DNA of 62,471 nt, taken from Bacillota bacterium. Its GTDB lineage: Bacteria; Bacillota; Desulfitobacteriia; Desulfitobacteriales; JAJXUE01. The translations under genes were made by a program, and so were the position numbers. The first letter of the stretch is position 1. Each line of letters starts with the position of its first letter. The stretch is from the NCBI GenBank assembly GCA_021783135.1, contig JAJXUE010000014.1, forward strand, positions 1 to 62,471, read 5' to 3'. The notes beneath the pieces are model-generated. The model had not been told where the DNA came from, did not search any database, and was given only the letters and a program-made list of their open reading frames with translations. This document shows positions 1 through 62,471 of the stretch, piece by piece.

Positions 1-2
1 CT

Positions 3-62
3 TCAACTCCAAATTTAGTGAAGCCGAGAGCAGTGCGTCACTTATATGAAAACTTAAAGTGA
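3..62 (+). CDS. Possible C-terminal tail of an upstream gene (partial)
   Basis: Frame 3 is open from the window edge and ends at a TGA at 60-62. It reads a basic, gene-like tail ending VKPRAVRHLYENLK. A second frame is also open to a TGA at 47-49, so the choice is only a preference based on composition. The stop lies 18 nt before the next ATG, which would fit an operon. Too short to identify. Confidence 0.3.
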   Translation, partial: STPNLVKPRAVRHLYENLK

Positions 63-80
63 AGAAAGGGGCAAACTAGG

Positions 81-476
81 ATGTCATTTAATCTCAATCC
101 GGGTCTTGTGGGGCACCATGTTTTAAGCGTAACCCATGCCGTTACGGCAAGCGAAATAGGCAGCGGTGGGCTAGAAGTTTTCGCTACGCCTGCTATGCTG
201 GCCCTAGTAGAAAAAACCGCTTTTTTGTTGGTTGAGGAATATTTGCCTGACGGATTTTCCAGCGTCGGGACAAAGGTGTCACTAGACCATTTAGCTGCAA
301 CCCCAATCGGCATGGACGTTACGGCTAAGGTAGAACTACGTGCGGTTGAAGGGAGAAAACTTAGTTTTGCCTTTGAACTTAATGATGCTCAAGAACTTGT
401 GGGACAAGGCACACATGAAAGATTCATAATTGAAACCGCACGTTTTATGACCAAGGTTCAGAATAAATTAAGTTAG
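81..476 (+). CDS. FlK-like hotdog-fold thioesterase
   Basis: A 131-residue single-domain protein resembling the fluoroacetyl-CoA thioesterase (FlK) family, which hydrolyses small acyl-CoA thioesters in the cytoplasm. The family triad can be placed: Thr36 and Glu44 in the TPAMLALVE helix and His70 in VSLDHLAAT, with the 8- and 26-residue spacings I recall for FlK Thr42/Glu50/His76. The C-terminal G-x-H-E-R motif and RF tail also fit. An AAAGGGG Shine-Dalgarno precedes the ATG. Substrate is unknown; most such homologues are housekeeping acyl-CoA thioesterases rather than fluoroacetate enzymes. Confidence 0.75.
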   Translation: MSFNLNPGLVGHHVLSVTHAVTASEIGSGGLEVFATPAMLALVEKTAFLLVEEYLPDGFSSVGTKVSLDHLAATPIGMDVTAKVELRAVEGRKLSFAFELNDAQELVGQGTHERFIIETARFMTKVQNKLS

Positions 477-550
477 AACAAAAACATACTTTTAAATGGG
501 GTGGTATTGGTACAAGGATACTGTTTATTGATAAACTAATAAAATATTTA

Positions 551-575
551 CAGGAAATTGATATATTATGTCGAA
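551..575 (+). promoter_or_regulatory. Sigma-H-like / 0A-box-like bipartite element upstream of the decahaem cytochrome
   Basis: CAGGAAATT at 551-559, then nine bases, then TGTCGAA at 569-575. CAGGAAATT resembles a sigma-H -35 (RnAGGAwww) and GTCGAAAA a sigma-H -10. TGTCGAA also equals the Spo0A box core. The same two blocks with the same nine-base gap occur at 20784-20808. Role is inferred. Confidence 0.45.
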
Positions 576-626
576 AATATATCGTTGGTTATTTTTCTTT
601 GGCATCGATGGGGGCAGGTGAACTGA

Positions 627-1730
627 GTGGACCAACCTAAGGGTCAGACAATTGATGAGCCAATTGAAGCTTTACCGGGTGTTAAAACAAAGCGGAAACG
701 GCTATCCGGTATTTGGCTAATAATGGCTATCTGTTTCCCTTTGCTGATTGTTTTAAGCGGTGGAGCCTACGGTGTTAATGAAGTGGTAACAGATTCAAAT
801 CTTTGTGTCAAATGCCATGAAATGCGGCCGGAATATTATACTTGGATGGCGTCATCGCATAGCCAAATAAAATGTACTGATTGCCACTTACCGACTGATA
901 AATGGGGTAGGGTAGTTACTGAATATAATGGTTTGCGTCAAATTGTGGAGCACTTTACCAACTTGGTTCCCAAAGATATCATCACACGTCGACCAATAGC
1001 TAATAGCGTTTGCTTGACGTGTCATAGTAAAAACCGGGTGGCGAACCTCCCGGGAGATTTAATCATGAGTCATACTTTACATGATAAGCATCAGGTGCAG
1101 TGCATTAACTGCCATAATGGGGTTGTACACGGTAAGATCGAGGAGCGAGGCATAGTGGATGAGGTCAAGCGGACGCAGTGGACAGCAGCTATCGGGAAAG
1201 CAGAAGTGTTGCCCACGGACACAAGGCCCACTATGCTCCAGTGCTTAACTTGCCACCGTCAGTGGAAGGTTACTACTCATTGTGAAAAATGCCACAGGAA
1301 AATTCCGACGCCACCGACGCACCAACCGGGGACTTGGTTGGTAGACCACGGTCAGGCTGCTTGGCAGAATGTCAACCAGTGCAGTGTTTGTCATTATGAC
1401 TCTAAACTCAAGGACATAGATGACAAACTATCGGTAGCGCAATATGTCAGGTCGAATCAATTTTGCTACAATTGTCATTCAACGTTTAAACCACCCAGTC
1501 ATGATTTTATGTGGGCGCATGATCACGCTTCCCAAGTCACACCCGGTGAGGTACCGTACTGTATAGTTTGCCATGACGTAAATAAACCTGACGCTAATTC
1601 GCCGGAAAAAGGCAATAAAACGTATTGCAATAAATGCCATGGCAAATATTATGTTGAAGGCCATTTAGTTCCTCTCATAACTCCATATACTGATCCGGAG
1701 CTAACTGAGAAAAGTCATGGTGAACAGTAG
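627..1730 (+). CDS. Membrane-anchored decahaem c-type cytochrome (NapC/NirT N-terminus)
   Basis: 367 residues with a cytoplasmic basic N-terminus, one membrane anchor (about residues 28-50) and then ten CxxCH haem-binding motifs, the first at Cys60 (CVKCHEM). The anchor followed by CxxCHxM is the NapC/NrfH quinol dehydrogenase signature, so the protein probably takes electrons from menaquinol and passes them outward. NapC and NrfH carry four or five haems; ten implies an extension that may reach an extracellular or periplasmic acceptor. GTG start chosen from GGGGCAGG upstream. No reductase catalytic subunit is adjacent, so the terminal acceptor is unknown. Confidence 0.85.
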   Translation: MDQPKGQTIDEPIEALPGVKTKRKRLSGIWLIMAICFPLLIVLSGGAYGVNEVVTDSNLCVKCHEMRPEYYTWMASSHSQIKCTDCHLPTDKWGRVVTEYNGLRQIVEHFTNLVPKDIITRRPIANSVCLTCHSKNRVANLPGDLIMSHTLHDKHQVQCINCHNGVVHGKIEERGIVDEVKRTQWTAAIGKAEVLPTDTRPTMLQCLTCHRQWKVTTHCEKCHRKIPTPPTHQPGTWLVDHGQAAWQNVNQCSVCHYDSKLKDIDDKLSVAQYVRSNQFCYNCHSTFKPPSHDFMWAHDHASQVTPGEVPYCIVCHDVNKPDANSPEKGNKTYCNKCHGKYYVEGHLVPLITPYTDPELTEKSHGEQ

Positions 1731-1807
1731 CTATGCTCAGTCAAGCTGGACTAGCGCCATTGGATGCTGTATAATTATGCAGCAATAGCTGATAAAGGAT
1801 GAAATTT

Positions 1808-2266
1808 ATGGAATATCGTAAGGCAGTTTTAGCAGACGTTGAAGCAATTCACGAATTAATTAGCCAGTGTGCAGACGAAGGACTGATGCTTGCCCGGGCT
1901 CGCAGTATGTTATACGAAACCATTCGGGATTTTACGATTGTGGAAGACCAGGGGCGACTGGTTGCGGCCGGTGCCTTGCATGTTTTATGGGAGGATTTAA
2001 CTGAAATTCGTGCTCTTGCGGTGGCAAGTGATTACAGGTGTAAGGGCTTAGGCCGCAATATTGTGACGCGGTTAGTTCAAGAAGCTAAAGTTTTGGGTTG
2101 CTCGAGTGTATTTGCCTTAACATACCAACCTCAATTTTTCACGAAGTGTGGTTTTACCCAAATTTCCAAGGATTTACTGCCCCACAAGGTCTGGAAGGAA
2201 TGCATTAACTGTCCTAAATTCCCAAATTGCGACGAAAATGCAGTTATTTTAAATAATATTCTGTGA
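1808..2266 (+). CDS. GNAT N-acetyltransferase, ArgA-like
   Basis: 152 residues with a single GNAT fold. The acetyl-CoA loop is seen as YRCKGLGRNIV (R/Q-x-x-G-x-G). The C-terminal KECINCPKFPNCDE Cys cluster is typical of short Bacillota N-acetylglutamate synthase-like proteins annotated ArgA. The likely reaction is acetylation of glutamate for arginine synthesis, but no arginine genes are nearby. An upstream in-frame ATG at 1799 abuts the AAAGGA Shine-Dalgarno with no spacing; ATG 1808 has the proper gap and is preferred. A strong terminator follows. Confidence 0.7.
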   Translation: MEYRKAVLADVEAIHELISQCADEGLMLARARSMLYETIRDFTIVEDQGRLVAAGALHVLWEDLTEIRALAVASDYRCKGLGRNIVTRLVQEAKVLGCSSVFALTYQPQFFTKCGFTQISKDLLPHKVWKECINCPKFPNCDENAVILNNIL

Positions 2267-2282
2267 TACGACTTAAAACTTG

Positions 2283-2319
2283 GTATCCGGCTTTAATAAA
2301 GAGCCGGATACTTTTTTTT
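2283..2319 (+). terminator. Rho-independent terminator after the acetyltransferase
   Basis: GTATCCGGCT pairs with AGCCGGATAC around a short AT-rich loop and is followed directly by a run of eight T. Confidence 0.9.
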
Positions 2320-2403
2320 ACGCAAAAGAGTAAAAATTCGAAGCAGGATTTGAATGACAAAAAATGGAAGTGAAGAGGAGTGGACTTTACTGGGGGTGGA
2401 TGT

Positions 2404-2802
2404 ATGGGTGGAAGTTTAAGTGACTTAAAGTTAGAAGTTATCCGAGGACCTAAAGTTATAGAGTTGAGCAAGGTCGTTCTTTACAAGCCGGCAGACTTTT
2501 CCTATGCGTTATTCACAAAATTCCGTAACCTTGACTTCGCGCAATGTGCGCTTAAAACAGCGCTGCGTTTTGGTGACCCCAGCTTTTGCTTGGATGGACC
2601 GGCAGGCACCAGAGTTAAAGGCTGGTTGCTCCGAACTGTTAACATAGATGAAATTGTCTATCTGGAAAGTTGGCCATGGGAACCATCTTTTTTTGTTTAT
2701 ACAAGTGGGAATGAAACTTTAATGGTTAAATTATTAGGGTGGTTAAGCGGTTCTGCTCCTGAATTGCACCTTGTTAAGGGAGCAAAGAAAAACACTCCAT
2801 AA
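2404..2802 (+). CDS. Conserved-looking protein of unknown function
   Basis: 132 residues from ATG 2404, which has GGGGGTGG a few bases upstream; an in-frame GTG at 2380 is the alternative. No signal peptide or clear membrane helix. The middle has an FRNLDFAQCALKTALRFGDPSFCLDGPAGT stretch in two parts with two Cys, and the C-terminus is hydrophobic (MVKLLGWLSG). Not recognised as any family. Monocistronic: a terminator precedes it and the next gene is on the other strand. Confidence 0.55.
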   Translation: MGGSLSDLKLEVIRGPKVIELSKVVLYKPADFSYALFTKFRNLDFAQCALKTALRFGDPSFCLDGPAGTRVKGWLLRTVNIDEIVYLESWPWEPSFFVYTSGNETLMVKLLGWLSGSAPELHLVKGAKKNTP

Positions 2803-2831
2803 CTGTATTCGATGCAGCATTAGGGAGTGTT

Positions 2832-3047
2832 TTATAAAGACTTGCGGCGTGAGTTGTGACGGTAGTTTTTTTGTCTCGGTGGTGGGCCTAACTTTGACTG
2901 CAGAATATTGCGCAGTAATTGCCACTGTGCCTCAAGGAGTACTTCGGGTAGTTCGCTATTTGTTACACCCTTGCCTAAAAAATAGGTGCGTGAGGAAATT
3001 TCAAAGTCGCGCAGGAAATCTAGGACTTCTTTTTCTGTACCAGTCAC
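2832..3047 (-). CDS. Small protein of unknown function (71 aa)
   Basis: The GTG at 3047 has AAAGGAAG six bases upstream, so it is preferred over the first in-frame ATG at 3086. The product has an acidic helical N-terminus (TGTEKEVLDFLRDFEIS) and a very basic tail (PPPRQKNYRHNSRRKSL). It could be a small nucleic-acid-associated protein, but no family is recognised. It converges on the preceding plus-strand gene. Confidence 0.45.
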   Translation of the reverse strand: MTGTEKEVLDFLRDFEISSRTYFLGKGVTNSELPEVLLEAQWQLLRNILQSKLGPPPRQKNYRHNSRRKSL

Positions 3048-3207
3048 AAAAAACTTCCTTTCACTAAAAAATGTCAGTTTACGCATTTAAATAATTATTA
3101 ACATCTCTACTTACATTTTAAGAGAAGACACACGCAGAAAATGTTGCAATAACAAGGTTAAAAGGGAAACTTTTGTAGAAATATTGAAGAAAGGCTCAAT
3201 AATTCTA

Positions 3208-3933
3208 TTAGCGGTACCATAGCCCTGGATAGATTATGTAGGAATTACCGTGACGTCGGTATTGGCGAGCTTGGGTATTGTTGCCTAAACCAAGATGACA
3301 GTCGGCTAAAGCGTGGAATAGAGCTGCTTTAATGCTCCAATGCATCAAGTGGTTATGCAGCCAACCTTTGGTCTTGGGCAAGCCCTTTGCCTCTGAGATC
3401 GTACGTGATAATTCTAAATGTTTAAGTGCAGGTGAGAATTTTTTTTGTTGCAAAAAGACTCTGCCAAGATATAGCTGAATTAGCGGATGTTCAAGTGTGG
3501 CGAAACCATTTAGACATTGAGCAGCGGCATCTATTTGACCAAGACCTAGATAGATGTCAGCCAAGGTGGTGTAAATAAACGGCTCTTGGGTTGGTAAATA
3601 GGAACGCAGGAGGCACTCTGCCCGTTGGAAGTCCCCTAATAGGTAATAGATTTGCGTAGCTGTGACGGCCGCACTATGGGCGGAAAATTGCTGGGCAACG
3701 AAGTTTTCGGCGATTTGATGTGCGACTTTTTCAGGCTTTGTAACCTCTTGTTTTTGCCATGCAAGATAGTACGATAAGCTAACTGAAACAAAAAGAGTTC
3801 CCAGGCCGATATACCAATTGTGAAAAAACAACGTAACTGAAATGGTCAGAGCAAGGCCATAAATTATAAGGAAAATGAGATAGTGGAGTTTCTGTACGTA
3901 GATAATTTCCCGAGGTAACTCCGGCAAGGGCAA
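3208..3933 (-). CDS. Membrane protein with TPR-like repeats
   Basis: 241 residues. The TTG at 3933 is preceded by GGAGGTGA at ideal spacing, so the longer reading that overlaps the upstream HD gene is rejected. Two adjacent hydrophobic segments (about residues 17-36 and 40-58) anchor it. The rest is helical with TPR-like units (YYLLGDFQRAECLLRSYL; LADIYLGLGQIDAAAQCL; ALADCHLGLGNNTQARQY). Probably a membrane scaffold facing the cytoplasm. It follows the HD-domain gene by about 110 nt in the same direction and may share its transcript. Partner unknown. Confidence 0.65.
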   Translation of the reverse strand: MPLPELPREIIYVQKLHYLIFLIIYGLALTISVTLFFHNWYIGLGTLFVSVSLSYYLAWQKQEVTKPEKVAHQIAENFVAQQFSAHSAAVTATQIYYLLGDFQRAECLLRSYLPTQEPFIYTTLADIYLGLGQIDAAAQCLNGFATLEHPLIQLYLGRVFLQQKKFSPALKHLELSRTISEAKGLPKTKGWLHNHLMHWSIKAALFHALADCHLGLGNNTQARQYRRHGNSYIIYPGLWYR

Positions 3934-4045
3934 ACAATCACCTCCGGATAGTTCAATATTTAAACATATGCAGTCAACCGGGGAAAAAATACAACTAAGT
4001 CCTGGCAAAAAAAGCGCATTGCGTTTCTTCGCAATGCGTTTATGT

Positions 4046-5302
4046 TTACACATGTTCACTTGGTAAACGGAAATAAGTTTCGCAAAAATTTTGGACCTCG
4101 TGCCGATGACTGTCCGGAGCAAAAACGTAAAAACGCCAGAGTTTTTGGTATTGTCTTTGCAGCTGATTGATATCTTCAGGCGGTGCAGGTTGGATGCTGT
4201 TAAGTTTATGAAGGCCATGCTTGCTAAAAACCGGAATCGCTGCCTCGCGAAATGTACGCGCTCCCGGACAATATACTATTATTTCGCCATCATTAAGTCC
4301 GAAGGCAGCAGCAATTTCCCGTTCGAGTCTCGGTCTTTGGCCGTCGCCAAAATGATAGTTTTGCATCAACAAGTCGCGCTGTTCTTCTGTTACACTTTCC
4401 GACGTTAAAATATAGGCGCGTTTGAGTAAATGGCGGTGTTCAACAGCGGTAACAAGCGCAGTAATCGCGGGATTATGTTTTAATCCCAGATTCTTAAGTG
4501 TTTCGAATAACGTATAATCGCCTAACTGCAATAGAGTATGTTCGGTCAACCCGTAACCCAAGGCGAGTTCTACTGCCTTCGAAATCATAGCGCCGGAGAT
4601 GACTTTAGCATGATGAAAGTAAACACGTTCACTTAAGTAATAGCGTAAGCGCAACAGGTGGACGATCTCAGATTTAATGTCAGACCGATCCATGTTGTGC
4701 TTGACCATATTTAGCACGAGCTGATCGCTAACGACACGAAAGTGTTGAAATATTCGCTCGTCGTAGGTTTGGGCCAATCCGGCCATATATGCGTCACGCC
4801 GCAAGTAGTCCAATAAGTCGGCATCAAGCGCAGATGCAATTATTTGGGCACGCCAGTCCTTGATTTGACCGCTCAAAATGGCTCTGGTATCGTTTAGCAG
4901 CCCCGCTAGTTGGAGTTGGCGACCAATTTCTGTGTCGCCAGCCAGAAAATAGTCTAACCGGTGGCCTTTGTCATGACGGGGAAAAATCGCGCGTTCATCC
5001 TCGAACGTGTGACCGAACGGGATATGAGTTATGTCGTGCAACAGAGCGCTGATAGTAATTAGTTGGCTGGAATAAATCGGAATTGATTCGCTAGTTGCAG
5101 CAAGTGTTGTCAGGATACGTTTGGCTACTGCCATGGTGCCTAGGGAGTGTTCAAAGCGAGTATGCGTGCACCCAGGGTAAACTAAGTAGGCGGTGCCCAA
5201 CTGTTTAATTGTGCGCAGCCGTTGGATCTCTGCGCAATCTAGGATTTTCTGTTCAAGATGGTCAAGTTCAATATCACCATGGATAGGATCACGAATATAC
5301 AT
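4046..5302 (-). CDS. HD-domain phosphohydrolase (YwfO / dNTP triphosphohydrolase-like)
   Basis: 418 residues. The N-terminal HD domain shows the metal-binding series: His in THTRFEHSLG, HD in LLHDITHIPFGH, and a later Asp in DADLLDYLRRDAY. The order and the family start MYIRDPIHGDIEL match deoxynucleoside triphosphate triphosphohydrolases and YwfO-type proteins, which act in the cytoplasm on dNTPs. It is divergent to the lactate operon, sharing a 196-bp intergenic region. Substrate is inferred from family only. Confidence 0.8.
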   Translation of the reverse strand: MYIRDPIHGDIELDHLEQKILDCAEIQRLRTIKQLGTAYLVYPGCTHTRFEHSLGTMAVAKRILTTLAATSESIPIYSSQLITISALLHDITHIPFGHTFEDERAIFPRHDKGHRLDYFLAGDTEIGRQLQLAGLLNDTRAILSGQIKDWRAQIIASALDADLLDYLRRDAYMAGLAQTYDERIFQHFRVVSDQLVLNMVKHNMDRSDIKSEIVHLLRLRYYLSERVYFHHAKVISGAMISKAVELALGYGLTEHTLLQLGDYTLFETLKNLGLKHNPAITALVTAVEHRHLLKRAYILTSESVTEEQRDLLMQNYHFGDGQRPRLEREIAAAFGLNDGEIIVYCPGARTFREAAIPVFSKHGLHKLNSIQPAPPEDINQLQRQYQKLWRFYVFAPDSHRHEVQNFCETYFRLPSEHV

Positions 5303-5407
5303 AGTCGGCCCCCTTTTCTGCCACCCTCATTTTAGCTTACCACAATAAGCCAGCGCAATAATGAATAAGGTATAGACAATTTTACTTATAGTAATTTGTC
5401 TATCTTA

Positions 5408-5460
5408 TTGAAATTTTACAACTATTACGGTATTATTAAACCTGGTAACTGGTCAGACCA
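5408..5460 (+). promoter_or_regulatory. lldGH promoter and GntR/LldR-type operator
   Basis: TTGAAA (5408-5413), a 17-base spacer, and TATTAT (5431-5436) form a sigma-A promoter. The palindrome TGGTCAGACCA (5450-5460) lies just past the expected start of transcription. TGGT-N3-ACCA is the operator type of FadR-subfamily GntR repressors such as LldR/LutR/PdhR. This would give lactate-responsive repression by road-block. No such repressor gene is in the window. Confidence 0.65.
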
Positions 5461-5498
5461 TCTTACCATATAACGAATGGCATTGGGGAGAGGACTGT

Positions 5499-6065
5499 AT
5501 GAGTACATTGGAAATTGAGGGGCTTTACAACCAATTTAAAATTAAAGCGGAAGCTGTTGCGGCTCAAGTTTATCGTGTTCATGACGTGACTAAGGCAAAC
5601 CGATTAATAGCTCAGTTACTTAAGGAACAAAACGCACATCAAATCGTTATAAGCGAGTCAGATTTAACCCAACAGGGGAGGTTGGCGACAGAGTTACGGA
5701 CTGAAGGGTTTACAGTTTTCACGACTGATCTCCGGGGATGGTCGCCGCAGGCTGATGCAGGTATATCACAAGTAGATTTGGCAGTAGCGGAATCCGGTAG
5801 TCTGGCTCAGGATGCCACAGAAGTTGCGACCAGGGTTGTGTCGACTTTACCACCTATACATATAGCGCTGGTGCTGACTGGTAATTTGCATGCCAATCTT
5901 AACGAGGCGTTAAGTGCGTTCTATTCAACCGGTAAGGTTCCCAGCTATATTAATTTTATTACCGGACCTAGTCGCACCAGTGACATCGAGCGTGTATTGA
6001 CGATTGGGGTCCATGGACCAGAAAAGTTGCTAATAGTTTTTGTGGACCAGGGAGGGGAATTCTAA
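5499..6065 (+). CDS. lldG: LUD-domain lactate utilization protein (LldG/LutC-like)
   Basis: 188 residues, one LUD domain (SQVDLAVAESGSLAQDAT, then the VHGPEKLLIVFVD C-terminus typical of LutC). In Desulfovibrio a small LUD protein (LldG) pairs with the fused Fe-S protein LldH to form the L-lactate dehydrogenase complex; in Bacillus the parts are LutC, LutB and LutA. Its TAA overlaps the next ATG by one base (TAATG), so translation is coupled. GAGAGGAC precedes the ATG. Confidence 0.85.
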   Translation: MSTLEIEGLYNQFKIKAEAVAAQVYRVHDVTKANRLIAQLLKEQNAHQIVISESDLTQQGRLATELRTEGFTVFTTDLRGWSPQADAGISQVDLAVAESGSLAQDATEVATRVVSTLPPIHIALVLTGNLHANLNEALSAFYSTGKVPSYINFITGPSRTSDIERVLTIGVHGPEKLLIVFVDQGGEF

Positions 6066-8209
6066 TGGCGACTAAAGACTTTAAAGCTAAGATTGATAAT
6101 GCTCTCCAAAATCCTGTTTTACGCGGCGCGTTGGGGAATTTCGGCGTTGCCTTTGCTGAAAGCAGAGACAAGGCTTATCAGAACTATGATTTCTCAGCTT
6201 TACGAGACCAGGTTGCGGAAGTCAAAGGTTTTGCTGCCGCTCATATGGAGGAAATGGCTGAACAATTTACCGCTTCGGCTACGGCACGCGGGGCAAAAGT
6301 TTTTCGGGCTAAAACGGGTGAGGAAGCCAAACAATATATCCTTGCGCTTGCGCAAAAAGAAGGCGTAAAGTCGATTGTCAAATCTAAGTCAATGGCTACT
6401 GAGGAAATTCATCTTAATCAAGACTTGGCGAAAGCCGGATATGAGGTTCAAGAGACTGATCTGGGCGAATGGATTCTCCAGCTTGCCCATCAGAGGCCTT
6501 CACATATGGTTATGCCGGCAATTCATATGACACGGCAACAAGTTGCCGATGTATTTACCGACAATTTAGGTGACAAGAGTGAACCGGACATTCCACAATT
6601 GGTTAAAACCGCGAGACGAGAGCTGCGTACAAAGTTCTTAGAGGCGGAGATGGGTATCTCGGGCGCAAATATTGCCGTAGCTGAGACAGGAAGTTTGGTT
6701 ATGTTTACCAATGAGGGCAATGGGCGGTTAACTTCCACCTTGCCACGCGTACATGTTTTTGTGGTCGGGTTAGAAAAGTTGGTACCCAAATTTATGGATA
6801 TTCTGCCGATTATGACAGCATTGCCGAAAAGCGCTACGGGACAGCAAATTACCAGTTATGTAACAATGGTTACTGGAGTTACCCCAACTTATCTTGAGGC
6901 AGGCGAAATTGGGGAGAAAGAATTTCACGTCGTGTTAATGGATAATGGCCGCTCTGAAATGTATGCAGATCCTAAATTTAAAAAGGCGCTACAGTGTATT
7001 CGCTGTTGTTCGTGTTTAAATGTATGTCCAGCCTATCAATTGGTGGGTGGTCACGTTTATGGCAGTATCTATACGGGCGGGATTGGCACGATTTTGACGG
7101 CCTTCACCAAGGGCTTAGATGAGACTGCGGAAATTCAAAACTTGTGCTTGCAGTGTGGTAAATGTACAACCGTATGCCCAGGTAAGGTCGACATTCCAGA
7201 TATGATTTTGGAACTGCGCAATCGCGTGATGCGAAAAACCGGATTGCCTTTTACGCAAAAAATAGCTTTAGACGTGGTATCAAACCGTCGCTTGTTTCAT
7301 TCTTTATTACGCGTAGCCTCCAAAGCACAAAAACCGTTTGCACAGGATAAAATGATTCGCCACCTACCCTTGTTTCTGTCAAATATGACCGATAAACGCA
7401 GCTTGCCCGCCATAGCTGACGTTCCATTACGGGATGCGTTTGGTCAGTATAAGCAGATTGTGCGTAACCCCAAAGGGAAGGCCGCCTTTTTTGCCGGTTG
7501 TTTGATCGATTTCTGTTATCCGGAAATTGGCGAGAGTGTAATTAAGGTATTGAATAGTAAGGATATTGAAGTAGTGTTTCCGGACGCTCAGTCGTGTTGT
7601 GGTGCCCCTGCGACTTATATGGGTGATGAAGAAAATGCGCGCAAACTAGCCCAACACAATATTGCCGCGTTTGAAAACGTCGACGCAGATTATATCGTCA
7701 GCGCTTGTCCCACATGTACTCACGCCTTGGCACACGGATTTGTCCAATTACTGCAAAGTGACCTGGCTTGGGCAACTAGAGCGGAGCAATTTGCGGCTAA
7801 GGTGACCGATTTTGGCAAGTTAGTGCATGACTTGGGTGGTATAACCGGGGTGCGAGGAGAAGATCTCAAAGTTACTTACCATGATTCCTGTCACCTAAAA
7901 CGAACTTTGGGAATTTTCCGCGAACCGCGCGCAATGCTGCAGGCTTTGCCAGGCGTGGAAATGGTGGAAATGAAAGAATCGGATCGTTGTTGTGGTTTTG
8001 CAGGGTCGTATTCAATCAAATTCCCGGAAATGTCTGGGCCAATCTTAGAACGAAAAGTTAATAATATCGCGGCTAGTGGAGCAGATTTGGTATGTATGGA
8101 TTGCCCTGGCTGCTTGATGCAAATTTCGGGCGGGTTGGATAAGCATACTACGGCAATTAAGGCCAAACATACTGCGCAGGTCTTGGCTGAGCGCTTAAGT
8201 CAACAATAA
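6065..8209 (+). CDS. lldH: L-lactate dehydrogenase Fe-S subunit (LutB-LutA fusion, LldH-like)
   Basis: 714 residues with three parts. Residues about 60-300 are a LUD domain (ISGANIAVAETGSLVMF). Two 4Fe-4S motifs follow (CIRCCSCLNVC, CLQCGKCTTVC). The C-terminal half holds two CCG domains (CCGAPATY... CPTC; YHDSCHLKRTLG, CCGFAGSYS, CPGC), as in LutA and HdrD. This is the fused arrangement known from Desulfovibrio LldH and oxidises lactate to pyruvate, passing electrons to a membrane acceptor. All Cys clusters look intact. The EMO-like protein 10 kb away is a plausible but unproven partner in electron flow. Confidence 0.9.
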   Translation: MATKDFKAKIDNALQNPVLRGALGNFGVAFAESRDKAYQNYDFSALRDQVAEVKGFAAAHMEEMAEQFTASATARGAKVFRAKTGEEAKQYILALAQKEGVKSIVKSKSMATEEIHLNQDLAKAGYEVQETDLGEWILQLAHQRPSHMVMPAIHMTRQQVADVFTDNLGDKSEPDIPQLVKTARRELRTKFLEAEMGISGANIAVAETGSLVMFTNEGNGRLTSTLPRVHVFVVGLEKLVPKFMDILPIMTALPKSATGQQITSYVTMVTGVTPTYLEAGEIGEKEFHVVLMDNGRSEMYADPKFKKALQCIRCCSCLNVCPAYQLVGGHVYGSIYTGGIGTILTAFTKGLDETAEIQNLCLQCGKCTTVCPGKVDIPDMILELRNRVMRKTGLPFTQKIALDVVSNRRLFHSLLRVASKAQKPFAQDKMIRHLPLFLSNMTDKRSLPAIADVPLRDAFGQYKQIVRNPKGKAAFFAGCLIDFCYPEIGESVIKVLNSKDIEVVFPDAQSCCGAPATYMGDEENARKLAQHNIAAFENVDADYIVSACPTCTHALAHGFVQLLQSDLAWATRAEQFAAKVTDFGKLVHDLGGITGVRGEDLKVTYHDSCHLKRTLGIFREPRAMLQALPGVEMVEMKESDRCCGFAGSYSIKFPEMSGPILERKVNNIAASGADLVCMDCPGCLMQISGGLDKHTTAIKAKHTAQVLAERLSQQ

Positions 8210-8218
8210 TCCACAATC

Positions 8219-8248
8219 CGCCGCAATTCGCCGCAATTCGCCGCAATC
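8219..8248. repeat. Three tandem copies of a 10-bp repeat
   Basis: CGCCGCAATT is repeated at 8219-8228 and 8229-8238, with a third copy at 8239-8248 that ends in C, just after the lldH stop codon. No stem-loop or T-run accompanies it. Confidence 0.85.
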
Positions 8249-8362
8249 AGTTGAGGCATGCTTTTGCAGTGCATTGTACAATGGGGATTAGTTCCAGCCT
8301 TGCTAATTAATACATAATATGTGTCAAACATAGGTTGTGGCCAGAAGGCGGGAGGTGGTTCC

Positions 8363-8647
8363 ATGTCTGATGCAGCTTGTGCGGCTGATAGAGCATGTGG
8401 CAGTTGTGGTTCACCCAATTTGCAAGACGAAGTTCCCCTGGGTAAGCTGAGTGTTAATTATTTATCTGGGTTGGTGCTTAAAAGTAAACCAATTCACGGG
8501 TCTGTATGTCTGGATTGCGGCAAAGTGGAATTGCATCTAGACTACCCGAGTGAGCTCAAAGATAGAGAACTAGTACGCAGCGGTAGCGGAAATTTCTTGC
8601 CGTTTATCATTTTCGCATTGTTTATTTTGTCGTTGCAGCTTGATTAG
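8363..8647 (+). CDS. Small zinc-ribbon protein with C-terminal membrane anchor
   Basis: 94 residues from ATG 8363, which has GGGAGGTGG upstream. The N-terminus has CGSCGSP and the middle CLDCGK, together a likely four-Cys zinc ribbon. The last 18 residues are a hydrophobic anchor (FLPFIIFALFILSLQL). The protein probably sits on the cytoplasmic face of the membrane. Function not recognised. It stands immediately upstream of the structured RNA candidate and may be a separate unit: GCAGATG and CATCTGC form a stem just after its stop. Confidence 0.6.
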   Translation: MSDAACAADRACGSCGSPNLQDEVPLGKLSVNYLSGLVLKSKPIHGSVCLDCGKVELHLDYPSELKDRELVRSGSGNFLPFIIFALFILSLQLD

Positions 8648-8754
8648 CAGATGTACGGTAAAAACTCGTGAGCATCTGCCTTGATTCATGAAAAATAGTG
8701 GAAATATGTGGAAGGATATTTGGCACTAGAAAGTGAATTTGATAATGGGTCACA

Positions 8755-9172
8755 GGATTGACACCTCCAACGGTAGGCAATCCTAATTCACCTGAAGGGG
8801 TGAGTTCCCGGCACTAGCTAATTGGACTGATACCAAAGGTACTTGTTTAATGTCTGCTCTGTCATAACCGAGGATAGATAAGAAGAGGTCAGAAGACCTA
8901 AACAGAGCGGTTACAAGACAGGCAGCGCCAAAGTTGAACCAGCAGTCTGAACCTAGTGTTTTACAGGGTGCCCTGGCAGGCTTAGCCAAAGGTCAGGCTA
9001 ATGGAATACTCAGTGATAGTATCCCATGCGCGGAAGTCTGATGCGATGGTGCTTGCCTATTGTAAATAGAGCCGGGTCAAGGGATCACGGCCGAACCGGG
9101 TTAGGAGCTCCACCCGGGCGGTCCCGCGACAGCAACAATTGGTCCTGGGTTTTCCCAGGACGATTTTTTTTG
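8755..9172 (+). ncRNA. Large structured RNA candidate ending in an intrinsic terminator
   Basis: No ORF fits this 418-nt stretch, yet it is dense in helices. GGATTG/CAATCC at 8755-8783. AATTCACC/GGTGAGTT next to it. A long arm CTGCTCTGTCATAACCG (8854-8870) pairs with CGGTTACAAGACAGGCAG (8908-8925), capped by AGGTC/GACCT. TTAGCC/GGCTAA lies near 8980-9001, ATGG-ATACT/AGTAT-CCAT near 9000-9025, and CCGGGT/ACCCGG near 9100. It ends in GTCCTGGG/CCCAGGAC plus eight T. I could not match it to RNase P, tmRNA, SRP RNA, 6S or a riboswitch class. OLE RNA, known in anaerobic Bacillota but longer, is one possibility. The 5' end is approximate. Confidence 0.6.
9142..9172 (+). terminator. Terminator of the structured RNA
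   Basis: GTCCTGGG pairs with CCCAGGAC (loop TTTT) and is followed by GATTTTTTTT. It separates the RNA from the lipoprotein operon, which has its own TATAAT about 60 nt ahead of the first gene, so the RNA may be either independent or an attenuated leader. Confidence 0.9.
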
Positions 9173-9260
9173 TCTAACTTATCCGCGAATATACGTTATA
9201 ATAGATACGTGTAGAATAAGCATTTGTGAGATTTTAACTGCAGTGGAGGAATGAATTGGG

Positions 9261-9875
9261 ATGCGGCATAAGCTTTTGTGGGCAGTCGTGTTGTTGTTAA
9301 CTGTGAGTTTGCTTGGTTGTCAGGCCAGTACCAGATCGCAGCAGACGGTGAAATTCGATAATTATACAGACGTCTTGTTTCCCACCCCCAGTCAGGTGGT
9401 TTTAACCAATCTTCATAAAGGCTTGCCACAAAAAATCTTGTTAAAAAAGGGCGACATAACTTCACTGATGCATACTCTGCATGCGTCAATTGAAACATCA
9501 CTCACAGCGCAGAAATATGTGCCAAGTGCGGGGTTAAACAGTCACCAGCCATTGAGCCTTGAATTGAGCTATTCTGGAGCAAGCGAATTAAAGATTATTA
9601 CCGATAAGTCCCTGCGAAGTTTTAAACCGACCAAGATACTGCTCCTACTGCAACAAAGGATGCTCGTCGTTGAGACGCCAGAAGGCACGAAGGCTTTTAG
9701 CGGACTGAATATTCAAGATCAATTTATCACGTTAATGCAAAATTTCACCGCTGAATCCAGTTTTCCTTTACCTCCAGCCACGCTTGGTGATCAGAATGTG
9801 GAACAGTTGCCTCTAGCCCACCCTGATCAAGTCCAGATTGACTTTTTGCCACCGGCGCAAAACCTGGGCAGGTAA
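9261..9875 (+). CDS. Lipoprotein of unknown function
   Basis: 204 residues with a lipoprotein signal peptide: hydrophobic WAVVLLLTVSLLG and lipobox LLGC with Cys at residue 20. The mature part is soluble, beta-rich and without recognised motifs. First gene of an operon with the TPR protein, the Hsp70-like ATPase and a Cys-rich membrane protein. A TATAAT is present about 60 nt upstream. It may be the extracytoplasmic component of whatever the operon builds. Confidence 0.7.
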   Translation: MRHKLLWAVVLLLTVSLLGCQASTRSQQTVKFDNYTDVLFPTPSQVVLTNLHKGLPQKILLKKGDITSLMHTLHASIETSLTAQKYVPSAGLNSHQPLSLELSYSGASELKIITDKSLRSFKPTKILLLLQQRMLVVETPEGTKAFSGLNIQDQFITLMQNFTAESSFPLPPATLGDQNVEQLPLAHPDQVQIDFLPPAQNLGR

Positions 9876-9936
9876 CTTATAGTTATGCGATATTTGTTGT
9901 ACATGTTTAATTTATTGCAGTATGGAGGAAATCGAT

Positions 9937-11919
9937 TTGGGCAAGAAATCAGCTTCCGGTGGAATATTCAGTTGGCTTTTTAGCGGGAAGAGTCAAACAG
10001 TGGATACTCACCAATCTAATTCCGCAACCGATACTCCACCGCACACTTGGGATGATTTAGTGGATAAAATCACCAGCAAAAAACTGGCGGAAAAAGATAA
10101 ATTGTTAGAGGATGCCTTTCTGACTGATATGAGTATAGAACCAGGTCCCGACTACGCATCCATGCCACCTGAACAGGTAAAATGGCTTCTGCAAGAGGCA
10201 AAACAAGATCTCGCGCTAGGTAATACAACCAAAGCCTACAAGCTTTTGGAAATTGCCCTGAGCCTCGATACGCACCCCGAAGTATTATTTGCTCTAGCTA
10301 AATTAACACTTGCCCAGGGTGATTCGTCCGAAGCTGCGCGTTTATGCTTGCAGTCGCTGCAGCTATTCCCCAATAACGTGCAAGGGTACGAGCTTCTGAC
10401 CCAACTTGATGCCGCAGTTTTGGACACGATGGTGCTAACGCAATTGCGCCCAACCTCGGTGAAGGCAAATACTCAGTTAGCTAGATTATGTATGACCTGC
10501 GGGGCGTATTCTCCAGCCTTGGATTTCTTTATCAGAGCTAGAAGCCTTGGTTTGAACGTTGACGAAGTTGAAGGTGATTTAGGGACGGTGTTCCAGCGCA
10601 TGGGTGCGCCGGAACTGGCTGTGCGCCATTTCCAACGTCATTTGGAGCGCACGGGAAATCTAGCTACTGCATATACGTTGTGCGATATCTATCTGGATTT
10701 AGGTCAATATCAAGCAGCTGCTGAAGTCGGCAAAGCATATTTTGCTGATAACCAGGCAAGTCAGGCCCGTGACCGATGGGCTCAAGTCAATTTCTTATTG
10801 GCGCAACAGTTGGCCCAAAGCGGTAACCAAGCTGATGCCATTAGCGGATTTTATCTAGCACTTGACCTTGGTATTGCCGCAGCCAAAGATAATTTGGCTG
10901 TTTGTTTGCGCAGCGTTGCGGATGAAAATTGGGAAGATAATCCGGCCATGGCGTTGGAAAAGTATGAGGCTTGGTTGGAAATTAGTGGTTTTGATGTGGA
11001 AATAGGCGAACGGGTTGCAGCCGGCTACCTGAAATTAGCGAACTTTGGCAAAGCAATAGAGTATTGGCGTAGGCTGTTAAAGCTCGAACCGGAAAATCAA
11101 GCGTACATGGCTGCCTTGGCGGCAGGTTATCAAGGCTCAGGGGAGTTGATTCGGGCGGCAGATCTCTGGGAGCGACTTATCCAGCTTAACCCAGGCAATA
11201 AAGCCATCCGCGAAGAGTTATTTAATTATTGTCGGACAATAGGTGATTATTCGGCAGCAAGACAACATTTAGCGGAACTATATGAAAAGCAGAGCGAGAA
11301 GTATAAAACTTTAATTCAATCACTCCTACGCGAACAACTACGCCTTTTAGTGGAACATGGTAAGCTAGAGCAGGCTTGGCAGGTGTGTTATAGCGAAATT
11401 AAGGAGAGTCCATCGACTGAACTACAGGCAATTGCAGCAAAAATCTTGTTTGAACGGTTAGATATTTTAGCCCAAACCAAAGAGATTGAGGTTGCGTTGC
11501 GGGACGTAATGCAGGCTAGGCAAATAGGTTTGGATAGTACTGAGTTAAGTATTCGCGAGGCAAGTTTACACGAGCAAAAGGGTAATTACGCAGCTGCATT
11601 GCCAATATATGTAGGCATCGTTCCTAAAACAGCTGAGGTAAGGCATAAAATTAAGGAACTTTATCTAAACGCTGCACGTATCGAATCTGAGGCCGGAGAT
11701 TTGCCCAAGGCCAGGCACCTACTGGAAGAGGTCGATGCGCATTTGCCGCAGGATGAGATGATTAAGCAAGCGCTGGCCTTGGTGTATTATGCGACAGGTC
11801 AATATACTTTAGCCGTGGCGTTATCCCTAAATAGATGCGTAGATGACGAAGACCAACCTGGCACTGATTTTTTAAGTGTGCTACGGCCACGCGGGTACCG
11901 CAGTATCATTTTGGGGTAA
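9937..11919 (+). CDS. Large TPR-repeat protein
   Basis: About 660 residues. The TTG at 9937 has GGAGG eight bases upstream, while the ATG at 9922 overlaps that site and has none, so TTG is chosen. After a short N-terminal stretch with FSWLFSGK, TPR-type helix pairs run to the C-terminus (LGNTTKAYKLLEIALSL; GAYSPALDFFIRARSLG; LGQYQAAAEVGKAYF; LANFGKAIEYWRRLLKLEPENQ; GNYAAALPIYVGIV; ATGQYTLAVALSL). No signal peptide. TPR proteins are scaffolds and frequent Hsp70 co-factors. Only 15 nt separate it from the Hsp70-like gene, which supports a working pair. Confidence 0.8.
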   Translation: MGKKSASGGIFSWLFSGKSQTVDTHQSNSATDTPPHTWDDLVDKITSKKLAEKDKLLEDAFLTDMSIEPGPDYASMPPEQVKWLLQEAKQDLALGNTTKAYKLLEIALSLDTHPEVLFALAKLTLAQGDSSEAARLCLQSLQLFPNNVQGYELLTQLDAAVLDTMVLTQLRPTSVKANTQLARLCMTCGAYSPALDFFIRARSLGLNVDEVEGDLGTVFQRMGAPELAVRHFQRHLERTGNLATAYTLCDIYLDLGQYQAAAEVGKAYFADNQASQARDRWAQVNFLLAQQLAQSGNQADAISGFYLALDLGIAAAKDNLAVCLRSVADENWEDNPAMALEKYEAWLEISGFDVEIGERVAAGYLKLANFGKAIEYWRRLLKLEPENQAYMAALAAGYQGSGELIRAADLWERLIQLNPGNKAIREELFNYCRTIGDYSAARQHLAELYEKQSEKYKTLIQSLLREQLRLLVEHGKLEQAWQVCYSEIKESPSTELQAIAAKILFERLDILAQTKEIEVALRDVMQARQIGLDSTELSIREASLHEQKGNYAAALPIYVGIVPKTAEVRHKIKELYLNAARIESEAGDLPKARHLLEEVDAHLPQDEMIKQALALVYYATGQYTLAVALSLNRCVDDEDQPGTDFLSVLRPRGYRSIILG

Positions 11920-11934
11920 AAGGAGAGTTTGGCT

Positions 11935-13155
11935 ATGTCAGAGGAACGCATTATTGGCATGCAAATAGGAAGCGGTAATTTGGCGTTGGCATCGTACCGC
12001 GTTATTGGACAATTTGCCAGTTCAGAAGTAATTCGACTTAGTGATGGCAGAGGCAACTATCAATTGATGCCGGCATTGTTTTTTTTCGCGCAACCCGGAG
12101 AGTTGGAAATTGGCCGCGCTGCCAAGGGCAAATGGCTCAAACAGCCGGAATTGGTGTATTCACCGCTGCAGTTGTTATCCGGTGGAGTGCAGCAACTGAC
12201 AATTGGTGATTATAACTTAGCGGTGTCTGAACTGATCGGAAATCTGACCGCTGATTTGCGTGAGCAAGCAGGTTTATTTGGTGAATTTACGCACTGTTCT
12301 GTTGCGTATCCGGAGTATTTAAACCAAACTCAATTGCTTGAACTTAAGCAAGGGCTACGCGCGGATCTGCCGGACTTAGCGGAACACAACTTTGTCCCTT
12401 CTGGGGTAGCCGCATTGCTCGACATGCAAATGCATCCGGCTCGCTATAATTTAGGCTATCATAAATTTGACTTTGCCACTAAGCATACATTCCTAGTAGT
12501 GGACGTGGGTGAAAATTTTACGACGACCAGTTTGTTTCATGTGTGCGAAGTGGGGGAGGAACTTCAGGTGCGATATCTGGTTGAGCCTCAGTACATTCAA
12601 CTTGGTGGCAGGGACTTTGATGCCAGTTTTGCTTCGCACGTTATAGAACAGGCCAAAGTTGCCGGAAATATTGTGCCTGGGGAATTGACGCCGGAGCTGC
12701 AGCGGCAAATTCAACTGGATGCCGACAAACTGAAACGTGACTTGGTTGAACGAGTAGATGCTGAGATTATCAGCACCCATGGAGCTTCGGACAGATTGCA
12801 AGATTTGTCTGTTCCCTTACGCATATTGGGTCCAGGCGGCAGGAAACTGGTAGAGCGGGATATAACTAAAGCCGAGTACGATGCTGCAGTGTTTAGCTGC
12901 ATCGCTTCGCGGCATCAGGCTGAAGCCTGCATATTCCAGCCGGTTACACGGGCCCTGAATCTAGCCAGATTAAGTCCGGAAGATGTTGATGAAGTACTGC
13001 TGGTTGGCGGAATGGCGCGGTTACATTGTTTGGGCGAGGTATTTAAACAAGCGTTCTGTCTAGTGCCACGTGAGTTTAGGAGTCCCGAACTTGCGGCTGC
13101 CCGTGGGGCTTCAATTTATCAAGATATGATAACAAATGCGCTCGCAACTGGTTGA
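11935..13155 (+). CDS. Hsp70/DnaK-like ATPase lacking the substrate-binding domain
   Basis: About 406 residues of actin-like ATPase fold only. The second phosphate loop is FLVVDVGENFTTTSLF and the adenosine motif VDEVLLVGGMARLHCL; FVPSGVAALLD matches the DnaK PxAAxLA-type motif. The first phosphate loop is weak (IIGMQIGSGNLALA in place of IGIDLGTT). DnaK is about 610 residues; this ends after the nucleotide-binding domain, so it cannot clamp peptide like DnaK. Start ATG 11935 follows AGGAG; TTG 11929 is an alternative. Probably works with the adjacent TPR protein. Client and pathway unknown. Confidence 0.75.
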   Translation: MSEERIIGMQIGSGNLALASYRVIGQFASSEVIRLSDGRGNYQLMPALFFFAQPGELEIGRAAKGKWLKQPELVYSPLQLLSGGVQQLTIGDYNLAVSELIGNLTADLREQAGLFGEFTHCSVAYPEYLNQTQLLELKQGLRADLPDLAEHNFVPSGVAALLDMQMHPARYNLGYHKFDFATKHTFLVVDVGENFTTTSLFHVCEVGEELQVRYLVEPQYIQLGGRDFDASFASHVIEQAKVAGNIVPGELTPELQRQIQLDADKLKRDLVERVDAEIISTHGASDRLQDLSVPLRILGPGGRKLVERDITKAEYDAAVFSCIASRHQAEACIFQPVTRALNLARLSPEDVDEVLLVGGMARLHCLGEVFKQAFCLVPREFRSPELAAARGASIYQDMITNALATG

Positions 13156-13197
13156 GGATGGCATAAAGCTCTAACTTAGAGTGCGCGGAGGGTGAGT

Positions 13198-13644
13198 ATG
13201 GCTGTATTAAGTCTCTCTGACGTAGGATGTAGCCAAAGTTACGGTAAGTCTAGTCCTCGTATAAACGCGGTTTTGCTTGAAATAGTACGCAGACATAGAG
13301 TTTTTCTACACTGTAGGAAGTCGGAGTTTTTGTGGCGGGTATTACTAGTGGCAGGGGTACTTATAAGTGTAGGGCTCCTCGTGCTAAACCTGTCTTCTTT
13401 GGCACAGCTGGGGAAGAGTTCAATGCAGCTTTTGCTAGCGTTTGTGGTGTGCGATAGCTTGATCTATCGGAAATTATATCTGGCGCAACGCGCGGTGCAA
13501 AAGGCTGCTGTCAATTATGGTGTCGTGCGGCATCATCTAATTGGTATGCTCGATATCAAGTTTTGTGATTGTCGTGCCACCTGCACTTGTTCGCAGGAGT
13601 TGCGGCGTACAGTGCTTGAAAGATATGGTATCAGTCTATATTAA
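13198..13644 (+). CDS. Cys-rich small membrane protein
   Basis: 148 residues from ATG 13198 with GGAGGGTG upstream. Two hydrophobic segments (LLVAGVLISVGLLVLNLSS and SMQLLLAFVVCDSLIY) form a hairpin, and the C-terminus carries FCDCRATCTC, four closely spaced Cys suited to binding metal or a cluster. Last gene of the operon, 42 nt after the Hsp70-like gene and before a bidirectional terminator. No family recognised. Confidence 0.65.
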   Translation: MAVLSLSDVGCSQSYGKSSPRINAVLLEIVRRHRVFLHCRKSEFLWRVLLVAGVLISVGLLVLNLSSLAQLGKSSMQLLLAFVVCDSLIYRKLYLAQRAVQKAAVNYGVVRHHLIGMLDIKFCDCRATCTCSQELRRTVLERYGISLY

Positions 13645-13680
13645 AATAAAAATCCTGAGGCGTGAACCTCAGGATTCTTG
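13642..13680. terminator. Bidirectional terminator
   Basis: AATCCTGAGG pairs with CCTCAGGATT across a six-base loop. Flanking A-rich and T-rich sequence allows termination of both converging operons, most strongly for the minus strand. Confidence 0.8.
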
Positions 13681-15930
13681 TTATAATTCTATCGCAGCCT
13701 CGTCGCGGTCAAGTTTACGCATACATTCTTTGAACCTAGCGCGTAGATAGTTGTCGGTTGTGGCTTCGCGCATTTGACGCAACAAGTCAATGGTACGGCG
13801 CAAGACGCTGATGATATCTCCTTCATCTAAATTGCACAGCTTCTGAACTTCGCCAAAACTAGCTCCTTGACTCCACGCGTGTACAAGCGGGGCTACCCTG
13901 TGGTCAAAGCGGCAGGTACCCTCGCCACAGAGGCGGTCCAGGTACTTAATTATGGCCACTATTGCAGTCATGTCCAGCACGGTAATCCGCGTAAAGTAAT
14001 CATTCTTACGCGCCTCAAAATCGACGCAGGCGAGTAAGGCGTTGAGCTGGTCATCATCTAGTTGGCTAAAGCACTCACTAAACATTAACTCGGTAACCAA
14101 TAGCTCCTGCACATAAATTTTACTGGCGCATTTGCCGCGTGCTAATAACTCTCGGTCTCGCAGGTAACCCAACTGAGTCAGGTTTTCACGCTTGCGATAG
14201 TAATCTTGCAGGAAAACATCTTGAGCAGGAATTGCAGCGAGCCGTTTATGCAACACTGCGGCCAAGGTTTCTAACTGGGTATATGGTTTGTAGCTTTGTT
14301 GACACTGATTTACTTCGTGAGGCGCACAAGCTTTGGGCTCTTGGGTTAAATACCGTTCAAGTTGGCGGATCTTTTTAAACATCTGTCGGCCATAAGTTTT
14401 TTGTTGTCTTTTATGGCCCAAAATATAATATGCCTTTTTTAACCGTGCCAGTTCCTTGGATTTGGGTCCAAACTTGAGCGGACAACGGTAAGAGTTGAAG
14501 TCAGTACACACATGTTGTTTAAGTGAGTTCAGTTTTGTTTCAACGTCAGCCAGTTCCGCTCTCACGCTGCTAAACGTTTCGTTATCGACAAAAGAGGCAA
14601 AGCTCTGTTGAAAATAAGTTGCAATTTGAGCGTCTGTCAGCGTTTGCGCTAAATTTAGGACGGTATTATAGGAAAGTTTAAATTGGCTGCTCAACGGTTC
14701 AAGTTTTTTGATGTCGAAAACGGGTGGTGGACTTTTCTCCATGTAATTAAGATCCACTAGTGCGAAAGAGAAGCCTTTGGCATCAATACCCCGCCTTCCG
14801 GCTCTTCCCGACATTTGAAAAAACTCATGGTTAGCCAAAGAACGAAAATTCCTACCGTCAAATTTCTCCATAGAGTCGAAACAAACTGATTTGACTGGAT
14901 AATTGATTCCGACACTAAAGGTTTCGGTGCAGTATAGCACATGGATGAGACGCAAGGCAAAAAGTTCTTCCACTAAATTCTTTTGACTTGGCAACAGTCC
15001 GGCATGATGGAACGCTATGCCTCTGATGCAAAGACGTCGCAACAGTCGCGTCGAAGCTGTCCAAGCTTCCTCCGGACCGAAAGTCTTGATAAAATGCTGT
15101 TCAACCAGGCGTTTTTCCCTTTGGTGGAGAAAATTTCCAACCACCGCAAGTTCTTTGGCCTTCAGCGCGCATTGCTTGCGGCTGAAGACAAAGTACAGCG
15201 TGGGCAGGTAGTGGGTTTTAATGGCAGATATCAAGTCGAGATGACTGGGGGTAGCAAAAAAACGTTCACCGCGTTCCGGTTTGGTTTCCGGCGCATGCGT
15301 ACGGTAAAAGTCCCATAAGCTGTTTAAATCGGTAATACCGGTTTCTTGGCTAAAAAAGAAGTAGTCGAGCGGTACCGCACGGCGCTGTTCTTCGACCAGA
15401 ATGACATCTTCACTCCGTACCGTACTCATCCATTTGACTAATTGTGATGCATTGGCGATGGTGGCACTTAAACCTAAAATTTTAATCCCGGGTGGAGCTA
15501 AAATGATTGACTCTTCCCATACCGTACCCCGGTCTTCATCATTTAACCAGTGAATTTCGTCTAAAATGATGTAAGTAATATTAGCCAGGCCAGGATCTTC
15601 CGTAATAACCTGATTGCGGAAGATTTCCGTGGTCATAATTAAAACGGGCGCATCCGGATTGATAACGATGTCTCCCGTCATTATGCCGACGACATCTTCC
15701 CCAAAAGCACTTTTAAAATCCTTAAACTTTTGATTGCTCAAAGCTTTAATTGGAGCGGTATAAATGATTCTTTGCTTTTCCTTTATTGCCTTTTCTACCA
15801 AAAAGTCGGCTACCAAAGTCTTACCGGTTCCGGTTGGTGCGGAAACTACTACAGATTTTCCGGCTTCGAGGGCCTCAATGGCAGTTTGTTGAAATGGATC
15901 AAGGATTAGTCCGTTATAGCTTGTCGGCAC
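13681..15930 (-). CDS. Ski2/Mtr4-type superfamily II helicase
   Basis: About 749 residues. All core helicase motifs are visible: SAPTGTGKTLVADF (I), DEIHWLND (II, DExH), LGLSATIAN (III), FHHAGLLPSQK (IV/V region) and QMSGRAGRRGID (VI). The QMSGRAGRRG form and the long helical C-terminus match Ski2-like RNA helicases, so a role in RNA unwinding or turnover is likely. The GTG at 15930 has AGGAAGGTGA close upstream; the ATG at 15960 has no Shine-Dalgarno. Stands alone between a terminator and a divergent gene. Confidence 0.85.
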   Translation of the reverse strand: MPTSYNGLILDPFQQTAIEALEAGKSVVVSAPTGTGKTLVADFLVEKAIKEKQRIIYTAPIKALSNQKFKDFKSAFGEDVVGIMTGDIVINPDAPVLIMTTEIFRNQVITEDPGLANITYIILDEIHWLNDEDRGTVWEESIILAPPGIKILGLSATIANASQLVKWMSTVRSEDVILVEEQRRAVPLDYFFFSQETGITDLNSLWDFYRTHAPETKPERGERFFATPSHLDLISAIKTHYLPTLYFVFSRKQCALKAKELAVVGNFLHQREKRLVEQHFIKTFGPEEAWTASTRLLRRLCIRGIAFHHAGLLPSQKNLVEELFALRLIHVLYCTETFSVGINYPVKSVCFDSMEKFDGRNFRSLANHEFFQMSGRAGRRGIDAKGFSFALVDLNYMEKSPPPVFDIKKLEPLSSQFKLSYNTVLNLAQTLTDAQIATYFQQSFASFVDNETFSSVRAELADVETKLNSLKQHVCTDFNSYRCPLKFGPKSKELARLKKAYYILGHKRQQKTYGRQMFKKIRQLERYLTQEPKACAPHEVNQCQQSYKPYTQLETLAAVLHKRLAAIPAQDVFLQDYYRKRENLTQLGYLRDRELLARGKCASKIYVQELLVTELMFSECFSQLDDDQLNALLACVDFEARKNDYFTRITVLDMTAIVAIIKYLDRLCGEGTCRFDHRVAPLVHAWSQGASFGEVQKLCNLDEGDIISVLRRTIDLLRQMREATTDNYLRARFKECMRKLDRDEAAIEL

Positions 15931-16122
15931 GTTGTTCACCTTCCTGCGGTCATTAGGCAAATTATGGTTTTAATCCACTGCAGCTAATTCTAGCAAACTT
16001 GACTGGCGTGGTCAAATTTAGCTCACAACAAATTTGCTGGCATGATTGAGTTTGAACTTTTATATACTTACATATAAGGGACAAGTAGGGGGGGTGGTCC
16101 TCTGTTTACCTGCCGTAAGGAA

Positions 16123-16911
16123 TTGGAAGAGCTGTTAGGGCTAAAACATCCACGTAAGGTATTAATTGATGAGGCTCTGGAAGTACCCCGCAACGCCGAA
16201 AGGATTTTCCGCGGCATCTATACGGAACCGGAAAAACTTAAACGAGGGTTTGCCGAGCTACAACGTGAAACAGGTTCAATGGCTGAACTGTTGGGACTCA
16301 GACGTGCAAAATTGCGGGATTGGGCTGGTGAATTACCTGCATCACCACGCGAAGCACAAGAATACATTTTAGCGACGGTACAGGAATTAAAGGCAAAGCA
16401 AGAAAGAGCGGACATGGCGGAAGCACGCATCTTAGCCTTGCTGCAGGAACATGAAGATATTAGACTGTTTCCGCTTGAGGAGGAAAGCCTTGGTAAGTGG
16501 TCTGCTGAGCGAATTGTGTTGTTTCCCAAGGTCATCGACAAGTTGGCAAGTATTTTCAAAGTACCGTCAGACCATCTTACGAAAGTTATGCTGGTGCACT
16601 TTATGCTCCACGTGTTGATCTATGCAGGCGAAGACCGTGATAAGCGCAACTGGTCTAGGCATGAATTAAATGGTGAAGGGCTCGAACTGTTTGTGCATTA
16701 TTTTGCCCGACTCTTTTTCACACATTATCAATACAAAGAGTTGAGTTCGCTGGATGTAAGTTTAGCGCACAGCTTGGCACCTGCCGGCAGGGATTTAAGA
16801 GAATTAGACGGCTTTACCCGAGAACAAATTCATGCCGTATTACTCTTTTGGCGCCGCAAGTCAGATCTTACATTTGCGGAAACATTGCTGTGTCTCCATG
16901 ATTTCACTTGA
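16123..16911 (+). CDS. Helical protein of unknown function
   Basis: 262 residues from TTG 16123. That start has AAGG too close to it; an in-frame CTG at 16102, four bases after GGGGGTGG, may be the real start and would add MFTCRKE. The protein is helical and charged, with a probable coiled coil around residues 80-110, and later the pattern LVHFMLHVLIYAGEDRDKRNW. No signal peptide. No family recognised. Monocistronic, divergent from the helicase. Confidence 0.55.
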   Translation: MEELLGLKHPRKVLIDEALEVPRNAERIFRGIYTEPEKLKRGFAELQRETGSMAELLGLRRAKLRDWAGELPASPREAQEYILATVQELKAKQERADMAEARILALLQEHEDIRLFPLEEESLGKWSAERIVLFPKVIDKLASIFKVPSDHLTKVMLVHFMLHVLIYAGEDRDKRNWSRHELNGEGLELFVHYFARLFFTHYQYKELSSLDVSLAHSLAPAGRDLRELDGFTREQIHAVLLFWRRKSDLTFAETLLCLHDFT

Positions 16912-16913
16912 AA

Positions 16914-16940
16914 AAAAGGCAGTAAATACTGCCTTTGCCT
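16914..16940. terminator. Bidirectional terminator
   Basis: AAAGGCAGTA and TACTGCCTTT form a perfect hairpin between the unknown gene and the convergent crp/fnr-type gene, with A-rich sequence on one side and T-rich on the other. Confidence 0.8.
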
Positions 16941-16945
16941 TTGCC

Positions 16946-17626
16946 TTATACCCATACCTTTAGTTTCTGGGCTTGTAAAATTGTAATGTCTCCGCGTTGA
17001 ACGTCTAAAATCCCTTCTTTACGCCATTCACTGATCACTCGATTTACGCTTTCCCGCGACGTGCCGATCATATTGGCCAAATCTTGATGGGTTAAGTTTA
17101 GTTCAATTTTAGTCCCGCCGCATTCTGACTTGCCGTATTGTGCCGCCAACTTTAGCAATGTCGATGCCAACTTGCCATAAACATCTTTCAACGCTATATC
17201 CTTCAGGGCGGTTTGAGCTTGGCGCAACCGCCTGCTCATAATTTTGACTAAGCTAACGGCAATATCGGCATTTTCGCGCGCTATTTTCTCGATGTCGTGA
17301 TTGCGAATTATACCTATTTTGGCATCTTCAATTACTTCTGCGGTAGCAGGATAGGTGCCACCATCAAACAAAACTACTTCCGCAAAAACCTCACCTGCAC
17401 TGCGAAAAGCTAAAATTTGCTCGCGGCCATCAGCAGTAGCCTTGGTTAATTTGACCTTACCCTGTTTCAAAAAGAATAAGGCTTCGCCCGGATCACCTTC
17501 ACCAAAGATGATTTGATTTTTACGATATTGGCGCTCAATGATGACCTGAGTGAGACGCTCAAGTTGGTCTTCCATCAGTTCTGCAAAGATAGGTATCTTT
17601 TTTAAATACTGCATATTGCTTTCCAA
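16946..17626 (-). CDS. Crp/Fnr-family transcription regulator
   Basis: 226 residues. The N-terminal cyclic-nucleotide-binding fold covers about 10-125 (ALFFLKQGKVKLTKATADGREQ, GEVFAEVVLFDGGTYPATAEV). The HTH is LTHQDLANMIGTSRESVNRVISEW, with the recognition helix SRESVNR. There is no N-terminal Cys cluster, so it is not an FNR-type Fe-S oxygen sensor; the only Cys is near 152. The ligand is unknown; CprK-, NO- or haem-sensing relatives exist. TTG start with AAGGAG upstream. It may control the neighbouring respiratory genes, but no clear box was assigned. Confidence 0.85.
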   Translation of the reverse strand: MESNMQYLKKIPIFAELMEDQLERLTQVIIERQYRKNQIIFGEGDPGEALFFLKQGKVKLTKATADGREQILAFRSAGEVFAEVVLFDGGTYPATAEVIEDAKIGIIRNHDIEKIARENADIAVSLVKIMSRRLRQAQTALKDIALKDVYGKLASTLLKLAAQYGKSECGGTKIELNLTHQDLANMIGTSRESVNRVISEWRKEGILDVQRGDITILQAQKLKVWV

Positions 17627-17781
17627 TTATTTATACTCCTTAATAGGCTATATTATATTTAGCTTAATTATATACTTCTAATATTCAACCTTGTTTTTAT
17701 TATATAATATTACTGGTATGATAGGAATAAGCCACAATATATCCTTGCGAGTAAACAACTTTTCATGGGGGGTCAGATAAT

Positions 17782-18129
17782 ATGGGGGAAAGCTACCTAT
17801 CCGGCGTTGAATACCGCGATTCAACCAATCAAGAGCAAGAGTTGTATGCGGCACTACAGACTTTACAAGGGAAAAAGGTACGGCTGGTGATGAAGAATGA
17901 CGATATAACTGTGCTAGTAGATTGTCAGGCGCACATTAGTGATGTGGTACGCCATGAAAATCGCATTGAGACAGGACATCTCACTATGGACGATGTTTTT
18001 TTTGCCCTGATAAACGATGCCGGAGTAAACATATATTTTCCCTTAGTCCAATTTAAAGCTATCCAAAAGGTGGGCTATAGTTTAAATTTTATCTTTGATA
18101 CCTACCAGTGGTCTGCTACCAACATTTAA
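17782..18129 (+). CDS. Unknown 115-residue protein
   Basis: Soluble mixed alpha/beta protein, divergent from the Crp/Fnr gene across a 155-bp AT-rich region. GGGGGG lies upstream of the ATG. It contains LQGKKVRLVMKNDDITVLVD and, near the end, FPLVQFKAIQKVGYSLNFIF, which suggest a small beta-barrel. Not recognised. The divergent layout makes control by the Crp/Fnr protein possible. Confidence 0.5.
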   Translation: MGESYLSGVEYRDSTNQEQELYAALQTLQGKKVRLVMKNDDITVLVDCQAHISDVVRHENRIETGHLTMDDVFFALINDAGVNIYFPLVQFKAIQKVGYSLNFIFDTYQWSATNI

Positions 18130-18165
18130 TGTGTGGAGTGAATAGTGTATATAGGGTGAGGTAAC

Positions 18166-18273
18166 ATGGCGCGGATTCAACCTGTACTCTTGGTTTCAAC
18201 TCCGGGTGAAGTGACGGCTTTTGTTTTGGCGGTTATGGCTTTTGTTGTATGTATTGTGCTGGAGTTTGCGTAA
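18166..18273 (+). CDS. Small single-span membrane protein (35 aa)
   Basis: ATG 18166 to TAA 18273, preceded by GGGTGAGG at usable spacing. The product starts MARIQPVLLVSTPGEVTAF and then has one hydrophobic helix (VLAVMAFVVCIVLEFA) ending at the stop. This is a plausible small membrane protein or leader peptide ahead of the EMO-like gene, which begins 120 nt later. No homologue is known to me. Confidence 0.4.
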   Translation: MARIQPVLLVSTPGEVTAFVLAVMAFVVCIVLEFA

Positions 18274-18392
18274 AGAACTGCCGTGCATAATACATACGCT
18301 CTTTTACACGTAGGATATGTGGATGGCGTAAATGCTTTGGTTTTACAAGATTATCTTAAAACATTTTTATATTATGGTATGGAGGGATGGAC

Positions 18393-20471
18393 ATGACCCC
18401 GACCCCGACGCGACAACTATATTGGAATATTCAGGGTGAATGGCTGATTTATCCGCTGTTTGCCGTAAGCTTGCTTATACTTGCCTATGGATTTTATCAG
18501 CGATATAGTCTTTGGCAGCTTGGTCAACACGTTAACCGCAACGACAAGCCTTCAACTCGACTCAAGACAGCTTTCGATTATGTCATTACTCAACGTAAAA
18601 TTCTACGCGAAAAAGAGCCCGGCCTAATGCACCTGCTAATCTTTTGGGGTATGTTGGTGTTGTTCCTGGGTACGGTTGTGGTGGCTATGCAGTCAGATCT
18701 CGGCTTGCAGATTATGCATGGTGGTCTCTACCTATATTTTGAATCCTTTGCTTTGAATTTATTTGGCCTTGGCGTGTTAATAGGACTATTAATTGCGCTC
18801 TTTCGACGCTATATCCAAAAGCCTGACGGTATAGACAGCGGATTTGACGATGGTGTTGTGCTTGGTTTACTCTTGTTAATTGTCATAACCGGTTTCGTTT
18901 TGCAGGCGTTAAGAATTGTCGGGACACAAGATCCCTGGGCGGCTTGGTCCCCGGTCGGTAATTTTTTAGCGAATTTTTTCCGAGGCATGAGCATGCCGGC
19001 ATTAACTGCAACCCATAGGTTTTTATGGTGGTTTCACCTTGCCTTAGCCTTTAGCTTTATAGCCTACATCCCTTATGGAAAACTATTTCATCTAGGATTG
19101 GCACCGCTTAACATCTATTGCCGTTCCTTAGAACCAAAAGGCACTTTATCCTACATAGATATGGAGGATGAGACCGCTGAAACTTTTGGGGTAGGGAAAC
19201 TTGAAGAGTTTACTTGGAAGGATTTATTAGATACTGATGCGTGTGTTCGTTGTGGACGCTGCCAGAATAACTGTCCTGCCTACCTCAGCGGCAAGCCCTT
19301 GTCGCCCAAAAAATTAATCCAAGATTTAAGGCAACATCTTAATGTTAAGGGCGGTGCAATTTTGACTCTGCGCCAAAATTATGCCCAAAAAGGTATGGTG
19401 CAGGAGGAAATTGCGGCAGCAGACATGGCAACGGATGGTATTTTGGCCCAAACCTTGGTGAATAGTGTAGTGGAAGATGAGGTTCTGTGGGCGTGTACAA
19501 CATGTCGTTCCTGTATGGAACAATGCCCGACTTCAGTAGAGCACGTGCCTAAAATTGTCGATATGCGCCGCAATCAAGTACTAATGGAAAGTAACTTTCC
19601 GTCGGAAGCGCAACTGGCCTTTCGTAATATGGAAAACAACGGTAATCCATGGGGTATAGGATGGCAAACCAGGGCTGATTGGGCTAAAGATTTGGGTGTA
19701 GCGACATTTGATGAGAAGCCGGATGCGGAATATTTATATTGGCCGGGATGTTCCGGCGCCTTTGACTCCCGCAACAAGAAAGTAAGCACAGCCTTGGTAA
19801 AACTGCTACAGAGTGCAGGGACTAGTTTTGCCATTTTGGGTAATGCTGAAAAATGTTGCGGCGATTCCGCTCGGCGCATGGGGAATGAATACTTGTACTA
19901 CGCCCTGGCGCAAGAAAATATCGCTACAATGACAGGTTATGGCATTAAAAAGATTATCACGCAATGTCCCCATTGTTATAATACCCTACGTAACGAATAT
20001 CCCCAATTGGGCGGTGAGTTTGAGGTGCTACACCACACCGAAGTGCTTGCAGAACTTTTGCGCCAGGGCAAGTTAGCTGTTTCTGCGCCTATCCAGGCGA
20101 AGGTTACCTATCATGATTCTTGCTATCTAGGCAGGTACAATGATATCTTTGCGGCACCGCGCGATATTCTTAGTAGTGCGGGGGCTAAACTGGTAGAGAT
20201 GGAACGAAATTATAGCAAGAGTTTTTGCTGTGGTGCCGGAGGGGGACGGATGTGGTTGGAAGAAAAGCTTGGTAACCGTATCAATGAAATGCGTACTGAA
20301 CAGGCACTTGAGGTTGGGGCTGATATGGTAAGCACGGCCTGCCCGTTCTGTTTGACGATGCTGAGCGATGGAATCAAAAGTAAGGATGCCGCCGAGACTC
20401 TGCAGGCTAAGGATATAGCGGAAGTATTGTTTAATGCTATCAGCTGCGGTGAGAATAAGCTGCTTAAGTGA
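18393..20471 (+). CDS. Membrane Fe-S oxidoreductase with NarI-like and HdrD-like parts (EMO-like)
   Basis: 692 residues. About five hydrophobic helices at residues 15-245 with His residues resemble the NarI/haem-b domain. Two 4Fe-4S motifs follow (CVRCGRCQNNC and CTTCRSCMEQC), then two CCG domains (YWPGCSGAF, CCGDSARR, CPHC; YHDSCYLGR, CCGAGGGRMW, CPFC). This order is that of the ETF:menaquinone oxidoreductase (EMO) described in syntrophs and Geobacter and of related HdrDE-type proteins. It would pass electrons between a soluble donor and menaquinone. No etfAB is adjacent, so the donor is open. ATG 18393 is preferred because GGAGGG touches the ATG at 18387. Confidence 0.75.
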   Translation: MTPTPTRQLYWNIQGEWLIYPLFAVSLLILAYGFYQRYSLWQLGQHVNRNDKPSTRLKTAFDYVITQRKILREKEPGLMHLLIFWGMLVLFLGTVVVAMQSDLGLQIMHGGLYLYFESFALNLFGLGVLIGLLIALFRRYIQKPDGIDSGFDDGVVLGLLLLIVITGFVLQALRIVGTQDPWAAWSPVGNFLANFFRGMSMPALTATHRFLWWFHLALAFSFIAYIPYGKLFHLGLAPLNIYCRSLEPKGTLSYIDMEDETAETFGVGKLEEFTWKDLLDTDACVRCGRCQNNCPAYLSGKPLSPKKLIQDLRQHLNVKGGAILTLRQNYAQKGMVQEEIAAADMATDGILAQTLVNSVVEDEVLWACTTCRSCMEQCPTSVEHVPKIVDMRRNQVLMESNFPSEAQLAFRNMENNGNPWGIGWQTRADWAKDLGVATFDEKPDAEYLYWPGCSGAFDSRNKKVSTALVKLLQSAGTSFAILGNAEKCCGDSARRMGNEYLYYALAQENIATMTGYGIKKIITQCPHCYNTLRNEYPQLGGEFEVLHHTEVLAELLRQGKLAVSAPIQAKVTYHDSCYLGRYNDIFAAPRDILSSAGAKLVEMERNYSKSFCCGAGGGRMWLEEKLGNRINEMRTEQALEVGADMVSTACPFCLTMLSDGIKSKDAAETLQAKDIAEVLFNAISCGENKLLK

Positions 20472-20522
20472 GTTATGTAGTATCCTGAAACTACCCTGAA
20501 AATAGCTCGGGTCGCTGGGGTC

Positions 20523-20673
20523 GAGTTTATTTTCTGCTCCGTTTTGCAAACTACATCGCCTAGCATACTTTTCGGTTCGCTGCCTCACTGCCGCAAACGT
20601 AGCCTTAAATTGGGCGCGAGCCGAGTATGCTAACGGCGTCTCCGTAATGCTTCTCTGCGCAGAAAGTAAACTC
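20523..20673. repeat. Long imperfect palindrome (about 150 nt)
   Basis: The outer arms GAGTTTATTTTCTGC (20523-20537) and GCAGAAAGTAAACTC (20659-20673) are complementary but for one position. Inner arms TAGCATACTTTTCGGTTCGC (20561-20580) and GCGAGCCGAGTATGCTA (20616-20632) also pair. The whole would fold as a cruciform or long RNA hairpin with a 35-nt tip. There is no ORF or T-run. It could be a MITE-like remnant or a structured RNA. Confidence 0.7.
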
Positions 20674-20783
20674 ACCCTTTAGCTAATCGGCCCTTGTTGC
20701 ATTTTCCAGTGGTGCCGCAAAGCGGCATGGGGGTCTATTAAATTTAGCGTAGCGTCTTTTTGACATTTTAGACAAAGATATTG

Positions 20784-20808
20784 CAGGAAATTCCACTTTG
20801 CTGTCGAA
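20784..20808 (+). promoter_or_regulatory. Sigma-H-like / 0A-box-like element upstream of the fluoride riboswitch
   Basis: CAGGAAATT (20784-20792), nine bases, TGTCGAA (20802-20808): the same two blocks and gap as at 551-575. It lies about 25 nt before the riboswitch aptamer, so it is well placed as its promoter. Confidence 0.45.
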
Positions 20809-20830
20809 AAATATTGTTAAATTTTATGAT

Positions 20831-20930
20831 TAGGCGATGGGGCTCGCCTTAACTAAGCTTGGTTAGAACCACCCTAGGGTTAATAGCTCCTACTGGTAGG
20901 CAATCCTATCCAGTAGGAGTTTGTTTTTTT
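20831..20930 (+). ncRNA. Fluoride riboswitch (crcB motif) with terminator
   Basis: The aptamer has the conserved GGCGATGG...CTCGCC stem and the downstream TTAATAGCTCCTAC strand. The 3' strand CTCCTACTGG (20887-20896) alternatively pairs with CCAGTAGGAG (20910-20919) followed by TTTGTTTTTTT, a terminator. Fluoride binding would therefore allow readthrough into crcB 50 nt downstream. Gene context and sequence agree. Confidence 0.92.
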
Positions 20931-20980
20931 AGCCCTCAATGCAGTAAAATGAGGGTTAGGATGTCGGAAAGGAGAACGGT

Positions 20981-21352
20981 ATGACTTATTTGTTTATTGC
21001 TGTCGGCGGCATGCTGGGAGCCTTGGCCCGTTTTGGTCTAGGCACCTGGATCGGGCAAAGATGGAACAATGCTTATCCGCTCGGAACATTTTTGATTAAT
21101 ATCACCGGAGCTTTTGTGCTGGGATTTATTAACGTCTATTTTTTGGAACGAACAGTTGTTAGTCCGGCCTTGAGGCTAGGAATCGGTGTGGGGTTTCTTG
21201 GAGCGTACACAACGTTTTCTACCTTCACCTATGAAGCGATGCGGCTGATTGAGGACGGAAGTTATATGTTGGCTTTGGGATATGTCAGTGCCAGCGCGGT
21301 AATAGGGCTGATAGCTGTCTATTTAGGCATGACTTTAGGTCGTAATTTGTAG
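20981..21352 (+). CDS. crcB: Fluoride channel CrcB/Fluc
   Basis: 123 residues, four hydrophobic helices. Family motifs present: GGMLGALARFGLG, the GTFLINITGAFVLGF helix with Asn, and GFLGAYTTFSTFTYE. Fluc channels are dual-topology dimers that let F- leave the cell; only one copy is present, which fits a homodimer. It sits directly behind a fluoride riboswitch. AAAGGAGA precedes the ATG. It is followed by a DUF190 gene, a common partner. Confidence 0.95.
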   Translation: MTYLFIAVGGMLGALARFGLGTWIGQRWNNAYPLGTFLINITGAFVLGFINVYFLERTVVSPALRLGIGVGFLGAYTTFSTFTYEAMRLIEDGSYMLALGYVSASAVIGLIAVYLGMTLGRNL

Positions 21353-21397
21353 AAATTTTGCATTATGCGCAGCATTAGGCGTATGAGGAGGTTTATA

Positions 21398-21718
21398 ATG
21401 AGCGAGGTAGCAAAGATCCTAAAAATATATGTTGGGGAAAACGCACATTGGCAAGGTCAACCCCTCTATAGGGCAATTGTGATGCACCTGAAAGCAAATG
21501 GTTGCGCAGGAGTAACGGTTATCCGGGGCGTGGAAGGCTATGGCAAGGATAAAATTATTCATACTAACCGCCTGTTGGAATTGTCGGCTGACTTACCAAT
21601 GGTGATTGAATGCATCGATACTGCCACTAAAATTGCGAGCTTATTGCCGGAAATAAATACTATGGTCACCCGAGGCTTAGTCTTTACGAGTGATGTTGAG
21701 GTCCATAAATGGGGGTAA
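21398..21718 (+). CDS. DUF190 family protein
   Basis: 106 residues from ATG 21398 with GAGGAGG upstream. The family pattern is clear: KILKIYVGENAHWQGQPLYRAIV, GCAGVTVIRGVEGYGKDKIIHT and LPMVIECIDTATKI. DUF190 proteins have a PII-like fold and commonly accompany crcB; they may bind a ligand and modulate the channel, but the function is not established. Its stop lies just before the next gene's ATG. Confidence 0.88.
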   Translation: MSEVAKILKIYVGENAHWQGQPLYRAIVMHLKANGCAGVTVIRGVEGYGKDKIIHTNRLLELSADLPMVIECIDTATKIASLLPEINTMVTRGLVFTSDVEVHKWG

Positions 21719-21723
21719 TTTTG

Positions 21724-22461
21724 ATGCATAAAGATAGACACAAGGAAAACTGTATGGTTTGCGGTAGTGACCTGAACCATTTGAGCCAAGCCATTACAGG
21801 AAGTTGTATTTACTGCGGCGCTCAAGAACAAAGTTATTTTGTGTGTCCAGAGGGACACTTCGTGTGCAACCATTGTCATGCTGATGACGCATTACTGACC
21901 ATAACTAAATACTGTTTATCCTCTACGGCAACTGATCCCGGTCAAATGTTAGAGGAATTGCTGGCTGACCCAGATGTGGCCATGCATGGACCGGAACACC
22001 ATGCTTTGGTTCCTGCTGTTTTAGTCACGGCCTACCGTAATGTGACAGGCAAGGTGACAGACGAAGCTATTATTGAGGCCATCCGCAGAGCTAGTAAAAT
22101 CCCTGGCGGTTACTGTGGCACATATGGTGCCTGCGGTGCTGGCATTGGCGCCGGTGTTGCTGTTGCGGTAGTGACAGGCTCGACACCGTTAACTCCGGAA
22201 CCGAGAGCGCTCAGTAACTTAATCACGGCCCAAACGCTCCAGAAGATTGCGGAGCAAGGAGGTGCCAGATGTTGCAAAGCGAGTTCGCGCCTGGCCCTGC
22301 AGGCAGCACAAGAATTTTTTGCCAAGCACTTAGATTGTATTTTTCCTACCTCTGCGCCTCCAAGTTGCAGCTATATGAGACGTAACAAGCAGTGTAACCT
22401 AAACCAGTGCGGTTATTTTCCCATCCCAAGCAGTCACTCTGCCAAGAAAAGCTTGAGGTAA
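21724..22461 (+). CDS. DUF5714 family Cys-rich protein
   Basis: 245 residues from ATG 21724. The N-terminus has CMVCGSD, CIYCGAQE, FVCNHCH, probable zinc or cluster sites. The core has MHGPEHHALVPAVLVTAYRN and VPGGYCG-type IPGGYCGTYGACGAGIGAGV, then ARCCKASS, all family hallmarks. DUF5714 domains occur beside or fused to radical-SAM proteins in methanogens and Bacillota; the function is unknown. GGGGGT precedes the ATG, and the position five bases after the DUF190 stop makes it part of the fluoride operon. The C-terminus has three further Cys (CSYMRRNKQCNLNQC). Confidence 0.75.
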   Translation: MHKDRHKENCMVCGSDLNHLSQAITGSCIYCGAQEQSYFVCPEGHFVCNHCHADDALLTITKYCLSSTATDPGQMLEELLADPDVAMHGPEHHALVPAVLVTAYRNVTGKVTDEAIIEAIRRASKIPGGYCGTYGACGAGIGAGVAVAVVTGSTPLTPEPRALSNLITAQTLQKIAEQGGARCCKASSRLALQAAQEFFAKHLDCIFPTSAPPSCSYMRRNKQCNLNQCGYFPIPSSHSAKKSLR

Positions 22462-22486
22462 TAAATGCTTGATTCACGTGCTTAAA

Positions 22487-22544
22487 TTGACCTAATTGTA
22501 ATAATCGCCTATAATTAGGGCAATTATATATTAGCCCGGGGTAA
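22487..22544 (+). promoter_or_regulatory. Promoter and operator-like palindrome of the CstR-like gene
   Basis: TTGACC (22487-22492), 17 bases, TATAAT (22510-22515), then the near-palindrome TTAGCCCGGGGTAA (22531-22544). The layout copies the three other CstR-type promoters in this window, though the palindrome is weaker. It suggests autoregulation. Confidence 0.5.
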
Positions 22545-22556
22545 GGGGGAGCATAA

Positions 22557-22826
22557 ATGTATACCAGTGTCAATAAAGATGTGCTAAATCGTCTGAAAAC
22601 AGTCAAAGGGCATGTCAGCGGCATCGAAAAAATGATTGAGCAAGACCAAAATTGCAGTGATATTTTACTACAGTTAGGTGCCATTCGTTCCGCAATTAAT
22701 AAAGTATCAATAATTATTGCCGAACATTATGCTCTGGCATGCTATGATTCAGCTATTGACAATGGTGCTGACCCGAAGGAAGTTATTAGAAAGGCCATTC
22801 AAGCTGTAATTAAAAGTAACGGCTGA
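22557..22826 (+). CDS. CsoR/RcnR-family repressor, CstR-like
   Basis: 89 residues, all helical: RLKTVKGHVSGIEKMIE then NCSDILLQLGAIRSAINKV. Cys33 and Cys62 are 29 apart, the spacing of the reactive pair in CsoR and CstR. The position four before the second Cys, His in copper-sensing CsoR, is Tyr58 here, with His57 one residue off. Loss of that ligand is characteristic of the persulfide sensor CstR rather than a Cu(I) sensor. It probably binds the TATACCCC/GGGGTATA sites upstream of trx, a methyltransferase and the HesB selenoprotein. GTAAGGGGG precedes the ATG. Confidence 0.8.
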   Translation: MYTSVNKDVLNRLKTVKGHVSGIEKMIEQDQNCSDILLQLGAIRSAINKVSIIIAEHYALACYDSAIDNGADPKEVIRKAIQAVIKSNG

Positions 22827-22846
22827 TCTGACGGCGTGATTTCTGG

Positions 22847-22899
22847 TTGACAGCATGGGTTATTTTAGGTATACTTTTAATATACCCCCTAGGGGTATA
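22847..22899 (+). promoter_or_regulatory. Thioredoxin promoter with CsoR/CstR operator
   Basis: TTGACA (22847-22852), 17-base spacer, TATACT (22870-22875), then the perfect palindrome TATACCCCCTAGGGGTATA (22881-22899) over the start of transcription. G-tract palindromes of this form are the operator type of CsoR-family repressors. Confidence 0.8.
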
Positions 22900-22953
22900 T
22901 TTGGGGGGACTAATCACCTTAGATTCATGGATTAAATTCAGGAGGTATTAAGT

Positions 22954-23280
22954 ATGAGCGCAACAATCATTAGTGTTACGGATGCCACATTTGAAAGTCA
23001 AGTTGTTAAAGCTGAAAAACCGGTATTGGTCGATTTTTGGGCAGATTGGTGCGGTCCGTGCAAAATGCTGGCACCAATTTTGGAAGGTTTGGCTACAGAA
23101 TACGGCGAGAAAATTATAGTTGCCAAGCTGAATGTTGACGAAAATCCTCAAACACCTGGTACGTTTGGCATTATGGGTATACCAACTTTGCTGATGTTTA
23201 AAAATGGTCAAAATGTCGGAAAATCTGTTGGGTATAAATCCGCCGCAGAACTTAAAAGCTTTATTGACAGCAATCTCTAA
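22954..23280 (+). CDS. trxA: Thioredoxin
   Basis: 108 residues, a single thioredoxin fold with the active site [10 protein letters not shown] and the cis-Pro loop MGIPTLLMF. Cytoplasmic disulfide reductase. Length and motifs are standard, except GTFGIMGIP where YGIMSIP is commoner. CAGGAGGT precedes the ATG. Alone between a CstR-type promoter/operator and a terminator, which ties it to persulfide or thiol stress. Confidence 0.95.
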
Positions 23281-23312
23281 TTCAGCGCTATTCTAATAAA
23301 TTTTGACCCTAC

Positions 23313-23347
23313 AGGCAGACTGATAATATTTAGTCTGCCTGTTTTTG
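23313..23347 (+). terminator. Terminator after trxA
   Basis: AGGCAGACT pairs with AGTCTGCCT, followed by GTTTTTG. Confidence 0.9.
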
Positions 23348-23405
23348 TTACGTTGGGGGACTCTCTGTCCAAGTGAATATAAATAGGAGAGTTTGAGGTG
23401 GAGCA

Positions 23406-24080
23406 GTGGCTAAAATTCTAGTAGTGGATGACGTGAAGGAGATTGGCGAACTAATTAAAGTGTACTTGGAACAGGCTGGGATGGAGGTCGTTTTAGCGTA
23501 CACGGGGCAATCTGCTTTGCGGGAAATTACTGCCCAAACCGTCGATTTGATAATTCTGGACCTAATGCTGCCGGACATGAATGGCCTTGAGTTATGCTAC
23601 TCACTGCGTCGTTCTAATCCAATTCCGGTTATTATAGTAAGTGCTAAAGGAGAGGAATTGGATCGCGTCAGCGGGTTGGAACGAGGTGCCGATGATTATG
23701 TGACCAAGCCGTTCTTTCCACGCGAGCTAGTAGCTAGGGTTTTGTCAATTCTCCGTCGAGGTGGTCTTACGCCACACCCTGAGGAATTAGCTTTGGGTCC
23801 TTTGCGCATCATGCGGGGTGAGGGACGAGTCATATTTTTCGATCATGCAGCTTTGCTCACGCCGAAAGAACTAGATTTACTTTGGCATTTGGCCTCTAAC
23901 AATGGGATCGTTTTTAGGCGAGAGGAATTATTGGCCCAATTGTGGGGGTGGCTTAACGCTGCAAATACCAGAACTGTAGATGCACACATTAAACGGCTGC
24001 GGCATAAATTGGACAAAATTGGTGCGGGTAAATATCTGCGTACGGTTTGGGGGGTAGGCTACAAGTTTCAGATTGATTAA
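23406..24080 (+). CDS. OmpR/PhoB-family response regulator
   Basis: 224 residues. The receiver domain has the acidic pair DD in ILVVDDVKE, phospho-acceptor Asp in LIILDLMLPDMNG, and Lys in DDYVTKPFF. The C-terminal winged helix runs from about 130 (LLTPKELDLLWHLASN; TVDAHIKRLRHKLD; VGYKF). GTG start with GAGGTGGA upstream. No histidine kinase is adjacent, so it is an orphan; its signal and targets are unknown. It has its own terminator and so is separate from the chemoreceptor gene downstream. Confidence 0.9.
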   Translation: MAKILVVDDVKEIGELIKVYLEQAGMEVVLAYTGQSALREITAQTVDLIILDLMLPDMNGLELCYSLRRSNPIPVIIVSAKGEELDRVSGLERGADDYVTKPFFPRELVARVLSILRRGGLTPHPEELALGPLRIMRGEGRVIFFDHAALLTPKELDLLWHLASNNGIVFRREELLAQLWGWLNAANTRTVDAHIKRLRHKLDKIGAGKYLRTVWGVGYKFQID

Positions 24081-24094
24081 ATAGTAGTAGAGCT

Positions 24095-24137
24095 AAAAAC
24101 CAGCATGGACGCGTAAGGCGTACGTATGCTGGTTTTT
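24095..24137 (+). terminator. Terminator after the response regulator
   Basis: AAAAACCAGCAT pairs with ATGCTGGTTTTT around a loop that itself contains an ACGCGTAAGGCGT mini-hairpin. Confidence 0.85.
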
Positions 24138-24174
24138 GCTTTTCAACAATTAATTCAATTTTTGATCTGATTTG

Positions 24175-24203
24175 CAGGAATATGTCGAACTAAACTAGAA
24201 AAT
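24175..24203 (+). promoter_or_regulatory. Sigma-H-like promoter of the chemoreceptor-cytochrome operon
   Basis: CAGGAATAT (24175-24183), 14 bases, GAAAAT (24198-24203). A TGTCGAA core (24183-24189) overlaps the spacer. It resembles the elements at 551 and 20784, with a shifted second block. Confidence 0.35.
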
Positions 24204-24262
24204 AAGACAATTAGCTTAGATAAAGAGCAAGGATAAAAATGCTGCTATTTGGATGGTGACAA

Positions 24263-25996
24263 ATGCTGCAAAACAAGTTTAATTTTGATCGAATAAGATC
24301 AAAGATTTTGTTGGGTAACGCGCTGGTTTTAGTTGTCATGATCATTATCGTTATATGTTCGGCAGTTAATTTTTACCAAACCAAAGCGTCGCTGACAACT
24401 ACAGATCAAGTTTACGTGCCTCAGATAGAAGTTGCCAGCTCAATCAAGGAAACTGTACTCAAACAAAACGTTACTGTGCTGAATTACATCAATACGCCAT
24501 CCCTTGCAATTAAGGATGACTACCGCGATTTAGATCGTACCTTTGCAGCTGACTATCAACAAGTAAGTCAATTGGCCTTAACTATGCACGACAACAACCT
24601 AGTTGCGGAAATAAATCAACTTAAAGAGCAACATGATAACTTCTCTTTGATTGCCAACAATATTTTTAGTCATTCTGACAAGAGTGATCCACTTTTGGTC
24701 AAAACGCTAATACAAAATTACACAATTGCTGTGCAAAAAGTGGCTGGCTCTGCCGCTATGTTAGCTACTAACTACAATAAATTCCTGCAGAATTCACTGG
24801 CAAGTACTGAGAACCAACTTGACTTAGCACTGGTAATTATGATCAGTTTAGCTATTATTGCCCTTGTAGCGGCGATAACTTTAACCATCATTCTTGCGCG
24901 CAAGATCACTGCGCCGATGGAAGCGATGATTGAGGTATCACAGAAAATAGCGCAAGGTGATTTGCGGGAGCGCGTGAACTTGCATGATCGGGGCGAGGTT
25001 GGCAGTCTGGCCACATCCTTCAACTCTATGGTTGAAAAATTGAGTGGTTTGATTCGGGATATCATTTATGCGGGCGACTATATAGTTAATGTTAGCCAAG
25101 ATTTTGGGCGACAAGCGAATGATTCATCTCTGGCCTCAGACACGGCTGATTCTGTGCTCAAAGCAGTAGTAGACAGTTCTGCGCATCAGTCTGTTACTGT
25201 CGGTTCTTTGCTTAATTCAGCCCACAGTGTGGCTAAGTCAATCGAGCAGATTAACGACAAAATTGAACAGGTAAACCGTCATAACACAGAGACGGTAAAT
25301 TTAGCTGAGCAAGGCCAAAAGTCAGTTGAAGAGGGGTTTGACCAGATGGCCGTGATTCGTAGTACGATGGGTTATTTGGGTAATGCGCTTAATGAACTTG
25401 TAACGTTTAACGGAGAAATTTCACGCACAACCAGCTTAATTGAGAACTTTGCTGAACAAACAAATATGTTAGCTTTAAATGCGGCAATCGAAGCCGCGAG
25501 GGTAGGGGAACAGGGCAAAGGCTTTGCGGTTGTGGCGGATGAAGTGCGTAAGTTGGCGGACGAGTCGGCTAAATCTGCGGTCCAAATTCGCCAAGTTATC
25601 GACAAAATAGAAGAAAAATCAGATGCTACTGTTGAGAGTATGCGGGAGAGTGAAACGGTAGTGGCCAGCGGCTTGGCCGCAATGCAGAAGGTGGGTAGTT
25701 CGTTAACTCAGATGGTAGGTTACATTAATAGTTCTGCCAGCCAATTCAAGGAATTAGTGGCTGAGAGCGCAGAGATGGCGACTAACGGTAAAATTATCGT
25801 CAGCGACATTGAAGACCTGCAGCTAATTGCACAGGAAACTGTGAGCCACTCTGACAATCTTGGTAAGGTAATTAAACGTCAGAGCGGGGCAATGGTTGCC
25901 GCCGCAACTTCACTGGGCGAAATTGCCACTACTTTGGAACAATCTGCCGGTAAGTTTGAGTTGGCTGACGTTGTTAAGGGGAGGACAGATAAATAA
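24263..25996 (+). CDS. Methyl-accepting chemotaxis protein (transmembrane)
   Basis: 577 residues. TM1 at about 17-38, an extracytoplasmic four-helix-bundle sensor of about 150 residues, TM2 near 190-212 ([20 protein letters not shown]), a HAMP domain ([22 protein letters not shown]), and a signalling hairpin with [24 protein letters not shown]. Its stop overlaps the ATG of a pentahaem lipoprotein (TAATG), so the two are translationally coupled. The receptor may read the redox state or ligand of that cytochrome. Confidence 0.92.
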
Positions 25997-26916
25997 TGCG
26001 GCGGTTAATTTTTATTGGATTGTGTTTACTCGTTGGTACGCTCGTGCTAAGCGGTTGTGCTAACCAAACAAACTGGCGAGAATATTTCACTGTAAGCAGT
26101 ACGCAGTTGGCTGCGGTAGAGAAACAACCCCAGCCCAAAATGGACGTTTATGTGCCATTATTAGACCAGTTTGCCAACAGTAAACATGCAGTAGCTTTAG
26201 CAACTTTAAACGGTAATCCGGGCCATAAACCCAGCTGCTATAATTGTCATTCAGCCCAATACCGCTTGGCTCCGGTTAATGCTAAGCCTGCGATCCAACA
26301 GCTAAATACGAGCATCACCTGCATAGTGTGTCACCAATTGACACCAAGTGGCTTTTCTTTAAAGAAGTCTCCTCTCGCCACTTGCGTGCAGTGTCATACT
26401 GCAGGCTCGATTGTTGCAGGGGGAGAGGTCAACCATCCTCAGAAGGAAATGTTTGAAGGTGAAGGCGCAATCGGTGTACCTAACGAACCTTCACGTAAGT
26501 TCCAAGCCGGGTTAAGCTGTGTAGAATGCCACATGCCAAATGACTCACATACTTTTGTCGCGCTTACACCAGCTGAAGCTATGCACCAACAAGTTGGCGA
26601 TGCTTGTATGATGTGCCATACTAAATTATCGCCAACTGAGTTTGCCCAACAAGTAACAGCGCTGCAACAGAGGATATCAAGTCAGAGTAACAAGTTGCAA
26701 CAGCAATTAAAGCAATGTGATGCGGAGATAAGTTCCGCGCAAAAGTCAGGTAAGGATATTTCCGCCGCAGAGCAATTATATAAGGTGGCCTATACCGATG
26801 TTGCCTTTGTAGTCGGAGATGGTAGTAAGGGAATTCACAACATTAATTATGCCCAGAACATTTTAAATTTCGCGCAAAGCCAACTGGATAAGGCGGAAAA
26901 GCTGTTGGGAAAATAG
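25996..26916 (+). CDS. Pentahaem c-type cytochrome lipoprotein
   Basis: 306 residues. Lipoprotein signal with lipobox LSGC (Cys21), then five CxxCH motifs (CYNCHS, CIVCHQ, CVQCHT, CVECHM, CMMCHT), and a helical C-terminal third with a long Gln-rich coiled coil. The second half resembles the distal part of NrfA-type or doubled-CxxCH proteins. It is anchored outside the membrane and coupled to the upstream chemoreceptor. The coiled coil could dock onto the receptor's helical sensor domain; this is inference. No catalytic haem motif such as CxxCK is seen. Confidence 0.85.
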   Translation: MRRLIFIGLCLLVGTLVLSGCANQTNWREYFTVSSTQLAAVEKQPQPKMDVYVPLLDQFANSKHAVALATLNGNPGHKPSCYNCHSAQYRLAPVNAKPAIQQLNTSITCIVCHQLTPSGFSLKKSPLATCVQCHTAGSIVAGGEVNHPQKEMFEGEGAIGVPNEPSRKFQAGLSCVECHMPNDSHTFVALTPAEAMHQQVGDACMMCHTKLSPTEFAQQVTALQQRISSQSNKLQQQLKQCDAEISSAQKSGKDISAAEQLYKVAYTDVAFVVGDGSKGIHNINYAQNILNFAQSQLDKAEKLLGK

Positions 26917-26917
26917 C

Positions 26918-26953
26918 GTAAAAAATTGCAGAAAGCCAATGCCTTCTGCAATT
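26918..26953 (-). terminator. Terminator for cheR
   Basis: AATTGCAGAA and TTCTGCAATT pair; on the minus strand the stem is followed by TTTTTT, so it ends the cheR transcript. Confidence 0.75.
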
Positions 26954-26965
26954 TGTGTTCATTTA

Positions 26966-27754
26966 TTACGTTGTTGGCAAGCCCTTGCGATAAAAAAATG
27001 GCGCAAATGCTGTAAAATTTAGGTCCCGAAGATTGAAGATCTGTTCGGTACTGCCGGTAAACAAAAAACCTCCTGTGCGCAGCGAACCGGCAAACCTTTG
27101 GTACAGCACTTGCTTGGTTTCTTCGGTAAAATAAATAACAACATTTCGACAGAGAATCAGGTCAAAGTCGCTTTGAAAGGAGTCAGTCAGGAGATTATGC
27201 TGCTTAAAAACAATATTTTGGCGTAGCTTATCGACGATTTCCATCCCAGCTGGATGTTGTTTGAAATACTTACTTTGCAATATTGGCGGGACATCTTTTA
27301 ATTCTTGGACTGAATAAACGCCACGTTTGGCGTATTCCAGGATGTGGGGGTCGATATCAGTAGCTAAAATGGAGAAGGAGCGGCCGGAAAAAAACTCGTT
27401 TAGCGTTGTGGCCAAAGTGTAGGCCTCCTGGCCGCTGGAGCAACCTGCACTCCAAATTTTTACAGTGGATTTGTCTTTCAATATAGTAGGTAGTATGCGT
27501 TCGCGCAGAACTTGCCACTGATTGGTATCGCGAAAAAACTGTGAAACATTAATCGTCAAATGTTTGAAGAAGTCCTGCATTAACATCGAGTCTTTATCCA
27601 AGGCCTGTTTGAAAGAAACGTAACTGTCAAATCTGCGATTATGCATAAATTGCTCAATTCTGCGCTGCATTTGGGCTGGTTTATAACAGTTTAAGTCAAG
27701 GCCACTCCGTAGTTTAAAAAAACTTTTAAAATCATCATAACCGTTAATGCTCAT
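26966..27754 (-). CDS. cheR: Chemotaxis methyltransferase CheR
   Basis: 262 residues. The N-terminal helical domain holds the basic MQRRIEQFMHNRRF region, and the SAM-binding domain has IWSAGCSSGQEAYTLA, an ILATDIDPHIL acidic loop and LILCRNVVIYF. CheR methylates glutamates on chemoreceptors. Divergent from cheA across about 195 bp, unlike the common in-operon location. Confidence 0.95.
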   Translation of the reverse strand: MSINGYDDFKSFFKLRSGLDLNCYKPAQMQRRIEQFMHNRRFDSYVSFKQALDKDSMLMQDFFKHLTINVSQFFRDTNQWQVLRERILPTILKDKSTVKIWSAGCSSGQEAYTLATTLNEFFSGRSFSILATDIDPHILEYAKRGVYSVQELKDVPPILQSKYFKQHPAGMEIVDKLRQNIVFKQHNLLTDSFQSDFDLILCRNVVIYFTEETKQVLYQRFAGSLRTGGFLFTGSTEQIFNLRDLNFTAFAPFFYRKGLPTT

Positions 27755-27850
27755 AATTCACCTCTGAAAATCATCACCTTGTCCCATTGTAGGAATTAAT
27801 AAGGTAAAAATCTAGATGTTTTTGAACTATTTTTAAATTTATTTTTCAAA

Positions 27851-27926
27851 TTCGGAAATTTGTATAATTTCCGAAGGAATTGTGTAATCAAATGTCGAAG
27901 ACCACTGAACGTAGAAGTATGTCGAA
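27851..27926 (+). promoter_or_regulatory. cheA upstream region: 9-bp inverted repeat and two TGTCGAA boxes
   Basis: TTCGGAAAT (27851-27859) and ATTTCCGAA (27867-27875) form an inverted repeat with a seven-base spacer, a likely operator or mRNA stem. TGTCGAA occurs at 27893-27899 and 27920-27926, both in the direction of cheA. AAGGAATT before the first box gives it a sigma-H-like look. Confidence 0.4.
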
Positions 27927-27949
27927 TTTTGAATCGGCGGTGAATAATT

Positions 27950-30337
27950 GTGGAATATTTAGATAGTCTGAAAGATATCAAACAGAGGATTAAAGACCTT
28001 CCCGAACAAGCTCTAACCGGGGAAAGAGTTCCTGGTTTGTTGGCAGAATTGGCAGTCCTGCTACATACTTTTGATGCGGGACTAAGCCAAGATCCGACTA
28101 CTTTGAGTGAATTGAATTCATTCGTCAACAAGCGACAAAGCTTGGATGCAATGAGTCGTCACGTTTTGGTCGGACTCATCGATAAACTACTGACAAGTAT
28201 GCATGAAGTCGTGTCAGCTTCACCTGACCTGCAACAGGTGGATATGGGTGAGGAACAAGCTGCAGCTGCTCTTTTGGACACCAACAACGGCTTCGATTCC
28301 AAAGAATTGCTCGGCTTCTTTTTGCAAGAGGCCAACGAACAAGTTGAAAAGCTTACAGACGGCTTGCTGGAATTGGAAAAATCAGGTCCGCGACAGGATT
28401 TGGTAAATGAGTTGTTTCGTAATGTCCATACCCTCAAAGGCAGTTCAGGTACCATGGGTTTTATGTCGATTGTACGGATTACTCATTTAGCGGAGGATTT
28501 GCTGGATAAGCTGCGTCAAGGCAATTGCGCAGTCTCCTCGCAATTGATCGATTTACTATTAAACGTGACTGATAGGGTGCGCAGCATTATTGCCAATATT
28601 CAAGACGGTGGAACAGGCAACTTAGAAGTAGCGGATTTGGTAAGCCGATTAGAAAACTTTAACGATAGTGAACCAACTGGTACGCCAAACGCCGTATTAG
28701 ATGAAGAAACCTATGTTGTTTATAGATTATCTGCCGAAGAAATTGCCACGCTTAGCGCTGATGTGCCGGAGAATCGCAAGATGTTCGAGATATCAGTTCG
28801 CTTTGTCACGGATGCTTTGATGCCCTCTGTCCGAGCCATGATGATTATGCGGCGTTTGCAAGATATTGGCCAAGTTTTGCGGACGGTACCTTCGAATGAG
28901 GACCTGCATATAGAAAACAAGCTGGAGTTCTATATAGTATTAGCAACGGATCAACAGGAAAAGATTATTCGTGATAAGGTAATGCAGGTTGCCGATGTCC
29001 AGGAAGTTTCAATTTGGGAATTTTGCCGCAACACAGCAGAAAACCCTGCGGTAAAGCCTGTAGCCAAACCGATTATGGCCGCGATACCTGCAGCAACAGT
29101 TCCTGTAAATGATCAGACCGGTGGCAATGGGTTTAAAAATCAAACCATACGGGTACCGGCAGAACGCTTGGATGACCTGCTGAATTTGGTGGGAGAGATG
29201 GTTATCGCGCGCACTAGGCTGGTAGTTGTAGGGGATGAGTTAAAACACAATCTGCCACAGGATCATGGAGTTGCGGCGTTGACGGAAACTAATGTGTACC
29301 TGGGTCGTTTGATGAATGAGCTACAAGAAAGTGTTATGGCAATGCGGATGGTTCCTGTAGGTCAGGTTTTTAGCCGTTTCCCACGCTTGGTGCGCGATAT
29401 TGCGCGTAAAACGGGCAAAGATATTGATTTAGTTTTGAGTGGAGAAGAAACGGAACTTGACAAAACCATCATCGAAGCTATTGGTGACCCGTTGATGCAC
29501 ATTGTACGTAATGCCATAGATCATGGGGTGGAAACACCAGAGGAACGCATAGCTTCAGGCAAGACACCCAAGGGAACGGTGCGCATGGAAGCGTTTCATG
29601 AGGGAAGTCACATTGTTTTGACTGTCTCCGATGATGGACATGGAATAAATCTACAGCGTGTTAAAGAAAAGGCAGTTGCCAATGGTCTAATTGAACCAGG
29701 TACTGAAGTAAGTGAGAAGGACTTAGCGGACATCATATTTTTACCGGGTTTTAGCACCGCGGAACAGGTTACCGACATTTCCGGTCGCGGCGTAGGCATG
29801 GATGTGGTGAAGAAAAGTCTGGTGAACATTGGCGGATTAATTGAAATTGTAACTGCCCAGGGTAAAGGTACGTCGTTTATTATTCGCTTACCGCTAACAT
29901 TGGCAATTATTCAGGCGTTATTGGTGGAGGTGGGCGGCGAAATCTACGCCGTACCGCTGGCATCAGTGCTTGAAACATTGCGCGTCGTAAATGAGGATAT
30001 TAAATCAGTGGGTGGTCAACCTGTAATTCAGCTACGGGGTAACACGTTACCTTTGATCTCCCTACAAAAATACTTCGACTTGCCGCAAATTACGAGTGAG
30101 GAAGACGTTGCATATGTGATAGTGGTAGGTTTTGGGGAAAAGAGACTGGGGCTCATAGTGGACGGCCTTAAGGGGCAACAGGAAATAGTAATCAAATCAC
30201 TGGGAGATTTGTTAGCGAACGTTTCTGGGTTTTCCGGTGCGACCATTGGCGGAGACGGTAAGGTCACGTTGATTTTAGACGTTGGGTCTTTGATTTCTGA
30301 CACACTGGCATCTAATGGCGCAAGGGGGGTTGTGTAA
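27950..30337 (+). CDS. cheA: Chemotaxis histidine kinase CheA
   Basis: 795 residues. Residues 1-110 are an unassigned helical N-terminal extension. The HPt domain follows, with phospho-acceptor His160 in FRNVHTLKGSSGT, a regulator-binding domain around 230-340, the dimerisation helices, the ATPase (HIVRNAIDHGVE N-box, SDDGHGI G1, SGRGVGMDVVKK G2) and a CheW-like C-terminus. GTG start with GGCGGTGA upstream. Its stop overlaps the cheW ATG. CheA usually begins directly with HPt, so the extension is unusual. Confidence 0.95.
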   Translation: MEYLDSLKDIKQRIKDLPEQALTGERVPGLLAELAVLLHTFDAGLSQDPTTLSELNSFVNKRQSLDAMSRHVLVGLIDKLLTSMHEVVSASPDLQQVDMGEEQAAAALLDTNNGFDSKELLGFFLQEANEQVEKLTDGLLELEKSGPRQDLVNELFRNVHTLKGSSGTMGFMSIVRITHLAEDLLDKLRQGNCAVSSQLIDLLLNVTDRVRSIIANIQDGGTGNLEVADLVSRLENFNDSEPTGTPNAVLDEETYVVYRLSAEEIATLSADVPENRKMFEISVRFVTDALMPSVRAMMIMRRLQDIGQVLRTVPSNEDLHIENKLEFYIVLATDQQEKIIRDKVMQVADVQEVSIWEFCRNTAENPAVKPVAKPIMAAIPAATVPVNDQTGGNGFKNQTIRVPAERLDDLLNLVGEMVIARTRLVVVGDELKHNLPQDHGVAALTETNVYLGRLMNELQESVMAMRMVPVGQVFSRFPRLVRDIARKTGKDIDLVLSGEETELDKTIIEAIGDPLMHIVRNAIDHGVETPEERIASGKTPKGTVRMEAFHEGSHIVLTVSDDGHGINLQRVKEKAVANGLIEPGTEVSEKDLADIIFLPGFSTAEQVTDISGRGVGMDVVKKSLVNIGGLIEIVTAQGKGTSFIIRLPLTLAIIQALLVEVGGEIYAVPLASVLETLRVVNEDIKSVGGQPVIQLRGNTLPLISLQKYFDLPQITSEEDVAYVIVVGFGEKRLGLIVDGLKGQQEIVIKSLGDLLANVSGFSGATIGGDGKVTLILDVGSLISDTLASNGARGVV

Positions 30338-30777
30338 TGGAAGAGCAATTGGTAACTTTCTTACTGGGACAAGAGGAATTTGCTATAGATATTATGCGTG
30401 TACATGAAATTATCAAAATTCCTGCTATTACTAAAGTCCCTAGATCTTCGCGTTATATAGAAGGTGTTATTAATCTGCGCGGCAATGTTGTGCCGGTTGT
30501 AAGTCTTAACGAACGCTTCGGAACCCAAAAAGCCGGAGATTCGCATAATTCTAGGATAATAGTGCTTCAAATTGACGGTAAAACAGTTGGTATTATTGTC
30601 GACCAAGTTACGGAAGTATTGCGATTGGACGATTCTAATATCGAACCGCCGCCAGCTTTAGCCGGTAATATTGATGCAGGCTTTATCAGGGGGGTGGGCA
30701 AAGTTGGCAATCGACTCGTAGTTCTGTTGGCGGTCGATAGAATTTTAGAAGGCGAGAAGTTGACGAATTATGCATGA
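30337..30777 (+). CDS. cheW: Chemotaxis coupling protein CheW (first copy)
   Basis: 146 residues of CheW fold (LLGQEEFAIDIMRVHEII, YIEGVINLRGNVVPVVSL, VGIIVDQVTEVLRL). It links CheA to receptors at the cytoplasmic membrane. It overlaps cheA by one base and cheB by eight. A second cheW closes the operon. Confidence 0.93.
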   Translation: MEEQLVTFLLGQEEFAIDIMRVHEIIKIPAITKVPRSSRYIEGVINLRGNVVPVVSLNERFGTQKAGDSHNSRIIVLQIDGKTVGIIVDQVTEVLRLDDSNIEPPPALAGNIDAGFIRGVGKVGNRLVVLLAVDRILEGEKLTNYA

Positions 30778-31822
30778 GGCAAAAAGCAAAGTATTAATTG
30801 TTGATGATTCTCTCTTTATGGGACAAGTTCTCAAAAAGATGTTAATAGAAGAGAATTTCACGGTTGAGATAGCTCGTAATGGTAAGGACGCAATTGAAAA
30901 ACTGAAAACATTTCAGCCGAATGTAATAACTATGGATGTTGAAATGCCGGTAATGTCTGGCGTAGAGGCTCTCCAAATTATTATGGAGGAGCAACCATTA
31001 CCAGTTATTATGGTAAGTGTGCAAACAATTCGCGGCGCCGAGATTTCCTTGCGCGCCTTAGAGTTGGGTGCGTTTGATTTTGTGACTAAACCAAGCGGTG
31101 AAGCCGGATTTACCACAGAAACCTTTAGACGCGAATTGGTGGCGAAGCTTAAAATCGCTTGCCTGGTGCCACCGGAAAAGCTAAAAAGGACCAAACAAAT
31201 ACCAAAAGCTCCAGAAATTACGGCTAGACCGATACGCAAAACCGCAACGAACTTTTCTGTGCTGGCAATTGGCACTTCCACGGGAGGGCCGTCTGCTTTG
31301 CAAACGATTTTGACTCAACTGCCTCGTAATTTTCCTTTGCCTATTTTAGTAGTGCAACACATGCCGAAGAACTTCACTAAAATGATGGCTGAACGTCTAA
31401 ATAGCCTGTGTGAACTTGAAGTTCTGGAAGCTGGGGAAGGGGATGCTATTGTACCGGGTCGTATTTTAATTGCGCCGGGTGGTTTGCAAATGGTTGTACG
31501 TAAGTCTGGGCAGCAAGCAGTTACGCATATCTTGCAGGAAGCACCAATTCCAACTCCTTACCGACCATCCGCGAATGTCATGTTTACTTCGGTCGCAGAA
31601 GTTTTTGGTGGTAGTACTATGGCTATGTTGTTAACCGGTATGGGTAGTGATGGTTTGGAAGGTGCCAAATTGCTCAAACAACGCGGGGCTTATTTAATTG
31701 CAGAATCCGAAGAGACATGTATTGTTTATGGAATGGCCAAATGTATTGTTGATGCAGGAATAGTGGATCAGATTCTTCCGTTGCCGGAAATCGGTAGGTT
31801 CTTAATTCATAAGAACATGTGA
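30770..31822 (+). CDS. cheB: Protein-glutamate methylesterase CheB
   Basis: 350 residues. Receiver domain (LIVDDSLFMGQVL, ITMDVEMPVMSGV, DFVTKPSG) and C-terminal methylesterase with the catalytic triad in GTSTGGPSAL (Ser), VVQHMP (His) and MLLTGMGSDG (Asp). It removes receptor methyl groups when activated by CheA. Confidence 0.95.
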   Translation: MHEAKSKVLIVDDSLFMGQVLKKMLIEENFTVEIARNGKDAIEKLKTFQPNVITMDVEMPVMSGVEALQIIMEEQPLPVIMVSVQTIRGAEISLRALELGAFDFVTKPSGEAGFTTETFRRELVAKLKIACLVPPEKLKRTKQIPKAPEITARPIRKTATNFSVLAIGTSTGGPSALQTILTQLPRNFPLPILVVQHMPKNFTKMMAERLNSLCELEVLEAGEGDAIVPGRILIAPGGLQMVVRKSGQQAVTHILQEAPIPTPYRPSANVMFTSVAEVFGGSTMAMLLTGMGSDGLEGAKLLKQRGAYLIAESEETCIVYGMAKCIVDAGIVDQILPLPEIGRFLIHKNM

Positions 31823-31838
31823 CGAAAGGGGTAAGGCA

Positions 31839-32213
31839 ATGGACTCTGTTATTCTTATCGTAGATGATGCTATTTTTATGCGTTCAATGATAAAGTCCAT
31901 TTTAAGTAAATCTGGGTATAGCAATATTCAAGAGGCCGAAAATGGAGCCGTAGCTGTTGAAAAATATGTGCGTTACCGACCGATCTTAACTTTGATGGAT
32001 ATCACCATGCCAGAAATGGATGGAATTGCAGCGGTCAAGTTTATTCGCAAAATTGACCCTGAAGCAAATATAGTCATGTGTAGTGCAATTTCCCAAGAAG
32101 ATATGGTAATTGAGGCGATTGAATCCGGTGCTAAGGACTTTGTGATCAAACCTTTTCCACCCGAAAGACTGCTGGAGGCAGTGAATGGTGCCATAGGAGG
32201 TAGTGGTGAGTAA
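31839..32213 (+). CDS. cheY: Chemotaxis response regulator CheY
   Basis: 124-residue stand-alone receiver: ILIVDDAIFMRSM, phospho-acceptor Asp in PILTLMDITMPEMDG, Ser/Thr in MCSAIS and Lys in DFVIKPFPP. Phospho-CheY acts on the flagellar switch. GAAAGGGG precedes the ATG. Its 3' end overlaps cheC. Confidence 0.93.
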   Translation: MDSVILIVDDAIFMRSMIKSILSKSGYSNIQEAENGAVAVEKYVRYRPILTLMDITMPEMDGIAAVKFIRKIDPEANIVMCSAISQEDMVIEAIESGAKDFVIKPFPPERLLEAVNGAIGGSGE

Positions 32214-32808
32214 TAGTAATGATCTGACTCCTTTGCAGTCAGATGCTTTGCGTGAAATAACTAATATTGGGGCAGGGCATGCAGCAACAGCTTTGTCACA
32301 ACTGTTAGGTACGTCGATTAGTTTGAATGTCCCTGTAGTTAACGTGGCATCTTTTCAAAATATTAACCTTACAGACTTCAACCAAAATAACGAGATAGTT
32401 GCTGTTTATCTCAAGGTAACAGAAGGAATCACAGGCAAAGCACTCTTCCTTTTCGACCCCAAAAGTGCAGAACGAATTGCCACTTTGTTGCACGCCATGC
32501 CGGATTCCCAGGAGTTAGTAAGCAGTGATATAGCGCTATCGGCATTAAAGGAAGTGGGCAATATCTTGTTAGGTTCCTTTTTGGCGGCGCTGGCTGAATT
32601 TTTTGGTCTAAAATTTAATGTATCGGTTCCGGCGATTGCGGTGGACATGACTGGCGCAATTTTCGATGGGGTAATGCTTGACGGAGAATTTTCAGACGAT
32701 TGGGTTGTTATTGAGACTAAATTCGATGGTAATCATATTTGTGGTACGATGGTATTCCTGCCGGACAATAATTCCTTAAACAGTTTACTTGGAGCCTTAG
32801 GTTTATGA
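32206..32808 (+). CDS. cheC: CheY-P phosphatase CheC
   Basis: 200 residues. Both phosphatase signatures (E-x3-N) are visible: LREITNIGAGHAATALSQLLG near the N-terminus and LSALKEVGNILLGSFLAALAEF in the middle. CheC dephosphorylates CheY-P and is enhanced by CheD, encoded next. The second of two adjacent GTG codons (32206) has the better distance from AGGAGG. Confidence 0.93.
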   Translation: MSNSNDLTPLQSDALREITNIGAGHAATALSQLLGTSISLNVPVVNVASFQNINLTDFNQNNEIVAVYLKVTEGITGKALFLFDPKSAERIATLLHAMPDSQELVSSDIALSALKEVGNILLGSFLAALAEFFGLKFNVSVPAIAVDMTGAIFDGVMLDGEFSDDWVVIETKFDGNHICGTMVFLPDNNSLNSLLGALGL

Positions 32809-33287
32809 ATGTGCTGAATGTCGGCATGGCCGAAATAAAAATCACCACAGCGCCGGATTGTTTGGTTACGAATGGCTTAGGTTCATGCATAGGTCTGTGT
32901 ATGTATGACCCTGTTCGCAAACTTGGCGGTATGGTGCATATAGTTCTGCCAACTGTAACCGGCTTGGCAGATCGAGACCAGGGCGGTAAATATGCTGTTA
33001 CTGCGGTCCCTTTATTAGTGGAAAAAATGTTAGGACAGGGAGCAACTAAGCAACGACTTGTGGCCAAGATTGCGGGCGGAGCTGAAATGTTTTCGTTTCC
33101 CGGCCAAGATTCAGTATTGAAGATTGGTAAACGCAATGCTGAGGCGGTAACAGCGATTTTACGGGAAAGCGGTATTCCGCTGGCTGCGGCTGACGTAGGT
33201 GGCAACTTTGGCCGAACGATTCAGTTTGATACCAATACCGGCATGCTTAAGGTTAAAACAATCAATCATGGTGAAAAGGTTATTTAG
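32805..33287 (+). CDS. cheD: Chemoreceptor glutamine deamidase CheD
   Basis: 160 residues. The catalytic Cys is in VTNGLGSCIGLCMYDP and the His in GGMVHIVLP; the later KIAGGAEMF and ADVGGNFGRT blocks are typical. It deamidates receptor glutamines and binds CheC. Overlaps cheC by four bases (ATGA). Confidence 0.93.
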   Translation: MNVLNVGMAEIKITTAPDCLVTNGLGSCIGLCMYDPVRKLGGMVHIVLPTVTGLADRDQGGKYAVTAVPLLVEKMLGQGATKQRLVAKIAGGAEMFSFPGQDSVLKIGKRNAEAVTAILRESGIPLAAADVGGNFGRTIQFDTNTGMLKVKTINHGEKVI

Positions 33288-33309
33288 ATATCGCTAGGAG
33301 GGGTTAAAT

Positions 33310-33738
33310 ATGTCTGGTAAGCTTGTAGTATTTATGCTTAACCAAGAAGAATACGCTTTACCGATTGAACATGTCAAAGAAATAACTAAATTGGATAAAA
33401 TCACAGCAGTACCGGACGCCCCCAGTTTTGTCAAAGGTATTGTAAATCTACGTGGGACAGTCGTACCAATTTTAGATCTGCATAAGCGATTGCAATTAAA
33501 AAGGTCAGTTTGTGACATCGCTTTAATTGCCGAAATTGATGGTTTGCCTGTCGGAATGGGCGTAAATGAGGTTAAAGAGGTGAGTGATTTAGGGGAGTAC
33601 CAGGCTCCACCGCAGATTATAGCCAATCCTTGCATTGAAGGAATTCTTAACCTTTCTGACCGGCTGGTAATGGTTTTGCAGGTCAATAATTTGATCAGTG
33701 ATGAGGAAAAGTTTTTGCTTAATCAGATGACTAAATAA
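33310..33738 (+). CDS. cheW: Chemotaxis coupling protein CheW (second copy)
   Basis: 142 residues of CheW fold (FMLNQEEYALPIEHVKEITKL, VKGIVNLRGTVVPILDL, VGMGVNEVKEV). It differs substantially from the first copy, so the two probably serve different receptor arrays. AGGAGG precedes the ATG; last gene before a strong terminator. Confidence 0.92.
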   Translation: MSGKLVVFMLNQEEYALPIEHVKEITKLDKITAVPDAPSFVKGIVNLRGTVVPILDLHKRLQLKRSVCDIALIAEIDGLPVGMGVNEVKEVSDLGEYQAPPQIIANPCIEGILNLSDRLVMVLQVNNLISDEEKFLLNQMTK

Positions 33739-33773
33739 GGAAACTATGACCCCAATACTTTATCACTAAAACC

Positions 33774-33821
33774 AAAAAACATCCTTTACGGCTGAAGATG
33801 CAGCCGTAAAGGATGTTTTTT
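33774..33821. terminator. Terminator after the che operon
   Basis: A 20-bp perfect stem (AAAAAACATCCTTTACGGCT and its complement, plus one G-C pair at the loop) flanked by six A and six T, so it can end both converging transcripts. Confidence 0.95.
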
Positions 33822-33846
33822 GGTGCCGGTTTTGCTGTGGCTTTAC

Positions 33847-34875
33847 CTAATCATTAAGATTAAATTTATCACGTATAATTTGTGAAACCTCTCTAAGTAT
33901 GGCAAATGATTTTTCCACTGTTTTAGTGCCGTCCGCATTTAGCAAACAACAGCGAGATGGAGCCAGGAGTCCTTGGCGTAAAATCAACTCCCTGGGCACA
34001 CCCTTACTGACCAGATAATCCCACAGCTCTAAAGTGCGTGTTACCAAGTCCTGGGCCTGGATGTCGGCTAATTCTTGGGTTAAAGTGGGAACTATGCCCC
34101 ACGCGATATATCTGCCAGCTGCAAGAAATGCCTTGACTTCATCTGCATAGCGAGTAAAAACGTGCCCGCACGTAAAGGCATCAAAAGATAAAATGCTAAT
34201 GTCTTGCTGCAAGAGAAAAGACCAATCTGGGTTGCCACACAGATGAATACCTATTGGTGCATCTAAGTTTTGCAAGAATGTACGATAATCTTCGCGCGCC
34301 GTTTCACTGGCATACCCAGTAAAGGAACCGAAAATTATTTCCAGCCCTGGTTCATCCACCCACATAAAGGCATGGGGATTTTTGGCCTTTAGTTGGTGAT
34401 ATTGGACATTAATTTTCTTGGCCATAAATTCATACAGCAGGCCTTTAACCTCGCTGTCATAGATGATTGGTTTTAATTCTTCATCGTGAATCTTCATGCC
34501 GAAACTCACTGGACCAATTAATTGTCCCCGGATGGCCGGATAGGGGGTCAAATCGGTAGCGAGAAAACTTTTGTACACCATTGAATACTGTTCGCTAATC
34601 TCGAAATACCGGGAATCTTCGCTGCGTTCCAGATAATCCGGGAGCTGCTCGTAAAAAAGCTCAGTGGAAAAATTAATCATTTCATTGGCGATATCGAGGG
34701 TTATGCCGGGGAATCCTTCTGAAGCCTGAACATACATGTCTTCAAAAAAACTTACCTTTTGAAGTTGAGGCCAAAACGGAATATCTAAGGACAAAGCTAA
34801 ATCGATCGCATTATTTACATTGTCATGCGGCATGATGCCCATGGCAGTTGTACGGCAGTTACCTTGCCATTCCAT
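33847..34875 (-). CDS. MetE-core/UroD-superfamily methyltransferase-like protein
   Basis: 342 residues. The N-terminus TTAMGIMPHDNVNNAIDLAL and SLDIPFWPQL, the HLCGNPDW motif (His-x-Cys zinc ligands) and a late Cys in LLAPSRCCLL resemble stand-alone core methionine synthases and cobamide methyltransferases of the UroD/MtaA fold. Such core MetE proteins take methyl groups from corrinoid proteins. No corrinoid partner is nearby, so methionine synthesis is only a guess. GGAGGG precedes the ATG. Confidence 0.6.
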   Translation of the reverse strand: MEWQGNCRTTAMGIMPHDNVNNAIDLALSLDIPFWPQLQKVSFFEDMYVQASEGFPGITLDIANEMINFSTELFYEQLPDYLERSEDSRYFEISEQYSMVYKSFLATDLTPYPAIRGQLIGPVSFGMKIHDEELKPIIYDSEVKGLLYEFMAKKINVQYHQLKAKNPHAFMWVDEPGLEIIFGSFTGYASETAREDYRTFLQNLDAPIGIHLCGNPDWSFLLQQDISILSFDAFTCGHVFTRYADEVKAFLAAGRYIAWGIVPTLTQELADIQAQDLVTRTLELWDYLVSKGVPRELILRQGLLAPSRCCLLNADGTKTVEKSFAILREVSQIIRDKFNLND

Positions 34876-34961
34876 GCAAATCCCTCCTCTTTTGACTTAG
34901 CATACCCTATAATAACGCCAAAGTCCGTGAGATTAGTCATATTATTGCATATATTTTGAAA

Positions 34962-37094
34962 TCACACCCACTGGAGGGAAACCTTGTCACCCGAAATAAT
35001 TGAACTGACAAACTTTGCAGGTTGATCGTTAATCTCCATAATTAGGCGCGATTTGCCGGGAGGCGGTGTCGCCTGAAAATCCAAATACTTAAACAAGTCC
35101 GTCAGAATTAATTGCGGTTTAGGGGTGGTATATTCCAACCTGTCCCCGTTTTGCAGGGGTTCATCACCGTATGCCACTTTATCATTCAACTTAACTGTTG
35201 GGCGTGAACCGGGGAGGGATCTAGGCTGCCCATTGAGACTGATATCAACAAAACTTGGCGTACTAGTGGGCAAGACATCTCTTACGCGCCAGCGTGGCGT
35301 GACCTCATCAAGCAGCTCCACGTTATCACCGGGATGGACGGGGTGATGTACGGTTGCGGGCTGCCCGTTAAGTAACAATATTCCTTCCGTATAAGCCAAC
35401 ACCTTGTTACGGGCGTTAAGCTTAATGTTCATCTCGTGTTCAGTGGGAGGATCAACTTGGAGATAATCCAGTAAATCAGCCAAGGTGCTGATAGGGCGAC
35501 AAACAATTTCTGCCCTGTCCTCGAGTGTAGTTGTAGGGGGAACTAATGACCCATTCAGAATAATACGTGAAGTCACGGTGAAAATAGTGCCGTTAAGGCT
35601 AACTTTAAATTGTTGTAGTTTGGGGACAACATCACGCACGGTAGCTCGAGCGGGAGCACCGTCGCGTGCAGGAGTGACTTCCAGGTGATCGCCAGGTTTT
35701 AAGAGAGTTTCGAAATCCACAGCGTGCCCGTTACAACGAATCTCAGCAGAAATACCCATTTCGCCCTTGATAACGCAGAGCTGTCCATTGACTGACACTG
35801 CTAGTGCCATGCCTGGTTTGCCGTGCAGTTTACGTAAATTAACGCCGGCAGCCAATAATGCATCCGCAACTTTGGCCTGCTTCAGACTAAATAGGCGAAC
35901 CGGCAGGTCGTTTACTTCGACATGAAGCAGGCTTAATGCTTGCTCAGTTACGGAGGTCAGAGCTATACCTAAAGGAGTAATACCAGCTGGACCTTGTAAA
36001 CCGCTTAAATCGCCGACTAACCCGTCCACAAGTTCACGTCCTCGCACCGCAACCCTTTGTTCCGGCAAATTGAGCGCAATGGCAATTTGCTGTGGCAGTT
36101 GGGGCGTGAGACTGCCGCCGCCGATTAAAATAACGGCAGCAGGGGGCTTACTGTTAAGCTCAAGGATTTTAGTTGCGATTGCCGTGGCTAGAGTTTGTAC
36201 GGCGGGCAAAATACTTGCCAAAATCTGGGCTGACGCAACTTCATGTTGCATTCCTAATACGTCTTGGAACGCTACAGAAGGTTGCGCCATTAATGAGCGT
36301 TTGACTTGTTCGCTACAGTTGAAGTCGAGTAAATACTGCGAACACAGGAATTCTGTAATCTCATCACCGGCCATGGGAACCATGGCGTAGTTTTGAATTG
36401 CGCCGTTAGATACCAGGGCAATATCTGACGTTCCGGCCCCGATGTCAACGAGCACTAAATTAAGAGTGCGCATGCTGGCCGGGATTGCTACACTAATAGC
36501 AGCAATTGGTTCTAAAGTCAGCGAGCGCATATTTAAATTGCAAATTTTTAAAACGGAATAGAGCGAGTCAACTACGGAACGAGGGAGGAAGGTAGCAATT
36601 AACTGGACTTCAATCTGCGACCCGCGATGACTGACTAAACTAGTCAGTGCTGACCCATCCAATTTGTATTCCACCACACTATAGCCGACACACTGATAGA
36701 AGGTAGCGTCCGCTTCATCCTCACTCAAGGCCATTTGAGCTTGTTGTACAGCTGCAAGCTCTAATTCTAATACTTGCTGCCGGCTGATTTCTGCCAAGGA
36801 AAAGGTTTCCATGGCCACGTGACCACGCATAGTGCGCAAAGCTCTTCCCGCCGCAGCGACAGCCACTTCTTGTAAAGGGTGGCCAATAGCTGCCTCCAAC
36901 CGTTCCTTAATGCGGGCGACCACGGTGGAAACGGCTGCAATATCGTGAATTTGTCCATCTAACATGGCTCGCGTAGAGTGCTCTGCCATGGCGCTGGCGA
37001 CAACACGTAACTCACCCTCCTCGCGCACACCTACTACACCGACAACACTGCGGGTACCAATGTCCAAGGCAAAAATTTCAGTTGCGAGCGGCAT
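34962..37094 (-). CDS. FtsA-like actin-fold protein with long C-terminal repeat region
   Basis: 710 residues from ATG 37094, which has GGGGG at good spacing; the longer reading lacks one. Residues 1-390 are an FtsA/PilM-type actin fold: FALDIGTRSVVGVVG (phosphate 1), LVLVDIGAGTSDIALV (phosphate 2), AVILIGGGSLTP (adenosine). FtsA is about 420 residues. The remaining 320 contain at least three similar beta modules (VSVNGQ...GDHLEV; LNGQPATV...GDNVELL; LNDKVAY...GDRLEYTTP). The conserved membrane-binding C-terminal helix of FtsA was not seen. It stands alone, far from ftsZ, so it is unlikely to be the division FtsA. Confidence 0.7.
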   Translation of the reverse strand: MPLATEIFALDIGTRSVVGVVGVREEGELRVVASAMAEHSTRAMLDGQIHDIAAVSTVVARIKERLEAAIGHPLQEVAVAAAGRALRTMRGHVAMETFSLAEISRQQVLELELAAVQQAQMALSEDEADATFYQCVGYSVVEYKLDGSALTSLVSHRGSQIEVQLIATFLPRSVVDSLYSVLKICNLNMRSLTLEPIAAISVAIPASMRTLNLVLVDIGAGTSDIALVSNGAIQNYAMVPMAGDEITEFLCSQYLLDFNCSEQVKRSLMAQPSVAFQDVLGMQHEVASAQILASILPAVQTLATAIATKILELNSKPPAAVILIGGGSLTPQLPQQIAIALNLPEQRVAVRGRELVDGLVGDLSGLQGPAGITPLGIALTSVTEQALSLLHVEVNDLPVRLFSLKQAKVADALLAAGVNLRKLHGKPGMALAVSVNGQLCVIKGEMGISAEIRCNGHAVDFETLLKPGDHLEVTPARDGAPARATVRDVVPKLQQFKVSLNGTIFTVTSRIILNGSLVPPTTTLEDRAEIVCRPISTLADLLDYLQVDPPTEHEMNIKLNARNKVLAYTEGILLLNGQPATVHHPVHPGDNVELLDEVTPRWRVRDVLPTSTPSFVDISLNGQPRSLPGSRPTVKLNDKVAYGDEPLQNGDRLEYTTPKPQLILTDLFKYLDFQATPPPGKSRLIMEINDQPAKFVSSIISGDKVSLQWV

Positions 37095-37131
37095 CAAGCA
37101 AACCCCCAAAATAAGCAAATTTAATATATTA

Positions 37132-37138
37132 TTCGACA
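37132..37138 (-). promoter_or_regulatory. TGTCGAA box upstream of the FtsA-like gene
   Basis: TGTCGAA on the minus strand 38 nt before the start codon, followed by TAATATATTAAA. AAGGTATAT lies 14 bases before GAAT, giving a loose sigma-H-like promoter. Confidence 0.35.
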
Positions 37139-37180
37139 TTGGCTAAAAATATACCTTTTGTACCAGGATATTCTTGGCAC

Positions 37181-37216
37181 AAAAATACACAGGTTAGGAT
37201 AATACCTAACCTGTGT
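37181..37216 (-). terminator. Terminator for the Usp gene
   Basis: ACACAGGTTAGG and CCTAACCTGTGT form a perfect stem; reading the minus strand it is followed by ATTTTTG. Confidence 0.85.
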
Positions 37217-37234
37217 AAAGTTAATGCTTCTCGT

Positions 37235-37663
37235 TTACTTAACAATCAATACCGGACAAGCAGCGTGAGCGAGCACGCGCTGACTGACGCTGCCCAGCAT
37301 GGAACCGATAAGCGCGCCATGTCCGTGACTGCCCATAACAACCAAGTCGATATCTTCTTCGGTAATTTGGCGTAGAATCACGCTTGCGGGGTAACCAGAC
37401 TTTAACTTAGTAGTCAGCGGTACAGAGTCATGGGCCATACCAGTAAGAGTTGCTTCTAAGGCAAGTTGACCGATACGCTCCAACTCGCTGTGGGAAACTG
37501 AAATACCATAAGTGACGGTATAGCCAAGGTATGCCTCCGGCGTATGTGTCACGTGCAACAACACCAGTTTAGCATTAAATTTTTGCGCTAATGCTATGGC
37601 GGTCTCCAAGCCGCGGCGGGAGTATTCCGAAGCATCTGTTGGTACTAAAATCTTTTCAAACAT
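37235..37663 (-). CDS. Universal stress protein (first copy)
   Basis: 142 residues of UspA fold: ILVPTDASEYSRRGLETAI at the start and the nucleotide motif G-x2-G-x9-GS in GSHGHGALIGSMLGSVSQRV. It ends VLIVK as usual. ATP-binding type. GGAAGGGG precedes the ATG. Similar to the second copy at 60.4 kb, so the two are paralogues; both have a Y-Y/W-G insertion after the HVTH/HVAH strand. Confidence 0.93.
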   Translation of the reverse strand: MFEKILVPTDASEYSRRGLETAIALAQKFNAKLVLLHVTHTPEAYLGYTVTYGISVSHSELERIGQLALEATLTGMAHDSVPLTTKLKSGYPASVILRQITEEDIDLVVMGSHGHGALIGSMLGSVSQRVLAHAACPVLIVK

Positions 37664-37702
37664 GCATAATCCCCTTCCAATATTGTCGTTGAGTTAATCT
37701 AG

Positions 37703-38728
37703 CTAATTAGCAAAATTTGTTTGTGCAGCTGGTTCGAGGCGGAGGCAAGCAGTTGTGGCACGTATCATTTGCTCCACCCAATTGCCTAATTCCAATACGG
37801 CAACACGATTGACGCCCGAATATGCGCCGTCTTGGTCATTGCCAACTTTTGCCTTGATTGTTTCCAGTATTACTGCAGTGGCATCATACGCACTGGGAGC
37901 AACATTATTATCGGGCTGTGTGATTAATGAAATCAGGAAATAGGTACGGTTTAGGAGTTCAACTAAGTCGGCCTCTAACGCAGGAGATAAAGGATAAAGC
38001 CAAGTTTGACGCAAGGTGTTGATTTGGTTTATCGCAAAGGCCATTTGTTCCAGACGACAAAGCGGTCCAATATATGTTTGACGAAAATGTTCGTCAACTT
38101 TGCCCCAAAAATGTTCCTTTTGCTTAAGTTGAACCAGTTTGTTAGCAGTAGCGAGACTTGAGTTTAATTCGTCCAGAGCTTCAGAGTTCACTCTTAATTT
38201 GGCATCCAGTAGGGAGCGAACGGTCAAACGAAAGGTTGTGATAACCTGCTGACGAGCATGTTGAAAACTCGAGGCCACTGCATTTTTATAGCGAGGCGGA
38301 AAAAACAGCTGATTCACCGCAAAGGCAACAGTTATGCCTAGCAATGTGTCAATAATCCGACTCGAGGCATAGTTGAGCGGGGGGCCGGTAATGTTGATGG
38401 TGATGGCGATGAAAACTATGCTGGCAATGTTTATCGCATCTGTCCAACGCATAGCTTTTAAGATTGCCAAGGTAACAATTAAGCCCAATCCTGTCCACCA
38501 AGGGTTGTGCACAGCAACTAAGGCAAAAACATAGCCGGTAATTGCGCCAACAAGCGTGCCCTGCATACGAATTATTCCCTGACGCCAAGAGTCGGCTAAA
38601 GTCGCTTGCAAAGCAATTACCGCTGCTATGGCGCTGTAAAAGGGGTATTTAAAATTTAGTAATTGTGCGATCCAAACGCAAAGGGCTACAGCCAAACCAG
38701 TCTTGATAATGCGCCATCCGAATTTCAC
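37703..38728 (-). CDS. Aromatic acid exporter (ArAE/FUSC-like) family membrane protein
   Basis: 341 residues. Residues 1-145 contain about five hydrophobic helices with family motifs (LNFKYPFYSAIAAVIALQAT, RMQGTLVGAITGYVFALV, ASSRIIDTLLGITVAFAVN). The rest is a soluble helical domain. DUF939/ArAE_1-type proteins of Bacillota have this layout and are predicted efflux or membrane-stress proteins. Its start is 13 nt from the ribH stop, so it may be the last gene of the rib transcript. Substrate unknown; flavin export would be a context-based guess only. Confidence 0.75.
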   Translation of the reverse strand: MKFGWRIIKTGLAVALCVWIAQLLNFKYPFYSAIAAVIALQATLADSWRQGIIRMQGTLVGAITGYVFALVAVHNPWWTGLGLIVTLAILKAMRWTDAINIASIVFIAITINITGPPLNYASSRIIDTLLGITVAFAVNQLFFPPRYKNAVASSFQHARQQVITTFRLTVRSLLDAKLRVNSEALDELNSSLATANKLVQLKQKEHFWGKVDEHFRQTYIGPLCRLEQMAFAINQINTLRQTWLYPLSPALEADLVELLNRTYFLISLITQPDNNVAPSAYDATAVILETIKAKVGNDQDGAYSGVNRVAVLELGNWVEQMIRATTACLRLEPAAQTNFAN

Positions 38729-38741
38729 TGCATTCTACCGC

Positions 38742-39206
38742 TTATAGGGAACTGAGCAAGTTTGCAGTTTCGATAGCAGTAACAGCTGCATCCCAACCTT
38801 TGTTCCCCGCTTTAGTTCCAGCTCTTTCAATGGCCTGTTCAATCGAATCAGTGGTGAGTACGCCGAACACAATGGGAATACCGGTTTGCAGGCTAAGCGT
38901 GGCGACCCCTTTGGTTACTTCAGCACTTACGTAATCGAAATGCGGCGTAGCTCCCCTAATAACTGCACCTAAGCAGATTACGGTATCATATTTTTTGCTT
39001 AAGGCTACTTTTTGGGCCGCTAGCGGAATTTCAAACGCTCCCGGCACCCAGACAATTGCAATGTCTTGATCTGAGACACCGTGCCGCGTGAGGGAATCTA
39101 AAGCGCCACTTAACAGTTTACTCGTGATAAACTCGTTAAAACGGGCTACAACAATAGCTACTTTTAAATTTTTGGCAATTAAGTTTCCTTCATATACATG
39201 GGGCAT
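38742..39206 (-). CDS. ribH: 6,7-dimethyl-8-ribityllumazine synthase
   Basis: 154 residues from ATG 39206, the family's usual length. Motifs: [46 protein letters not shown] and [19 protein letters not shown]. It condenses the pyrimidine with the dihydroxybutanone phosphate in riboflavin synthesis, as an icosahedral shell or pentamer. Fourth gene of ribD-ribE-ribBA-ribH. Confidence 0.95.
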
Positions 39207-39227
39207 TGCTATCACAACTCCTTAATA

Positions 39228-40424
39228 TTAGCGTCCGGTCAAATAGTGACCCATCTTCTCGCGCTTAGTTTGTAAGTAATAAGCATTTTCTTGGCGAGGT
39301 TGCATTTCGATCGGAACCCTTTCCACAATTTCAATGCCATGACCCGATAGACCTACTACTTTTTTGGGGTTGTTGGTCATCAGGCGGATTTGTTTCAAAC
39401 CTAAGTCAGCCAATATCTGTGCGCCTGCACCATAATCACGTAAATCAGGCGCAAAACCCAAGGCCAAGTTTGCTTCAACGGTATCCTTGCCTTCATCTTG
39501 CAGCTTGTACGCCTTAAGCTTATTGAGCAAGCCGATACCGCGACCTTCTTGACGCATGTACAAAAGGACACCGCGACCTTCGCGTTCAATCTGAGCCATA
39601 GCTTGATTTAGCTGTTCACCACAATCGCAACGGTGTGAGTGGAATAAATCACCTGTGAGGCACTCAGAATGTACTCGCACCAGCATCGGTTCGTCGGAAA
39701 TATCACCCTTTAACAGGACTAAATGTTCCTTGCCATCGAGGACGGTTTTGTAGCCTATGGCCTTAAAATTGCCAAAATCAGTAGGCAGGTTAATCATATC
39801 AACGGACTCAACTAACTTTTCTGTTTGACGTCGATAGTGGATGAGGTCGGCAATTGTTAAGATTTTTAGATTATACTCCATTGCCACCTGTTGTAGTTCG
39901 GGAATACGAGCCATGCTGCCATCGGGGTTCATTATTTCGCAAATAACTCCGGCGGGAGGAAGACCGGCTAGGCGTGCTAAATCCACCGCAGCCTCGGTGT
40001 GGCCCGCTCTGATTAAAACTCCGCCATCTTTGGCGCGCAACGGAAAAATATGCCCGGGACGTCGTAAATCTTCTGGTTTGGTTGCTGATGCGACCAGCGC
40101 GCGGACAGTATCAGCCCGTTCAAAGGCCGAAATTCCGGTTGTACTATTTTGGCTGTCGACAGATACCGTAAAAGCTGTGTGGTGGGGATCGGTACTGTTT
40201 GTTACCATTGGTTCTAATTTCAATTGTGCGACCCGTTCGCCGGTTAAGGGAACACAAATTAGGCCGCGACCGTTAGTCGCCATAAAATTGATTGATTCCG
40301 GTGTGACCATTGAGGCAGCCATGAGTAGATCGCCTTCGTTTTCGCGGTCTTGATCGTCAACCACAATAATCATCTTACCTTGACTAATTTCCGCAAGGGC
40401 TTCTTCGACTGTGCAAAAAGACAT
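39228..40424 (-). CDS. ribBA: Bifunctional DHBP synthase / GTP cyclohydrolase II
   Basis: 398 residues. The N-terminal RibB half shows [15 protein letters not shown] and [16 protein letters not shown]; the C-terminal RibA half shows the zinc-binding [18 protein letters not shown] and [12 protein letters not shown]. It makes both precursors of riboflavin, from ribulose 5-phosphate and GTP. Fusion is standard in Bacillota. Confidence 0.97.
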
Positions 40425-40458
40425 TTTAGTTCACCTGCCGCTTCTTGTATTTATGCTC

Positions 40459-41109
40459 TTAAGCAAAGCCATGCTTGCTAAGAAAGTTTAAATCAATATT
40501 GGAATTGGGTCTATTGGTGTGAGTGTGATCCAGCAGATGGAGCACATATTTGCCTATCAGGTCATTTTCTAGATTTACTAACTCACCCTGGCCCTTGAAA
40601 CCTAGGGTAGTTGCCTGAAAAGTGTGCGGAATAAGTGCAACGGTAAAGGAGTGTTCAGTAACATCGACCACAGTCAAGCTGATCCCATCAATAGCAATTG
40701 ACCCTTTGGGGATGATAAGTTTAAGTATAGAAAGGGAAGTAATAATCTCAATTGATTCGGCAATACCACTCTTGATGCTGCGCTTGATGTGTCCAGTCCC
40801 GTCAATGTGACCAGATACAAGGTGCCCCCCCAAACGGGTTGTCAATTGCAAAGCCCGTTCCAAATTAACCTTACTGCCGCTAGTCAGGTCGCCTAGGGTT
40901 GACTTGGCTAAGGTTTCGCCCATAACATCCGCGGTAAAAGCGGTGGCAGTATGATTAACCACTGTTAGACATACGCCATTAACTGCAATACTGTCACCTA
41001 CGGCAAGATCAGAAAGGATTTTGGTAGCCTTAATAGTAAGTAAGGCTGAATTAGCTTGCAGTTTGATGGTTTTTACTTCACCCAACTCTTCAACAATGCC
41101 GGTAAACAT
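40459..41109 (-). CDS. ribE: Riboflavin synthase alpha subunit
   Basis: 216 residues of two homologous lumazine-binding barrels: MFTGIVEELG at the start, DSIAVNGVCLTVV in the first and GSIAIDGISLTVV in the second, each followed by an FT(A/V)-type strand. GGHLVSGHIDGTGHI is also typical. It dismutates two lumazines to riboflavin. AGGAGG precedes the ATG. Confidence 0.96.
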   Translation of the reverse strand: MFTGIVEELGEVKTIKLQANSALLTIKATKILSDLAVGDSIAVNGVCLTVVNHTATAFTADVMGETLAKSTLGDLTSGSKVNLERALQLTTRLGGHLVSGHIDGTGHIKRSIKSGIAESIEIITSLSILKLIIPKGSIAIDGISLTVVDVTEHSFTVALIPHTFQATTLGFKGQGELVNLENDLIGKYVLHLLDHTHTNRPNSNIDLNFLSKHGFA

Positions 41110-41145
41110 AATTACCTCCTAATGCATAGTCACCTCTAGCTTGTG

Positions 41146-42228
41146 TTAAGCGTGGACCGGATATCCAGTCAAAATTAAATCACTTCCGTGGTGCTGAACA
41201 TCGAGTTCATGAAGTTGCAGTGCATCCTTAAGTACGGCTATTCCATTACCGCCAATGGGACCGGGTGCGGCGTCTCCACCGATTATTTTGGGTGCGATAC
41301 AAAAATGCACCTTATCGATTAGAGCTTGTGTGAATAATGCTGCTGCCAGGGTAGAACCGCCCTCGCACAAGATGCTGGTAATCTCAATTTGACCTAAGTC
41401 ACGGAAAAATTGCGGTAAAGGAACTTGTGCTGACTCATAACGCATGATCTGTACGCCTAAAGCCTGTAAGGCGGCAATTTTGGCTTGAGGTGCCAAATGA
41501 GTGGTGGCAATAATTACCGGTGTAGTTTGAGCACCTGAGAGAAGCTTAGCTGAGAGTGGGATGCGGAGCCGGGAATCGACCACCAAACGGATAGGGTTTC
41601 TTCCATTAGGAATACGAGCCGTTAATTCAGGGTTATCAGCTAATACTGTACCGCTTCCGACCAAGATGGCATCATAGCAGTCGCGCAAGCGATGTACCCA
41701 TTGGCGTGTTTCTGAACCAGTAATCCAGCGTGACTCACCACCGGCTGTGGCTATTTTCCCGTCAAGGCTCATAGCAGTTTTGAAGGTTACAAACGGCAGC
41801 TTAGTGGCAATGTATTTAAGGAAAACTTCATTAAGTCGGGCTGCTTCAGGAGCTTGGTCGCCTACTTCAACAACAATACCTGCGCGTTGTAACTGAGCGA
41901 TGCCCTCACCTGCCACAAGTGGATTAGGATCACGCATGGCAATCACTACTTTGTTAACTTCGGCCTTGATCAAAGCGTCCGAGCAAGGGGGAGTGCGGCC
42001 ATGATGAGAACATGGCTCAAGCGTAACATAAACTGTTGCCCCGCGCGCTGCCTTACCGGCCTCGGCTAAAGCATGAATTTCCGCATGTGGGGTACCCGCT
42101 TTTTGGTGGTAACCACGTCCAATAATTTTATCATCACGCACTACGACAGCTCCAACGAGGGGATTAGGACTCGTTCTGCCTATCGCTAATGCGGCCAAAC
42201 GTAGCGCTTCAGCCATATATACACTCAT
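41146..42228 (-). CDS. ribD: Bifunctional riboflavin deaminase/reductase
   Basis: 360 residues from ATG 42228, six bases after GGAGG. The N-terminal deaminase has GTPHAEIHAL and the zinc ligands PCSHHGRTPPCSDAL; the C-terminal reductase has KTAMSLDGKIATAGGESRWITG and ILCEGGSTLAAALF. Catalyses the second and third steps from GTP. First gene after the FMN riboswitch. Confidence 0.96.
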   Translation of the reverse strand: MSVYMAEALRLAALAIGRTSPNPLVGAVVVRDDKIIGRGYHQKAGTPHAEIHALAEAGKAARGATVYVTLEPCSHHGRTPPCSDALIKAEVNKVVIAMRDPNPLVAGEGIAQLQRAGIVVEVGDQAPEAARLNEVFLKYIATKLPFVTFKTAMSLDGKIATAGGESRWITGSETRQWVHRLRDCYDAILVGSGTVLADNPELTARIPNGRNPIRLVVDSRLRIPLSAKLLSGAQTTPVIIATTHLAPQAKIAALQALGVQIMRYESAQVPLPQFFRDLGQIEITSILCEGGSTLAAALFTQALIDKVHFCIAPKIIGGDAAPGPIGGNGIAVLKDALQLHELDVQHHGSDLILTGYPVHA

Positions 42229-42241
42229 GTAGTACCTCCAC

Positions 42242-42272
42242 ACAAAAAAACCCCGAAATATTTATCCGGGGG
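42242..42272 (-). terminator. Riboswitch-controlled terminator before ribD
   Basis: On the minus strand CCCCCGG and TCGGGG form a hairpin followed by seven T, placed between the FMN aptamer and ribD: the expression platform. Confidence 0.85.
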
Positions 42273-42299
42273 TAAATGCAAAGCACGGCACAGACAGTA

Positions 42300-42422
42300 A
42301 AGCACCATGCGCACACTCCTCTTATCATCCAGACTCTGACTGTCGGTTCCGGAATTACACCGGATCAGCGTATTCGCTCGCGGACTTTACCGCCGGTACG
42401 GAATTTCACCGCTCCCCAGAGG
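42300..42422 (-). ncRNA. FMN riboswitch (RFN element)
   Basis: Reading the minus strand, the conserved blocks occur in order: GGGGAGCGGTGAAATTCCGT, ACCGGCGGTAAAGTCCGCGA, CTGATCCGGTG-AATTCCGG, ACCGACAGTC and AGTCTGGATG. FMN binding would favour the downstream terminator and shut off ribDE(BA)H. Confidence 0.96.
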
Positions 42423-42495
42423 AATAATATTAAACTCAGAATTAATTCTACTGGAAAACTATTGACTTGACAAGAACTAAGGAAAATATAATTGT

Positions 42496-43314
42496 TTAAG
42501 GCCATAGCTTGATTTCGGGTTGTACGTCTAACAGACCCAGTTCTGTGCAGAATCGAAAGTAAGTTGTTAAGCCGTGCAAATATTCCAGCTCCAGACCATT
42601 ATGTACTTGAGAGAAATACTGGGACCAAAAACGGTGGTCTTCCCCTAAGGTTTGCATGCAATAATTAATAATGGTTTCGGTATGCAGAAGGCCCTGCTGC
42701 TTTGAGGCTAAGAGTAAGTCATGCACATAAGCTACTTCATCCGAACAGGTTTGAATTACCTCATCAGCGACCGCCCACACTGAAAAAACCATGGGCAGGC
42801 TGGTATGTTTATACCACTCGCTGCCTAAGTCGAATACTTGGCAACTGGTGTTTTTTGCCAGACCCATTAAGGCTTCATCTGCTATCAGCAGAGCAGCGTC
42901 AGCTGCTTCCAGCATTGGTTCAAGGTCAGGGGCCATGGTAATATAGTTTGGCCTAACTCGATAAAACTTCGCTAGGATAACTTTTAATAAATTAACTGAT
43001 GTGGCTGAAGTATTTGTTAGCGCTATTGTTTTGCCGTCTAAGGCAGTAAGTGGGAATTTACTGTAGAGCAGAATAGATCCTATACTTCCGTTGGCTGAAA
43101 CAGAAAGATCAGTCAAAATCGTATATTTCTGCCAGTGTTGACCGTACGAAAATGCACTAATAGGGGCCATATCGATCTCCCGCAAGTCTAGCAGACGGTT
43201 GTGACCGGCAGGCACATCGCGGACAAATTGGAGTCGAGGATTGGAACGATCCAGGAAGTGAAATATTGGCAGCATGTTGGCGGCAGGATTATAGCCGATA
43301 TTAATTTTTGTCAT
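42496..43314 (-). CDS. mqnA: Chorismate dehydratase MqnA (futalosine menaquinone pathway)
   Basis: 272 residues from ATG 43314 with GGAGG upstream; the longer reading lacks a Shine-Dalgarno. A periplasmic-binding-protein fold without signal peptide: INIGYNPAANMLPIF, REIDMAPISAFSYG, SIGSILLYSKFPL, TSATSVNLLKVIL, and ADAALLIADEAL. MqnA converts chorismate to 3-enolpyruvyl-benzoate. Only this pathway gene is in the window. Family relatives of uncertain function exist, so mqnA is likely rather than certain. Confidence 0.78.
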   Translation of the reverse strand: MTKINIGYNPAANMLPIFHFLDRSNPRLQFVRDVPAGHNRLLDLREIDMAPISAFSYGQHWQKYTILTDLSVSANGSIGSILLYSKFPLTALDGKTIALTNTSATSVNLLKVILAKFYRVRPNYITMAPDLEPMLEAADAALLIADEALMGLAKNTSCQVFDLGSEWYKHTSLPMVFSVWAVADEVIQTCSDEVAYVHDLLLASKQQGLLHTETIINYCMQTLGEDHRFWSQYFSQVHNGLELEYLHGLTTYFRFCTELGLLDVQPEIKLWP

Positions 43315-43422
43315 AGTACCTCCGGTGTGAATAGATGGAATGCAATAATATTTCGTCACACGTAACATTATTCCTGCCAATCCAGCAAATTACGGAGTAA
43401 TTTGTGTAAATAAAATTGCGAA

Positions 43423-43986
43423 TTATTCTGCTTGGGCAGGATAGCTGTTTTCTAAATGCACGGCACTTATCAAAAAAGTGGTGGTTGCTAAGGCCAGTAT
43501 ACTTTGGCGCAGACTATCTACTAACTCCCAAGGGAGTTCAGCCAAACCGGAAATTTGGGCAATTAATGCCTCTAACCTCTCTTGCGCGAAGTCGCGCAAA
43601 ATCAGTGGTACGAGTTCAAAACGTTCCATTATTGTTACTTGGAGTTCAGGTTTTTCAATAACCTTGAGAACTTCGTCTGTCTGTACGCTTTTGTGTCCCG
43701 TTGATACAAGCCTACCGGTAGACGCTAAAATACAACTAAGATAAATATCGACACCAAACCCGACCGAGTCTGTAACTGCTTCTTCAATATCAGCTATATC
43801 TTCATCACCAAGTTCAGCTACATTATCGATCAATTGCTCCTGTAAACTGTTCCAGGTGAATTCCGATAGGTCTTGCAAGGCTGGATCCAAAAGGTTGTAG
43901 GCTTCTTCGCGGCAAGCGAGAATATCAAGGCGGGGCTTATCCTCCCAAACCATGTCTAGCGCCTGTATAATTTCACTATAATTCAT
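43423..43986 (-). CDS. Acidic helical protein of unknown function
   Basis: 187 residues from ATG 43986, six bases after GAGGTG. Strongly acidic in the first half (AELGDEDIADIEEAVTDSVG) and helical throughout, with two Cys (LACREEAY, YLSCILAST). No signal peptide. Not recognised. Upstream of mqnA in the same direction with about 110 nt between, so they may share a transcript. Confidence 0.55.
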   Translation of the reverse strand: MNYSEIIQALDMVWEDKPRLDILACREEAYNLLDPALQDLSEFTWNSLQEQLIDNVAELGDEDIADIEEAVTDSVGFGVDIYLSCILASTGRLVSTGHKSVQTDEVLKVIEKPELQVTIMERFELVPLILRDFAQERLEALIAQISGLAELPWELVDSLRQSILALATTTFLISAVHLENSYPAQAE

Positions 43987-44183
43987 AGCATGCACCTCGT
44001 TATAACATTAACTAAAAATTTGTGAGTAAACGGAATTTTTGAGTGGCGAAAAAGGGAAAATTGCAGAGTTATATAAATCTCTTATTATTATACGTAACCT
44101 GAGTAGTAATTACCAGTAAGCAGGACTGTTTAAAAACTATGCCCAGTGGTCCAAGCCGCGACACCTTCCCGGGGTATTGGGGC

Positions 44184-44212
44184 TTGACGACACAAGTTGA
44201 TAACTTTAAAAT
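44184..44212 (+). promoter_or_regulatory. Promoter of the fmdB-type gene
   Basis: TTGACG (44184-44189), 17-base spacer, TAAAAT (44207-44212), 28 nt before the start codon. TTCCCGGGGTAT lies just upstream of the -35 and faintly resembles the CstR-type half-sites. Confidence 0.55.
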
Positions 44213-44240
44213 ATAATGCATGAAAGGGGGAGATTAACTC

Positions 44241-44444
44241 ATGCCTACGTATGACTATCGGTGTGACACGTGCGGTAAGACTTTTGATAAATTTGTACCA
44301 CTAGTGGAGCGAGATGCTGTTGAGTGCCCTGTTTGCGGCACAAAACCGGTAAAAAGACTTTTTACCGGCGGTAGTTTCATGAAGGGCAGTTCGGCATCAA
44401 GTTGTGCAAAATCTGCCGGATGCGGCAGTGCGGGCTTTTCCTGA
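44241..44444 (+). CDS. FmdB-family zinc-ribbon protein
   Basis: 67 residues: MPTYDYRCDTCGKTFDKF and VECPVCGTKPVKRLFTGG, the CxxC pairs of the FmdB regulatory-protein family, then a Ser/Cys-rich tail (SSCAKSAGCGSAG). Probably binds zinc; family function is uncertain despite the regulatory name. AAAGGGGG precedes the ATG. Confidence 0.88.
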   Translation: MPTYDYRCDTCGKTFDKFVPLVERDAVECPVCGTKPVKRLFTGGSFMKGSSASSCAKSAGCGSAGFS

Positions 44445-44526
44445 GCAGGGTAAAAAAGAGGACCGGTCGGTCCGCCTAAGCTACACTGTCTTGCGTTACC
44501 AAGAATATAGTTTGCAAAACTACAAA

Positions 44527-44602
44527 CAAAAAAACCAGTGGCTTAAAGCCACCGATCTGCATCAAATAAACATTGATCGGCCTCCTTATGTAGGGATTTG
44601 CT
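44527..44602 (-). ncRNA. Candidate small RNA, about 76 nt, with its own promoter and terminator
   Basis: Minus strand, between two plus-strand genes. The promoter is TTGAAA (44637-44632), 17 bases, TATACT (44614-44609). The transcript would contain CCGATC...GATCGG as one hairpin and GTGGC-TTTAA-GCCAC plus seven T as terminator. AAGGAGG lies seven bases before a four-codon mini-ORF (MFI-stop) inside the first hairpin, possibly by chance. No larger reading frame fits. Confidence 0.5.
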
Positions 44603-44608
44603 AATTTT

Positions 44609-44637
44609 AGTATAATATTTGGGCAAAATAATTTCAA
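44609..44637 (-). promoter_or_regulatory. Promoter of the minus-strand small RNA
   Basis: TTGAAA-N17-TATACT on the minus strand, near the consensus for the vegetative sigma factor. On the plus strand the same sequence gives an isolated TATAAT that may serve the cyclophilin gene. Confidence 0.6.
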
Positions 44638-44741
44638 TAGCATGTTCCTCTCAGGTAATTTGTTAGAAAAACATATAAATTCGCAGAGCTTAAGGCAATA
44701 ACAAACGTGAAAATGAAATAAGTCTTGGAGGTTTGAACGAA

Positions 44742-45254
44742 ATGGATAGTGAGAAAAACACGACATTTGCTAATAAGCCCATTGTAATTATTGAGATGAG
44801 CAATGGCCAGCAGATTAAGTTAGAGCTTTATCCTGATATTGCGCCAGTAACCGTAGAAAACTTTTTAGGTTTGGTCAAACAGGGTTTTTATGATGGGTTA
44901 ATCTTTCATCGGGTGATACCTGGCTTTATGATTCAAGGCGGTGACCCTTCCGGTACAGGTGGGGGCGGTTGCGGGCACAGTATTAAGGGAGAATTCGCCG
45001 CCAACGGGTTTACTAATGATCTAGTGCACGAACGGGGTGTAATTTCAATGGCCCGCACTGCGGATCCTAACTCCGCAGGGTCCCAGTTTTTTATCATGGT
45101 AGCCAAATCACCGCATTTAGACGGGCAGTACGCCGGCTTTGGTAAAGTCCTTGAGGGCATGGAGGAAGTTGACCGTATTGTTAACATGCCGCGTGATTTT
45201 CGCGATAAACCGCTGGAAGAGCAAAAGATGCAAAAGGTTAGTGTGGAAGTTTAA
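44742..45254 (+). CDS. Peptidyl-prolyl cis-trans isomerase, cyclophilin type
   Basis: 170 residues from ATG 44742 (GGAGG upstream). Motifs: GLIFHRVIPGFMIQGGDPSGTGGGG, split as FHRVIPGFMIQGGDP then GTGGGG, and GVISMARTADPNSAGSQFFI. No signal peptide, so cytoplasmic. Catalytic Arg in FHRV and the QFFI segment are intact. Monocistronic with its own terminator. Confidence 0.95.
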   Translation: MDSEKNTTFANKPIVIIEMSNGQQIKLELYPDIAPVTVENFLGLVKQGFYDGLIFHRVIPGFMIQGGDPSGTGGGGCGHSIKGEFAANGFTNDLVHERGVISMARTADPNSAGSQFFIMVAKSPHLDGQYAGFGKVLEGMEEVDRIVNMPRDFRDKPLEEQKMQKVSVEV

Positions 45255-45284
45255 TTTAGATTGTTAACCAAGCTTAAATGTCTC

Positions 45285-45315
45285 AGGCATACTGTTGCAG
45301 TATGCCTGTTTTTGT
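45285..45315 (+). terminator. Terminator after the cyclophilin gene
   Basis: AGGCATACT pairs with AGTATGCCT, loop GTTGC, then GTTTTTG. Confidence 0.9.
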
Positions 45316-45431
45316 TTCTGAAAAAAACATTTTAATGCAGGTTTTTTTGTTTTTGTGGAAAATATGTTAAAGTATTGTTCAATGGTACAACCATTGACGT
45401 AGAAACGTTCGTAAGGTAGAAGGGATAGCAT

Positions 45432-45812
45432 ATGCAAAGCTACGATATCACAGTGGGTGAAGGCAGACTCAGAGTAAATCTGCAGGCGACCTTTACCGGA
45501 AACGGTATTAACATTTTGTTAACGGGCGGCGAATCTCCCCATATTGGAGCCGTCGTAGTTTGTATGCCTAGTTCCACTGATAAAGAGTCTCCCGTGCTAA
45601 AATCTGAAGTGATAACTGTTCCCACGCATAGGGAAGCCGACGTGGCTCGCCCCATGGCGGAAGTGGTGTGTGGGGTAACCAGGCAGGTAACTGTGGTAGC
45701 AGCCGGGATTCACATCGACCAGGCACAAGGCTGGGAGATCGTGGCACTGAGCGAAAACTGTAATCTAGCCGGGCGAAAATTATGTGAGCAGCTAGAGCAA
45801 ATTGACATGTAG
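45432..45812 (+). CDS. LpdD-like prenylated-flavin chaperone-type protein
   Basis: 126 residues. GESPHIGAVVV and PTHREADVARPMAE match the short protein commonly encoded beside ubiD-type decarboxylases and annotated as a prenylated flavin chaperone, LpdD-like. GAAGGGA precedes the ATG. Its stop is 10 nt before the ubiD start. Role in inserting prFMN into UbiD is from the family annotation, not shown here. Confidence 0.7.
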   Translation: MQSYDITVGEGRLRVNLQATFTGNGINILLTGGESPHIGAVVVCMPSSTDKESPVLKSEVITVPTHREADVARPMAEVVCGVTRQVTVVAAGIHIDQAQGWEIVALSENCNLAGRKLCEQLEQIDM

Positions 45813-45822
45813 AGGTGGTTTA

Positions 45823-47580
45823 ATGCATACAAGCTTGCGCTCTTTTATTGATCAGCTAGTGAAGGAGAGAGAAATCAAAGAAATTACGGTAGAAGTCGAT
45901 CCTTATTTAGAAATACCGGAAATACATCGACGGGTGATTGACGCGGGCGGACCAGCTTTATTGTTCACCAAGATTAAAGGGAGCAGATTTCCCGTCGTGA
46001 CGAATTTATTTGGCACCAGACGGAGAGTAGATATGGCGGTAGGGCCTCGTCCGGAACAGCTTGCCGCTCAGGCCGTACACGCCTTAAACCGATTGGTACC
46101 ACCAAAGCTTGCCAACATCTGGCACGAACGCGGTTTGTTATGGGATTTAGCCCAAGCCGGGACACGGCGGGTTAATAGTGCCCCAATTCTGGCCGTACGC
46201 AATGCCAATTTCAATCTGCAGGATTTGCCCGCGTTAACCGGTTGGCAGGATGATGGCGGAGCGTTTTTCACTTTGCCACTCGTGTACACCGAACATCCTC
46301 AAAGTAAAGAACATAATGTTGGCATGTATCGCATGCAAATTTTTGGACCCCATCAGACTGGTATGCACTGGCAAATTCATAAAGGAGGCGGCTTTCACCA
46401 CTATGCCGCAGAAGAATTTGGTCAGTCATTACCGGTGACTGTATTTTTGGGCGGGCCACCGGCTTTGATTTTATCGGCCATAGCCCCGCTACCGGAGATG
46501 CTACCGGAATTACTATTTACCTCATTTTTAATGGGCGAAAAACTTGACTTGGTTCAGGTGGATGGTCAACCGCACCCGTTGATTGCGCAAGCGGAATTTG
46601 CCTTTTGCGGCGAGGTGCCGCCGCATGTTCGCAAGCCGGAAGGTCCATTTGGCGATCACTATGGCTACTATTCTTGGCAGCATGAATTTCCAATATTTAA
46701 TCTAAAGCAGGTGTATCATCGTCAAGACGCCATCTACCCGGCTACAGTTGTGGGCAAACCACGCCAGGAAGATTACTATATCGGCGAATATCTGCAAAGC
46801 TTGCTCGCACCGGTGTTTCCAGTGGTTATGCCTGGCGTAAAGGCACTATGGACTTACGCTGAAACTGGGTTTCATGCCTTAGCCGGGGCTGTGGTGAGGG
46901 AAAGTTACAGACGCGAGGCTTTAGCGCACGCGTTTCGAATTTTAGGCGAAGGACAGTTGACCTTAACTAAATTTCTCTTGCTCACTGACGCCGCATGCGA
47001 TCTGCAGGATTTCAAGCAGTTTTTTGAACACATTTTGGCCCGGTTTGAACCTGCGCACGACTTATGGATAATTAATGATACTTCTATGGATACTTTAGAT
47101 TATACAGGTCGCACCTTTAATCAAGGCAGCAAGGCTATTTTAACAGGACTTGGTGAACCTGTACGTAAACTGCCGCGCGAGTATCAAGGTGGCGAAGTTA
47201 GCGGTTTGCGCAAAATCAAACCGTACTGTGGCGGCTGTTTGGTGGTTTCCGGCCCTGATTTTACTGCCGGACCGGAGCTTGCCCACCACCTGGTACAAGA
47301 GGGTAATGAGCAATTTCAGCTTTGGCCCATCGTAATCATTGTCGATGATGTTGATTTGATCCATGATCAAACCTCATTCTTGTGGACGGTATTTACTCGC
47401 TTTGACCCTGCCAATGACCTTTATGCTCAATCAAAAATTGTGCATAATAAGATCCAGTACGCTGGCCCGCTTATCATTGATGCCAGGATGAAGCCCTGGT
47501 ATCCGGCAGAGCTTATGCCGCAGGAAGATATAGTGCGTCAAGTTGATCTGCGTTGGAAGGAGTTTGCTCTTACCCTGTAA
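45823..47580 (+). CDS. UbiD-family decarboxylase
   Basis: 585 residues from ATG 45823, preceded by GAGGTGG. Family features: MYRMQIFGPHQTGMHWQIHKGG broken as MYRMQIFG and TGMHWQIHKGG, PEGPFGDHYGYYS with its acidic residues, and the C-terminal WPIVIIVDDVD. UbiD enzymes use prenylated FMN for reversible decarboxylation of aromatic or unsaturated acids. No ubiX prenyltransferase is in the window. The lack of ubiquinone genes and the LpdD-like partner point to aromatic acid metabolism; the true substrate is open. Confidence 0.88.
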   Translation: MHTSLRSFIDQLVKEREIKEITVEVDPYLEIPEIHRRVIDAGGPALLFTKIKGSRFPVVTNLFGTRRRVDMAVGPRPEQLAAQAVHALNRLVPPKLANIWHERGLLWDLAQAGTRRVNSAPILAVRNANFNLQDLPALTGWQDDGGAFFTLPLVYTEHPQSKEHNVGMYRMQIFGPHQTGMHWQIHKGGGFHHYAAEEFGQSLPVTVFLGGPPALILSAIAPLPEMLPELLFTSFLMGEKLDLVQVDGQPHPLIAQAEFAFCGEVPPHVRKPEGPFGDHYGYYSWQHEFPIFNLKQVYHRQDAIYPATVVGKPRQEDYYIGEYLQSLLAPVFPVVMPGVKALWTYAETGFHALAGAVVRESYRREALAHAFRILGEGQLTLTKFLLLTDAACDLQDFKQFFEHILARFEPAHDLWIINDTSMDTLDYTGRTFNQGSKAILTGLGEPVRKLPREYQGGEVSGLRKIKPYCGGCLVVSGPDFTAGPELAHHLVQEGNEQFQLWPIVIIVDDVDLIHDQTSFLWTVFTRFDPANDLYAQSKIVHNKIQYAGPLIIDARMKPWYPAELMPQEDIVRQVDLRWKEFALTL

Positions 47581-47655
47581 AAAGCTAAATTGCCATGGTC
47601 ACCACATGTGTTTTGTGCTATTCTTAACTAAGTATTATTATAGTAAGTTTTGTTT

Positions 47656-47718
47656 GTGCGGGGTGCGGGGTGCGATGTGCGGGGTGCGATGTGCGGGGTG
47701 CGATGTGGGATGTGCGAA
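47656..47718. repeat. Heptanucleotide tandem repeat, nine units
   Basis: GTGCGGG, GTGCGAT and variants repeat nine times in exact seven-base register (GGG, GGG, GAT, GGG, GAT, GGG, GAT, GTGGGAT, GTGCGAA endings). It lies 28 nt before the flavodiiron gene and just ahead of its Shine-Dalgarno, in otherwise AT-rich sequence. Confidence 0.92.
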
Positions 47719-47746
47719 CTGGAAAAGAAGACAAGGAGGACGCTAA

Positions 47747-48937
47747 ATGGCTTTCCAAATTAACGACAGTGTTACTTGGGTAGGTAAAATAGACTGGGAA
47801 TTGCGCAAGTTTCATGGTGAAGAGTTGTCGACCCATAACGGTTCTAGTTATAATGCCTATTTGATTCGCGCTGAGAAAACAGTGCTGCTGGACACAGTGT
47901 GGGGTCCGTTTGCGAAAGAATTTGTAGATAATCTTAAGCAAGAAATTGATTTAAATGAAATTGATTATATTGTGTCCCACCACGGCGAAACAGATCATAG
48001 CGGCTCCCTGCCTGAGTTGTTGAAACACATACCGAATACACCTGTGTACTGCACGGCAAATGCCGTAAAATCGCTTAAAGGACAGTACCATCAGGACTGG
48101 AATTTCCAAGTGGTTAAATCAGGCGATAAGCTTAGCCTTGGTTCGAAGGAATTGACCTTCATCGAAGCCCCCATGTTGCATTGGCCGGATAGTATGTTCA
48201 GCTATCTGAGTGGGGACAATATCTTGTTTAGTAATGACGCTTTTGGACAACACATCGCGTCCGAAAAAATGTACAATGATTTGATCGATCAAAATCTGCT
48301 CTATGGGGAAGCCCTTAAATATTATGCCAACATTCTTACCCCCTTTAGCAAAATGGTCGAAAAAAAGATTAATGAAATTGTTGCTTTAAACTTGCCGGTT
48401 AGTATGATTTGCCCGGACCATGGTGTTATTTGGCGTCATGAACCGTTGCAAATTGTGGAAAAGTATTTGACGTGGGCTAGGGATTATCAGGAAAACCAAA
48501 TTACAGTAATCTATGACACCATGTGGAACGGCACACGCCGTATGGCAGAAGCTCTTGCGGCGGGGCTAACCGCGGGTGATCCTGACGTAACTGTCAAATT
48601 GTTTAATTCAGCTCGCAGTGATCGTAATGATATTATTACGGAGGTTTTCCAGTCTAAGGCAATATTGCTCGGTTCGCCGACGATTAATAAGGGTATATTG
48701 ACTTCGGTTGCAGGTTTGCTAGATGAGATGAAAGGCATGGCTTTCAAACATAAGCAAGCCGCTGCCTTTGGCTGTTACGGCTGGAGCGGTGAATCCGTCA
48801 AAGTTCTTACGGAGAAATTACAGGAAGCTGGTTTCCAAGTAGACAAGGAAGGGTTGCGCTTAACCTGGGATCCTGACGCACAAGGCACTGAGGCCTGTCA
48901 TGAATTTGGTAAGGAATTTGCTTCCGGCTTAAAATAG
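47747..48937 (+). CDS. fprA: Flavodiiron protein (FprA-type oxygen/NO reductase)
   Basis: 396 residues. The N-terminal metallo-beta-lactamase domain has the diiron ligands HHGETDHSG plus later His and Asp (LHWPDSMF, SNDAFGQH, CPDHG). The C-terminal flavodoxin domain starts ITVIYDTMWNGTRRMAEA. It reduces O2 to water or NO to N2O, fed by rubredoxin, which is encoded next. AAGGAGG precedes the ATG. Standard length and all iron ligands appear present. Confidence 0.95.
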   Translation: MAFQINDSVTWVGKIDWELRKFHGEELSTHNGSSYNAYLIRAEKTVLLDTVWGPFAKEFVDNLKQEIDLNEIDYIVSHHGETDHSGSLPELLKHIPNTPVYCTANAVKSLKGQYHQDWNFQVVKSGDKLSLGSKELTFIEAPMLHWPDSMFSYLSGDNILFSNDAFGQHIASEKMYNDLIDQNLLYGEALKYYANILTPFSKMVEKKINEIVALNLPVSMICPDHGVIWRHEPLQIVEKYLTWARDYQENQITVIYDTMWNGTRRMAEALAAGLTAGDPDVTVKLFNSARSDRNDIITEVFQSKAILLGSPTINKGILTSVAGLLDEMKGMAFKHKQAAAFGCYGWSGESVKVLTEKLQEAGFQVDKEGLRLTWDPDAQGTEACHEFGKEFASGLK

Positions 48938-48973
48938 CTTGGTAAGCAGTTAAATTTAAGGGAGGTAAGCATG

Positions 48974-49138
48974 ATGCAAAAGTGGAAATGTAGTGTCTGT
49001 GGTTATATTTATGATCCTGCCCAAGGTGATCCTGATTCCGGTGTTGCTCCCGGTACTGCGTTTGAGGATATTTCCGATGATTGGGTTTGTCCTGTTTGCG
49101 GTGTAGAAAAGAATATGTTTGAAGTGGTTAACGAATAA
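48974..49138 (+). CDS. Rubredoxin
   Basis: 54 residues, too short for many gene callers. The two iron-binding pairs are [11 protein letters not shown] and [10 protein letters not shown], and the core [20 protein letters not shown] is canonical. Two adjacent ATG codons (48971, 48974) follow GGAGG; the second has better spacing. It directly follows fprA and precedes a strong terminator, so it is the expected electron donor of the flavodiiron protein. Confidence 0.96.
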
Positions 49139-49177
49139 GACAACAAAGTCAGGAGATTTTCTCCTGACTTTGTTGTC
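49139..49177 (+). terminator. Terminator after fprA-rubredoxin
   Basis: A 17-bp perfect stem, GACAACAAAGTCAGGAG with its complement, loop ATTTT, followed by TTAGC; long but with a weak T-run. Confidence 0.8.
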
Positions 49178-49226
49178 TTAGCAATGCATACCTCCGCTAC
49201 GTGCTGTGGGAGTGGCTGTTTTGGAC

Positions 49227-49252
49227 AAAAAAGTAGCCGACTAGGTCGGCTA
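49227..49252 (-). terminator. Terminator of the minus-strand lipoprotein gene
   Basis: TAGCCGAC and TCGGCTA pair; on the minus strand the stem is followed by CTTTTTT. Confidence 0.85.
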
Positions 49253-49273
49253 AAGCTGAAGCACTGGGTTAGT

Positions 49274-49849
49274 TTAAGCTTGCGGTACGTCGGCCATAAT
49301 GACCCCTATGGTCTTGCTACCAGATTTAATTGGAATGAAGACCTGGAGATAAGTACCGGTTCCCCCCATGCCGGCGGCGTCGGAACTGATAGTCTTACCG
49401 GCTTTAATCGCTTGGGCTGCTTCAGGCGGAGAAGGATAAGAATTCATGTCACTGCCACTCATACGCACGGTAGAAGAAATGCGGGTTGCATTGTCACCAA
49501 CGAAAATGGACACCATTGCACCGGGAATGGCGCTTCCGATATCATCAACAATATTATAATTTTTATTTTCGGTGTAGCTGCCCTTACTCAGAGTAGTACC
49601 GGAAATCTTCCAGTCACCGGGATATTTTTTGAGCACAGCATTAACCATGGATTCGACTTGAGATTGGGAGTATTTCGGTGTAGTTACAGCTGCGGACTGA
49701 CCAGTAGTAGAGCCGGGGTGGCCGGGAGGCAATTGCGCGCTGGCTTGAGGTTGCTGAGCGGGTGGTTTAGGAGCCGGTGTGCTGCCACAGCCAGCTAAGG
49801 CCAGGGTAAGTGACAGAACGGCTACCGAGACGGTGAGCTTTTTAAACAT
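49274..49849 (-). CDS. Lipoprotein of unknown function
   Basis: 191 residues. Signal peptide and lipobox LAGC (Cys21), then a Pro/Gln/Ala-rich linker (TPAPKPPAQQPQASAQ), and a globular domain with VESMVNAVLKKYPGDWK and VSIFVGDNATRISSTVR. The last part, VFIPIKSGSKTIGVIMADV, resembles single Cache-type sensor strands, so a small-molecule-binding role is possible. AGGAGG precedes the ATG. Monocistronic. Confidence 0.65.
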   Translation of the reverse strand: MFKKLTVSVAVLSLTLALAGCGSTPAPKPPAQQPQASAQLPPGHPGSTTGQSAAVTTPKYSQSQVESMVNAVLKKYPGDWKISGTTLSKGSYTENKNYNIVDDIGSAIPGAMVSIFVGDNATRISSTVRMSGSDMNSYPSPPEAAQAIKAGKTISSDAAGMGGTGTYLQVFIPIKSGSKTIGVIMADVPQA

Positions 49850-49957
49850 AAGGACCTCCTTGTGTAGTTGCTACTGCTAGCTTGAATAATTCATCCGTTT
49901 AATTATACTTGTTTTCACAAAAAATGTCGACCATTTACTGGAATGATTTATTATAGC

Positions 49958-50010
49958 TTGACTGCTATGGTGAGTTATTTTAAAATTTCAATATACCCCG
50001 ATACGGGGGG
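49958..50010 (+). promoter_or_regulatory. Methyltransferase promoter with CstR-like operator
   Basis: TTGACT (49958-49963), 17 bases, TAAAAT (49981-49986), then TATACCCCGATACGGGGGG starting at 49992. The left half is identical to the trxA operator; the right half is G-rich but lacks the final TATA. Gap from -10 to operator equals that at trxA. Confidence 0.6.
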
Positions 50011-50022
50011 GAGGAAAAGAAA

Positions 50023-50613
50023 GTGACAGATCGTAAATTCGATCCGAGTAATCGACAAAAACTTAATAGTGAAAAACGGCGTGCGGTGTTGCCGCCGGAT
50101 CAGGTTATCAAGGATATTAACGTTGCCCCCCAGAGTACTTGGGCTGACATTGGGTGTGGCACAGGATATTTTAGTATTCCGCTTGCCGAGAAAGTGAACC
50201 AAGTTTACGCCTTGGATATTCGCAGTGAAATGTTGGACGAACTGCGGGCCAACATTGCGCAACTTAGCCTGCGCAATGTTGCAGTGCTGCAATCCCAAGA
50301 GAGCAGTTTTCCGCTGCCAAATGGTGCAGCAGACGGAGCCTTAGTTGCTTTTGTGCTACACGAAGTAGACGAACCACAGTTATTTATACTTGAGGTAGCC
50401 AGGATTCTTAAACCGGGTGGCAAAGCAATTATTATCGAATGGGTCAAGAATGTCTCCACAATGGGGCCGCCATTGGAGCATCGTCTGGCAATTGACCAAG
50501 TGGATGCATGGGCCGAAGCCGGCAACTTGGTGAAAACTTATACCTGGCAGTGGTCAGATAATTTTGTCGGGCTTGAGTACAGTAAAGGACTTGACACAGA
50601 TTCGTTGCGCTAG
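50023..50613 (+). CDS. Class I SAM-dependent methyltransferase
   Basis: 196 residues. Motif I is WADIGCGTGYFSIPLAE and the acidic strand-2 loop VYALDIRSEML; LKPGGKAIIIEW matches motif III. The N-terminal DRQKLNSEKRRAVLPPDQ is typical of a UbiE/arsM-like subgroup of small-molecule methyltransferases. Substrate unknown. GTG start with GAGGAAAAG upstream. The CstR-like operator suggests involvement in sulfur, selenium or metalloid stress. Confidence 0.85.
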   Translation: MTDRKFDPSNRQKLNSEKRRAVLPPDQVIKDINVAPQSTWADIGCGTGYFSIPLAEKVNQVYALDIRSEMLDELRANIAQLSLRNVAVLQSQESSFPLPNGAADGALVAFVLHEVDEPQLFILEVARILKPGGKAIIIEWVKNVSTMGPPLEHRLAIDQVDAWAEAGNLVKTYTWQWSDNFVGLEYSKGLDTDSLR

Positions 50614-50647
50614 TAAAATAGAAATACACGATACCCCAGGGGGGTAT
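50591..50647 (+). promoter_or_regulatory. HesB selenoprotein promoter with CstR-like operator
   Basis: TTGACA (50591-50596), 17 bases, TAAAAT (50614-50619), then the palindrome ATACCCCAGGGGGGTAT (50631-50647). The -35 lies inside the end of the methyltransferase gene. Same architecture as the trxA promoter. Confidence 0.7.
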
Positions 50648-50706
50648 GGTTGGATTTACTCTCGATCAGTCAACCTGCAAATGAGCATGAAAGGTAGGTT
50701 ATTTAA

Positions 50707-50997
50707 GTGGTTAGAATTACACCCCAAGCCGCGCAAGAGCTAAGTAAGTATTTGGAGTCCCAAAAAGAAGGCAGCATTTTTCGTCTAAAATTATCTGGCT
50801 ATGGTTGAGGCGGTCCCAATTTTGGTTTGGCTCTGGATGAGTCAATTAATGAGGACGATTTGGTTATGGAAGATCAGGGTATTAAAGTAGTCTGCGAAGA
50901 TCGCTTCAAACCTTTTGCTGATAATGCTGTGATTGATTATCGCCGTAATATTTTCGGGCAAGGTCAATTTCAAGTTATTACCGGGTATGGTTGTTAA
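50707..50997 (+). CDS. HesB/IscA-like selenoprotein (in-frame UGA = Sec)
   Basis: 96 residues with selenocysteine at the UGA 50806-50808. Translation reads VRITPQAAQELSKYL, then KLSGYG-U-GGPNFGLALDES, continues to VCEDRFKPFADNAVIDY and ends ITGYGC. SGYG(C/U)GGPxFGLALDE is the known HesB-like selenoprotein signature, where Sec replaces the first conserved Cys; coding character continues unbroken on both sides. Likely Fe-S cluster or sulfur-relay protein in the cytoplasm. A conventional caller sees only two fragments. GTG start; AGGTTATTTAA upstream is a modest ribosome site. Confidence 0.88.
50806..50840 (+). promoter_or_regulatory. Bacterial SECIS candidate
   Basis: Directly after the UGA, CCAA (50816-50819) pairs with TTGG (50827-50830), exposing the loop TTTTGGT. 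The GG of the loop lies 16-17 nt past the UGA, within the range for bacterial SECIS apical GG/GU loops. The upper stem is only four pairs. Confidence 0.55.
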
Positions 50998-50998
50998 T

Positions 50999-51175
50999 AT
51001 GGGCAAGGAATTTCAGAGTCGCGCTGAAGTTTTGCAAGCTATTCAGGAACTTAAAGCCAGGTTTCCTGCTCACTCGCTTAAACCGGCAATGATGCAGGAG
51101 TTGGAAGACTTGGAAGAATTACTAGAACAGTTCCCTGTGACGGCTTCGGAACCAGATAGATCGGACGACCTGTAG
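50999..51175 (+). CDS. Small acidic protein downstream of the selenoprotein (58 aa)
   Basis: ATG 50999, one base after the selenoprotein TAA, or ATG 50987 overlapping it. The product is helical and acidic (EFQSRAEVLQAIQELKARFPAH, MMQELEDLEELLEQFP). No Shine-Dalgarno is obvious, which suggests translational coupling to full readthrough of the UGA upstream. A terminator follows. Function not recognised. Confidence 0.55.
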   Translation: MGKEFQSRAEVLQAIQELKARFPAHSLKPAMMQELEDLEELLEQFPVTASEPDRSDDL

Positions 51176-51189
51176 GACTGGAGATTATA

Positions 51190-51230
51190 GTTGAGAACTT
51201 GGGTGTGTGCCTGTGTTCTCAACTTGTATT
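51190..51230 (+). terminator. Terminator after the selenoprotein operon
   Basis: GTTGAGAAC pairs with GTTCTCAAC, followed by TTGTATTT; the T-run is weak. Confidence 0.6.
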
Positions 51231-51257
51231 TAACCTACTCCGGTGATGGAGGAATAT

Positions 51258-51938
51258 ATGTCAGGTATTTCATTAGGGGTAGCTTTTAGCGCCGGATTAG
51301 CTTCATTTCTCTCGCCGTGTATACTACCGCTCGTGCCAGTTTATCTATCAGTCTTAGGGGGTGGCAACCCCGGTGAAAACAGACTGCGTCTGGTGCGACG
51401 CAGTCTCGGTTTTATTTTGGGCTTCACTGCTATATTTGTGATACTGGGCGCGACGGCTAGTTTTCTCGGCAACCTGGTGCATGGTAGTTTGCCACTGCTC
51501 CGTAAGCTTGGCGGGGTATTTATGATTGTCATGGGGTTGCAATTGGCTGGCTTATTGCCGGTCAATCTCTTAAACCGCGAATTTCGCTTGAATATAGAAG
51601 GGCAAGGTACAAAATTCGGAGGTTCCTTCATTCTTGGTATTGCCTTTGCTTTCGGTTGGACTCCTTGCATCGGACCAGTCTTAGCAGGAATTTTGGTCTT
51701 TGCCGGGACAAGTGACACGATCACCCAAGGCATTCTGCTGTTATTGTGTTACGCATTAGGCTTGGCATTGCCACTTATATTGGTAGCGGCGTTAGCGGGA
51801 GTGGTAAGTGAGAAGCTTAGGCGGTTTAGGCGGTTGGGACAAGGGCTGGCAAAGATTAGCGGTCTTATTATGATAGCTATCGGAGTTTTACTGTTCATGA
51901 ACAAGTTAAGCTGGCTTATTGGCATACTTTCTAGGTAG
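51258..51938 (+). CDS. ccdA: Cytochrome c biogenesis protein CcdA
   Basis: 226 residues from ATG 51258, five bases after GGAGG. Six hydrophobic helices with the redox Cys in FLSPCILPLVPVYL and GWTPCIGPVLAG. CcdA carries reducing power from cytoplasmic thioredoxin across the membrane. Followed 14 nt later by a ResA-like thioredoxin, its usual client. Needed for the multihaem cytochromes in this genome. Confidence 0.94.
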   Translation: MSGISLGVAFSAGLASFLSPCILPLVPVYLSVLGGGNPGENRLRLVRRSLGFILGFTAIFVILGATASFLGNLVHGSLPLLRKLGGVFMIVMGLQLAGLLPVNLLNREFRLNIEGQGTKFGGSFILGIAFAFGWTPCIGPVLAGILVFAGTSDTITQGILLLLCYALGLALPLILVAALAGVVSEKLRRFRRLGQGLAKISGLIMIAIGVLLFMNKLSWLIGILSR

Positions 51939-51952
51939 GAGGCAGATTTCGG

Positions 51953-52513
51953 ATGGCAAAGAAAAAGAGAACTAAAGTTTTCAGGCCTGAGCTCAAAACA
52001 CAGCGAGCGCCATGGCTGCTAATCGGTGGCGTGTTAGCAGGGGTAATAATAGTAGCGATGCTATTACTTAAGTTCACTCCTGTCAGTGCGTCAAAGGTAG
52101 TAGAAGTAGGAAAACCTGCACCTGACTTTACACTAAGTAGGGTAAATGGGCAGCAAATTTCACTTTCTCAATATAAGGGTAAGCCGGTTATTGTCAACTT
52201 TTGGGCTACGTGGTGCCCACCGTGCCGCATGGAAATGCCGACACTAGAGGAACTTTCCAAGCAAGCCGCAGCCAAAGGGTTTGTTCTACTTGCAGTTGAT
52301 CAAGAGGAAGATGCGGCAACGGTGCAAAACTTCTTTGCCAAGAATCATTACGACTACCCGGTTGTGCTTGATACGACAGGGGCAGTATCGTCGCTATACA
52401 ATGTAAGTGGGATTCCAACCACAATATTCATTGACTCAAGTGGTATCGTGCGCACTATTCATGTTGGTACGATGCCGGAACTTCAACTATTTTTAAATAA
52501 AATACCCAGTTAG
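51953..52513 (+). CDS. resA: Membrane-anchored TlpA/ResA-like thiol-disulfide oxidoreductase
   Basis: 186 residues. One N-terminal anchor (LLIGGVLAGVIIVAMLLLKF), then a thioredoxin fold with FWATWCPPCRMEMP and the cis-Pro YNVSGIPTTIFID. The CPPC variant and preceding KGKPVIVNFWATW are ResA-like. It reduces apocytochrome CxxCH thiols outside the membrane, recharged by CcdA. Confidence 0.9.
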   Translation: MAKKKRTKVFRPELKTQRAPWLLIGGVLAGVIIVAMLLLKFTPVSASKVVEVGKPAPDFTLSRVNGQQISLSQYKGKPVIVNFWATWCPPCRMEMPTLEELSKQAAAKGFVLLAVDQEEDAATVQNFFAKNHYDYPVVLDTTGAVSSLYNVSGIPTTIFIDSSGIVRTIHVGTMPELQLFLNKIPS

Positions 52514-52584
52514 TTGACTTATCAGCAAATTGATACTTGATTCTAGGTGGTAAAATTGTTATCATTTTAGAATAATTAAAATAG

Positions 52585-53412
52585 GTGGTGGAGTATCTGC
52601 TGAAAGAAGTTTTTGATTTTGTGCCTCTTGTTCAAGATGTTACTTTCCGTAAGGGTACAGTGTTGGTGTTTGATACGGAAAAATATCTTCGTGTCGAACA
52701 AGGTACGAGCTTGCATCTGCCCTTGAAAGTTGGGCAAGCAATTCCCCAGGGTTCCACGTCACATGAGGTAATTCGCACCGGAACCAGAGTAGTTCAGGAA
52801 ATGGATAATAGCTTGTTGGGCGTGTCTTATTTTTCCGCAGGGTATCCCATCATTGAGAACGGGAAAGTAGTAGGGGGTATTGTAGCGGCTGTGCCGACTG
52901 AATTTGCCCATGTAGGTGAGACCTTAAAATCGCTTGCGGAGCAATTGCTGCTGTCAATGCAAGAAATGTCCTCAGCCATCAATCAAATCGCGACTGTAGC
53001 GCAAGAACTAGCTGAAGACAGCCGGTTAGCTGATGAGAATGCTTCAATGGTCAAAGCACATGCGAACAAAACTAACGACATATTGAGATATATTAATTCT
53101 GTTGCCGAAAGCACCAAGCTTTTGGGTATCAATGCATCGATTGAATCTGCGCGGGCAGGTAAATTAGGGGCCGGATTTGCGATTGTTGCCGGTGAAATTC
53201 AGAAATTGGCAACAACAAGTCTGGACAGTTCCAAGGAAATCAAGGGAATCGTCGGTGGAATTCAAAGTTTAATCGACAAAATGGCGGATAATATCACTCA
53301 TATCACTCTGTCGACACAAACTCAAGCTGCGGCAACCCAAGAGATTACGGCCTCGATTGAAACGCTTACTGACTCTGCTCAGCATATCGCGGCGATGGCG
53401 CAAAAACTCTAA
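52585..53412 (+). CDS. Soluble chemoreceptor-like protein
   Basis: 275 residues with no membrane helix. Residues 1-110 form a small alpha/beta sensor (VTFRKGTVLVFDTEKYLRV, GYPIIENGKVVGGIVAAVP). The rest is a short MCP signalling domain whose tip is KLLGINASIESARAGKLGAGFAIVAGEIQKLA. Much shorter than the transmembrane receptor; this layout is common in Bacillota cytoplasmic receptors. GTG start is uncertain, with AGGTG only just upstream. Own terminator. Confidence 0.82.
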   Translation: MVEYLLKEVFDFVPLVQDVTFRKGTVLVFDTEKYLRVEQGTSLHLPLKVGQAIPQGSTSHEVIRTGTRVVQEMDNSLLGVSYFSAGYPIIENGKVVGGIVAAVPTEFAHVGETLKSLAEQLLLSMQEMSSAINQIATVAQELAEDSRLADENASMVKAHANKTNDILRYINSVAESTKLLGINASIESARAGKLGAGFAIVAGEIQKLATTSLDSSKEIKGIVGGIQSLIDKMADNITHITLSTQTQAAATQEITASIETLTDSAQHIAAMAQKL

Positions 53413-53457
53413 ACAAGGGGACGCCAACACATCGAATAACAAACTTATGGAACTAAT

Positions 53458-53496
53458 AAGGAGCATGTCACTGAACTACTGCGACATGTTCCTTTT
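53458..53496 (+). terminator. Terminator after the soluble chemoreceptor
   Basis: AAGGAGCATGTC pairs with GACATGTTCCTT (one G-T pair), followed by TTG. Confidence 0.75.
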
Positions 53497-53631
53497 GTTA
53501 TGTGTTTATGTGTTGACATAATTCGCGTAATAGGTTAACTGGACAAGAAGATGTGAGTTGTGATATAAAGGAAATTAGGTATTTTTCTCTAATAACTAAC
53601 CTAGCTATACTTAGGTAAGGAGCACGCTGAA

Positions 53632-55542
53632 GTGGTTAATACGTCTATGGATTATGGTGCGGAGCAAATACAAGTACTGGAAGGGCTTGAGGCAGTTCGC
53701 CGACGGCCTGGTATGTATATCGGTTCTGTTACCTCGCGCGGGCTACATCATCTTGTATTTGAGATTGTGGACAATTCGATTGATGAGGCCATGGCAGGCT
53801 TCTGCGATAAAATCAGCGTCACTTTGCACAAAGACGGGTCTGTTTCCGTCACGGATAACGGCAGGGGCATACCTGTTGAAAAGCACCCCAAACTAGGTAA
53901 GCCTGCTGTTGAAGTGGCATGTACCGTGTTACACGCAGGGGGTAAATTCGATAAACAAGCTTACGCCGTATCTGGTGGCTTGCATGGTGTGGGTCTATCA
54001 GTGGTTAATGCCCTGTCAGAGTGGATGGAGGTTGAAATTACGCGGGGTGGTACCATATACCACCAACGCTATGAGTTTGGCGATCGTGCAATTTCGCCTT
54101 TAAAGGTAATTGGCAAGGGTAAGGGTAGCGGAACCACGATCAGGTTTAAACCTGATAAAACTATTTTTCAGGAATCTATCCAATTTTCCTTTAACACGTT
54201 GGAAGAACGTCTGGAAGAGTTGGCGTTCTTGTGTAACGGATTAACTATAATTCTTCACGATGAGCACGGCGATACCAAAGAAAAGACATTTTACGCCAAA
54301 AATGGTCTTGCCGGATTTGTGCAACATTTGAACGCAAACGTCGACGGGGATGTTGAACATAAAAAGGTAGTGTACTTCATTGGGGATAAAGACGGTATTG
54401 TTGTTGAAGGCGCTATTCAATACAATAGTTCGGAAGATGAGATATTTTGCTCGTATGTTAACAATATCAACACTGTGGAAGGTGGTACTCACGAAAAGGG
54501 CTTTCGTACCGCGCTGACGGCAGTGCTGAATTCGTATGCCCGTAAAAACAGCTTATTGAAAGACAAGGATGAGAATTTTATCGGGGAAGATACAAGGGAC
54601 GGACTTACGGCTGTACTTTCTGTCAAGGTAAAAGAACCGATTTTTGAGGGTCAAACTAAGACTAAATTGGGGAATACCGAGGTTGAAGGAATCGTACGTT
54701 CGCTTAGCCAAGAAGGAATTAATACCTTTTTAGAGCAAAACCCCTCACAGGCCAAGGAGGTTATTGCGCGAGTTCAAAAAACCAGTCAAATGCGTCTCGC
54801 CTTAAAACGGGCTAAGGAACTTAAGTCCAAACAAAAAGAAGCAGAGGCAGAAGGACTAACTGGTAAGCTGGCTGCTTGCTCGGGTAGGGACCCTGAAGTT
54901 AATGAGATCTTTCTGGTCGAAGGGGATTCGGCGGGAGGTTCGGCTAAAATGGGCCGCAACCGGAAATTTCAGGCAATATTGCCATTGCGAGGTAAGGGCT
55001 TAAATGTAGCTAAACAGTCACTGGAAAAAGTTCTTGCCAATGAAGAAATTAGGTCTATTATTACCGCAATCGGTGCGGGAGTAGGAAAAAACTTTGACTT
55101 AGACCGGGTCAAGTATGCCAGAGTTGTCATTATGAGCGATGCTGACGATGACGGTGCGCACATTAGGAGTCTTTTGCTAACGTTTTTTTATACTTATATG
55201 CGCCCGCTGTTAATTAACGGACGTATCTTCATTGCCCAACCTCCCTTGTTCAAGGTGCAAAAAGGTAAGGAAATTCATTACGCCTACAGTGACGAAGAAC
55301 TCGATCGCCTCTTGAAAGAGGTAGGCCGTAAGTCGCAAGTGCAGCGCTACAAAGGTCTGGGGGAAATGAATCCTAGTCAACTTTGGGAGACAACGATGAA
55401 CCCTGCTTCACGCACGTTGTTGCAAGTTGAACTTAATGATATGGCTGAGGCAGCCTTAAAGGTGAATATCCTAATGGGTAAAAAAGTCGAACCGCGGAAA
55501 GATTACATCATGGAACACACCGTTTTTGGTGAGGAGGATTAG
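53632..55542 (+). CDS. Type II topoisomerase ATPase subunit (ParE/GyrB)
   Basis: 636 residues. GHKL ATPase motifs (EIVDNSIDEAMAG, VTDNGRGIPV, GGLHGVGLSVVNALS), transducer, and TOPRIM with VEGDSAGGSAKMGRNRKFQAILPLRGK and DADDDGAHIRSLLLTFFY. Forms a heterotetramer with the subunit encoded two bases downstream. GyrB versus ParE cannot be settled from this subunit alone; the partner's lack of a GyrA box favours topoisomerase IV. GTG start with AAGGAG. No dnaN/recF neighbours, unlike the usual gyrB. Confidence 0.85.
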   Translation: MVNTSMDYGAEQIQVLEGLEAVRRRPGMYIGSVTSRGLHHLVFEIVDNSIDEAMAGFCDKISVTLHKDGSVSVTDNGRGIPVEKHPKLGKPAVEVACTVLHAGGKFDKQAYAVSGGLHGVGLSVVNALSEWMEVEITRGGTIYHQRYEFGDRAISPLKVIGKGKGSGTTIRFKPDKTIFQESIQFSFNTLEERLEELAFLCNGLTIILHDEHGDTKEKTFYAKNGLAGFVQHLNANVDGDVEHKKVVYFIGDKDGIVVEGAIQYNSSEDEIFCSYVNNINTVEGGTHEKGFRTALTAVLNSYARKNSLLKDKDENFIGEDTRDGLTAVLSVKVKEPIFEGQTKTKLGNTEVEGIVRSLSQEGINTFLEQNPSQAKEVIARVQKTSQMRLALKRAKELKSKQKEAEAEGLTGKLAACSGRDPEVNEIFLVEGDSAGGSAKMGRNRKFQAILPLRGKGLNVAKQSLEKVLANEEIRSIITAIGAGVGKNFDLDRVKYARVVIMSDADDDGAHIRSLLLTFFYTYMRPLLINGRIFIAQPPLFKVQKGKEIHYAYSDEELDRLLKEVGRKSQVQRYKGLGEMNPSQLWETTMNPASRTLLQVELNDMAEAALKVNILMGKKVEPRKDYIMEHTVFGEED

Positions 55543-55544
55543 CG

Positions 55545-57935
55545 TTGAGCGTTGGGAAAATAGTACCTGTATCTTTTAGCGATGAATTGCCGGACTCGTT
55601 CCTGCGCTACGCCAAAACTGTTATTCGGGATCGAGCAGTGCCGGACGTGCGTGACGGACTCAAGCCGGTTCACAGGCGCATTATCTATGGTATGTATGAA
55701 TTGTCAATGGGGCCTGATAAGGCCTACAGCAAATCGGCGCGTTTGGTTGGACATGTGCTCGGCAGCACCCATCCCCACGGTGATTCGGCAGTATATGACG
55801 CAGCCGTACTCTTGGCACAGGATTGGAGCTGTCGTTACCCATTTGTGGATGGACACGGCAACTGGGGCAGCCCCGATGGTGATTCGGCGGCGGCAATGCG
55901 CTACACGGAGATGCGCATGACTCCGCTTGCCATGTTAATGTGCCGAGATTTAGACAAAGACACCGTCAATTTTAGACCTAATTATGATAATAGAATTGAA
56001 GAACCCAGTGTTTTACCTGCCCCTATTCCTAATTTGCTTTTAAACGGCTCTACCGGAATTGCCGTTGGTCTTGCCACAAATATGGCGCCCCATAATTTGC
56101 GTGAGGTGGCAGCGGCTATTATTAAACAGATTGATGAACCCAAAACCTCACTTGAGTCGCTGATGGCACTGATACCGGGGCCGGACTTTCCGACTGGAGG
56201 GTATATAATCGGTCTAGACGGCATTAAATCTGCTTATGCCACTGGACGCGGCATTGTAATTATGCGGGGTAAGGCGCAAATTGAATCGAGCAAGAATGGA
56301 AAGAGTCAAATAATCATATCCGAAATTCCCTACAAAGTGAACAAAGCCAAACTTTGCGCTAAGATGGGTGAACTGGCGCGCGACAAAAAAATTGACGGCA
56401 TAGCTGAGGTGCGCGATGAAAGCGACCGTGAAGGCATGCGGATTGTAATTGAAATCAAGAAGGATGTCGCGCCGGAACCGATATTAGCTGCATTATATAA
56501 AGAAACGCAGCTACAGGATTCTTTTGGCATAATCAATCTGGTTATAACTCCGGACGGCTCGCCCAAAATCCTCGGTTTACAGGAATTAATCCGTTATTTT
56601 GTCGCGCATCGGAAAGAAGTAGTGTTGCGCCAAACCAAGTATGAGCTTAAGAAGGCCAAAGAACGGGCCCATATTTTGCAAGGTTTAGTCATAGCGGTGA
56701 ACAATCTGGACGAGGTATTAAACCTCATTCGTGCAGCTAAATCGCCCTCAATTGCTAAAGCGGGCTTAATTCAACGTTTTGAACTGAGTGAAATTCAAGC
56801 TCAGGCAGTTCTCGATATGAAGCTGCAACACCTTACAGGTCTCGAACTGAATGGTATTAAAACAGAGTATGAGAATATTCGCCAACTGATCACCGGGTTG
56901 GAGGCCATTCTCGCCGACGAACGTAAGGTTTACGCAATTATCAAAAAGGAATTACAGGAAATTGCGGATAAACACGGTGACAACCGTAGAACTGTAATTT
57001 TGGAGGATTGCGCGAAAGATGAACTCATGGTTCACGTTGAGCCGGATGCACGCCCTATCCAAGTAGTCCTGACGGAGCAGGGGTATATCAAACGCTACTT
57101 GTTTAATGGACGGAAAGTTGATCTGGTTGAGTTTAAAGATGGAGATGTACCTGTCATTCGCATTACTACGGATGACCAAGCGACATTGCTGCTATTCACA
57201 GCCCAAGGTTTGGTCTATCAAGTTGCGGCAAAACTTTTGCCGGAGGCCTTACCCAAAGAGAAAGGCCGACCCTTGATTAATGTTGTAGTCATGCCGGAAA
57301 ATGATAAGGTAGTTGCAATTGTCCCGGTTGACTTTAATCGGGAGGACCAAATCTTAACTTTTGTTACGGTCGAAGGTAAAGTAAAACGAACATATCTGCA
57401 GGAATACGCCAATTTACGGAGCAACGAGGCTATACTGTTGAATTCTGGCGACGAGGTTGTCGGTGTGCATCTTACAGATGGCAGCAAGGAGCTGGTACTG
57501 GCCACCGCTTTGGGCATGGCAATTCGCTTTAATGAAAGTGAGGTTAATACGCAAGGTCGCAAAGCTGGTGGTGTTAAGGGCATGACCTGCGAACTTGACG
57601 ATATGATTGTTGCTTCGGCCGTAATTGAGCAGCAAACCGAGCTGTTGACTGTTTCTGAAACCGGGTGGGCTAAAAGAACAGCCTTGACTGAGTTTAAGCC
57701 CCAAGGTCGGGCGGGTAAAGGAATTATCGCCATGAAGATTGACCCCAAAAAAGGAACGGGGGCCTTGGCGGCTGTCAAACTCGTTTCCGGTGCAGGAACG
57801 CTTTACATGATTCAGGCGCACGGGAGCCTAAGTAAAATCGAACTTGATCAAATACCTGTGGAAGGGCGAGCAAAGATAGGCAAACCGATTGTTTCGGTGC
57901 TGCTTAATGATTTTGTCACAAAAATTTTGGATTAG
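55545..57935 (+). CDS. Type II topoisomerase catalytic subunit (ParC/GyrA)
   Basis: 796 residues. The breakage-reunion domain has HPHGDSAVYDAAV (quinolone-determining segment with Ser) and the catalytic Tyr in AAMRYTEMRMTPLA. The C-terminal beta-pinwheel blades (GYIKRYLFNGRKVDL, GKVKRTYLQEY, GWAKRTALTEF) lack a recognisable GyrA box (QRRGGKG); the closest is TQGRKAGGVKG in a later blade. This points to a ParC-like enzyme that relaxes or decatenates rather than wraps DNA. TTG start, seven bases after GGAGG. Confidence 0.85.
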   Translation: MSVGKIVPVSFSDELPDSFLRYAKTVIRDRAVPDVRDGLKPVHRRIIYGMYELSMGPDKAYSKSARLVGHVLGSTHPHGDSAVYDAAVLLAQDWSCRYPFVDGHGNWGSPDGDSAAAMRYTEMRMTPLAMLMCRDLDKDTVNFRPNYDNRIEEPSVLPAPIPNLLLNGSTGIAVGLATNMAPHNLREVAAAIIKQIDEPKTSLESLMALIPGPDFPTGGYIIGLDGIKSAYATGRGIVIMRGKAQIESSKNGKSQIIISEIPYKVNKAKLCAKMGELARDKKIDGIAEVRDESDREGMRIVIEIKKDVAPEPILAALYKETQLQDSFGIINLVITPDGSPKILGLQELIRYFVAHRKEVVLRQTKYELKKAKERAHILQGLVIAVNNLDEVLNLIRAAKSPSIAKAGLIQRFELSEIQAQAVLDMKLQHLTGLELNGIKTEYENIRQLITGLEAILADERKVYAIIKKELQEIADKHGDNRRTVILEDCAKDELMVHVEPDARPIQVVLTEQGYIKRYLFNGRKVDLVEFKDGDVPVIRITTDDQATLLLFTAQGLVYQVAAKLLPEALPKEKGRPLINVVVMPENDKVVAIVPVDFNREDQILTFVTVEGKVKRTYLQEYANLRSNEAILLNSGDEVVGVHLTDGSKELVLATALGMAIRFNESEVNTQGRKAGGVKGMTCELDDMIVASAVIEQQTELLTVSETGWAKRTALTEFKPQGRAGKGIIAMKIDPKKGTGALAAVKLVSGAGTLYMIQAHGSLSKIELDQIPVEGRAKIGKPIVSVLLNDFVTKILD

Positions 57936-57976
57936 ATACAAACAACCTGTAGCCTTGGCTACAGGTTGTTTGTATC
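57935..57976. terminator. Bidirectional terminator
   Basis: A 20-bp perfect stem from GATACAAACAACCTGTAGCC with a two-base loop, lying between the convergent topoisomerase and MBL genes. It overlaps the last codons of the MBL gene. Confidence 0.8.
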
Positions 57977-58747
57977 TAGATCAATTGCCATGTCGTCTGT
58001 CGCCGCAATTACTTTAATGCCGGTTTCTCGGCTTAAGTCCTGGGCAATCTGCTCGGGTCTAGCTGTAAGCATACTGACCCCAAAATGGGTTATGACTGCG
58101 ATTTTGGGGTGCAGTTGCGTTATAATCTCTTTGACATCGTCGATACACAGATGCATAATATTCGCACGAATATAGTCCTTCATGACCACATTCATCACCA
58201 AAATGTCGGAATTTTGATAACTAGGTAAGAGATCAACGTTATACTTAGTGTCTACCATAAAGGAAAGTTTTAAATCATCCAAAAAGAAACTCAAGCCATA
58301 GGTTTCAACTGCGTGATGGTGCCTTACAGATGTAGCAAAGTCTAAGTCACCTAGTTCATAATGCGATGTTTCTTCCAAAATCACGATATCGGATAAATAA
58401 CCTTTAAGGTAGTTGAACAAGATTGAATTCTCACCATGGACGCATTCTCGGGGTGCAAATAGTATTCCTTTGCTGGCTCCTCTGCGCGTATGCATGCCGT
58501 CAATTAAAATATTCACATCATTACTATGGTCAATGTGGGCATGTGTCAAAATAATTGCATCGAGCTCGGTAACATCAAGTTTAGGTTTGGTCCCGGCCAT
58601 GCGCTGCAAAGTGCCGGGCCCGGGATCTAACATAATGTTTTTTCCATTCAAATGCAAAAAGACGCCGGCTGAGGAACGTAATTGGCGCGCAACAGCAAAT
58701 CTTGCGCCTGCGGTCCCGAGAAATTTAATGTATGGAGGCATGTGCAC
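57959..58747 (-). CDS. Metallo-beta-lactamase-fold hydrolase (RNase Z-like)
   Basis: 262 residues. FLGTAGARF at the start, DPGPGTLQRM, the zinc motif THAHIDHSND (HxHxDH), and later His/Asp in HHHAVETYG, MVDTKYN and THFGVSM. The single-domain RNase Z/AHL lactonase-like layout has many substrates; tRNA processing is unlikely without the exosite. GTG start, eight bases after GGAG. Function open. Confidence 0.8.
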   Translation of the reverse strand: MHMPPYIKFLGTAGARFAVARQLRSSAGVFLHLNGKNIMLDPGPGTLQRMAGTKPKLDVTELDAIILTHAHIDHSNDVNILIDGMHTRRGASKGILFAPRECVHGENSILFNYLKGYLSDIVILEETSHYELGDLDFATSVRHHHAVETYGLSFFLDDLKLSFMVDTKYNVDLLPSYQNSDILVMNVVMKDYIRANIMHLCIDDVKEIITQLHPKIAVITHFGVSMLTARPEQIAQDLSRETGIKVIAATDDMAIDLDTNNL

Positions 58748-58868
58748 GAAGTCAACTCCTAAGCCGGTTTTTTAAACCGACTCGCATTTCCTGACCTTAT
58801 GTTACTGGAAAAGCACGTAATTGGGAATAGGGGAAGATGATTCTGGCCAAGTATTTAGCTAGCAATAC

Positions 58869-58915
58869 AAACGGCAACAGGCAACCTGTCTGAACAGGTG
58901 TATCTGTTGCCGTTT
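58869..58915 (-). terminator. Terminator of the ferritin gene
   Basis: AAACGGCAACAG pairs with CTGTTGCCGTTT, enclosing a second hairpin (CCTGT/ACAGG). Reading the minus strand, the stem ends in GTTT then GTATT. Confidence 0.75.
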
Positions 58916-58945
58916 AATTAGCTAGCTCCCAAGAGAGGAACCAGT

Positions 58946-59458
58946 CTATACCGGGATGATGCTTGCCACGTACATTCTTTGGGCCAGCTCGGTGTCAAGC
59001 ATGAAAAGACCGGCGCTGTCAGCGTTAATCAGTTTAAGGCGATTAATAATACGGGTCATATTTTCTTCTTCTTCAGCTTGCTCTGTAATGAACCATTGCA
59101 GAAAAATTTGGGTGGTATGGTCTTTAGTTTCAATGGCCAAATCCATTAAATCATAGATTAATTTAGTGACATACTGTTCGTGCTCGAGTCCAAGCTCGAA
59201 TATCTCCAACGGACTGGAGAAGTCGTGTCGGGGTTGTTCGATCGCACCGAGCTCAATTTTACCATTTACTTTGTCAATGTAATTGTAAAAGGCCATGGCA
59301 TGATAGCGTTCTTCCTGTAGTTGAACTTGGAACCAGTTAGCGAAACCGTCGAGGTTAATTGAACGTAGGTAGGCTTCCATGGACAGGTATAAATAGGCTG
59401 AGAAAAACTCCTTTTCCACCTGTTGATTTAGCTTTTGTAGCATTTTTTCCGTTAACAT
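58946..59458 (-). CDS. Bacterial ferritin (Ftn-type)
   Basis: 170 residues from ATG 59458. Ferroxidase residues lie in QQVEKEFFSAYLYLSMEAY, QLQEERYHAMAFYNYI and EQAEEEENMTRII. The non-haem ferritin family shows LQWFITEQAEEE. It stores iron as a 24-mer and limits Fenton chemistry. GGAGGG lies 10 bases upstream. Divergent from rubrerythrin, an arrangement typical of peroxide and iron control. Confidence 0.95.
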   Translation of the reverse strand: MLTEKMLQKLNQQVEKEFFSAYLYLSMEAYLRSINLDGFANWFQVQLQEERYHAMAFYNYIDKVNGKIELGAIEQPRHDFSSPLEIFELGLEHEQYVTKLIYDLMDLAIETKDHTTQIFLQWFITEQAEEEENMTRIINRLKLINADSAGLFMLDTELAQRMYVASIIPV

Positions 59459-59769
59459 GTTTACAACACCCTCCAATCACTTATTACTTGTTAATTTTAG
59501 CATATTTCTGCAGATTTAGACAAATAATTCCCAAGTTATAATTAATCAAGAACAAAAATCTGCGTATAGGAATCCGCCATGTGCATAGCTAAAGCGCGTT
59601 GCGCGCATATTTACTATTACAGGCTGAGGATGTGGTTAAATGAGCTAAAGTATATAATGTTTTCCAATATGTGAAAGGAATTTTGCGTTTATGCACCGAA
59701 TGGTAATTATAGAGTCGTCTAGAGTTAAACCAGAGCTAAATATGAATGCTAAATTAGGGAGGTTTTCAC
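59459..59769. other. Divergent ferritin/rubrerythrin intergenic region
   Basis: 311 bases without a gene. Toward ferritin a promoter TTGTCT-N18-TAAAAT is visible on the minus strand (about 59485-59515). Toward rubrerythrin there is a TATATAAT near 59655 with a poor -35. TTATAATTAATCAAG around 59537 is a weak PerR-box look-alike. GCGCGTTGCGCGC near 59597 is a short palindrome. Nothing else is recognised. Confidence 0.4.
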
Positions 59770-60357
59770 ATGGATTTTTTGCAAAGTAAAACATTCAAGA
59801 ATTTAAGTAACGCTTTTGCCGGTGAGTCTCAAGCTCGCAACCGGTATACTTTTTACGCAAGCGTCGCCAAAAATGAGGGTCACCAGTATATTCAGTCCAT
59901 ATTTGCAGCTACTGCAGACAATGAAAAGGAGCATGCTAAAGTCTTTTTTAAATTACTTATTGCCCATGCGCAAGATGCGGCGAACATGATTCATGTCGAT
60001 GCCGATTATCCGTTGGCTTACAAAAATACTCTAACCAATTTGCGCGCTGCAGCTGCGGGTGAAAAAGAAGAATGGACCGTTTTGTACTCTCAATTTAGCG
60101 CTACGGCAAAGCAGGAAGGCTTTAATGATGTGGCTGTTGCCTTTGCTAAAATTGCTGAAGTTGAACAACACCATGAAGCACGGTTTACCAAACTTGCCGA
60201 TGAATTACAACAAGGGACTCTATATAAAAAGACTGAGCCCACCCAGTGGGTATGCGCTAACTGCGGTTATGTACATGAAGGACCTGAGGCCCCGGAAGTG
60301 TGCCCGGCATGCGCCCATCCAGTAGGTTACTTTTTTGCCATACCTGAAGTGTATTAG
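59770..60357 (+). CDS. Rubrerythrin
   Basis: 195 residues. Diiron helices: FAGESQARNRYTFYA, DNEKEHAKVFFK, and EVEQHHEARF. The C-terminal rubredoxin-like domain has WVCANCGYVHEG and VCPACAHPVGYF. It reduces hydrogen peroxide with electrons from rubredoxin or related donors. GGGAGG precedes the ATG. Complete and typical. A Usp gene follows 48 nt later, perhaps in the same transcript. Confidence 0.97.
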   Translation: MDFLQSKTFKNLSNAFAGESQARNRYTFYASVAKNEGHQYIQSIFAATADNEKEHAKVFFKLLIAHAQDAANMIHVDADYPLAYKNTLTNLRAAAAGEKEEWTVLYSQFSATAKQEGFNDVAVAFAKIAEVEQHHEARFTKLADELQQGTLYKKTEPTQWVCANCGYVHEGPEAPEVCPACAHPVGYFFAIPEVY

Positions 60358-60405
60358 ATTAAAACAACATTTTGGGTTTGAACAATAAGTTTAGGAGTGT
60401 TACAC

Positions 60406-60837
60406 ATGTTCAAAAATATTTTGGTGCCTACAGACGGTTCGGATTATGCTCGCCGCGCGCTAACCCTGGCTCTAGAAATTGCGCAAAAATTTGATGCGGC
60501 AATTGAACTGTTGCATGTGGCCCATGTTCCCCAGATTTATTGGGGTGAGCCGTATGCCGCGGCCTTTACCGTCCCTATGCAGGAAATGGTGGAAAAAGGC
60601 GGCGAACAAATTCTGTTAGACACGCTAAAGGACATAGCAATAGGTACAACAAAAATCGACAAACGCCAGATTGTGGGGTACCCTTCCAGTGTGATCCTTG
60701 ACGAAATCAATGCCAAAAACATAGACTTGGTGGTCATTGGCAGACATGGTCACAGCGGGTTAGCGGGTGCAATGTTGGGAAGTGTCAGTAATCGTGTCGT
60801 GGCTCACGCTACTTGCCCGGTGTTGGTGGTAAAATAG
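60406..60837 (+). CDS. Universal stress protein (second copy)
   Basis: 143 residues from ATG 60406, eight bases after AGGAG. NILVPTDGSDYARRALTLA at the start and the ATP motif GRHGHSGLAGAMLGSVSNRV near the end. Paralogous to the copy at 37.2 kb. Downstream of rubrerythrin, so possibly induced with it under oxidative stress. Confidence 0.93.
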   Translation: MFKNILVPTDGSDYARRALTLALEIAQKFDAAIELLHVAHVPQIYWGEPYAAAFTVPMQEMVEKGGEQILLDTLKDIAIGTTKIDKRQIVGYPSSVILDEINAKNIDLVVIGRHGHSGLAGAMLGSVSNRVVAHATCPVLVVK

Positions 60838-60848
60838 CTACGTTGAAA

Positions 60849-60877
60849 TTGACATTTTTTACGAGTTGGCATACAAT
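60849..60877 (+). promoter_or_regulatory. Promoter of the M-box/mgtE transcript
   Basis: TTGACA (60849-60854), 17-base spacer, TACAAT (60872-60877): near-consensus, about 20 nt before the M-box. Confidence 0.85.
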
Positions 60878-60896
60878 AAATTAGATAGTTTAATAG

Positions 60897-61050
60897 TTCC
60901 TGTTAGGTGAGGCTTCTGCATGGAGCATACGCTACTGCCCAGAAATGTCGAGAGACGCCAATGGGTCAACAGGTATTACCGAATTAAGGTTTTACCTAAC
61001 GTAGCTGAGTGTAAACTCTAGCCATGTATGTGCCAAAGCTCAATGAGGGG
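60897..61050 (+). ncRNA. M-box magnesium riboswitch (ykoK leader)
   Basis: Conserved blocks in order: GTTAGGTGAGGCT, CATACGCTACTGCCCAGAAA, GTCGAGAGACGCCAATGGGT, CAACAG, TTTACCTAAC, and GTGCCAAAGCTC. High Mg2+ stabilises the aptamer and permits the downstream terminator. It precedes an mgtE-type transporter, the usual target. Confidence 0.95.
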
Positions 61051-61072
61051 AAGGTTTTTTTGGTGTGTTGAT

Positions 61073-61107
61073 AAACTTCCTCTTAGATTGAGGAAGTTTA
61101 TTTTTTC
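61073..61107 (+). terminator. M-box expression-platform terminator
   Basis: AAACTTCCTC pairs with GAGGAAGTTT, followed by ATTTTTTT. The preceding GGGGAAGGTTTTTTT could compete for the same strand as antiterminator. Confidence 0.88.
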
Positions 61108-61129
61108 CCCAAGTATTTTTCCCCAAGTA
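61102..61129. repeat. 14-bp tandem duplication after the M-box terminator
   Basis: TTTTTCCCCAAGTA occurs at 61102-61115 and again at 61116-61129 without a gap; the first copy includes part of the terminator T-run. Confidence 0.9.
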
Positions 61130-61142
61130 TGGAGGTGGTTGT

Positions 61143-61238
61143 ATGGACGCCGGACCTAGTAAATGCAAATATATTAGCCTAACCAAACAAAACGCAGGCG
61201 TTCGGTCACCATATGTTGGGAGCCGGTCGTCCGCATAA
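61143..61238 (+). CDS. Candidate 31-codon upstream ORF in the mgtE leader
   Basis: ATG 61143 to TAA 61238, with GGAGG seven bases upstream, a ribosome site as good as that of mgtE itself. The product begins MDAGPSKCKYISLTKQ and is hydrophilic. The stop is 14 nt before the mgtE GTG. It could be a leader peptide coupling translation to Mg2+ or simply a small protein; codon evidence is too short to judge. Confidence 0.45.
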   Translation: MDAGPSKCKYISLTKQNAGVRSPYVGSRSSA

Positions 61239-61252
61239 AGGAGGGTTTACCG

Positions 61253-62471
61253 GTGGTAACAGTTAAGGTCTTGGGTGAATTTTATTTTAGCCAGGCGCAG
61301 GGTACGCCAATTTATGACGCAAAAGGTCTTAAAGTTGGACGAATCCACGATATGGTTGTGCGTTGGGACGGAGTGTCGCCTGTAGTGACGGGAATTAAGT
61401 ATGCGAAGGGTATACAGCATCATATCGATATAGGGCAAATTGACCAGTGGAATGAGCATGCCCTGAAGTTGAAAGGTCAACTTGGCAAGTCTGCCTTACG
61501 GAAACTGCTAGCGAATGAAATTTATATTGGAAAATGGCTGCTAGATAAACAAATCATTGATCTAAAAGGGTCTAAACTTGTCCGCGTTAATGATATTAAG
61601 CTGTCTTGGGTCCGGCATGGCAAAAATTATGACATAATTCTTGTCGCTGTGGATATAGGCCTGCGTGGTTTGTTTCGGCGGTTAGGGATAGAATTTGTTT
61701 TGCGCAAGCAAGCAAATCGTTTTGTCGGGTCACAATATATTCGACCCCTTGAGGATATTACTGCTGATTTACAATTGAATCAAGACCAAGAGAGTATACG
61801 CCAGTTGCACCCGGTTGACATTGCTGAAATTATCGAGGAATTAGACTTAGAAGAACGCAGTGACTTTCTGCATACTTTGGACAATCAAACTGCTGCAGAT
61901 GCCTTGGCTGAAGTGGATCTAGACATTCAGGTCGAAATAATCGAGCAAATGGAGAGTCAACGGGCATCGGATATTTTGGAAGAGATGCCGCCGGATGAGG
62001 CTGCCGACATCTTGGGCGAGCTTAATGCGCAGAAGTCAGATGAACTTTTAGGGCTGATGCAACCGGAAGAAGCTGAAGATGTTCGAGAACTAATGAGTTA
62101 TCCGGAAGAAACGGCAGGCTCCCTCATGACTACGGAGTATATTGCGTTTGTGGCGGGTATGTCGGCGGAGGAAACCATAAACAGGTTGCGCGAGCTTGCT
62201 CCATCGGCTGAAACTATCTACTATCTGTATGTGTTAGATGCCCGGGAGGTACTCCAGGGTGTTGTCTCATTGCGTGATTTAATTATTGCGTCGCCGTCTA
62301 GTGTCTTGCAAGATATCATGTCTACACGCGTGGTTAGTGTCAACCATCATGATGACCAACGCAAGGTGGTCGACTTGGTGAGTAAATATAACCTCTTAGC
62401 TTTACCGGTGGTAGATGACGCAGGAGTTATGATGGGTATCATTACAATCGACAATGTAGTAGTTGAAAGGC
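61253..62471 (+). CDS. mgtE: MgtE-family magnesium transporter, 5' part (runs off window)
   Basis: 406 codons present, GTG start with AAGGAGGG upstream. The first about 170 residues are a PRC-barrel-like region (YDAKGLKVGRIHDMVVRWDG), then the MgtE N domain (LHPVDIAEIIEELDLEER, MPPDEAADILGEL, EEAEDVRELMSYPEETAGSLMTTEY) and CBS domains (DIMSTRVVSVN, LLALPVVDDAG). The membrane domain lies beyond the window end. PRC-barrel-MgtE proteins are common in Bacillota; CorA-independent Mg2+ uptake gated by the cytoplasmic domains. Controlled by the M-box. Confidence 0.93.
   Translation, partial: MVTVKVLGEFYFSQAQGTPIYDAKGLKVGRIHDMVVRWDGVSPVVTGIKYAKGIQHHIDIGQIDQWNEHALKLKGQLGKSALRKLLANEIYIGKWLLDKQIIDLKGSKLVRVNDIKLSWVRHGKNYDIILVAVDIGLRGLFRRLGIEFVLRKQANRFVGSQYIRPLEDITADLQLNQDQESIRQLHPVDIAEIIEELDLEERSDFLHTLDNQTAADALAEVDLDIQVEIIEQMESQRASDILEEMPPDEAADILGELNAQKSDELLGLMQPEEAEDVRELMSYPEETAGSLMTTEYIAFVAGMSAEETINRLRELAPSAETIYYLYVLDAREVLQGVVSLRDLIIASPSSVLQDIMSTRVVSVNHHDDQRKVVDLVSKYNLLALPVVDDAGVMMGIITIDNVVVER

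Follow-up and report, generated by a model that had tools for sequence, protein, structure and literature searches.

A candidate gene for a large structured RNA restricted to one lineage of Bacillota

The segment at 8746-9172 of the 62,471-nt stretch of DNA that we analysed (the window), from an uncultured, anaerobic member of the Bacillota, is best explained as an independent gene for a structured RNA, from a family that is undescribed and restricted to one lineage, with a sigma-H-type promoter of its own and a product that would act as RNA, most likely as the core of an RNP; we give this reading a probability of about 0.6. A preliminary description had proposed a large structured RNA outside the known families, and the lack of a credible Rfam match, together with relatives conserved in synteny, supports that proposal. 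If transcription and covariation are confirmed, the RNA would represent a new family. The features of the locus are collected in Table 1. The sisters referred to throughout are two genomes (G001 and G002) of a sister genus, and the family of the window's organism comprises three genomes in the set searched.

Table 1. Features of the candidate RNA gene and of its neighbours in the window
Feature	Position	Strand	Description
ZnR	8363..8647	+	94 aa; two CxxC pairs (zinc-ribbon-like); C-terminal hydrophobic tail
Sigma-H-type promoter (putative)	8711..8740	+	GAAGGATAT-N12-AGTGAATTT; consensus match
RNA gene (candidate)	8746..9172	+	Start placed from the promoter; end at the T-run of the terminator
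P1 element	8752..8791	+	GGATTG...CAATCCTA; common to the sister RNAs; helix in the predicted fold 8754-8784
P2 hairpin (predicted)	8785..8806	+	AATTCACC-TGAA-GGGGTGAGTT; pair probability 0.95
Central domain (predicted)	8807..9076	+	Closed by P3, CCCGGCACTA/TAGAGCCGGG (8807-8816/9067-9076); contains P4, P5 and P6
P4 (predicted)	8821-8851	+	Inside the central domain
P5 (predicted)	8854-8910	+	Inside the central domain
P6 (predicted)	8911-9065	+	Caps a junction of four hairpins
3' domain P11 (predicted)	9082..9132	+	Hairpin CCGGGTTAGGAGCTCCACCCGG, then GCGACAG
Intrinsic terminator	9142..9169	+	GTCCTGGG-TTTT-CCCAGGAC plus T8; hairpin 9142-9161, T8 shortly after
Lipoprotein	9261..9875	+	Lipobox LLGC; first gene 3' of the RNA; 36-38% identity in the sisters
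TPR-repeat protein	9922..11919	+	Second gene downstream
Hsp70-like ATPase-domain protein	11929..13155	+	Only in three genomes of the window's family

The stretch at 8755-9172 had been described as free of open reading frames. This holds: the ORF list contains none of at least 80 aa on either strand, stops occur in all six frames and no open stretch exceeds 69 codons. The promoter suggests that the RNA starts at about 8746-8752 rather than at the 8755 given before. Sigma-H boxes are spaced by 11-12 nt, and we presume from Bacillota in general that the organism has this factor. The element at 8711 is the sole full match in the 62 kb window to RNAGGAWWW-N11/12-RNNGAATWW, and the shorter sigma-H form without the WW has a chance expectation of 0.18 per window. 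The boxes are those of the published sigma-H consensus, RNAGGAWWW and RNNGAATWW (PMC8510167). Both sisters have a counterpart at the same place with one mismatch, in the last base of the -10 box, and all three genomes carry the element TGGAAGGA-(T)ATTT...TGAA-TT-ATAA upstream of P1. From these matches we infer that the RNA may be under sigma-H control. A weaker sigma-A-like pair, TTGGCA (8720) and GATAAT (8741), with a short spacer of 15 nt, overlaps the sigma-H-type element and might also be used.

The three genomes in which these proteins were found all keep the order ZnR, RNA, lipoprotein, TPR protein, Hsp70-like protein. ZnR, for which we found no Pfam or NCBIfam match, is 55% identical to the sister proteins; in a sample of 399 genomes of the phylum it was present in two members of the window's family and absent from the other 397. 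The Hsp70-like protein occurred in exactly three of the 83 genomes of the class, all of the window's family. Among the GTDB r220 contigs it was found in two genomes, the sister MAGs SKS1.bin126 and DBS2-4.bin25, and searches of wider genome sets with ZnR and the Hsp70-like protein as baits returned only these same two. In the sister genus the TPR protein (L015:5227-7818) has a poorly conserved N-terminal extension of about 200 residues relative to the window copy. A superfamily 2 helicase (13681-15960, reverse strand) with a DSHCT domain, the domain of Ski2/Mtr4-type RNA helicases, is encoded in convergent orientation to the Hsp70-like operon, an arrangement with synteny in G001. Two repeat arrays were also seen in the window: a CAATCCGCCG-like decamer repeated three and a half times in tandem, located between a LUD-domain gene and ZnR (8214-8248), and 7- and 14-nt tandem repeats (GTGCGGGGTGCGAT) at 47655-47717.

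Relatives of the RNA were present at the same place in both sisters, where the spacer is about 860 nt long and holds a stretch of about 660 nt that ends in a terminator. The two sister RNAs are about 77% identical over 691 nt (BLAST), and their conservation (0.70-0.88 per 100 nt) is near that of the flanking coding genes. They have stops in all six frames, and the gaps between them, of 1, 2 and 5 nt, are frame-breaking rather than multiples of three. Comparison with the window RNA gave no BLAST similarity and a marginal whole-length local alignment (z 2-3); a three-way alignment of the core was unreliable and was left out of the pair counting. In P1, ACAGGATTGACAC...CGGTAGGCAATCCTAATTCAC of the window stands against ACTGGATTGGCAC...CGGTGTTCAATCCTAGTTTAC of the sisters, whose loop is about 60 nt longer. 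A covariance model of P1 built from the sisters alone had its best match in the 62 kb at 8752-8791, with an E-value of about 0.001 (next match 0.14); these values are rough, the calibration having been brief. The insert had been removed from the model by hand, and the test was not blind, as P1 was picked after the resemblance had been noticed. The corresponding model of the terminal (3') domain matched the window only at 9114-9179 (E 0.0017), mostly in the terminator. The GCGACAG that precedes the terminator is also present in G002. Because the place, P1 and the ends are shared, the window RNA is likely to be homologous to the sister RNAs, with a central part that would have been rebuilt between the genera.

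Beyond the family, BLAST returned no real relatives, either with the RNA against the class (83 genomes) or with the sister RNA against the phylum (399 genomes). Two weak BLAST matches were located in apparent protein-coding sequence. The P1 model gave weak matches outside the family in the class, most of those examined lying in long open frames and one being an apparent short coding gene, and the terminal-domain model gave three at E 0.04-0.1, which is not significant across 83 genomes.

Folded alone, the window RNA is predicted to form nested helices, for which the mean pair probabilities are 0.7-0.97, in line with the many nested complementary arms reported previously. The arm of about 17 pairs singled out in that report is probably the P6 helix, a long interrupted helix (8911-8930/9047-9065) that has about 16 pairs and caps a multi-hairpin junction. 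The central domain (P3-P6) is predicted from the window sequence only, without covariation. The folding energy was more stable than in dinucleotide shuffles both with the terminator (z -3.7) and without it (z -2.9). Energy alone is nevertheless weak evidence, because two of seven control stretches reached z values of about -4, at least one of them inside a coding gene (CheA-like). Better evidence comes from the two sister genomes, in which the stretch is conserved in the same position.

The sister RNAs taken singly had unexceptional energies (z -0.8 and -1.6 versus dinucleotide shuffles). Their consensus fold reached -178 versus -138 (sd 8) in column-shuffled alignments, and a similar second comparison gave a z of -4.7; alignment shuffles do not preserve dinucleotides, so that these z-scores are upper estimates. 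The fold of G002 was broken in G001 less than in shuffles (31 versus 44); the fold of G001 alone was kept no better than chance. Compensatory changes between the sisters numbered 6 versus 5.9 in shuffles, a comparison of two close sequences with little power. In the window RNA, the P11 hairpin (9096-9117) ends in the palindrome GGAGCTCC, which was not seen in the sisters. Since OLE dimers use palindromic loops (PMC12286853), a dimer contact through this palindrome is conceivable by analogy.

The same locus could instead encode a cis-acting leader, of very great length, for the lipoprotein-TPR-Hsp70-like operon; its fold would then respond to some signal, and the terminator would serve as an attenuator with occasional read-through. 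We hold this main rival to be possible but doubtful. RNA and operon lie on the same strand and always co-occur, and in all three genomes the terminator ends only about 90-105 nt upstream of the lipoprotein start, as in attenuated leaders; however, a length of 420-660 nt far exceeds that of most known single leaders. The stretch does end in a canonical terminator, as first described, with a hairpin and T8, but this hairpin belongs to the most stable predicted fold, and neither of its arms had an upstream complement beyond shuffles or chance in any of the three genomes. That search covered pairing complements only, with pseudoknots and ligand effects outside its scope. Moreover, between the terminator and the lipoprotein gene the window has an A/T-rich stretch that includes a TATAAT box, so the downstream operon may have a promoter of its own. 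We prefer an RNA gene over a leader because of its own promoter-like element, its own terminator, the lack of antiterminator pairing and the unusual length. The promoter element also bears on a further possibility, that the RNA is a structured 3' untranslated region of ZnR rather than a separate gene: the three genomes all have the end of ZnR about 100 nt before the RNA, on the same strand, but the element is conserved between ZnR and P1, and we regard this explanation as very improbable.

Two other explanations dispute either that the stretch acts as RNA or that its family is new. It may be what is left of a mobile element or intron, or a regulatory sequence at the DNA level, that folds by chance; the controls with equally stable folds, the shuffle-like number of compensatory changes and the strong length difference between the two genera would all fit. 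We nonetheless consider this quite unlikely, as the sister copies are conserved like coding DNA over about 660 nt, both ends, the promoter and the terminator are kept across genera, the stretch is single copy, collections of phage, plasmid and viral sequences gave no match to it and no Rfam intron family matches. Strongly disfavoured is the view that the RNA belongs, in much diverged form, to one of the large families already known, such as OLE or RNase P; in its favour are the size and setting, and an assembly (G000, that of the window) without a recognisable RNase P RNA. None of 4227 Rfam models matched the RNA stretch at curated thresholds, and permissive filters with E up to 10 gave no credible match in 8640-9260 or in the sister loci, the one window match (bxd_1, E 7.3) being attributable to chance. 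ARAGORN found no tmRNA. The Rfam check proposed in the preliminary description thus returned no significant match to an ordinary family, and its judgement that the RNA fails the signatures of RNase P, tmRNA, SRP RNA, 6S RNA and the common riboswitches agrees with these searches, in which introns were likewise unmatched. Its nearest idea, OLE (RF01071), is refuted: with E up to 10 that model matched neither 8640-9260 nor the sister loci, whilst a separate, canonical OLE RNA lies elsewhere in the same genome (G000:C44:1522-2135, 520 bits). OLE is also found in both sister genomes, the match in G001 being partial.

As for RNase P, RF00010 and RF00011 matched neither the window RNA nor any other part of the G000 assembly. 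The sisters carry an ordinary-looking RNase P RNA beside a nif3-like gene, in addition to the RNA under study. From its sequence we would take this RNA to be of type A; its score with the type-B model stays under the cut-off. Since nif3, the neighbour of rnpB in the sisters, is missing from G000 too, the missing RNase P RNA is probably an assembly gap. The searches also recorded two OLE matches in another genome of the class (G044, contigs C349 and C486). Elsewhere in the window, Rfam strongly matched an FMN riboswitch (42313-42427, reverse strand) and an M-box magnesium riboswitch (60892-61057, forward strand), and a fluoride riboswitch (20824-20899, forward strand) lies just upstream of a CrcB/Fluc-like ORF (20981-21352).

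As a stand-alone gene, the RNA would be transcribed from its own sigma-H-type promoter, probably therefore as cells enter stationary phase or begin to sporulate, and the transcript would end at the intrinsic terminator. It would then act in trans, as RNA, most likely as the folded core of an RNP, either scaffold or catalyst, bound by at least one of the neighbouring lineage-restricted proteins. Candidate partners are the membrane-tailed zinc-ribbon protein, the lipoprotein, the TPR protein and the Hsp70-like ATPase. They are named by guess, from co-conservation and gene order alone, and no neighbouring protein has known RNA binding; the notion of a membrane RNP is borrowed from OLE.

A bolder version, which we put forward tentatively and think rather unlikely as a whole, would make this a new class of large RNA, driven by sigma-H at the onset of sporulation, that shares its cells with OLE, forms a membrane-linked RNP with the lipoprotein, the TPR protein, the Hsp70-like ATPase and a tail-anchored zinc-ribbon protein, and differs in size by more than half from one genus to the other. 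Few bacterial RNAs this large are without both a function and a family. If the proposal is true, one genome would hold a second large RNA beside OLE, with lineage-restricted proteins of its own and a sporulation-type promoter, in a system compact enough that gene order might tell which proteins partner a large orphan RNA. Its narrow distribution is also a reason why comparative searches, dependent as they are on many relatives, would miss such an RNA.

Among known systems, the type A RNase P RNA is similarly a stand-alone, folded RNA of about 400 nt; the candidate differs in having no match to a model and in standing beside a separate RNase P RNA in the sister genomes. GOLLD and ROOL are large ornate RNAs of unknown function (PMC12286853), and the candidate is likewise large and of unknown function; they are mostly encoded by phages or prophages, whereas the candidate has no Rfam or phage match. 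The raiA motif, or ModT RNA, likewise stands alone as a structured RNA in Bacillota (PMC11706538); from it the candidate departs in having no Rfam match, in not lying beside raiA, in being larger and in being narrowly distributed. OLE is a large (about 600 nt) structured RNA of anaerobic Bacillota, and here too there are differences, as the candidate's neighbours are proteins other than the OLE partners OapA, OapB and OapC and the candidate is confined to one family of organisms. However, OLE works in an RNP with membrane proteins (PMC11332333), and the neighbours of the candidate RNA likewise include proteins that are, by their sequences, membrane-anchored.
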